25,722 bases of DNA, taken from Patescibacteria group bacterium (GTDB lineage: Bacteria > Patescibacteria > Paceibacteria > UBA9973 > UBA2103). The DNA is taken from positions 1-25,722 of the forward strand of contig JAGWZP010000008.1 in assembly GCA_018968865.1 (NCBI GenBank), given 5' to 3'. The notes under the pieces are model-generated. The model saw nothing but the letters and a program-made list of their open reading frames with translations. It was not told the DNA's origin and ran no database searches. Positions 1 to 25,722 of the stretch are shown piece after piece. Every line of letters starts with the position of its first letter. Position 1 is the stretch's first letter. The translations under genes were made by a program, and so were the position numbers.

Positions 1-2
1 CG

Positions 3-131
3 TACCACGTGTTCCCCGTGGCGGATGTGTACCGCTTCACACCCGCCGTCGACGCACTCTTTGCGCCCAAGGCTTACTTCTTCTGGTGGTTCTCGGCGCC
101 CGCCATCGGCCTCTTCTTCCTCGCTCGGTGA
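3..131 (+). CDS. C-terminal end of a membrane protein (5' truncated by window edge)
   Basis: An open frame enters from the left edge and ends at TGA 129-131, giving 42 residues. The last part, roughly residues 25-41, is aromatic and hydrophobic (AYFFWWFSAPAIGLFFLA) and looks like a terminal transmembrane helix ending in a single Arg. The other forward frame that is open here has a composition typical of a shadow, and the 15-bp inverted repeat begins 8 nt after this stop, as expected at a gene end. The family cannot be named from 42 residues. Confidence 0.5.
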   Translation, partial: YHVFPVADVYRFTPAVDALFAPKAYFFWWFSAPAIGLFFLAR

Positions 132-139
132 TATGGGCT

Positions 140-180
140 GGACATCCGATGTCCAAGTCTGCCAAGGACATCGGATGTCC
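140..180. repeat. Perfect 15-bp inverted repeat made of two palindromic half-elements
   Basis: Positions 140-154 (GGACATCCGATGTCC) and 166-180 (GGACATCGGATGTCC) are exact reverse complements separated by 11 nt. Each arm is itself a 7-bp palindrome around one central base (GGACATC N GATGTCC). It lies between the stop of the truncated membrane gene and the tyrS promoter. It could be a terminator-like hairpin, but no T-run follows, or a pair of dyad operators for a dimeric repressor; the self-palindromic arms favour the second reading. Confidence 0.8.
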
Positions 181-193
181 TTATGTTCCGTGG

Positions 194-199
194 TATATT
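194..199 (+). promoter_or_regulatory. -10-like element of tyrS
   Basis: TATATT lies 7 nt before the ATG at 207, and no Shine-Dalgarno is visible. This supports the 207 start over the in-frame ATG at 183, which would place the -10 inside the coding region. Confidence 0.6.
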
Positions 200-206
200 T
201 TCAAGC

Positions 207-1460
207 ATGACGCTCGCTGAAGAACTCAAAAACCGCGGACTCATTGAACATTCGTCTACGGCGCCGGAAGTCATTCTTGGGGCGCCGCGCACCGTGTACC
301 TCGGCATCGACCCGACCGCCGACTCGCTCCACGTCGGCCACCTCGTTCCAGTCCTTTTGATGAAGCGCCTCGGCGACGCAGGGCACAAGCTTATTTTCAT
401 TGTCGGCGGTGGCACCGGCATGATCGGCGACCCGAAGGAGAAGGGCGAGCGTCCAATGCTGGATGAAAAGGCCGTTGCGGCGAATACGCGTGCGCTCAAG
501 TCGCAATTGAAAAAGATCCTCGGCAAGGCCTCGTTCAAGATGGTGGACAACGCCGACTGGCTCATGGGCGTGAAGCTCATCCCGTTTCTCCGCGACATCG
601 GCAAATATTTCACCATCAATGACCTCGTGAAGCGCGACATCATCAAGAAGCGCCTTGATGCGCCGGATGAAAGCATTTCGTATACCGAGTTCACCTATGC
701 GCTCCTCCAAGGATTCGATTATTTCACTTTGTTCCAGAAATACGGCTGCGACCTGCAAGTGGGCGCGACCGACCAATGGACGAATATCCTCTCCGGCGTG
801 GACCTCATCCACAAGAAACTCGGCAAAGACGCGTACGCCTTCACCGTGCCGCTCATCACCGACGCTTCGGGCAAGAAGTTCGGCAAGAGCGAAGGCAACG
901 CTATCTGGCTCGACCCGAAGAAGACGTCGCCCTTCCGCTTCTACCAGTTCTGGATGAATCTGCCGGATGCGAACATCGAGAATTACCTCAAGGTCTACAC
1001 CTTCCTTCCTATGAACGAGATATCTGCTCTCATGGAGCTCCACAAGCGCAATCCGGGCGAGCGCCAGGCGCAAGAGACGCTCGCGCGGCTCGTGACCGAG
1101 ATCGTCCACGGCCCCGCCGCGACCGCACAGGCGGTAGCAGCAACGGACGCGCTATTTGGCGACAGAGCTTTCGATTCTCTTACACGGGAAGAAATGCTGG
1201 TCGCCATCGCAGAAGCTCCTTCAGTCGCTTTTTCAAAAAAGGAACTCGAAACAGGATCTTTGCTCTCCGAAGCGCTCGTCGCCGGCGGCCTTGCCTCGTC
1301 CAAGAGCGACGCGCGTCGGCTCATCCTCGGGAAGGGCATCACGCTCTCCGGACAGACCATCGAGAATCCCGACCAGAAAATCTATACGGCCGATCTCTCG
1401 GGCGGCTATGCGCTCGTGCGCAAAGGCAGGCAGGGCGTCCTCGTTCTCGTTTTGAAATAA
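207..1460 (+). CDS. tyrS: Tyrosyl-tRNA synthetase
   Basis: Charges tRNA-Tyr with tyrosine in the cytoplasm; class I synthetase of 417 residues, a usual bacterial length. The HIGH motif is HVGH at residues 42-45, the KMSKS loop is KFGKS at 224-228, and the tyrosine-site region contains GATDQWTNI. The C-terminal 60 residues read as an S4 RNA-binding domain (SDARRLILGKGITLSG). The start at 207 gives the typical MTLAEELKNRGL beginning and fits the -10 at 194-199; an ATG at 183 would add eight residues without homology to the usual start. Its own substrate tRNA, tRNA-Tyr, lies 29 bp downstream, a sensible functional pairing. Product identity is secure. Confidence 0.95.
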   Translation: MTLAEELKNRGLIEHSSTAPEVILGAPRTVYLGIDPTADSLHVGHLVPVLLMKRLGDAGHKLIFIVGGGTGMIGDPKEKGERPMLDEKAVAANTRALKSQLKKILGKASFKMVDNADWLMGVKLIPFLRDIGKYFTINDLVKRDIIKKRLDAPDESISYTEFTYALLQGFDYFTLFQKYGCDLQVGATDQWTNILSGVDLIHKKLGKDAYAFTVPLITDASGKKFGKSEGNAIWLDPKKTSPFRFYQFWMNLPDANIENYLKVYTFLPMNEISALMELHKRNPGERQAQETLARLVTEIVHGPAATAQAVAATDALFGDRAFDSLTREEMLVAIAEAPSVAFSKKELETGSLLSEALVAGGLASSKSDARRLILGKGITLSGQTIENPDQKIYTADLSGGYALVRKGRQGVLVLVLK

Positions 1461-1474
1461 AGGCCGTAATCGGC

Positions 1475-1480
1475 TATAGT
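1475..1480 (+). promoter_or_regulatory. -10-like element of tRNA-Tyr
   Basis: TATAGT ends 9 nt before the first base of the tRNA, which would start transcription just upstream of the mature 5' end. No good -35 is visible at 16-18 bp. Confidence 0.55.
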
Positions 1481-1489
1481 TGCCATATT

Positions 1490-1576
1490 GCGTCGGTGGC
1501 GGAGTGGTCAATCGCAACAGGCTGTAAACCTGTCGGGCATAGCCCTACGAAGGTTCGAATCCTTCCCGGCGCACCA
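1490..1576 (+). tRNA. tRNA-Tyr (anticodon GTA), CCA encoded
   Basis: The acceptor stem GCGTCGG (1490-1496) pairs with CCGGCGC (1566-1572) with one G-T wobble. It is followed by discriminator A and a genomic CCA. The anticodon arm is ACAGG / CTGTAAA / CCTGT with anticodon GTA. A long variable arm (class II) follows, as expected for bacterial tRNA-Tyr. The T arm is GAAGG / TTCGAAT / CCTTC. All stems close, so it should be functional. Confidence 0.96.
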
Positions 1577-1588
1577 ATAATTTTGTGG

Positions 1589-1594
1589 TATCGT
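1589..1594 (+). promoter_or_regulatory. -10-like element of trpS
   Basis: TATCGT ends 7 nt before the trpS ATG, in the 25-bp gap after the tRNA 3' end. There is no Shine-Dalgarno between it and the start. Confidence 0.5.
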
Positions 1595-1601
1595 ACAACT
1601 C

Positions 1602-2561
1602 ATGAGCAGTGATAAACCAGTCCTCGTCTCCGGCGTGAAGCCGACCGGCGACCTGCATATCGGCAACTACTTCGGCGCGATGCGCCAGTTCGTTGAATTG
1701 ACCAAAGAAGGGAAGTACCGCCCCTTCATCTTCGTCGCCGATTACCATGCATTGAACACGATGCAGGACGCCGAGGAGATGCGGCGCCGCACGCGAGAAA
1801 TAGTGATGGCGTATATCGCCGTCGGGCTCGACCCCAAGGAGGTCGTCTTCTTTAAGCAGTCGGACGTGCCCGCGCACACCGAGCTCGCATGGATATTCGA
1901 CGCCATCACCACGATGCCGTACCTGATGCGCGCGCATGCGTTCAAGGATGCAGAAGCGAAAAATAAAGAGATCAACGTTGGCACGTTCAACTACCCGATG
2001 CTGATGGCCGCCGACATCCTGCTTTACGATGCCGCTATCGTGCCGGTCGGTGCCGACCAGAAACAGCATATTGAGATAACGCGCGATACGGCGGAAAAGT
2101 TCAATCGTGTTTTCAAAACAGAAGTATTCAAACTTCCCGAACCGTACATCATGCCGGAGGTCGCAGTGGTGCCGGGCACCGACGGCCAGAAGATGAGCAA
2201 AAGCTACGGGAACGTCATCCCGCTCTTCGCTTCAAGAGACGAGCTTGCAAAAGCAGTCATGAGCATCGTGACCGACTCGTCCGGCGACCGTCCTGAAAAT
2301 GTTTTCGCCATTCACAAACTCGTCCGCAGTGAATCAGAACTTACTACCATATATGGCAGTAACGCCGGTAATTATAAAAAGCTCAAAGAGATGCTTATTG
2401 ACGATCTTGATGCGTATTTCGCGCCGATGCGGGCGACATATGAAGAACTCAAGAACGATTCCAGCATCGTGGACGAAGTTCTTCTCACAGGCAAGCACAA
2501 AGCCCGCGCCATCAGCGAAGCGAAAATGGAACAGGTCCGCCAAGCCATCGGCGTGGCATAA
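1602..2561 (+). CDS. trpS: Tryptophanyl-tRNA synthetase
   Basis: Charges tRNA-Trp; class I enzyme of 319 residues, close to the usual 330. It starts with the typical VLVSGVKPTGDLHIGNYFGA, with HIGN at residues 19-22. KMSKS is a perfect KMSKS at 197-201 followed by YGNVIPLF. The segment DQKQHIEITRDTAEKFN is the signature tryptophan-site region. It follows tRNA-Tyr and precedes aspS by 7 nt, so it probably heads an aspS-scpA-scpB transcript, although aspS also has its own -10-like sequence. Nothing odd in sequence or length. Confidence 0.96.
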   Translation: MSSDKPVLVSGVKPTGDLHIGNYFGAMRQFVELTKEGKYRPFIFVADYHALNTMQDAEEMRRRTREIVMAYIAVGLDPKEVVFFKQSDVPAHTELAWIFDAITTMPYLMRAHAFKDAEAKNKEINVGTFNYPMLMAADILLYDAAIVPVGADQKQHIEITRDTAEKFNRVFKTEVFKLPEPYIMPEVAVVPGTDGQKMSKSYGNVIPLFASRDELAKAVMSIVTDSSGDRPENVFAIHKLVRSESELTTIYGSNAGNYKKLKEMLIDDLDAYFAPMRATYEELKNDSSIVDEVLLTGKHKARAISEAKMEQVRQAIGVA

Positions 2562-2562
2562 T
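2557..2562 (+). promoter_or_regulatory. -10-like element of aspS
   Basis: CATAAT (or the overlapping TAATAC at 2559-2564) precedes the aspS ATG by 4-6 nt and overlaps the trpS stop. Weak, but in the same position as at other starts here. Confidence 0.35.
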
Positions 2563-2568
2563 ACAGGT

Positions 2569-3957
2569 ATGGAGCGGACGCTTATCGGGGAAGTGGGGAA
2601 GCATATCGGCGAAACGGTCTCTATTTCGGGCTGGGTGGATGTCCGCCGCGACCAGGGAAAAATGGTCTTTTTTGATTTCCGCGACCGCTCGGGACTCGTG
2701 CAGGGCGTCGTGCTCCCGGGAAGCTTCGCGATGGACGCCGCGAAGGATATCCGGAATGAATATGTCGTCCGCGTGGAAGGCATCGTGAACAAGCGTCCGG
2801 AGAAGAACGTCCAAGCCGACCGGCAGAACGGCGATATTGAGCTTGAGATTAAAGCGATTGAGGTTTTAAACCCATCGGAAGCAATGCCGTTCGATATTTC
2901 CAATGATACCAGCGGTATCGACGAAACCGTCCGCGCCGGGTATCGCTACTTGGACCTGCGCTCCAAGCGGATGCACAAGAATATGAAGATCCGGAGCGAA
3001 TTCATCCGTCGGTGCCGCGAATATCTTTTTGCGCGCGACTTCACCGAAATAGAGACGCCGCTCCTCACCGAGTCCACGCCCGAGGGTTCGCGCGACTTCG
3101 TCGTGCCATCGCGGCTCCAGCCGGGCAAGTTCTACGCGCTCCCGCAGTCGCCCCAGCAGTACAAACAGCTTCTCATGACCGCCGGTTTTGAGCGCTACTT
3201 CCAGATAGCGCGCGCCGTGCGCGACGAGGACCTCCGCGCCGACCGCGGGTTTGAACACACCCAAGTGGATATTGAAATGTCGTTCGTCGGAATGGAGGAC
3301 GTGATGGCGGCGGTCGAAGATATGATCACCACCGTCGTTGAAGCGATGGGCCACACCATCAAGCAGAAGCCGTTCCCGCGCATCACCTACAAAGAGGCGC
3401 TGGAGAAATACGGCGCGGACAAATTTGACCTGCGCACCGACGAAGACAAACTGAAGGGCGTGCTCGCGTATGCGTGGGTGGTGAACTTTCCGTTCTTTGA
3501 GAAGGCGCCCGAAGGCGGGTGGACGTTCACGCATAATCCGTTCTCGATGCCGATTCCCGAACATACCGAATGGCTCATGAAGGGCGAACATATCGATGAG
3601 ATACTGACGACGCAGTACGACCTCGTCTGCAACGGCTTCGAGGCGGGCGGCGGCTCCATCCGCGCCCATAAGCCGGAAATTCTTGAGGCGGTGTACAAGG
3701 TGATGGGATTCTCGGCCGAAGATCTGGAGGAGCGCATCGGACACATGCTGAGGGCATTTCGCTACGGCACGCCGCCGCACGGCGGCATCGCGCTCGGTGT
3801 TGAACGCTCCATCATGAACCTCACCGGCGAGACCTATTTGCGCGAAGTGCAGGCGTTCCCGATGACGCGCGGCGGCCAGACGGCCGTGATGAAGGCGCCG
3901 AAACCCCTGACCGACAAGCAATTGAAAGAGCTCGGCCTCAAAATCGATACTAAATAA
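2569..3957 (+). CDS. aspS: Aspartyl-tRNA synthetase, bacterial type lacking the GAD insert
   Basis: Class II synthetase of 462 residues; bacterial AspRS is usually near 590. The N-terminal OB fold (VSISGWVDVRRDQGKMVFFDFRD) binds the anticodon. Motif 2 is RDEDLRADRG, with Arg at about 218. Motif 3 is GIALGVERS near the end, followed by the AFPMTRGGQ region. Between DLR (to residue 289) and WVVNFP (from 303) only about 13 residues remain where bacterial enzymes carry the GAD insertion domain, so that whole domain is absent. The rest aligns with the bacterial rather than the archaeal form. An in-frame upstream extension overlaps trpS; ATG 2569 matches the usual start. scpA begins directly after its stop (TAAATG). 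Whether it charges tRNA-Asn as well cannot be told. Confidence 0.95.
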   Translation: MERTLIGEVGKHIGETVSISGWVDVRRDQGKMVFFDFRDRSGLVQGVVLPGSFAMDAAKDIRNEYVVRVEGIVNKRPEKNVQADRQNGDIELEIKAIEVLNPSEAMPFDISNDTSGIDETVRAGYRYLDLRSKRMHKNMKIRSEFIRRCREYLFARDFTEIETPLLTESTPEGSRDFVVPSRLQPGKFYALPQSPQQYKQLLMTAGFERYFQIARAVRDEDLRADRGFEHTQVDIEMSFVGMEDVMAAVEDMITTVVEAMGHTIKQKPFPRITYKEALEKYGADKFDLRTDEDKLKGVLAYAWVVNFPFFEKAPEGGWTFTHNPFSMPIPEHTEWLMKGEHIDEILTTQYDLVCNGFEAGGGSIRAHKPEILEAVYKVMGFSAEDLEERIGHMLRAFRYGTPPHGGIALGVERSIMNLTGETYLREVQAFPMTRGGQTAVMKAPKPLTDKQLKELGLKIDTK

Positions 3958-4701
3958 ATGGAGACTACGAATACAAGAGTGCGATTTTCGATAAAAACTG
4001 AAACCTTCGAGGGGCCGTTTGAGGTGCTCCTCGGCCTCATCGAAGCGCGCAAGCTTCTGGTCAACGACCTCGCGCTCGCGAATATCACCGAAGATTTCAT
4101 CGCTCATGTGCGCGCGCAGGAAAAATTTCCGGTTGAGGAAACGGCGAACTTCATCCAGATCGCCGCGACGCTCCTTCTCATCAAATCCAAATCGCTCATC
4201 CCCGACCTCGCGCTCTCCGAAGACGAGAATGCGGATGTCGAGGACCTGAAGCGCAGGCTTATGGCGTATGAGAAAGTGCGCGAGGCCTCGCGCGAGCTCG
4301 CGCGCATATTCGGGAAGACCATGATGGTGCCGGTGGGGGAGCGTCCGCCCGAAGTCGTCTTTGCGCCCTCTGGAGACCTTTCGGCGAAGGCGCTTGCAGA
4401 AGCGCTCGCGCGCGTCCTTTCCGCGCGCGAGGCGGTGGAAGAACTGCCCACGGCAAGGGTAAAGCCGCTCGTCACTATTGAAGAGATGATGGAGCGTCTC
4501 GCGAAACGCGTCCAGAGCGCTATGACTCTCTCATTCAATGAATTTTCCGCCGGAACGAAGGAACGAGTGGAAGTCATCGTTTCTTTTCTTGCCTTGTTGG
4601 AACTTGTGAAGCAGGGCGCCGTCGCCGCGCAGCAGGACGCTACCTACGGCGATATTCGCATCAGCCACACTGCCGCGGCCGCCACTCCCCGATACGGGTA
4701 A
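3958..4701 (+). CDS. scpA: Segregation and condensation protein A (ScpA kleisin)
   Basis: ScpA is the kleisin of the SMC-ScpAB complex that organises and segregates the chromosome. The 247-residue protein has the N-terminal SMC-contacting region FEGPFEVLLGLIEARKLLVNDLALANITEDF (residues about 18-48) and the characteristic FIQIAATLLLIKSKSLIP at about 64-81. A charged variable middle follows, and a C-terminal winged-helix segment (RVEVIVSFLALLELVKQGAVAAQQ...YGDIRI). It starts at the base after the aspS stop, so it is translationally coupled, and scpB follows 55 nt downstream. Length is typical. No smc gene is in the window. Confidence 0.93.
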   Translation: METTNTRVRFSIKTETFEGPFEVLLGLIEARKLLVNDLALANITEDFIAHVRAQEKFPVEETANFIQIAATLLLIKSKSLIPDLALSEDENADVEDLKRRLMAYEKVREASRELARIFGKTMMVPVGERPPEVVFAPSGDLSAKALAEALARVLSAREAVEELPTARVKPLVTIEEMMERLAKRVQSAMTLSFNEFSAGTKERVEVIVSFLALLELVKQGAVAAQQDATYGDIRISHTAAAATPRYG

Positions 4702-4743
4702 ATCTCCCCAAGGATATACGTTGCTAGGGGAGGGCGGCACGGC

Positions 4744-4749
4744 TACAAT
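4744..4749 (+). promoter_or_regulatory. -10-like element of scpB
   Basis: TACAAT ends 7 nt before ATG 4757. It supports this start over the in-frame TTG at 4721, which would precede the promoter element. Confidence 0.55.
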
Positions 4750-4756
4750 AGAGCCA

Positions 4757-5311
4757 ATGCTTACGCCCCCTGCCGCCGCCCACGCCCTCCTCTTCGCTTC
4801 CGGCGAACCACTCGAAAAGAAACAGCTCGCGAAGCTTCTAGACATCAAAAGCGCCCAGCTTGCCGTGGTGCTCAAAGAACTTTCCGTGTCGCTCAAAAAC
4901 AGCGGCACGACGCTTGTTGAAACCGAGACCGCGGTAGAACTCCGCACGTCCCCCGACGCCGCTCCGCTCGTAAAGAAACTTCGCGAGAGCGAGCTTGCGC
5001 GCGACCTCGGCAAAGCAAGTCTGGAGACGCTCGCGGTTGTTGCGTACCAGACGGGCGCGACGCGCGGCGAAATAGACTGGGTGCGCGGCGTGAATTCCTC
5101 GACATCGCTCCGCACCCTGCTCATGCGCGGTCTCATTGAGGGGAGGGAAGACGAGCGCGATAAGCGCCGCATCCGCTACTCGCTCACGACCGAAGCGCTT
5201 GCGCACCTCGGCATCAAGAGCACGGACGAACTCCCGCGCGCGGAAGAATTGCGCACCGGCGCCGCAAAAATCATAGAGGAAGAAGAGCACGCCGTCGATT
5301 CCCTCGCCTAG
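4757..5311 (+). CDS. scpB: Segregation and condensation protein B (ScpB)
   Basis: The dimeric winged-helix partner of ScpA in the SMC complex; 184 residues, near the usual 180-200. The first winged helix begins AAAHALLFASGEPLEKKQLAKLLDI. The signature LETLAVVAYQTGATRGEIDWVRGVNSS and the following TLLMRGLIEGRE segment belong to the second winged helix. ATG 4757 is chosen because of the -10 at 4744-4749 and the family-typical start. It lies 55 bp after scpA with its own promoter-like element. The dacA-like gene starts 3 nt after its stop. Confidence 0.93.
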   Translation: MLTPPAAAHALLFASGEPLEKKQLAKLLDIKSAQLAVVLKELSVSLKNSGTTLVETETAVELRTSPDAAPLVKKLRESELARDLGKASLETLAVVAYQTGATRGEIDWVRGVNSSTSLRTLLMRGLIEGREDERDKRRIRYSLTTEALAHLGIKSTDELPRAEELRTGAAKIIEEEEHAVDSLA

Positions 5312-5314
5312 TGT

Positions 5315-6262
5315 ATGGATTCCTCCGACCTCCAAAAGCTTGCCCAGCACTCCCGCTCCATGCGCGAAACCGGCTTTGCGCTCATCATCGCTTCGTTGTT
5401 GCTTGCTCTTTTCCTGTACCTCCCGCTCGGGCAAAAGGCGGCGCCCGCATATAGTGCGGCCGTCGCAACGTCAACCGCGCCCGACGCCTTTGCGCAGGTT
5501 CCGCTTGAAGCGAAAGCGGCCATCGTCTACGACCTCGTGACGAACCAAACGCTCTACGCGAAGAATGCCGACGCCCAGCTCCCGCTCGCTTCGCTCACGA
5601 AACTGCTCACCGTGTATGCCGCGCTCTCGGAGCTTTCGCCGAATACGCCCATCACCATCCCAAGCGATGCCACTCGCACAGATGCGCCGCGCGCTTTCAA
5701 TGCGGGGCAGACGTTCTCGCTTGGCGACCTTGCACGCCTCACCCTGACTGCCTCGCTGAACGACGGCGCCGCCGCCATCATTGAAGCGACGGCCGCGCGC
5801 CAAAACCGTTCCGAGAACGAAGCCCTCGCCGGCGCAGCTGCCGCGCTCGGCCTCGCGCAGACCTACGCGGTCAACGGCAGCGGTCTCGATGTGAACACCG
5901 CCGTCTCGGGCGGATACGGCTCCGCCCGGGACTTGGCGCGGCTCGCCGGCGCGCTCGTGGCGCAGGCGCCGGCCATTGCGGCGGCAACGACGCAAAGTTC
6001 CGCGCAAGCCACGTCGGCGGGCGGTACGTCGTTCACCGTGAAGAACACGGACCCGATGACGGGTACGATGCCGCGCCTGCTTCTATCGAAAACCGGCTTC
6101 ACCGACCTTGCCGGCGGCAACCTCGTCTTGGTATTCGATAGCGGTATGAACCACCCGATCGCCGTCGTCGTCCTCGGCTCTACCCAGAAGGCCCGCTTCA
6201 CCGACGGCGCGGCGCTCGTGTTCGCCACGCTCGCTCACTTCGCGGGCGTCGCCTCTCTCTGA
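5315..6262 (+). CDS. D-alanyl-D-alanine carboxypeptidase (PBP5/DacA-like, S11 family)
   Basis: A penicillin-binding serine peptidase that trims the terminal D-Ala from peptidoglycan stems. The 315-residue protein has an N-terminal hydrophobic helix at about 21-38, which would act as a membrane anchor or signal peptide, so the catalytic domain is outside. The three active-site motifs are present: SLTK with Ser93 and Lys96, SLN with Ser147 and Asn149, and KTG at 259-261. The protein stops soon after the catalytic domain, so the C-terminal beta domain and amphipathic anchor of E. coli PBP5 are missing. It lies between scpB (3-nt gap) and mraY (5-nt gap) and appears to open the envelope gene block. 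A beta-lactamase-like role is less likely because no Glu166-type region is visible. Confidence 0.88.
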   Translation: MDSSDLQKLAQHSRSMRETGFALIIASLLLALFLYLPLGQKAAPAYSAAVATSTAPDAFAQVPLEAKAAIVYDLVTNQTLYAKNADAQLPLASLTKLLTVYAALSELSPNTPITIPSDATRTDAPRAFNAGQTFSLGDLARLTLTASLNDGAAAIIEATAARQNRSENEALAGAAAALGLAQTYAVNGSGLDVNTAVSGGYGSARDLARLAGALVAQAPAIAAATTQSSAQATSAGGTSFTVKNTDPMTGTMPRLLLSKTGFTDLAGGNLVLVFDSGMNHPIAVVVLGSTQKARFTDGAALVFATLAHFAGVASL

Positions 6263-6267
6263 CCGGC

Positions 6268-7344
6268 ATGCTCGCCTCAAATATCATCAAGGTATTCATC
6301 CCCGCGACAGCCGCGTTCGGCATCGGCATTCTTTTCGCGCCGCTCCTCACGCATTACCTGTACAAGCACCGCGTGTGGAAGAAGGTAGTGGGGAAGACCG
6401 CGCTCGACGGCACGGCCGCCACTGAATTCGAAAAGCTCCGTATGACCGTCCATACCGGCACCGAGACCTCGACGCCGCGCATGGGCGGCATCCTCATCTG
6501 GGTGAGCGTCACGGTCGTCACGGTCGGACTGTGGGTCCTCGCCCGGCTCGTTCCCATGCCGCTTTTTGAGAAGCTTGATTTCTTGAGCCGCAGCCAGACC
6601 TGGATACCGCTCTTCGCTCTTCTCGCTGGCGCGTTGATGGGCTTTATCAACGACCTCCTCGATATCCATCCTTCGGGCGAAAAGGGCGTGCGGCTGCGCA
6701 CGCGGCTCCTGTTCGTGACGCTCGTCTCGCTCTTCATCGGTTCGTGGTTCTTCGTGAAGCTCGGCGTCACCGCCATCGGCATCCCCGGCGACGGGACCTT
6801 CGCGCTCGGCGCGCTCATCATTCCACTTTTCGTGCTCATCACGCTCGGACTCTACGCCGGCGGCGTCATCGACGGGATCGACGGGCTCGCCGGCGGCGTC
6901 TTCAGCACCGCATTCATGGCGTACGCCGGCATCGCCTATTTCCAAAATCAGATAAACTTGGCGGCCTTTTCCGCAACGCTCACCGGCGCGATACTCGCCT
7001 TCCTCTGGTTCAACATACCGCCGGCGCGCTTCTGGATGACCGAGACCGGCACGATGGGCCTCACGATGACGCTCGCGGTCATCGCGTTCATGACCGATAC
7101 CCCCGGGAACGGCTACGGCGTGGCGGCGCTTCCTATCATCGCGTTCCCGCTCGTGGTCACGGTCCTTTCAAATATCATCCAAGTCGCGTCGAAGAAATTC
7201 CGCGGGAAAAAGGTGTTCCGCATCGCCCCCTTGCACCACCACTTTGAAGCTATCGGCTGGCCGTCCTACAAGGTCACGATGCGGTACTGGATTATTTCCA
7301 TCATCTGCGCCATCGTCGGCATGACCGTGGCGCTCTTGAAATAA
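6268..7344 (+). CDS. mraY: Phospho-N-acetylmuramoyl-pentapeptide-transferase (MraY) with altered catalytic positions
   Basis: MraY moves phospho-MurNAc-pentapeptide to undecaprenyl phosphate to make lipid I at the inner face of the membrane. The 358-residue protein is polytopic, with about ten hydrophobic segments. Family marks are STPRMGG (69-74), DGIDGLAGG (202-210) and the MraY-specific C-terminal APLHHHFEAIGWP (320-332). Three positions differ from the canonical enzyme: the Asp-Asp pair reads Asn128-Asp129 (GFINDLLD), the NxxD region reads GGVIDGID, and the FMGD metal-site Asp is replaced by Glu259 (WMTETG). The HHH loop argues against a WecA-type paralogue. It overlaps nothing; ftsW starts one base after its stop. 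Confidence 0.9.
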   Translation: MLASNIIKVFIPATAAFGIGILFAPLLTHYLYKHRVWKKVVGKTALDGTAATEFEKLRMTVHTGTETSTPRMGGILIWVSVTVVTVGLWVLARLVPMPLFEKLDFLSRSQTWIPLFALLAGALMGFINDLLDIHPSGEKGVRLRTRLLFVTLVSLFIGSWFFVKLGVTAIGIPGDGTFALGALIIPLFVLITLGLYAGGVIDGIDGLAGGVFSTAFMAYAGIAYFQNQINLAAFSATLTGAILAFLWFNIPPARFWMTETGTMGLTMTLAVIAFMTDTPGNGYGVAALPIIAFPLVVTVLSNIIQVASKKFRGKKVFRIAPLHHHFEAIGWPSYKVTMRYWIISIICAIVGMTVALLK

Positions 7345-7345
7345 T

Positions 7346-8443
7346 ATGAAGCTGTTCTCAGGCGACCGCATATTCTTTATGCTCGTGCTCCTGCTTGCGC
7401 TTGCCGGCCTCGCCATCTTCTCTTCGGCGGCGCTTGGCCTCCTCGCCCGCGAAAGCAGTTCGGTTTCGAAAGATATCCTGCTCCAGGCAGGCCTCGGACT
7501 GGGGCTCGGACTCGTGGTGTTTCTTGCGGCACGCGCCGTTCCGCTCGCGCAAATACGGCGCTTCGCACCGTATCTCTACCTCCTCACCCTTATCTTCACC
7601 GCACTCGTGTTCGTGCCCGGAATCGGATTCCATTCCGGCGGCGCCACGCGCTGGATCAATATCGGCTTCACGACCGTCCAGCCGGCGGAATTCTTGAAGA
7701 TAGGATTCGTCCTGGCGCTCGCCTGGTGGCTTTCGCCGCGCGCGCGGCAGCTTGGCGATCCGAGGAAAGGCCTCATTCCTTTCATCATCATGCTCATCGT
7801 GCCTTCCGCGCTTCTTCTGGCCCAGCCGAACACGTCGACGACGCTCCTTCTTCTGGTCACGGGCGGCGTGATGTACTTCGTCGCCGGTGCTCCTCTAAGA
7901 GATTTCGGCATCCTCGCGCTCGGCATCATCGTCGTACTCGGGGCTGTCATCCTCGTGCGGCCGTATGTGCTTGAGCGCATCAAGACCTTCATACATCCTT
8001 CGGAAAATTCTTTGAGCAGCGGGTATCAGATACAGCAGTCATTGATCGCCATCGGGAGCGGCGGCGCCTTCGGCAGAGGATTCGGCCAGAGCGTGGAGAA
8101 ATTCAATTACCTGCCGGAGCCCGACGGCGACTCCGTCTTCGCCGTCTTCGCCGAAGAAACCGGCTTTATCGGGGCGACGCTCCTGCTCCTGCTTTTTATC
8201 GCGCTCGCGGCGCGCGGCATTGTGATAGCGGGGAACTCGCGCGAACTTTTCGGCGGGCTTATCGCGCTCGGCTTTTCCTTCATCATCATCCTCCAGACGT
8301 TCATCAACGTTTGTGCGATGCTCGGCATCATTCCGCTCACCGGCTTGCCTTTGCCGTTCATTTCCCACGGCGGAACCGCGCTCATGGCCGTCCTACTCAT
8401 GTGCGGCTTTATCCTGAACGTCGCGGCCCACCAGAGAGCGTAG
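7346..8443 (+). CDS. ftsW: SEDS-family peptidoglycan glycosyltransferase (FtsW/RodA)
   Basis: SEDS proteins polymerise lipid II into glycan strands, FtsW at the septum and RodA along the wall. The 365-residue protein has about ten transmembrane segments. The large loop contains GATRWINIGFTTVQPAEFLKI, and the later loop has GYQIQQSLIAIGSGGAFGRG and LPEPDGDSVFAVFAEETG, with Asp262 at the position of the essential SEDS aspartate. The QPDxGT motif reads QPNTST (160-165), a departure from the family norm. The C-terminal loop LPLPFISHGGTALM is typical. FtsW is preferred over RodA only because it lies between mraY and murG as in dcw clusters. Its partner class B PBP is not in the window. Confidence 0.88.
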   Translation: MKLFSGDRIFFMLVLLLALAGLAIFSSAALGLLARESSSVSKDILLQAGLGLGLGLVVFLAARAVPLAQIRRFAPYLYLLTLIFTALVFVPGIGFHSGGATRWINIGFTTVQPAEFLKIGFVLALAWWLSPRARQLGDPRKGLIPFIIMLIVPSALLLAQPNTSTTLLLLVTGGVMYFVAGAPLRDFGILALGIIVVLGAVILVRPYVLERIKTFIHPSENSLSSGYQIQQSLIAIGSGGAFGRGFGQSVEKFNYLPEPDGDSVFAVFAEETGFIGATLLLLLFIALAARGIVIAGNSRELFGGLIALGFSFIIILQTFINVCAMLGIIPLTGLPLPFISHGGTALMAVLLMCGFILNVAAHQRA

Positions 8444-8449
8444 GCGCGG

Positions 8450-8455
8450 TATACT
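8450..8455 (+). promoter_or_regulatory. -10-like element of murG
   Basis: TATACT ends 9 nt before the murG ATG within the 21-bp gap after ftsW. It suggests murG-gltX can be transcribed independently of the upstream genes. Confidence 0.55.
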
Positions 8456-8464
8456 ACGGCACAT

Positions 8465-9604
8465 ATGACGATCGCATTCACGGGGGGAGGGAGTGGGGGG
8501 CATTTTTATCCGATTATCGCCATCGCCGAAGCTATACGGGATCTCGTTCGCGAAGAGCACCTCGTGGACCCTACGCTCTACTATCTCGCGCCGGACCCGT
8601 TCGATGAGAAAGCCTTGTTCGAGAACGGCATCGCCTATGTCCACGTCCCGGCGGGGAAGATGCGCCGCTATGCTTCTTTGCAAAATATCACCGACCTGTT
8701 TGTCACTTTCGCGGGGATATTCTCCGCTTTGAATACGCTGTTTCGGCTCTATCCGGATGTCGTGGTGAGCAAGGGCGGCTATGGGAGCGTGCCGACCGTG
8801 CTTGCGGCGCGCCTATTGCGCATTCCTGTCATCATTCACGAATCGGACGCGAAACCCGGCAGGGCGAACCTGCTCGCGGCGAAGTTCGCGGAGAAGATCG
8901 CCATCTCGTTCGAGAGCGCAGCGAAGTATTTCCCTAAAAACGTACAGCACAAGATCGCCCGCACCGGCATTCCCATCCGCAAGGCGCTTGCGCGCATAGA
9001 GGTTGAAGGCGCACAGCAGTATCTCGGGCTTGAGAAAAACATTCCCACCATCCTGATTCTGGGCGGCTCCCAGGGCGCCGTGAAGATAAACGAGGCGGTG
9101 CTGTCCTCGCTTACGGACCTCGTTTCCTTCGCCAACATCATCCACCAGACGGGCCACGCACACTTGAAGACCGTGCAGGGAGTCGCGCAGGTCGTGCTCG
9201 GGAAAGACCCGCACGCGTCCCGCTATCATCCGGTCGATTATCTTTCCGAGATATCGCTCCAGAGGTCGGCGAGCGTCGCCACGCTCGTCGTTACGCGTGC
9301 AGGCGCGAACACTATCGCCGAGATCGGCCTATGGAAAAAGCCGGCCATCATCATTCCGATACCCGAGTCGGTGAGCCACGACCAACGCACCAACGCGTAC
9401 GCGTACGCACGGACGGGAGCCGCCATCGTGCTCGAAGAAGAGAATCTGACTCCTCATTTGCTCGTCTCCGAGATACGGCGCGTCATTCATGATCCGGAAC
9501 TTATGAAGCGCATGGAGAAGAGCGCTGCCGGATTTACCGACCCGGATGCGGCGCGCATCATCGGCCGCCAGGCGCTCGCTATCGCGCTCTCTCACGAATC
9601 ATGA
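8465..9604 (+). CDS. murG: UDP-GlcNAc:lipid I N-acetylglucosaminyltransferase (MurG)
   Basis: MurG adds GlcNAc to lipid I to make lipid II on the cytoplasmic face of the membrane. The 379-residue GT-B protein has the N-terminal glycine loop GGGSGGH at residues 7-13. It also has VVVSKGGYGSVPTVLAA and VIIHESDAKPGRAN, the linker-side loop LILGGSQGAVKINE, and the UDP-GlcNAc-binding RAGANTIAEIG...IPIPESVSHDQRTNA. All expected signature blocks are present and the length is slightly above E. coli MurG (355). Its stop overlaps the gltX start by four bases (ATGA), implying coupling. murD and murC, which normally flank murG, are absent here. Confidence 0.94.
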   Translation: MTIAFTGGGSGGHFYPIIAIAEAIRDLVREEHLVDPTLYYLAPDPFDEKALFENGIAYVHVPAGKMRRYASLQNITDLFVTFAGIFSALNTLFRLYPDVVVSKGGYGSVPTVLAARLLRIPVIIHESDAKPGRANLLAAKFAEKIAISFESAAKYFPKNVQHKIARTGIPIRKALARIEVEGAQQYLGLEKNIPTILILGGSQGAVKINEAVLSSLTDLVSFANIIHQTGHAHLKTVQGVAQVVLGKDPHASRYHPVDYLSEISLQRSASVATLVVTRAGANTIAEIGLWKKPAIIIPIPESVSHDQRTNAYAYARTGAAIVLEEENLTPHLLVSEIRRVIHDPELMKRMEKSAAGFTDPDAARIIGRQALAIALSHES

Positions 9605-10929
9605 GCTCCGTCGTTACGCGCTTCGCTCCCTCGCCGACCGGCCTTTTGCACGCCGGCAATTATCGCACTGCGGTATTCGCGTATCTCTTCGCGAAGCATT
9701 CCGGCGGGAAATTCATCGTGCGCATCGAGGATACCGACGTTGCACGTTCCAAGCCGGAATACGAGGCGAACATTTTTGACGCGCTTGACTGGCTCCAGCT
9801 TCCTGCTGACGAAACCTACCGGCAGAGCGAACACCGGCCGCGCCACCGCGAACTCCTGGAGAAGCTGATCGCCGGCAACACGGCCTATGTGTCGAAGGAA
9901 ACGCCGCAGGCTCCGGGCGATCGGGAAGAAGTCATCCGTTTCAGGAATCCGGGCGGCACCGTCACCTTTACCGACGTCATCCGCGGTTCGATTACGACCG
10001 ATGTCACCGACCTCGGCGATTTCATCATTGCCCGTTCACTCGACGAACCCGTCTTCCATTTCGCGGTCGTGGTTGACGATGCGGACGAGGGCGTGACCCA
10101 CGTCATCCGCGGCGGCGACCACATTTCGAATACCGCGCGCCAAATGCTTATCGGTCGCGCACTCGGTTTTGCCGAACCGCTGTACGCGCACCTGCCGCTC
10201 ATCTTTGACAACAATCACAAGAAGCTCTCCAAACGCACCGGTGCGAAAGCGCTGACCGACTACCGCGACCAGGGCTTCCTGCCCGAAGCGCTCCTCAACT
10301 ATCTCGCATTCCTCGGCTGGAATCCCGGCGACAACTGCGAATATCTTTCGCGCGGCGAACTTGTTGCGGCGTTCGACCTTGCGCGCGTGCAGAAGGGAAG
10401 CGCGGTCTTTGACGAAGTGAAGTTGCTTTCGGTGAATCAGCATTGGATGCGCGCACTTTCAGACGACGACTTCCTGTCTCACTTGGCGACCGAGTCTGAT
10501 AGCGAAAAGCTCCGAAAGATCGTGCCGCTCCTGAAGGAACGCTCCCGGACTTTTGTCGAAGCGCGAGAGCTACTTGCGGGCGAGCTTTCCTGCCTCTTTA
10601 CGGAGCCCTCTCTCGACCTCCGCCAGCTTGCCGCAAAAGAGCTTCCAGAGCGCCCAGGAATGACCAAAACCGCCCTCAAAAGCCTTTTGGAGCCCCTCCA
10701 AGCCCTTTCCGAGGGAGTTTCCGAGGAAGCGGCCAAAGAGGCGATTATGCCGCTTGCCGATGCCGAGGAGGCAAAAGCCAAAGGGGGCAGGGGAGCGGTG
10801 CTCTGGCCCTTACGCTACGCGCTCTCGGGGCAAGAACGTTCTCCGAATCCTTTTACGCTCATTGCCATCTTGGGAAAGGCGGCATCCGCTTCGCGCGTCG
10901 AGAAAGCTATTGCTATACTCGAAGGATGA
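9601..10929 (+). CDS. gltX: Glutamyl-tRNA synthetase, compact form without the zinc-binding arm
   Basis: Class I synthetase charging tRNA-Glu (and possibly tRNA-Gln). The 442 residues start TRFAPSPTGLLHAGNYRTA, with HAGN at 17-20. IEDTD, VIRGGDHISNT and the KLSKR loop at 208-212 follow. The GFLPEALLNYLAFLGW segment and the C-terminal helical anticodon domain are present. Between AYVSKE (about 95-100) and EVIRFRNP (about 110-117) the protein is roughly 35 residues shorter than typical GluRS, and the cysteine cluster of that region is missing. It overlaps murG by ATGA and the M23 gene by ATGA, so it is embedded in an envelope operon. GlnRS is excluded by the bacterial GluRS-type VIRGGDH block. 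Confidence 0.94.
   Translation: MSSVVTRFAPSPTGLLHAGNYRTAVFAYLFAKHSGGKFIVRIEDTDVARSKPEYEANIFDALDWLQLPADETYRQSEHRPRHRELLEKLIAGNTAYVSKETPQAPGDREEVIRFRNPGGTVTFTDVIRGSITTDVTDLGDFIIARSLDEPVFHFAVVVDDADEGVTHVIRGGDHISNTARQMLIGRALGFAEPLYAHLPLIFDNNHKKLSKRTGAKALTDYRDQGFLPEALLNYLAFLGWNPGDNCEYLSRGELVAAFDLARVQKGSAVFDEVKLLSVNQHWMRALSDDDFLSHLATESDSEKLRKIVPLLKERSRTFVEARELLAGELSCLFTEPSLDLRQLAAKELPERPGMTKTALKSLLEPLQALSEGVSEEAAKEAIMPLADAEEAKAKGGRGAVLWPLRYALSGQERSPNPFTLIAILGKAASASRVEKAIAILEG
10914..10919 (+). promoter_or_regulatory. -10-like element of the M23 peptidase gene, inside gltX
   Basis: TATACT lies in the last codons of gltX and ends 6 nt before the ATG at 10926. A promoter inside the 3' end of the upstream gene would let the hydrolase be expressed separately from gltX. 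Confidence 0.5.
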
Positions 10930-12263
10930 CTCGCTTCGGGCCTCCGCTTCTCTGTCTCGTCTTCTGCAGCGTCATCCTCGGGATTCCCGGGATCGCATTT
11001 GCCGATGCCGCATCAGACATTCAGGCGCAGATAGACGCGAATAACAGCCAAATCGCCGCGCTGGAAGCGGATATCGCCGCGTACCAGAAACAGCTCGACG
11101 CTATCGGCGAGAAGAAGAATACGCTCCAGTCGACCATCAGCTCGCTCACCCTCTCCCAAAAACAGCTTGCATCGCAGATAGAAGTCACCAAGAGCAAGAT
11201 CGCTTCGGCCAATCTGCAGATACAGGAGCTCACGCTCTCCATCGGCGACAAGGAAACGAGCATCGCCGCGGACCAGGCCGCGGTGGCCAAAGCGCTTCGG
11301 GGCATCGCCGAACGCGAACAGGCGTCGCTCGTCACCCAGCTTATTTCCACGGACACGCTCGGCGACGCGTGGCAAACGATCGACCAGGCGGTGCAGTTCA
11401 ATCAGGCGCTCTCCGGCGATATCGACAATTTGCGCACCGTTCGCGCCGATTTGGCGGCGAACCGCGATGCCGTAACCGCGAAGAAGGCACAGCTACTCTC
11501 GCTCCAGAAAGAGCTAACGATCCAAAAACGCTCCGTTGACGCGAGTAAAGCGGCGCAACAGCAGCTGCTCTCCGAAACGAAAAATCAGGAATCGAATTAC
11601 CAGAGACTCATCGCGCAGAAGCAGGCCGCAGAAAAAGCGTTCGAACAGGAGCTCGTCAATCTGCAGGGCCAGTTGAATCTCATCGTGCATCCGAACCTCC
11701 TGCCGAAGGTCGGTTCGGGTGTGCTCTCGTGGCCGTTCAGCGATGCGTTCATGTTCAATTGCGCTCAGCGCAGAAACGTGTTCGGCAATCTTTTCTGCAT
11801 TACGCAGTACTTCGGCAATACGCCGTTCTCGACCGCGAATCCACAGATCTACAACGGCCATGGCCATAATGCCATCGATATCGCCGCGCCGATCGGCACG
11901 CCGGTCTACGCGGCGCTCGGCGGAGTGGTGCTCGATACGGGGAACACCGACCTCGTGCGCGGGTGCTACTCCTTCGGCAAGTGGATCATGGTCGTCCACG
12001 GCAACGGGTTGAGCACGCTGTACGCGCACCTCTCCGAAATAGACGTCACGAAAGGGCAGCAGGTGGATGCACGGCAACTCTTGGGCCTCTCCGGCATGAC
12101 CGGCTACGCGACCGGGCCGCATATCCACTTCGGCGTGTACGCAACGGAAGGAACCCAGATCATGACCCTGAGGCAATTCCGGGGCGCAACCATCGGTTGT
12201 GCGAATGCGACGATGCCGGTCGCAACGCTCTCTGCGTACCTCAACCCGCTGTCGTATCTCTAA
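10926..12263 (+). CDS. Coiled-coil M23-family peptidase (EnvC/LytM-like murein hydrolase or activator)
   Basis: A 445-residue exported protein. Residues 1-26 form a signal peptide ending around AFADA. Residues about 30-250 are a heptad-rich coiled coil, and residues about 300-410 are an M23 (LytM) domain. The zinc and catalytic set is complete: HNAID with His314 and Asp318, YAHLS with His368, and GPHIHFGV with His399 and His401. An intact metal site suggests real endopeptidase activity rather than only an EnvC-type activator role. It probably cuts peptide crosslinks during division, fitting its place after ftsW and murG. It overlaps gltX by four bases and is followed by a hairpin at 12272-12294. 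Four cysteines in the M23 part could form disulfides. Confidence 0.92.
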   Translation: MTRFGPPLLCLVFCSVILGIPGIAFADAASDIQAQIDANNSQIAALEADIAAYQKQLDAIGEKKNTLQSTISSLTLSQKQLASQIEVTKSKIASANLQIQELTLSIGDKETSIAADQAAVAKALRGIAEREQASLVTQLISTDTLGDAWQTIDQAVQFNQALSGDIDNLRTVRADLAANRDAVTAKKAQLLSLQKELTIQKRSVDASKAAQQQLLSETKNQESNYQRLIAQKQAAEKAFEQELVNLQGQLNLIVHPNLLPKVGSGVLSWPFSDAFMFNCAQRRNVFGNLFCITQYFGNTPFSTANPQIYNGHGHNAIDIAAPIGTPVYAALGGVVLDTGNTDLVRGCYSFGKWIMVVHGNGLSTLYAHLSEIDVTKGQQVDARQLLGLSGMTGYATGPHIHFGVYATEGTQIMTLRQFRGATIGCANATMPVATLSAYLNPLSYL

Positions 12264-12271
12264 TAAATAAA

Positions 12272-12294
12272 AGGCCGCCCACGCGGGCGGTCCT
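12272..12294 (-). terminator. Rho-independent terminator for the (-) strand hypothetical, possibly bidirectional
   Basis: AGGCCGCCC pairs with GGGCGGTCCT across an ACGC loop, with one bulged T. Read on the minus strand, the hairpin is followed by TTTTATTTATTA, a proper T-rich tail, 25 nt after the stop of the gene ending at 12320. On the plus strand the tail is poor, so termination of the M23 gene is less certain. Confidence 0.75.
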
Positions 12295-12319
12295 TAAGTT
12301 GAGATGGGCGAGAGGCGCT

Positions 12320-12739
12320 TCATGCGGGCGCCGATCGCATCGCAACGGAGAACGGCCAGAGTCTTCGTTTTCGTCTCCCGCCCTGCTTCATCAGCCTGAA
12401 ATCAAAAAGCTCCACGGTGGCCGAATTGAATTCCAGTTTTACGATCATTTTCTGCCGTGACTCGGGAAGTTTTGAATGTGGGCGGATTTGTAGGTAACCG
12501 TTTTTGTAGAATACCGGCAGAAGCTTCTTACACCAGTACTCCGAATGGCCCATTTCTATTGCGTCTCGGAGCGAGACCCACTTCAGTAGCGGCAGACCGA
12601 ACATTAGTTTATCGGCATTGCGCTGGGCACCATTGATGAACAACAAGAGCGCCAGCACGAGAAACAGGATAAAAACGATGACGAGAATTGTAATGATGAA
12701 TGCGAACTGCAATGTTGCATAAATCAGTATGTCCAGCAT
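12320..12739 (-). CDS. Hypothetical single-pass membrane protein
   Basis: A 139-residue protein that I do not recognise. Residues about 6-36 are a long uninterrupted hydrophobic stretch, long enough for one extended or two tightly packed helices. A soluble domain follows (LPLLKWVSLRDAIEMGHSEYWCKKLLPVFYKNGYLQIRPHSKL...). It ends in a basic tail (KQGGRRKRRLWPF). The gene has its own terminator at 12272-12294, a -10-like TATCAT at 12756-12751 and a G-run just before the ATG, which supports it being real. It lies 56 nt after the glycosylase gene on the same strand. Confidence 0.7.
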   Translation of the reverse strand: MLDILIYATLQFAFIITILVIVFILFLVLALLLFINGAQRNADKLMFGLPLLKWVSLRDAIEMGHSEYWCKKLLPVFYKNGYLQIRPHSKLPESRQKMIVKLEFNSATVELFDFRLMKQGGRRKRRLWPFSVAMRSAPA

Positions 12740-12750
12740 TTCGACCCCCC

Positions 12751-12756
12751 ATGATA
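12751..12756 (-). promoter_or_regulatory. -10-like element of the 12739 membrane gene
   Basis: On the minus strand TATCAT ends 11 nt before the ATG. Six G residues sit between it and the start and could act as a weak Shine-Dalgarno; a second candidate, TATAAG, lies at 12783-12778. Confidence 0.35.
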
Positions 12757-12795
12757 TGTGAAAGAACTTGAATGCTACTTATACCACAGAACACG

Positions 12796-13422
12796 TCATT
12801 CGCCAGCCTTATCTCGCGTGCGCCACAGAAGCAGGCTCGCGTAGGTGCGGTGGGGCGACCATTTTTCCGCAATGGCCAAAAGGGAAGAGCGGGGCGCATT
12901 TTTCGGCAAACCATAGATAGCTTCCATCGCGCGGATAAGACCAAGGTCGCCCGGCGAGAAGACGTCGGGGCGGCCGAGCGCGAACATCAGGAACATGTCG
13001 GCCGACCACGGGCCGAGTCCCCATATGCGCATAAGTTTTTCGGCGGCCTCTTCTTCTGGGACTTTTTTTAATGCAAGCAAATCCAATGCGCCGCCCTGCA
13101 CCGCGGTCGCAATCGCTTTGAGCGTTTTGATTTTCGCGCCCGAGAGGCCGGCCGCGCGGAGAACCTTGGGCCGGAGCTTCAGTATCGCTTCGGGCGTCAG
13201 GCGCCCTTTGCAGGCCTTCTTCACGCGCGAGAAGATAGCGTCGGCTGCGGCGAGCCCCAGCTGCTGCGAAACGACCGTTGAGACAAGCGATGCAAATAAC
13301 CGTGCGCGTGAATTTTTTGCAGAAAGCCGCTCCGGCAGGGCAGGGTGGTATGCCCGCGTGGCTCTATGGAAGTGCGGATCAACGCGTTTGAAATGCATGA
13401 GCGCATCTGCCTTTCTCGTCAT
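12796..13422 (-). CDS. DNA-3-methyladenine glycosylase II-like (AlkA/HhH-GPD family)
   Basis: Base-excision repair glycosylase that removes alkylated bases. The 208-residue protein has the family core LFASLVSTVVSQQLGLAAADAIFSRV at about 42-67. A helix-hairpin-helix follows in RIWGLGPWSADMFLMFALGRPDVFSPGD (132-159), with Asp159 as the catalytic aspartate. It lacks the N-terminal beta domain of E. coli AlkA, so it resembles the short Mag/AlkA forms. No C-terminal FeS cysteine cluster is seen, which argues against Nth or MutY. It is transcribed away from the small membrane gene at 13470, with facing promoters in the 47-bp gap. Confidence 0.9.
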   Translation of the reverse strand: MTRKADALMHFKRVDPHFHRATRAYHPALPERLSAKNSRARLFASLVSTVVSQQLGLAAADAIFSRVKKACKGRLTPEAILKLRPKVLRAAGLSGAKIKTLKAIATAVQGGALDLLALKKVPEEEAAEKLMRIWGLGPWSADMFLMFALGRPDVFSPGDLGLIRAMEAIYGLPKNAPRSSLLAIAEKWSPHRTYASLLLWRTRDKAGE

Positions 13423-13428
13423 GCCGAG

Positions 13429-13434
13429 ATTCTA
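13429..13434 (-). promoter_or_regulatory. -10-like element of the AlkA-like gene
   Basis: Minus-strand TAGAAT ends 6 nt before the ATG at 13422. It is 20 bp from the facing -10 at 13455-13460. Confidence 0.5.
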
Positions 13435-13454
13435 GCATTGACATATTCTTGTTG

Positions 13455-13460
13455 TATAAT
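13455..13460 (+). promoter_or_regulatory. Consensus -10 (TATAAT) of the 13470 gene
   Basis: A perfect TATAAT ends 9 nt before ATG 13470. An upstream TTGACA (13438-13443) is only 11 bp away, too close for a standard -35. The -10 position shows that the upstream in-frame TTG at 13449 is not the start. Confidence 0.6.
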
Positions 13461-13469
13461 GCACCTACC

Positions 13470-13679
13470 ATGCTTAGGACCATTTTCTGGGCTCTCGTCC
13501 TCATCCTCGCGCTTTCATTCTTCGGCATTTCCATTCAAGCCATTGTCAACTCTCCCGCCGGCCAGGAGAACTTTACGTATGTGTTCGGTGTTCTCTCTCA
13601 TCTGTGGCAGCTGATTATGCATATAGCCGCGAAGGTCTGGCAGTGGTCTACCTTCTGGGTCCGGCCGCCCGGAGCGTAA
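13470..13679 (+). CDS. Small membrane protein, unknown function
   Basis: A 69-residue protein with an N-terminal transmembrane helix at about 4-27 (TIFWALVLILALSFFGISIQAIV) and a Trp-rich amphipathic C-terminal half (LWQLIMHIAAKVWQWSTFWV). It has a consensus -10 with the start spacing seen elsewhere in the window, which makes a real gene likely. No family is recognised. The hairpin element at 13688-13837 begins 8 nt after its stop. Confidence 0.65.
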   Translation: MLRTIFWALVLILALSFFGISIQAIVNSPAGQENFTYVFGVLSHLWQLIMHIAAKVWQWSTFWVRPPGA

Positions 13680-13687
13680 GGGGAGGC

Positions 13688-13837
13688 GGAAGACTATAGT
13701 GCGCACAATATATCTTTTGCGAACATGCCTCGTGCATGTACGCAAAAGATAGTCGCGATTGTGCGTACGCCCTGCCCCGTAGGCGTACGCACAATCGCTT
13801 TGCGAACATGCCCAGCGCATGTACGCATTCGTCTTCC
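13688..13837. repeat. Fold-back element: three hairpins closed by a 7-bp stem
   Basis: GGAAGAC (13688-13694) pairs with GTCTTCC (13831-13837). Inside are three hairpins. Hairpin 1, 13711-13751, has 11 bp, an A-A mismatch and 6 bp, with loop CTCGT. Hairpin 2, 13755-13798, has a perfect 17-bp stem with loop 13772-13781. Hairpin 3, 13801-13827, has 4 bp, an A-A mismatch and 6 bp, with loop CCAGC. Hairpins 1 and 3 are related copies sharing TGCGAACATGCC and GCATGTACGCA. The element fills the gap between the + gene ending at 13679 and the - ORF ending at 13838. A TATAGT at 13695-13700 could start a transcript into it. It could be a structured RNA, a REP-like repeat or a complex bidirectional terminator. 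Confidence 0.85.
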
Positions 13838-14038
13838 CTACTTCTTTAGCGCGATAATGATGACTTGGCACAAACTGATGAGCGTGCTCATGAACCCCGT
13901 CCAAAATGCGTATATCTGAAGCCGGCTGATGAAATGTTGCTTTCGTCTCATAGTGGAAATCGTACCATACCCTTTCCTGCTCTTTTTGTTGCGCAGCGCA
14001 ATGTCAAGGAGTTGTTTTTGGCTGTAATCGAGCGTCAT
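13838..14038 (-). CDS. Small membrane protein coupled to the LOG gene
   Basis: A 66-residue ORF whose ATG comes 2 nt after the TGA of the LOG-family gene, a spacing that suggests translational coupling. The N-terminal half is polar and basic (YSQKQLLDIALRNKKSRKGYG). Residues about 42-63 form a probable transmembrane helix (IYAFWTGFMSTLISLCQVIIIAL) ending in KK, which suggests the N-terminus faces the cytoplasm or the protein is tail-anchored. No family is recognised. Support comes only from position and composition. Confidence 0.5.
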   Translation of the reverse strand: MTLDYSQKQLLDIALRNKKSRKGYGTISTMRRKQHFISRLQIYAFWTGFMSTLISLCQVIIIALKK

Positions 14039-14040
14039 AG

Positions 14041-14799
14041 TCAGCAGGTAACATTCGCAATGATGTAGTCATACGCCTCATCAACCGTATCAACGAGGGT
14101 ATAGAGCGCCATATCATCCTTGTCGATGGCATGGTGCTCCTCATAAATGGTTGTTTCAATAAAGTCGAGCAGGAGTTGCCAATACTCTTTCCCGAAAAGG
14201 ACGATGGGTATCTTGCGGATCTTCTTGGTCTGCACAAGCGTGACGATCTCGAAGAATTCGTCAAGTGTGCCGAAGCCGCCCGGAAAGTACACATACACCT
14301 CGGAGGCGTACGTGAGCATCACTTTCCGGACAAAGAAATGGTCGAAACCGAATTTCTCGGTGAGATACGGATTGTAGTTCTGCAGTTCCGGCAAATTGAT
14401 ATTCAGCCCGACCGAAGCGCCTCCGACCTCGTACGCGCCTTTGTTCGCGGCCTGCATGATGCCGGAGCTTCCGCCGGTGACGATGGCAAATCCTTTTTTT
14501 GCGAGCCGGCTCGCCAGTTCTTCGGCGCGCTGGTATGACTCGTCGCCGAGCGAAGCGCGCGCGCTGCCAAAAAAGGACACCGCGAGGCCGTAGCGGCGGA
14601 TGATGTCGAATCCTTCGATGAACTCCGACATGATCTTGAACACGCGCCACGATTCTATCTTCTTCGGCTTGCAGACCAGGACTGGGCGCTCTTTCGGCAT
14701 CGTGCGCCCTCCCTCATGGACAATCTGCGCAAGCCGCTCGGTCGCCTCGTGCAGAGCCGGTTGATGAGGCGACGTATCGCGCGTCAGATCTTCATTCAT
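14041..14799 (-). CDS. LOG-family nucleotide 5'-monophosphate nucleosidase (TIGR00730-like)
   Basis: LOG-type proteins hydrolyse nucleoside 5'-monophosphates to base and ribose phosphate; plant and some bacterial members release cytokinins. The 252-residue protein has a Rossmann-type core: VSFFGSARA (75-82), IVTGGSSGIMQAANKGAYEVGG (106-127), the catalytic Arg-Lys in FFVRKVML (R158, K159), and PGGFGTLDE at 173-181 with the active-site Glu after the GT. Residues 1-50 are an extra polar extension compared with the shortest LOG proteins. A -10-like TACAAT lies upstream. The natural substrate cannot be read from sequence; a lysine decarboxylase label, sometimes used for this family, would be wrong. 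Confidence 0.88.
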   Translation of the reverse strand: MNEDLTRDTSPHQPALHEATERLAQIVHEGGRTMPKERPVLVCKPKKIESWRVFKIMSEFIEGFDIIRRYGLAVSFFGSARASLGDESYQRAEELASRLAKKGFAIVTGGSSGIMQAANKGAYEVGGASVGLNINLPELQNYNPYLTEKFGFDHFFVRKVMLTYASEVYVYFPGGFGTLDEFFEIVTLVQTKKIRKIPIVLFGKEYWQLLLDFIETTIYEEHHAIDKDDMALYTLVDTVDEAYDYIIANVTC

Positions 14800-14806
14800 T
14801 CCCCAA

Positions 14807-14812
14807 ATTGTA
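14807..14812 (-). promoter_or_regulatory. -10-like element of the LOG gene
   Basis: Minus-strand TACAAT ends 7 nt before ATG 14799. GGGGA directly abuts the start, too close for a normal Shine-Dalgarno. Confidence 0.5.
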
Positions 14813-14817
14813 GCAGA

Positions 14818-15165
14818 TCAGCGGCCGGCGCAATTCGCGGCAGGAGCATAACCGGCCTCCTGTGCCGCAGAAACCGAAGCGAACCAAATTTTATTCGCAT
14901 CAGAGATGCGATTTGCACCGGCGCAACCCGGTAAATAATATTTGGTGCCGTTCTTTGATGCGACGATCTGTCCAGTGGTTGAACCCGTGTCTGACATATC
15001 GGCGGGAGGGGAGTCGGGAGACCTCGTACTTCCCTCCTGCCCTGCCGCATAACCCAGCCCGAAACTCGCGGAGCAAGCGAGCACGAGCACCGCGATAATG
15101 AGCATATCCCGAGGTATTCTGGCGGCAAGGCTTTTGCATTTTTCGCGCACCTCTGCTATAGTCAT
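14818..15165 (-). CDS. Membrane-anchored protein with an Ada-like metal-binding domain
   Basis: A 115-residue protein. It has a short cytoplasmic start, one transmembrane helix at about 21-41 (MLIIAVLVLACSASFGLGYA), a Ser/Thr/Pro linker, and a C-terminal domain at about 66-113. The C-terminal pattern (GTKYYLPGCAGANRI, then NKIWFASVSAAQEAGYAPAANC) matches the small Ada-type fold seen attached to nucleases and hydrolases. Only two cysteines of that domain remain (Cys81 and Cys112), so full four-Cys zinc binding is not expected. The domain would face outside. No enzyme domain is attached; a DNA- or metal-binding role at the surface is a guess. It is divergent from rpmA over a 20-bp gap. Confidence 0.72.
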   Translation of the reverse strand: MTIAEVREKCKSLAARIPRDMLIIAVLVLACSASFGLGYAAGQEGSTRSPDSPPADMSDTGSTTGQIVASKNGTKYYLPGCAGANRISDANKIWFASVSAAQEAGYAPAANCAGR

Positions 15166-15171
15166 ACGGTA

Positions 15172-15177
15172 ACTATA
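15172..15177 (-). promoter_or_regulatory. -10-like element of the Ada-like gene, overlapping the rpmA -10
   Basis: Minus-strand TATAGT ends 6 nt before ATG 15165. It shares four base pairs with the plus-strand TATACT at 15174-15179. Confidence 0.55.
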
Positions 15178-15179
15178 CT
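15174..15179 (+). promoter_or_regulatory. -10-like element of rpmA, overlapping the divergent -10
   Basis: TATACT ends 6 nt before ATG 15186. The two facing -10 elements occupy one 8-bp site in the middle of a 20-bp intergenic region. Confidence 0.55.
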
Positions 15180-15185
15180 CGTTTT

Positions 15186-15458
15186 ATGGCATCAACCAAG
15201 GCCGGCGGTTCGGCAAAAAACCTCAACGATTCAAATCCGAAGTACCTCGGCGTGAAGCTCGCCGACGGCGCGGCCGCCCGCCCGGGCATGGTCATCGTCC
15301 GCCAGCGCGGTACCAAGATAGAGGCGGGCACAAACGTGCGGGTCGGCCGCGACCACACGCTGTTCTCCATCGCTACCGGCACCGTCTCCTACCGCACGCG
15401 CCGCAAAACCAACTTCACCGGCCGCATCATCGCCAAGAAAGTCGCGGACGTTCTCTAA
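15186..15458 (+). CDS. rpmA: 50S ribosomal protein L27
   Basis: bL27 reaches the peptidyl-transferase centre with its N-terminal tail. The 90-residue protein begins MASTKAGGSAKNLNDSNPKYLGVK and contains IVRQRGTKIEAGTNVRVGRDHTLFSIATG, the family signature. The short N-terminus without a cleavable extension is the Gram-negative-like form, so no Prp-type protease processing is expected. Its usual partner rplU is about 9 kb away on the other strand, so the common rplU-rpmA pair is split. The stop overlaps the stop of the convergent gene by three bases (CTAA read both ways). Confidence 0.95.
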   Translation: MASTKAGGSAKNLNDSNPKYLGVKLADGAAARPGMVIVRQRGTKIEAGTNVRVGRDHTLFSIATGTVSYRTRRKTNFTGRIIAKKVADVL

Positions 15459-15895
15459 TTCAATTTATCGTTCCAGTAATACGCGAGGATGGCGCGTCCC
15501 GGCATGACCAAGGGATGCCGCGCGATGACGTGCGTTATCGAGTCGTTGCTGATGGCGCTGTTTCCCAGACAAAAACCGATATGCCGGTGTTCTCCCCGGC
15601 TCTCACGATCCCAGAGCATCAGCGCCCCTTTGCGGGGCCCTTTAATTTCATACCAACCTGATTCTTCCGCGTCACGCAGCATGCCGGCGACGGTGGCGTG
15701 CCGTTCCCGGACAAGATCGAACAAATATAAAATGCCCGTGACATACGACGCGCAAGAAAGGTTGCCGTCCTCGAGCACGTCAACCGTTTCGCCGTCGATG
15801 CGGAAATACAGGTTCCGGAACAGGTGCGAACCGATGCTGTTCTCGATCGTCGTTATGTAGGAAAGAAAAAAGTCGAGTTCCGGTTTCCCTTTCAT
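15455..15895 (-). CDS. Small cysteine-hydrolase-like protein (possible NlpC/P60 or CHAP fold)
   Basis: A 146-residue protein without signal peptide. The pattern NLSCASYVTGILYLFD places Cys48 at the start of a helix, and RKGALMLWDR then EHRHIGFCLGNSAISNDS places His105 at the start of a beta strand. That order (Cys at helix start, then a small domain, then His on a strand) is that of papain-like NlpC/P60 and CHAP hydrolases; a third polar residue could be Asn113 or Asn117. The substrate is unknown, and absence of a signal peptide argues against a secreted murein hydrolase. It starts 3 nt after the rplI stop, so it is likely co-translated with L9. The family call is inferred from the motif pattern only. 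Confidence 0.6.
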   Translation of the reverse strand: MKGKPELDFFLSYITTIENSIGSHLFRNLYFRIDGETVDVLEDGNLSCASYVTGILYLFDLVRERHATVAGMLRDAEESGWYEIKGPRKGALMLWDRESRGEHRHIGFCLGNSAISNDSITHVIARHPLVMPGRAILAYYWNDKLN

Positions 15896-15898
15896 GAA

Positions 15899-16345
15899 CT
15901 ATGCTTCCGCTTCTATCGTGATGGAGAATTTCCCGAACACCTCGCCGGCGGATACGGGGACATCGAACACGCCGAGCTCCTTGATCGGCCGTTCAAGCCT
16001 GATCGCGTCCAGCGGAAGCTCGATATGCGCCTGTTCCCGCGCCGCTTTGAGGATGTCATGTGCGCCGACTGCATCATAAAGATGCCCTTTTTCGTTCGCT
16101 TTCACCTTGATGACGATGCTTGCAGCGGCGAGCGACGCGATGTTCTGCGCAATGAGCGCGGCATCAATCAACGCGTGGTCGGCCGACTGTTTGCGGCGCA
16201 CCTCCGCCTCTTTCATCGCCGTCGGCGTTGCCGCGATAGCGAGCTTTTTCGGGATGAGGAAATTAAGCGCATAGCCGTCGGCAACGACAAGCGCGTCATG
16301 CGCGCGCCCCAGCCCCTTTACATCTTTGTTTAGGATGATTTTCAT
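15899..16345 (-). CDS. rplI: 50S ribosomal protein L9
   Basis: bL9 binds 23S rRNA and extends away from the ribosome. The 148-residue protein begins MKIILNKDVKGLGRAHDALVVADGYALNFLIPKKLA, the N-terminal domain signature. A connecting helix and a C-terminal domain (LYDAVGAHDILKAARE...LERPIKELGVFDVPV) follow. ATG 16345 is chosen over an in-frame upstream start because MKIIL is the family beginning. It lies downstream of the PaaX/Cas2-like gene on the same strand, with palindrome A in the 61-nt gap. No clear -10 of the kind seen elsewhere stands before it, so it may depend on upstream transcription or on the palindrome region. Confidence 0.94.
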   Translation of the reverse strand: MKIILNKDVKGLGRAHDALVVADGYALNFLIPKKLAIAATPTAMKEAEVRRKQSADHALIDAALIAQNIASLAAASIVIKVKANEKGHLYDAVGAHDILKAAREQAHIELPLDAIRLERPIKELGVFDVPVSAGEVFGKFSITIEAEA

Positions 16346-16387
16346 GTATGGCCAGCTTACTGCATCCAAATGCATTAATCAACTGTT

Positions 16388-16417
16388 CCTTAGTGTAACC
16401 TATAGGTTATCGTAAGG
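16388..16417. promoter_or_regulatory. Palindrome A (30-bp dyad), candidate operator upstream of rplI
   Basis: Outer arms CCTTA (16388-16392) and TAAGG (16413-16417) flank a perfect 14-bp core TAACCTATAGGTTA (16396-16409), with three unpaired bases on each side. It overlaps the stop codon of the PaaX/Cas2-like gene and precedes rplI. The same layout recurs at 17008-17037. Confidence 0.75.
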
Positions 16418-17003
16418 AAATCTCTGGTATGCGAAAATGTCCGCGAAGATCCTTGTCGGACTCAAGAGCTTCTGCGACGAAATAACGCATTTCTCCTACG
16501 CCGCTCTTCAGATGCGCGCGAACGAGCGAGACAAACTCGTCACAGGGATATGGATATATCCAGACACTATCCTGCAGACGGACAAATCCTTGACCTTGTA
16601 AAAGGCGCCGGAGCTGGACGCGAATGCGCCGGCGCCGCTCAGTGATGTCAAAGACAAGTACGCGCCACTTACCGTCCCAGAACGCCGGTTCAGGTATCGC
16701 ATACTCCTGAAATTCAATCTGCCGTACTATCTCCAGCCCTTTCCCGGTTATGGTGACTCTGCGTTTCGCGTACTCGCCGGACACTGCTACGAGACCGGCT
16801 TGTTCCAATCGGCTGATTCCCTGTGCAATACGGCGATAGAGCTGGGCGCGATTTTTCGCGGGCCGGTCTAGTTCTTTCAGCAGCCGCGTCATCTTCGGCG
16901 CGATAAGCGCCACGCTGACGACCCCCATCGCCGCCAACGAGCGCAGGAGCAAATTTTTCATTGGCACGCGTTTCCGTTTCCGTCTTTTCCTTTCTGTTTC
17001 CAC
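16407..17003 (-). CDS. PaaX-like regulator: winged helix plus Cas2-fold C-terminal domain
   Basis: A 198-residue protein from GTG 17003, or 184 from ATG 16961. Residues 1-14 are almost all basic and a hydrophobic patch follows (17-34). Residues about 52-98 read as a winged helix (YRRIAQGISRLEQAGLVAVSG then RRVTITGKGLEIVRQ). Residues 111-180 match the Cas2-like domain of PaaX proteins: GKWRVLVFDITERRRRIRVQ with Asp119, then GFVRLQDSVWIYPYP. No cas1, no repeat array and no effector are nearby, so CRISPR adaptation is unlikely. Palindromes at both ends of the gene suggest DNA binding and autoregulation. GTG fits a -10-like TACGAT 8 nt upstream; ATG 16961 has no such signal. Confidence 0.75.
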   Translation of the reverse strand: METERKRRKRKRVPMKNLLLRSLAAMGVVSVALIAPKMTRLLKELDRPAKNRAQLYRRIAQGISRLEQAGLVAVSGEYAKRRVTITGKGLEIVRQIEFQEYAIPEPAFWDGKWRVLVFDITERRRRIRVQLRRLLQGQGFVRLQDSVWIYPYPCDEFVSLVRAHLKSGVGEMRYFVAEALESDKDLRGHFRIPEISLR

Positions 17004-17007
17004 TTTA

Positions 17008-17037
17008 CCTTATCGTATCCTATAGGCGACAGTAAGG
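17008..17037. promoter_or_regulatory. Palindrome B (30-bp dyad), candidate operator of the PaaX/Cas2-like gene
   Basis: Outer arms CCTTA (17008-17012) and TAAGG (17033-17037) surround a core centred on CCTATAGG (17019-17026), in the same 30-bp spacing as palindrome A; 23 of 30 positions agree. It starts 5 nt upstream of the GTG and overlaps the -10-like bases (TATAGG, TACGAT on the minus strand), as expected for a repressor operator. Confidence 0.75.
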
Positions 17038-17166
17038 TGAAGCCGTTATCAACAAGAAGCAAGAAGACGGTGCCTCGTTCGTAGAGACGTTCGCCAAGAA
17101 CGCAGCGAGAGGACAGTAAGCTGGTGGTGATTAAATGCAACCCTACCTGCCTTGGTTTATGAGCGA

Positions 17167-18426
17167 CTAGCGGTCATACGTCAAAAATTGGATGGCGCGC
17201 GCCATTTGCGGGTCTACTTTAGGTGTTGTGGTAGCGCCGGGAGCGTTGTATGCAACGGTGATGTCTGGCGTCACGCCGTTGCCCATAATCCAGTGGCCCG
17301 CGGGAGTAATCCAGCGCGCGACCGTGACCTTGAGCGAGCCGCCATCAAGGTCCAGGAGCGTCTGCACCGAGCCCTTGCCGAACGATTTCGTGCCGATAAG
17401 CGTCGCGGCGTGATTATCCTGAAGCGCACCCGAGAGGATCTCGGAGGCGGAAGCGGACCCGCCGTCGATGAGTACGACAATCTTCGTCCCCGCCGGAACA
17501 TCGTCATAGCCGAGGCTCGTGTGCACGTTATTAGGTTCCTTGCCGCCGAAGTCCTCCGTCACGATGGTTGCGCCTTTCGGGAGGAAGTGGCTCGCGATAT
17601 CAACCGCCGCATCCAAATAGCCGCCCGGGTTGCCGCGCAGGTCAATGACGAGCTTCTTTGAACCGGAGGCTTTGAACCGCGCGAAGGCCTGGTCAAACAG
17701 GTCCGCGGAATTAGACGTGAATTCGTAGAGCGCGATGTGGTAGACGCCGCTTGCCGCATCCAGACCGTCATCCGTCTCGGGTACCTGAATAATCTCGCGG
17801 ACGACCTTGATATCGAGCGGCTTCCCATTCCGTACAATGGTGAAGTCCACCGTCGTCCCGACCGGCCCGCGGATCTCGGCCACCGCGGCGTCGGTGGAAA
17901 TCCCGTCCGTCGTCTTGCCGTTGATGGCGGCGATCTGATCGCCCGCCTTGATGCCGGCCGCTTCCGCCGGCGTTCCCTTCAGGGGAGCGATGACGGTTAG
18001 GACGTCATTCTTCACGTCAATTTCCATGCCGACGCCCGCAAAGCTCCCTGAAATATTGTCGGCGAACGCCTTCGCCTGCGTCGGCGGGAAGAAGACGGTA
18101 TACGGGTCGCCGTAGGAGGAGGCGAGGCCGCTGATGGCGCCGAAAATGCGGTCCTTGGCCGACGGGAGCGTGGACGAGGCGTGCGTGATGACGTAGTTGG
18201 CGTCAAGCGCGTTCCATGCTTCCCAGAAATCGGTGAGGTCAGCGCTCTGGTCGGGCGTCGCGTCAAGCTGATTGCCGATGAGCGGGATGTGCGCGACGAG
18301 CGAACTGGAGGAGGTGCCGCCGCCCACGATGAGTCCCGCGCCAAAGGAAAGCGCGGCGACGAGCGCGAACGAGATGCCGCGCGTGACGATGCCCGAGGTG
18401 CGGCGGTGCGTGCGTTCCGATTCCAT
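17167..18426 (-). CDS. S41-family C-terminal processing peptidase (CtpA/Prc-like) with PDZ domain
   Basis: An exported serine protease of 419 residues that cuts C-terminal tails. A basic start and one hydrophobic helix at about 16-37 form a membrane anchor. A PDZ domain spans about 128-210 (GSFAGVGMEIDV, AAGIKAGDQIAAINGK). The peptidase core has LVIDLRGNPGGYLDAAVDIA (259-278), the serine motif GGSASASEI with Ser326, and Lys351 in SFGKGSVQT, 25 residues on, the usual dyad spacing. ATG 18426 is preferred over more upstream in-frame codons because a TACACT lies 7 nt before it and the upstream part would overlap the divergent corA promoter. Substrates are unknown; envelope protein processing is typical. 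Confidence 0.93.
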   Translation of the reverse strand: MESERTHRRTSGIVTRGISFALVAALSFGAGLIVGGGTSSSSLVAHIPLIGNQLDATPDQSADLTDFWEAWNALDANYVITHASSTLPSAKDRIFGAISGLASSYGDPYTVFFPPTQAKAFADNISGSFAGVGMEIDVKNDVLTVIAPLKGTPAEAAGIKAGDQIAAINGKTTDGISTDAAVAEIRGPVGTTVDFTIVRNGKPLDIKVVREIIQVPETDDGLDAASGVYHIALYEFTSNSADLFDQAFARFKASGSKKLVIDLRGNPGGYLDAAVDIASHFLPKGATIVTEDFGGKEPNNVHTSLGYDDVPAGTKIVVLIDGGSASASEILSGALQDNHAATLIGTKSFGKGSVQTLLDLDGGSLKVTVARWITPAGHWIMGNGVTPDITVAYNAPGATTTPKVDPQMARAIQFLTYDR

Positions 18427-18433
18427 CTTGCAG

Positions 18434-18439
18434 AGTGTA
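18434..18439 (-). promoter_or_regulatory. -10-like element of the S41 peptidase gene
   Basis: Minus-strand TACACT ends 7 nt before ATG 18426, in the 33-bp gap shared with corA. Confidence 0.5.
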
Positions 18440-18447
18440 GCATATGC

Positions 18448-18453
18448 TATCCT
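18448..18453 (+). promoter_or_regulatory. -10-like element of the CorA-like gene
   Basis: TATCCT ends 6 nt before ATG 18460. Back-to-back with the S41 -10, eight bp apart. Confidence 0.45.
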
Positions 18454-18459
18454 AGATCT

Positions 18460-19380
18460 ATGATATTTCGGCATGAGTATCGTGGCGGGGTTTGGATAGA
18501 CCTTGAACAGCCCACGGCAGATGAGATACGGCAAGTCGCAAAGGAGTTTTCAATCAATGAACGCCTCGAGCAGGAACTGCTCTCCCCCACTCCGACTCCG
18601 CTCGTCGCGAACGAAGGAGGCATGGCGCTCCTGGTGCTCCACTTCCCCTCCCACGGCGCCGAAGACGGCGTTACTGAAAACCAGGAAGTTGATTTCATCG
18701 TGGGTTCGAACTTCATCTTGACGGTGCGTTACGAAGTGATTGCGCCGCTCCATCACCTGCAGAAACTCCTCGAGGCCCAGAGAATGGTCTCCGGACACGC
18801 CGCCGTCACAACCGACGTCATGCTGGAGGTCCTCTTTGCGCATCTCTACACATCCGTACACGACCACACGAACCACATCGTGAGCCATCTCGCGCGCATC
18901 GAACGGGATATGTTTGACGGCGCGGAGCGTAAGACGATACTTTCCATCCTGCAGGTCACCCGGGAATTCCTGCATATGGAAACCGCGCTCGCGGACCAGG
19001 AGGAGCCGCTCGACCACTTCCTCTCCATACTGTCGCGGAAAGAATTCTTCGGCGAACCGTTCCTTGAGCGTAGCGGGCGCATGCTCACGCAACGGACGCA
19101 GATTGAGCGGCTCGTGGAAACTCACCGCGCCATCGTGACCGAACTCCGCGAGACGAACATCGCGCTCCTTGAAGCGCGCCAAAACGAAATTATGAAGACG
19201 CTCACGGTCATCACGTTCAGCGTGCTGCCGCTGGAGCTCCTCGCCCTCATTTTCGGCATGCACCTGCCGGGAACGCCCTTTGAGCAAAGTCCGAATGCGT
19301 TCTGGGTTCTCATAACGGTCATGCTCGGCATCGTCGGCCTCATGACGCTCTTTTTCGCGCGGAAGCGCTGGATCTTTTAG
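18460..19380 (+). CDS. CorA-like divalent metal ion channel with GMH in place of GMN
   Basis: A CorA-type Mg2+/Co2+ channel of 306 residues. The N-terminal cytoplasmic alpha/beta domain (WIDLEQPTADEIRQVAKEF, VDFIVGSNFILTVRYE) leads into a long coiled helix (HIVSHLARIERDMF to LEARQNEIMKTLTVITFSVLPLELLALIFGMH). Two C-terminal transmembrane helices follow, at about 248-266 and 278-298, ending in basic RKRW. The pore-entrance signature, normally GMN, reads Gly266-Met267-His268. ATG 18460 gives a family-like start and fits the -10; a longer in-frame extension to 18181 runs antisense through the S41 gene and is rejected. It is the only transporter in the window. Ion choice is uncertain because of the changed motif. 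Confidence 0.87.
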   Translation: MIFRHEYRGGVWIDLEQPTADEIRQVAKEFSINERLEQELLSPTPTPLVANEGGMALLVLHFPSHGAEDGVTENQEVDFIVGSNFILTVRYEVIAPLHHLQKLLEAQRMVSGHAAVTTDVMLEVLFAHLYTSVHDHTNHIVSHLARIERDMFDGAERKTILSILQVTREFLHMETALADQEEPLDHFLSILSRKEFFGEPFLERSGRMLTQRTQIERLVETHRAIVTELRETNIALLEARQNEIMKTLTVITFSVLPLELLALIFGMHLPGTPFEQSPNAFWVLITVMLGIVGLMTLFFARKRWIF

Positions 19381-19528
19381 CGTATGCCCGGTAGGTCAAC
19401 ATGGCATCATGTCCCTGCTCCAACCGTGATTTGCATGATATGCGCCAACAGTACATTATGAACAATATGAATCGGATTGAAACGTCTGACACGAGGAGTA
19501 ATGCCATGTTGTCCTAACCGGGTATGCG
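19381..19528. repeat. Fold-back element with 27-28-nt terminal inverted repeats before cysS
   Basis: 19381-19407 is complementary to 19501-19528: 23 Watson-Crick pairs, two G-T pairs, one T-T mismatch and one bulged A. The 93-nt interior can extend the stem through CAACCG (19421-19426) with CGGATTG (19473-19479) and other partial pairings. It begins at the first base after the corA stop, and its right arm contains the ATG at 19524. In an mRNA the arm would cover that start codon. It could be a MITE-like insertion or a structured leader of cysS. Confidence 0.85.
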
Positions 19529-20978
19529 ATGGCTCGCGCGCATCTTCGGAAAACACAAGGGTATGGCGCCGCCGCCGCGGATTTTCTTCACCAACACGCT
19601 CTCGAGTACTAAAGAGCTTTTCATAGCACAGCGCCCCGGCGTCGTCACCATGTACTCCTGCGGACCGACGGTCTACGGGAGCGCGCACATCGGGAACTTG
19701 CGTCCCTACGTGTTCTCGGACACGATTGCGCGCGTCTTGAGCGCGGCAGGGTACCGCGTGCAGCGCGTCATTAACATTACCGACGTCGGCCACCTCACTG
19801 GCGACGGCGACTCTGGAGAAGATAAAATGAATATCGGCGCGGCACGCGAGAAGACGACGCCGAAGGCGATCGCCGACCGCTACACGAAAGAGTTCATTGA
19901 CGATCTCTCCGAACTCAACATTAATACGGACGATATCCGGTTCCCGCGCGCGACCGACTACATCCAGGAGCAAATCGCCTTCGCCAAGACGCTTGAGGAG
20001 AAAGGGTTCGCGTATCGCATCGCGGGCGGACTCGCCTTTGATACGTCCCGCTTTCCGGGCTACGGCAGGCTCGGAAACATTGACGTGTCCGCCCAGCGAG
20101 CCGGCGCGCGCGTAGAAGCGGATCCCGAGAAACGGCATCCGTCGGATTTCTGGCTGTGGCGAATCGCGAAGCCGGGCGACCTCCAGCAGTGGGACTCTCC
20201 GTGGGGCCGCGGAAATCCGGGCTGGCACATTGAGTGCTCCGCGATGAGCCGTGCGCTTCTCGGGAAAGAGATTGATATCCATACCGGCGGCGAGGACCAC
20301 ATCGCGACCCACCACAACAACGAACTCGCACAGTCCGAAGCGGCGTCGGGGCGGACGTTTGTGCACTACTGGATGCATAACGCGTTTCTCACCGTTGAAG
20401 GCCAGAAAATCTCAAAGTCACTGCACAATGACATTTACTTGAAAGACGTTGTCGCGAAGGGATTCTCCCCGCTCGCGCTCCGCTATTTCTTCCTCCAGGC
20501 GCACTACCACACGCCGATTTCTTTCTCGTGGGACGCGCTCGCGGGCGCCGAAAGCGCGCTTGAACGGCTCCAGCGGCTTGCGCGCGACATCGCCGAAGAA
20601 TCCAAGCGCAAGGCCTCCGCTTCCGAAGCGCGCGAACGTTTCCTCGCGGCGCTCCGCGACGACCTCGCGACGCCGGCGGCGCTCGGCGTCCTCTGGGAAT
20701 CACTCCGGAGCGAGGATTATGCGCCCGAAGAAAAATGGGGGCTCCTCGAGGACGCCGATGCGCATCTCGGCCTCTCCCTTCTTTCGCCGCCTGGGCAGGG
20801 CGCCATCAGCGAGGCGCAGCTGCCGGAGAAGATACGGGATCTGCTCGCGCGCCGCGAAGCGGCGCGCGCCGCCTCGGATTTCGCGGAAGCCGACCGCATC
20901 CGGAGCGAGATTGAGCACGGGGGATATCATGTGGATGACGGGCCAAACGGCCCCGTAGTAGCCCGGACGACTCTTTGA
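19524..20978 (+). CDS. cysS: Cysteinyl-tRNA synthetase
   Basis: Class I synthetase charging tRNA-Cys; 484 residues from ATG 19524 or 471 from ATG 19563. VTMYSCGPTVYGSAHIGNLRPYVFSDTIAR carries zinc ligand Cys46 and HIGN at 55-58. WHIECSAMS and GGEDHIATHHNN supply the other zinc ligands. The KMSKS loop is KISKS at 295-299. The C-terminal helical domain includes the EAD-type ending ASDFAEADRIRSEIEHGGYHVDDGPNG. The usual family start (short lead into the NTL motif) fits 19563; the 19524 start adds an amphipathic basic 13-mer and lies inside the inverted repeat. dnaB follows 14 nt after the stop. Confidence 0.95.
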   Translation: MRWLARIFGKHKGMAPPPRIFFTNTLSSTKELFIAQRPGVVTMYSCGPTVYGSAHIGNLRPYVFSDTIARVLSAAGYRVQRVINITDVGHLTGDGDSGEDKMNIGAAREKTTPKAIADRYTKEFIDDLSELNINTDDIRFPRATDYIQEQIAFAKTLEEKGFAYRIAGGLAFDTSRFPGYGRLGNIDVSAQRAGARVEADPEKRHPSDFWLWRIAKPGDLQQWDSPWGRGNPGWHIECSAMSRALLGKEIDIHTGGEDHIATHHNNELAQSEAASGRTFVHYWMHNAFLTVEGQKISKSLHNDIYLKDVVAKGFSPLALRYFFLQAHYHTPISFSWDALAGAESALERLQRLARDIAEESKRKASASEARERFLAALRDDLATPAALGVLWESLRSEDYAPEEKWGLLEDADAHLGLSLLSPPGQGAISEAQLPEKIRDLLARREAARAASDFAEADRIRSEIEHGGYHVDDGPNGPVVARTTL

Positions 20979-20984
20979 TACAAT
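20979..20984 (+). promoter_or_regulatory. -10-like element of dnaB
   Basis: TACAAT directly follows the cysS stop and ends 8 nt before ATG 20993. This rules out the in-frame TTG at 20975 as a start. Confidence 0.55.
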
Positions 20985-20992
20985 CAGCGGCA

Positions 20993-22351
20993 ATGGCATC
21001 CGCCGATCGTGTCCCGCCCCAGTCGCTTGAGTCCGAGCGCGCGCTTCTCGGCGCGCTTCTCCTCAAGCCCGATGCCGTCCACGACGTCTCGGACCTCATC
21101 AGCGCCGACTCTTTCTATGCGGAAAAGCATCGGCTCATCTTCGGCGCGATGCGCGAGCTCGCCGAGCGCGGCGAGCCGATTGACCAGCTGTCCCTTTCGG
21201 AGCGGCTGCAGAACCAGGGACTGCTTGAGCGCAGCGGCGGCAGGAGCTACCTTGCCGAGCTCGCAGGTTCGGCGCCGTCCCCCGGCAATTTCCCCCACTA
21301 CGCCGAGCTCGTCTCGCGCAAGTATTTGATGCGTTCCCTAATCGATGCCGCGTACACCATCAGCGAATCCGCATACGACGATGCGCGCGAAACGATGGAA
21401 GTCCTGGACGAAGCCGAGAAAAGCATTTACGCCATCGGCAACGCCTCCGCCGCACACAAGTTCACGGCCATCGGCGATAAAATCCATGCGGCATGGGAGC
21501 GCATTGAAGCGCTGTCGCATAAAGAAGACGGTATCCGCGGCGTCCCCTCCGGCTTCCCTTCCCTGGATAATCTGCTCTCGGGCTTCCACCCCTCCGACCT
21601 CGTCATCCTCGCGGCGCGGCCGAGCATGGGCAAGACGTCGCTCGCACTTGATATCGCGCGGAACGCCGCGGTGCGCCACAACGTCCCCGTCGGCATCTTC
21701 TCGCTTGAAATGAGTTCAGAACAGCTCATTGACCGCATGCTCGCGGCGGAATCGTTCGTCAACTCCTGGAAACTGCGCACCGGCCAGGTGAAGGACGAAG
21801 AGGATTTCAACCGCATCCGCGACGCGCTTGAGACGTTGTCCAAGGCGCCCATCTACATTGACGACAAGCCGGGCAATAACATTCTCGCGATGCGCGCGGT
21901 CGCGCGCCGGCTCAAGCGCGAGCGCGGCATCGGCCTCATCGTCGTGGACTACCTCCAACTCATGGCGCCGACCTCCACCAAGGCCTCCGATTCTATGGTG
22001 CAGCAGGTGACCGAGATCTCCCGCTCGCTCAAATCGCTCGCCCGCGAGCTCGAGGTGCCGGTTATCGCGCTCTCCCAGCTCTCGCGCGCAGTGGAACAGC
22101 GCGGCGGCCGGCCCCGCCTCAGCGACCTGCGCGACTCGGGCTCCATTGAGCAGGATGCGGATGTCGTGATGTTCATTCACCGCGAAGACAAGCGCGACCC
22201 CAACAGCGACCGGCCGAACATCGCCGAGATACTCATTGAAAAGCACCGCAACGGCCCGACCGGGAAGACCGAACTCTACTTTGATGAAAAGCGCGCCACG
22301 TTCCAGCCGGTGGACACCGCAGGCTACGGCGAGCTCGCGCAGGAATTCTAG
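20993..22351 (+). CDS. dnaB: Replicative DNA helicase DnaB
   Basis: Hexameric 5'-3' helicase of the replication fork; 452 residues, normal length, no intein. The N-terminal primase-contacting domain starts PPQSLESERALLGALLL and includes FYAEKHRLIFGAM. The RecA-type domain has GVPSGFPSLDNLLSGFHPSDLVILAARPSMGKTSLALDIA, with Walker A around 208-216. The segment GIFSLEMSSEQL, the Walker B IVVDYLQLM at about 316-324, and SRAVEQRGGRPRLSDLRDSGSIEQDAD complete the family marks. The start is fixed by the -10 at 20979-20984. It lies between cysS and recR on one strand and ends just before a 147-nt folded element. Confidence 0.96.
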   Translation: MASADRVPPQSLESERALLGALLLKPDAVHDVSDLISADSFYAEKHRLIFGAMRELAERGEPIDQLSLSERLQNQGLLERSGGRSYLAELAGSAPSPGNFPHYAELVSRKYLMRSLIDAAYTISESAYDDARETMEVLDEAEKSIYAIGNASAAHKFTAIGDKIHAAWERIEALSHKEDGIRGVPSGFPSLDNLLSGFHPSDLVILAARPSMGKTSLALDIARNAAVRHNVPVGIFSLEMSSEQLIDRMLAAESFVNSWKLRTGQVKDEEDFNRIRDALETLSKAPIYIDDKPGNNILAMRAVARRLKRERGIGLIVVDYLQLMAPTSTKASDSMVQQVTEISRSLKSLARELEVPVIALSQLSRAVEQRGGRPRLSDLRDSGSIEQDADVVMFIHREDKRDPNSDRPNIAEILIEKHRNGPTGKTELYFDEKRATFQPVDTAGYGELAQEF

Positions 22352-22358
22352 AAATGAA

Positions 22359-22505
22359 GCGAGTACACGATTTTGAGGGCTCTCGGAGGCGAAGCAGCAT
22401 GGTAATTTCGGCGCCGGGGGGTAGCTGCGCTGAAATTTGCGAGCCGAGAGCGAGCGCACTTGCCCGCTGGGCAAGTGACGCGTACCTCAAAATAGTGTTG
22501 CTCGC
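22359..22505. repeat. Fold-back element with three-way-junction shape between dnaB and recR
   Basis: The closing stem P1 pairs GCGAG (22359-22363) with CTCGC (22501-22505), CAC with GTG, and ATTTTGAGG (22370-22378) with CCTCAAAAT (22485-22493). Arm P2 pairs GCTCTCGG (22379-22386) with CCGAGAGC (22444-22451) and is extended by AATTTCGGCG (22404-22413) with CGCTGAAATT (22428-22437). Arm P3 is CACTTGCCC (22457-22465), loop GCT, GGGCAAGTG (22469-22477). P1 and P2 are contiguous. It fills the dnaB-recR spacer and ends 7 nt before the recR ATG. No known RNA family is recognised. Confidence 0.85.
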
Positions 22506-22512
22506 GTAATGT

Positions 22513-23115
22513 ATGGATAAGATCGACGAACTCGCCACCGCGCTCGCCCGCCTTCCCGGCATCGGTCCGCGCCAGGGGAAACGGTTCGTGTATTTCCTCC
22601 TCGCCTCCCCCGCCGCGGAGCGCACGAAACTCGCCGAGCTCATCCTTTCCTTGGGCAAAGACGTCCGCCAATGCCCCGACTGCCTTCGTTTCCACAACGG
22701 CACTACGGCGGCGCTCTGCCAGTACTGCACCGACCCGCGGCGCGACGATACCCAGCTCCTGCTCGTGGAAAAGGACCAGGACCTCGCGGCCGTGGAGCGC
22801 GCCGGCACCTACAAGGGCCGCTACTTCGTTCTCGGCGGCGTGCTGACCCTCACCGGTAAGGGCGCCATCCGCGAGAAAGAACTGGTGAAAGCGGTGGAGA
22901 AGCGCCTGAAAGACAACCTGGGCGAAGTCGTGCTCGCGCTCTCGGCGACGAGCGAGGGCGAGCATACGGCCGACCGCGTGCGCGAACTGCTCCTGCCCTA
23001 TCGCGACCACCTGAAAATTTCCATACTCGGCCGCGGCCTCGCGACCGGCAGCGAACTGGAGTACTCCGACGCCGAGACGCTCCGCGCCGCGCTCACCAAC
23101 CGCAAGGAGGCATAA
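22513..23115 (+). CDS. recR: Recombination mediator protein RecR
   Basis: RecR acts with RecO (and RecF) to load RecA at gaps. The 200-residue protein has an N-terminal helix-hairpin-helix (LARLPGIGPRQGKRFVYFLL). A C4 zinc finger follows (Cys54, Cys57, Cys69, Cys72; CPDC and CQYC). Then comes a Toprim domain (TQLLLVEKDQDLAAVERAGTYKGRYFVLGG) and the C-terminal GRGLATGSELEYSDAETLRAAL. Length is typical. It has no clear -10 of its own in the standard position because the folded element at 22359-22505 occupies the upstream region. A strong hairpin terminator follows at 23120-23141. Confidence 0.96.
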   Translation: MDKIDELATALARLPGIGPRQGKRFVYFLLASPAAERTKLAELILSLGKDVRQCPDCLRFHNGTTAALCQYCTDPRRDDTQLLLVEKDQDLAAVERAGTYKGRYFVLGGVLTLTGKGAIREKELVKAVEKRLKDNLGEVVLALSATSEGEHTADRVRELLLPYRDHLKISILGRGLATGSELEYSDAETLRAALTNRKEA

Positions 23116-23119
23116 AGCA

Positions 23120-23141
23120 AAAGCACCCGCGCGGGTGCTTT
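23120..23141. terminator. Bidirectional hairpin terminator between recR and the helicase gene
   Basis: A perfect 22-bp palindrome (AAAGCACCC, GCGC, GGGTGCTTT) begins 5 nt after the recR stop and 21 nt after the stop of the convergent helicase gene. T-rich tails follow on both strands (TGCTTTTG and TTGCTTTA), so it can end both transcripts. Confidence 0.85.
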
Positions 23142-23161
23142 GCTTTTGTGAAATGGTTTGT

Positions 23162-24493
23162 TTAGTACCGCTCCTGGACGAAGGTCAGCGCCTTGCCCTT
23201 CTTGTCGGCGCGGCCGGTGCGGCCGATGCGGTGCACATAGTCCTCGTACGTGGACGGAAGGTCGTAGTTGATGACGTGCGAGACGGCGGGAATATCAATG
23301 CCGCGCGCCGCGACGTCGGTCGCGACAAGCACGCTCACCTTCCCCGCCTTGAAGGCCTCCAGGGCCCGCTGGCGCGCGCCCTGCGTCTTATTGCCGTGGA
23401 TGCTCTCCGCATGGATGTGGAGGCGCGACAGCGCCTTGGCGAGCTTCTCCACGCCGAACTTCGTGCGGCCGAAGACGAGCACCTTGCTGAAGTCGCGGTC
23501 CTTGAGCATCTCGGCGAGCACCTCAAATTTGTCCTTCCCGCGCGGGATGCGGACGACGTCCTGGTCCACGGATGACGGCGTGTCGCGCGTCTTGACCGAG
23601 ATGATGACGGGGCTTGAAAGGAAGTCGCCGATGAGCCGCTCAATGTCCTTCCCCATCGTCGCCGAGAAGAAGAGCGTGTGGCGCTCCTTGCGCATCTTGG
23701 AAAGAATCATGCGCATATCGTCGATGAAGCCCATGTCCAGCATGCGGTCCGCCTCGTCGAGAACGACCGTGCCGAAGCTTGTGAGGACGAGCGCCTTGCG
23801 TTCCATCAGGTCCTTGAGGCGTCCCGGCGTGCCGATGACGAATGCCGGATCGTGCCGAAGCTGGGAAATCTGCGGGCCGATGTTGGCGCCGCCGACCGCG
23901 ACCATGCCGCGGAAGCCGAGCCCTTTCGCGAAGCCGGCAAGCTCCTTTTCTATCTGCACCGCGAGCTCGCGCGTCGGCGCCATGATGAGGATGCGCTCCC
24001 CTTTCTGCTTCATCACCTTATCAATGAGCGGGATGAGGAAAGCGGCGGTCTTGCCGGTGCCGGTCTCGGCGAGGCCGACGACGTCCTGGCCAAGCAGAGC
24101 GTGCGGAATGGCCTTGTCCTGAATCGGCGTCGGGTGCTCGTACTTGCGCGCGATGATGTTCGCCTTCAGGTGCGCGTTGATGTCAAAATCGGAGAACTTG
24201 TGCTCCGGCACGAAGACCGGCTCCGAGGTCGTCACGACTGTTTTGTTCATAAACTTGGAGATTTCTGCTTCGGTCTCGCCGAAGGAGCCGAAGCCTCCGC
24301 GGCGCGCCGGAGCGCGACCGCGACTGCCGAAGCCGCCGCGTGAGCCGTAGCCGCCCTTAGACGGGAAACGGCTCGGTCCGCCGAACCCGCCGCGCCCGGC
24401 AGCCGGGCGCGGCGAATACGGCCGGTTTGACCCGCCTTTGCTATGCGAGGAGCTTCCCCCCGCTGACTGATGATTCCATCTTCCTATTTGCAT
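23162..24493 (-). CDS. DEAD-box ATP-dependent RNA helicase with an N-terminal Gly/Arg-rich tail
   Basis: A 443-residue RNA helicase for unwinding structured RNA or ribosome assembly. Residues 1-70 are low-complexity and rich in Gly, Arg, Ser and Phe, with GFGSRG and RGGFG repeats. The core follows with a Q-motif region (YEHPTPIQDKAIP, 118-130), AETGTGKT (142-149), PTRELA (173-178), TPGRL (222-226), DEAD (246-249), SAT (277-279), ATDVAARGIDIP and HRIGRTGR near the end. The protein stops directly after the second RecA domain, so no C-terminal RNA-binding domain exists and the tail has effectively moved to the N-terminus. Compare RhlE/CshA-type helicases. A 121-nt folded element lies 32 nt upstream. 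Confidence 0.94.
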   Translation of the reverse strand: MQIGRWNHQSAGGSSSHSKGGSNRPYSPRPAAGRGGFGGPSRFPSKGGYGSRGGFGSRGRAPARRGGFGSFGETEAEISKFMNKTVVTTSEPVFVPEHKFSDFDINAHLKANIIARKYEHPTPIQDKAIPHALLGQDVVGLAETGTGKTAAFLIPLIDKVMKQKGERILIMAPTRELAVQIEKELAGFAKGLGFRGMVAVGGANIGPQISQLRHDPAFVIGTPGRLKDLMERKALVLTSFGTVVLDEADRMLDMGFIDDMRMILSKMRKERHTLFFSATMGKDIERLIGDFLSSPVIISVKTRDTPSSVDQDVVRIPRGKDKFEVLAEMLKDRDFSKVLVFGRTKFGVEKLAKALSRLHIHAESIHGNKTQGARQRALEAFKAGKVSVLVATDVAARGIDIPAVSHVINYDLPSTYEDYVHRIGRTGRADKKGKALTFVQERY

Positions 24494-24503
24494 TGTGTAT
24501 TAG

Positions 24504-24509
24504 TTATTA
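24504..24509 (-). promoter_or_regulatory. -10-like element of the helicase gene
   Basis: Minus-strand TAATAA ends 10 nt before ATG 24493; a second TAATAC at 24502-24497 is too close. The element lies outside the folded region 24526-24646, so the fold would be upstream of this start site unless transcription reads through from rplU. Confidence 0.4.
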
Positions 24510-24525
24510 CGCACAAATTTACGAG

Positions 24526-24646
24526 AACGCTGTCAAAAAGTTCAGATACAAGGCACGGGAAAGCAATTTCTGCAGGCGTACTTTGAGGTACGGCGGAAGA
24601 AATTGCAGGGCTCCCGTAACGCAGTATCTGGAGTTTTTGGCGCGTT
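24526..24646. repeat. Long imperfect hairpin between rplU and the helicase gene
   Basis: The outer arms pair AACGC (24526-24530) with GCGTT (24642-24646), CAAAAA (24534-24539) with TTTTTG (24634-24639), and CAGATAC (24543-24549) with GTATCTG (24624-24630). Further in, ACGGGA (24555-24560) pairs with TCCCGT (24612-24617), and CAATTTCT (24564-24571) pairs with AGAAATTG (24598-24605). The apex holds GTAC repeats. Small symmetric internal loops separate the helices. It overlaps the last bases of rplU including its stop codon, so it could be a rplU 3' structure, part of a readthrough leader of the helicase, or a repeat insertion. Confidence 0.85.
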
Positions 24647-24962
24647 ACCCTATTGAGTCAATTTTGATCTTGAGGATCGGCTGGCGGTGGCCGCGGCGCT
24701 TGTAGTAGCGGCTCTTCGGCTTGTACTTCACCACCTCGACTTTCTTATCCAATCCGGCGAGAACAACGGTGCCCTTGACCTCCGCGCCCTTGATAAGCGG
24801 CGCGCCGATGGTCGTGTCCGAGCCGTTGTCCACGAGGAGCACCTCGCCAAAGACAACCGTGTCACCCTTCTTCAAGTCCCCCGGGAGCTTCTCAATAGCG
24901 ATAGTGTCGCCTTTGGAGACGACATACTGCTTCCCGCCGGTCTTGATTACGGCCACTTCCAT
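24645..24962 (-). CDS. rplU: 50S ribosomal protein L21
   Basis: bL21 binds 23S rRNA. The 105-residue protein begins MEVAVIKTGGKQYVVSKGDTIAIEKL and ends with the typical basic KYKPKSRYYKRRGHRQPILKIKIDSI. ATG 24962 is chosen because MEVAVIKTGGKQY is the family start and a TATATT lies 9 nt upstream; the longer in-frame extension passes through the terminator hairpin. Its usual partner rpmA is elsewhere in the window on the other strand. The last codons lie in the 24526-24646 fold. Confidence 0.95.
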   Translation of the reverse strand: MEVAVIKTGGKQYVVSKGDTIAIEKLPGDLKKGDTVVFGEVLLVDNGSDTTIGAPLIKGAEVKGTVVLAGLDKKVEVVKYKPKSRYYKRRGHRQPILKIKIDSIG

Positions 24963-24971
24963 AGTCCGCTT

Positions 24972-24977
24972 AATATA
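24972..24977 (-). promoter_or_regulatory. -10-like element of rplU
   Basis: Minus-strand TATATT ends 9 nt before ATG 24962 and stands just downstream of the terminator at 25000-25019, so rplU is probably transcribed on its own. Confidence 0.55.
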
Positions 24978-24999
24978 GCATTTCCCTATATAAAAGACA

Positions 25000-25019
25000 A
25001 GGCGGACCGAAGTCCGCCT
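25000..25019 (-). terminator. Rho-independent terminator of the zinc-ribbon hypothetical
   Basis: On the minus strand AGGCGGAC, loop TTCG, GTCCGCCT forms a perfect 8-bp stem with a stable tetraloop, followed by TTGTCTTTTA. It starts 11 nt after the stop of the gene ending at 25031. Confidence 0.85.
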
Positions 25020-25030
25020 CAAGAATCACA

Positions 25031-25684
25031 TTACCGTCTCGGCTCGATGTTCTCGGGTCGGCCGGTCTTCCATCCGATACGGCGCCGTTGGGCGGCACCC
25101 GGTTCCTTGCCCTCGGCACGAACTCTTTTATTGTATCGTGCGCGCGCATTGCGAAGAGGTCTTAAGAAGTCTAGTGCCTCTTGCGGGAGCTCATAATCCC
25201 ACGACAAAAATACGGGTTCCCTGTGAAAGAGGGGCCGTACGCACCGCCAAAAACGCGACTTCAATCCGCTCCCACAGGCGATACTCATCCTGCCATGGCA
25301 TGCCGGACACAGCGGGCGATGTTCCACCCGCCACCTTGCTATGGATGCCGCCCAGAGCAGCGTGTGCAGGAAGTTCTTCGTTCTGGAAAACGGCCGGGAG
25401 AAATACCGTGGGGTATCGTCTTCCTTGATGAGAACCCATCCGGCATCCTCGTCTCTCGCCCGGCCTTCCTGAGCCAGGAACGTTGTCCAGACCCGTACTT
25501 CAAGCCCGTTCGCCGCGTAACTGAACCCGACTTCTCTTCCCTCGCGGGGAGATGGCGCGATGAGGTCTAACCGTCTGAAGTCTTTCTTAAATTCAGCTAA
25601 CGAAAGCTTCCGGAATCCTTGCCGCTCCAGAGCTCTGGTAAAGCTCGCGAATGCTTCCGCATCCGGTAACACTTTGGTTGGCAT
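25031..25684 (-). CDS. Hypothetical protein with a topoisomerase-type zinc ribbon
   Basis: A 217-residue soluble protein that I cannot assign to a family. Residues 1-75 look like a small alpha/beta region (AFASFTRALERQGFRKLSLAEF, then GLEVRVWTTFL). A region resembling WVLIKEDDTPRYFSRPFSRTKNF follows. A four-cysteine ribbon lies at 126-148 (Cys126, Cys129, Cys137, Cys148; CPACHGRM then SRFWRC), which resembles the zinc ribbons at topoisomerase I C-termini. The tail is very basic. The gene has a TATAGT at the window edge, a strong Shine-Dalgarno and its own terminator, so it is a separate unit. A nucleic-acid-binding role is inferred from the ribbon and basic tail only. Confidence 0.75.
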   Translation of the reverse strand: MPTKVLPDAEAFASFTRALERQGFRKLSLAEFKKDFRRLDLIAPSPREGREVGFSYAANGLEVRVWTTFLAQEGRARDEDAGWVLIKEDDTPRYFSRPFSRTKNFLHTLLWAASIARWRVEHRPLCPACHGRMSIACGSGLKSRFWRCVRPLFHREPVFLSWDYELPQEALDFLRPLRNARARYNKRVRAEGKEPGAAQRRRIGWKTGRPENIEPRR

Positions 25685-25689
25685 CGCTG

Positions 25690-25696
25690 CCTCCTT
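25690..25696 (-). promoter_or_regulatory. Strong Shine-Dalgarno (AAGGAGG) of the 25684 gene
   Basis: Minus-strand AAGGAGG is 5 nt before the ATG. It is the only perfect Shine-Dalgarno at a start in this window, and shows that the 16S anti-Shine-Dalgarno is likely intact in this organism. Confidence 0.85.
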
Positions 25697-25716
25697 TGAA
25701 AAAACGATCGGGTCGT

Positions 25717-25722
25717 ACTATA
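25717..25722 (-). promoter_or_regulatory. -10-like element of the 25684 gene at window edge
   Basis: Minus-strand TATAGT is 32 nt before the ATG, leaving a leader of about 25 nt that contains the Shine-Dalgarno. The -35 region lies outside the window. Confidence 0.45.

Follow-up and report, generated by a model that had tools for sequence, protein, structure and literature searches.

Four fold-back elements at gene boundaries of a Ca. Kaiserbacteria relative, read as a dif-like region, a MITE-like insertion and two families of folded repeats

Very small genomes might be expected to offer repeats scant space, but the group considered here carries several such families, folded and located at gene ends. 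The window, the whole stretch of 25,722 nt that was analysed, comes from a Ca. Kaiserbacteria relative and contains four fold-back elements starting at positions 13688 (E1), 19381 (E2), 22359 (E3) and 24526 (E4), and the question that it raises is whether these belong together and what they are. A first-pass annotation had suggested a single class. In the reading favoured here, to which we assign a probability of roughly 60%, the four are distinct: E1 would be a dif region, E2 a MITE-like insertion, and E3 and E4 ERIC/MITE-like repeats that are kept folded. Four differing fold-back elements would then occupy the gene boundaries, the sole space left over in so compact a genome.

The four folds and the spacers they occupy

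The folds themselves, as claimed in the first-pass annotation, were confirmed. Against dinucleotide shuffles, the z-scores of the RNA folds are −10.5 for E1, −7.6 for E2, −6.0 for E3 and −9.0 for E4, the corresponding values against shuffles for DNA folds are −11.4, −3.6, −6.9 and −7.9, and 0 of 200 shuffles per element matched the native fold, for RNA and DNA alike. The coordinates originally given were accurate within 1–2 nt (Table 1). Each element had also been placed within about 10 nt of a stop codon, which is correct for E1 (8 nt past the stop of a small ORF at 13449–13679), E2 (immediately past the corA stop) and E3 (7 nt past the dnaB stop), but not for E4: the codon 32 nt from where it begins is the start of the minus-strand gene deaD, and the rplU stop lies at the opposite end.

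That most spacers are under 60 nt was likewise borne out by a survey of 25 loci (509 kb) with a simple ORF caller, in which 385 of 598 spacers are at most 60 nt long and the median is 30.5. The proposed comparison of intergenic folds with shuffled DNA, run on these 25 loci and not on a whole genome, revealed an excess of folds: 27 of 137 spacers of 90–320 nt, intrinsic terminators included, fold at z < −5, a level reached by 1 of 137 spacers after shuffling and by 3 of 99 windows within coding sequence, in a survey whose ORF caller missed the window's own E1–E3 spacers. Rfam 15 covariance models applied to the window matched none of the elements and returned only tRNA (E up to 1). The elements had been said to share no obvious sequence, and the best BLAST match between different elements is indeed 14 nt (E 0.058). 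A single class for all four is ruled out by unshared sequence, differing targets and differing conservation; E1 appears to be a dif region, and the other three elements belong to as many families without common sequence.

Table 1. Positions of the four elements and of associated features in the window.
Feature	Position	Strand	Description	Basis
E1	13688..13837	+	150-nt fold around and past the dif-like site; closing stem GGAAGAC/GTCTTCC and three hairpins	Fold z
dif-like site	13698..13725	+	XerC arm AGTGCGCACAA, centre TATATC, XerD arm TTTTGCGAACA; arm names assigned by analogy with E. coli dif	
Inverted dif-like site	13741..13765	-	CGCAAAA GATAGTCGCGA TTGTGCG; 11-nt centre, not 6-nt	Sequence
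Third dif-like site, direct	13788..13807	+	Short centre CGCACAATCGCTTTGCGAAC	Sequence
Left copy of duplicated target TATG	19383..19386	+		Comparison with L030
E2	19387..19522	+	136-nt insertion with ~25-bp terminal inverted repeats	Empty site in L030; relatives with same ends
Right copy of TATG	19523..19526	+	Its ATG is the cysS start codon	Comparison with L030
E3	22358..22506	+	Three-helix element between dnaB and recR	Model R2
E4	24525..24646	+	One long hairpin whose internal loops are conserved, flanked by rplU and deaD (both minus)	Model R1
rplU (ribosomal protein L21) stop codon	24645..24647	-	At 3' end of E4	

A dif-like site and an insertion at a start codon

E1 is best explained, on the evidence of its sequence, as a putative site of the Xer/dif type for resolving chromosome dimers, with inverted dif half-sites behind it. 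The dif-like site consists of a 6-bp centre flanked by two 11-bp arms, and its 20-nt core (at most one mismatch) is present as a single copy in 86 of 105 genomes, absent from 19 and present twice in none, while the core read backwards as a control gave 0 matches in the 105. The motif is a likely terminus marker for those 86 of the 105 members of the family. GC skew shows no clear switch across the window, and gene strand changes near 13.7 kb.

By computation, the inverted dif-like pair of E1 folds as a single strand. Of 48 distinct dif regions, about 10 have an inverted XerD arm next to dif (nine found by regular expression and L358 by eye), and the ten array loci have this arm in common, with covarying flanks; four of the ten arrays aligned have a weak inverted XerC arm (ATTTT in place of ATTGT), and the third direct site has a similar counterpart, by eye, only in L004 and L358. 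That E1 is a plain dif site with chance hairpins alongside would accord with the 38 of 48 distinct dif regions that have no array, but it is very unlikely in view of the inverted arm and covarying flanks at ten loci and of the fold z of −10.5. The region looks like the folded attachment site, or scar, of a Xer-using mobile element. Its scanned neighbours, among which there are no phage or plasmid genes, are an HhH-GPD DNA glycosylase, a small ORF without a Pfam match and a lysine-decarboxylase/LOG-like gene.

For E2, the best explanation is a miniature inverted-repeat element that inserted at TATG and duplicated it. An empty site is kept in L030, where ttttagCGTATG is followed by the gene; in the window, ttttagCGTATG is followed by 136 nt, TATG and then the gene, and it is at this one site that target duplication with an empty counterpart is demonstrated. 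Because TATG is duplicated on insertion, the cysS start codon is preserved. The ends of the terminal inverted repeats (CCCGGTAGGACAACATGGCAT vs ATGCCATGTTGTCCTAACCGGG) are conserved among copies, and all nine distinct copies found by regular expression terminate at the ATG of an ORF that is 192–484 codons long, with flanks of TATG/TATG in seven, CATG/CATG in one and CATG/TATG in one. Matches to E2, some of which are the two ends of one copy, occur in 9 of 105 genomes with at most five per genome, and no long copy corresponding to an autonomous transposon was found among them. The suggestion that the window's elements are non-autonomous fold-back mobile elements is upheld for E2 by one empty site with duplication. 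For E3 and E4 it is supported by their scattered copies and by boundaries that are occupied in some genomes and empty in others.

Two families of folded repeats at gene ends

The window copies of E4 and E3, both inside the training sets of their covariance models, score 108.9 bits with R1 and 139.5 bits with R2, respectively. E-values of these models are rough, and stricter filters were used for the counts in the 105 genomes, which are 234 matches in 43 genomes for E4 and 85 matches in 30 genomes for E3. The richest genome holds up to 34 E4 matches in 0.6 Mb, and across the order E4 is found in at least 97 of 397 genomes, a lower bound with nine candidates scored per genome; in one eight-genome sample, three of the eight had been picked for already having matches. 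Detailed counts refer to 103 of the 234 E4 matches (100 loci, the window copy left out) and to 43 E3 copies (42 of the 85 matches and the window copy), which were hand-picked from the listed matches and are biased to copy-rich genomes, with host ORFs called by length alone and some possibly spurious.

A preference for positions just past stop codons had been anticipated, and it is strong for one end of E4 and evident for E3, whereas E2 sits on start codons. In 79 of the 103 E4 copies an opposite-strand ORF has its stop between −11 and +10 nt from the 3' end of the element, and in 23 a same-strand ORF has its stop by the 5' end, which defines a preferred orientation; E3 is anchored to a stop (2–15 nt) at one end in 25 of 43 copies and at the other in 13. 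Housekeeping hosts are reused, with rpsO serving in six genomes and rpsJ in four, and at rpsA, khpA and rpmE the same 3' end holds E3 or E4 in different genomes.

Adjacency to stop codons and strong hairpins are also what would be expected if E4 (and E3) were transcription terminators or nucleoid sites. This is highly improbable, and the proposal of termination sites was not sustained for E4: window E4 is followed by no T run on either strand, a separate terminator-like hairpin lies within 80 nt beyond 30 of the 79 stop-anchored copies (3 of 79 shuffled), and in L064 E4 separates the rplU stop from a terminator, whereas in distant relatives the terminator comes next after the stop. On the last two of these grounds, E4 was rejected as a terminator. 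Beyond E3, terminators are not above chance (3 of 26 vs 2 of 26 shuffled). E4, being often ahead of a terminator-like hairpin (30 of 79), may thus form part of the mRNA 3' end.

The arms of E3 and E4 vary between copies while complementarity is retained, and helix columns have changed on both sides in 26 of 34 cases for E4 and 39 of 52 for E3. In the outer arms of same-gene E3 copies, which could be independent insertions, there are 72 two-sided changes (69 still Watson–Crick) and 11 one-sided, with 29.6 double changes expected under independence. The notion of a structural class that tolerates sequence turnover does not extend across all four elements; it applies to E3 and to E4 separately, because helices are kept by two-sided changes inside each family. 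Mismatch types differ between helices: G.T exceeds A.C by 197 to 35 in E4, a wobble bias that persists in columns at least 80% Watson–Crick (67 vs 11) and recurs in the inner E3 helices (30 vs 7), and the E3 outer arms show no bias (G.T 17 and A.C 18 of 780 cells). An unlikely alternative holds that the paired changes come from template switching at quasi-palindromes, one arm being copied anew from the other, and not from functional selection. Such switching would yield complementary arms whatever the sequence, as is consistent with the equal rarity of G.T and A.C in the E3 outer arms and with the large excess there of double over single changes, but the wobble bias of a folded single strand in E4 (67 vs 11) and the inner E3 helices argues against it, and the conserved loops would require another cause.

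Presence at a given boundary is sporadic. E4 is found at rplU in the window and in 2 of 69 relatives (L028 and L064). In the separate alignment that gave the order at rplU in L064 and distant relatives, a good part of the rows covers sequence ahead of rplU and not its 3' end, owing to extra query residues. L060 was also flagged at rplU by a crude pattern, but without an R1 match. At the dnaB–recR boundary, one relative out of 79 (L008) shares with the window an E3 matched by R2, and the gap is at most 32 nt in 60 of the 79. The plus strand of E4 folds better than the minus strand, and in 102 of 103 copies the better-folding strand runs antisense to the gene that ends there, which makes a role in that gene's mRNA awkward. 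These observations bear on the possibility that E3 and E4 are ancient, immobile structured RNAs of the host (3'-UTR regulatory or processing motifs), whose copies at different genes would stem from slow duplication or from convergence. The two-sided changes seen in most helix columns, conserved internal loops, the one-strand wobble bias in E4 and the inner E3 helices, the spread across the order and the reuse of rpsO and rpsJ all fit this possibility, which is nevertheless doubtful, since most relatives are empty at the same boundary and it is the antisense strand of the adjoining gene that is structured.

We prefer to regard E3 and E4 as two families of non-autonomous ERIC/MITE-like repeats that would have moved by transposition and settled beside stop codons, their fold being maintained after insertion by paired changes in both arms. 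They are probably transcribed, and the fold may be retained for a role at the mRNA 3' end, in protection or processing. None of the enzymes tested (Y1, reverse transcriptase and DDE_3) tracks E4. Y1/RAYT mobilisation was rejected, Y1_Tnp being present in 61 of 105 genomes and in only 2 of the 7 E4-richest (those with at least 11 E4 matches), as were reverse transcriptase (30 of 105 genomes, 1 of the 7) and an IS630/RUP-type mechanism (DDE_3, PF13358, in 0 of 18 genomes including the seven E4-richest). A TA target duplication of IS630 type had been seen by eye for E4 and is unsupported, a TA being present at the paired end, or immediately beyond it, in only 22 of 102 E4 copies and in 0 of 43 E3 copies; no target duplication was demonstrated for copies of either family. 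More tentatively, and with rather low probability, E3 and E4 could represent a convergent codon-anchored fold-back system in this Patescibacteria order, in which unrelated families adjoin the stop codons of housekeeping genes, are interchangeable at one gene and pass on pairing instead of sequence, with E4 preferring one orientation and often lying between stop and terminator; if so, a mechanism that senses translation stops (E3/E4) and starts (E2) would be needed.

What keeps palindromes palindromic, and whether gene-end repeats act at mRNA 3' ends, become testable questions through the stop anchoring, preferred orientation and paired arm changes of these families. The models R1 and R2 illustrate how E4 and E3 repeats can be annotated.

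Comparison with known systems

A literature search, with most subscription journals outside its scope, found no paper joining Kaiserbacteria with intergenic inverted repeats, nor, among the titles listed, one on these families. REP/RAYT elements and integron attC sites are strand-specific hairpins near gene ends, as in E4, and attC sites are also positioned after stop codons. E4 is unlike REP/RAYT in that the distribution of Y1 transposase does not track it, and E3 and E4 are unlike attC in that their hosts are single housekeeping genes and not cassettes.

The dif/XerCD site, as described in PMC5357621, has an 11 + 6 + 11 layout. The window's dif-like site agrees with it in this layout and in occurring once per genome, and differs by the inverted half-sites after dif in some genomes and by the third direct site that the window adds. 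E1 also resembles a CTXphi-type attP (IMEX; PMC5357621), a fold of about 150 nt from inverted dif-like sites; E1, in contrast, is chromosomal and beside dif, with no recognisable phage genes among its scanned neighbours.

E2 resembles bacterial MITEs (Correia/NEMIS and RUP), as described in PMC2229807, in being short, with terminal inverted repeats, target duplication and several copies; it departs from them in its target, the start codon (T/C)ATG, and in that no parent transposon is among the E2 matches. In the same paper (PMC2229807), ERIC (IRU/RU-1) of enterobacteria is a 127-bp, intergenic, multi-copy stem-loop with paired ends, whose orientation affects the mRNA outcome. E3 and E4 are alike in being intergenic, multi-copy stem-loops with paired ends. 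TA termini are unsupported in E4 (22 of 102), which sets it apart from ERIC, and both families further differ in belonging to another phylum, in having arms that vary yet pair, and in their tight anchoring to stop codons.

Four kinds of fold-back stretch

The four stretches E1 to E4, which occupy gene boundaries in the window, each fold far better as RNA than their shuffled versions (z = -10.5, -7.6, -6.0, and -9.0, respectively), and they likewise fold much better than shuffles under DNA folding parameters. The description of fold-back elements at gene boundaries in the first-pass annotation is sound, and the comparison with shuffled intergenic DNA that it proposed, run on 25 loci rather than a whole genome, supports it. 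Its suggestion of one class for all four does not hold: E1 is a dif array, E2 a MITE at a start codon, and E3 and E4 are two repeat families, anchored at stop codons, in which the fold is retained. An Rfam search of the window returned a tRNA as its sole match and none for E1-E4. The relatives compared are represented by 80 dnaB loci with DnaB protein identities of 65-95%; Ca. Kaiserbacteria appears in the titles of 17 of these records, the closest ones included, and the remainder carry broader names.

Positions of the features discussed, in window coordinates
Feature	Start	End	Location
E1	13688		at the dif-like site
dif-like site	13698	13725	
CTATAGG-centred palindrome	16386	16419	one end of PaaX-like regulator gene
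CTATAGG-centred palindrome (found by eye)	17007	17038	other end of PaaX-like regulator gene
E2	19381		between corA and cysS
GAGGAG-like stretch and internal ATG	19495	19526	E2
E3	22359		between dnaB and recR
E4	24526		between rplU and deaD

The dif array and the start-codon insertion

Judged from its sequence, E1 is a dif region. With surrounding bases its dif-like site reads AGTGCGCACAA-TATATC-TTTTGCGAACA, and the 11+6+11 layout is common to this site and to dif as described in a review (PMC5357621). A 20-nt core within E1, with one mismatch allowed, has a single match in 86 of the 105 family genomes and two matches in none; the same pattern read backwards, a control, has 0 occurrences in the 105. 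Downstream of the window dif lie two further sites, first an inverted one whose centre is 11 nt long and then a third, in direct orientation, whose centre is short. Among 48 distinct dif regions (55 rows), 10 possess an inverted XerD arm (named by analogy with Escherichia coli), nine recognized by regular expression, including the window, and one, L358, by eye. When these 10 arrays are aligned, the flanks of the XerD arm covary with their inverted copy. In the inverted XerC arm, six arrays have ATTGT and four have ATTTT; the third site can be made out clearly by eye in just three of them, the window, L004, and L358. Two inverted attP sites of CTXphi make a fold of ~150 bp, according to the same review (PMC5357621), and the likeness of E1 to it is one of architecture; the E1 neighbours scanned yielded no phage genes. 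No clear switch is visible in the GC skew of the window. In the window, as in L001, L027, and L045, dif has the same direction as dnaB, and in the other dnaB loci where it was found it has the opposite one; because this orientation differs among loci, the terminus region seems to have been inverted between lineages.

Between E1 and E2, similar CTATAGG-centred palindromes flank a PaaX-like regulator gene, of which they may be operators.

E2 is identified by locus comparison as an insertion. In the relative L030, the corA stop, CGTATG, and the cysS reading frame follow one another without a break; the window has the same sequence plus 136 nt and a second TATG in between. E2-like ends were found in 9/105 genomes, and in all nine distinct copies recovered by regular expression from the loci compared, a count that excludes copies with other ends (L129, L130, L131, L136), the right-hand TATG or CATG starts a long ORF (including rnc-like and mreB-like ones, named from their translations). 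The flanks of the excluded copies, by eye, are CATG/CATG (L130), CATG and TATG (L129), and TATG/TATG (L131, L136). E2 copies carry a GAGGAG-like stretch a few nucleotides upstream of an internal ATG, and the short frame that this ATG opens overlaps the start of the host gene; E2 may supply a ribosome-binding site where genes were previously translationally coupled.

Two dispersed families at gene ends

E3 and E4 are, on the distribution of matching copies, dispersed families. With the window copies as BLAST queries, relatives of E4 turned up in 7/8 genomes (three of the eight picked because of known hits) and relatives of E3 in 11/32. A covariance model of E4 (R1) gave 234 hits in 43/105 genomes and one of E3 (R2) 85 hits in 30/105 (totals summed from tables); across the order, E4 is present in at least 97/397 genomes. 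In RNAalifold structures from 23 E4 and 22 E3 copies, both partners of a pair have changed at least once in 26/34 and 39/52 pairs, respectively. The match between arms within a copy exceeded the 95th percentile of between-copy mixtures in 95/103 E4 and 38/43 E3 copies. Where copies adjoin the same gene, the outer arms of E3 differ by 72 double changes (69 still Watson-Crick; 29.6 expected from independent arms) and 11 single ones, and those of E4 by 72 doubles (58 Watson-Crick; 34.9 expected) and 22 singles. On the displayed strand, G.T is commoner than A.C in E4 (197 vs 35; 67 vs 11 when only the 23 columns with at least 80% Watson-Crick pairs are counted) and in the E3 inner helices (30 vs 7), counts biased towards that strand, on which the columns were derived; in E3 outer arms the two are equal (17 vs 18). 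By folding energy, a comparison independent of the alignment columns, the displayed strand is the better-folding one in 102/103 E4 and 41/43 E3 copies.

In 79/103 E4 copies, an opposite-strand ORF (at least 70 codons) has its stop between -11 and +10 nt from the 3' end of the element, and in 23/103 a same-strand stop is equally near the 5' end; for E3, a stop codon lies 2-15 nt from one end in 25/43 copies vs 13/43 at the other. Among the first 25 families of the 79 E4 host ORFs are S15 (6), S10 (4), peroxiredoxin (3), and L31, L32, RpoC, DnaX, AtpE, and FtsA (2 each). A terminator-like hairpin follows within 80 nt beyond E4 in 30/79 stop-anchored copies vs 3/79 shuffled, against a rough background of 19/141 long ORFs whose stop has a hairpin of this type no more than 80 nt away; beyond E3 the difference is uninformative (3/26 vs 2/26 shuffled). 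At the rplU 3' end, a terminator directly follows the stop in distant relatives, and E4 lies in between in L064. At rpsA, khpA, rpmE, and an ABC-transporter gene (names as read), the same gene end bears either E4 or E3, depending on the genome.

Mobility and likeness to known repeats

The putative mobility of E3 and E4 is read from the scatter of their copies and from boundaries that carry the element in some genomes and lack it in others, rather than from an empty site and a duplication. Of 79 relatives, 60 have a dnaB-recR gap of at most 32 nt; R2 detects E3 at this boundary in the window and in L008, and the 56-nt spacer of L011 is, by eye, remnant-like. E4 occupies the rplU boundary in 2/69 relatives and the window. 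One misfit concerns E4, in which the strand that folds better is antisense to the gene next to whose stop codon the element lies. In the seven genomes with at least 11 E4 hits, a Y1 transposase was found in only two, a reverse transcriptase in only one, and DDE_3 in none. Y1_Tnp (PF01797) occurs in 61/105 family genomes, at up to nine per genome, many in open frames of ~220-260 codons. Since dnaB-recR spacers of 139 nt (L066) and 75-82 nt (L021, L054, L075) resemble, by eye, fold-backs of other sequence, further such families probably exist.

In kind, E2, E3, and E4 come near to ERIC and other bacterial MITEs (PMC2229807), but by the features tested E3 and E4 do not belong to these groups.
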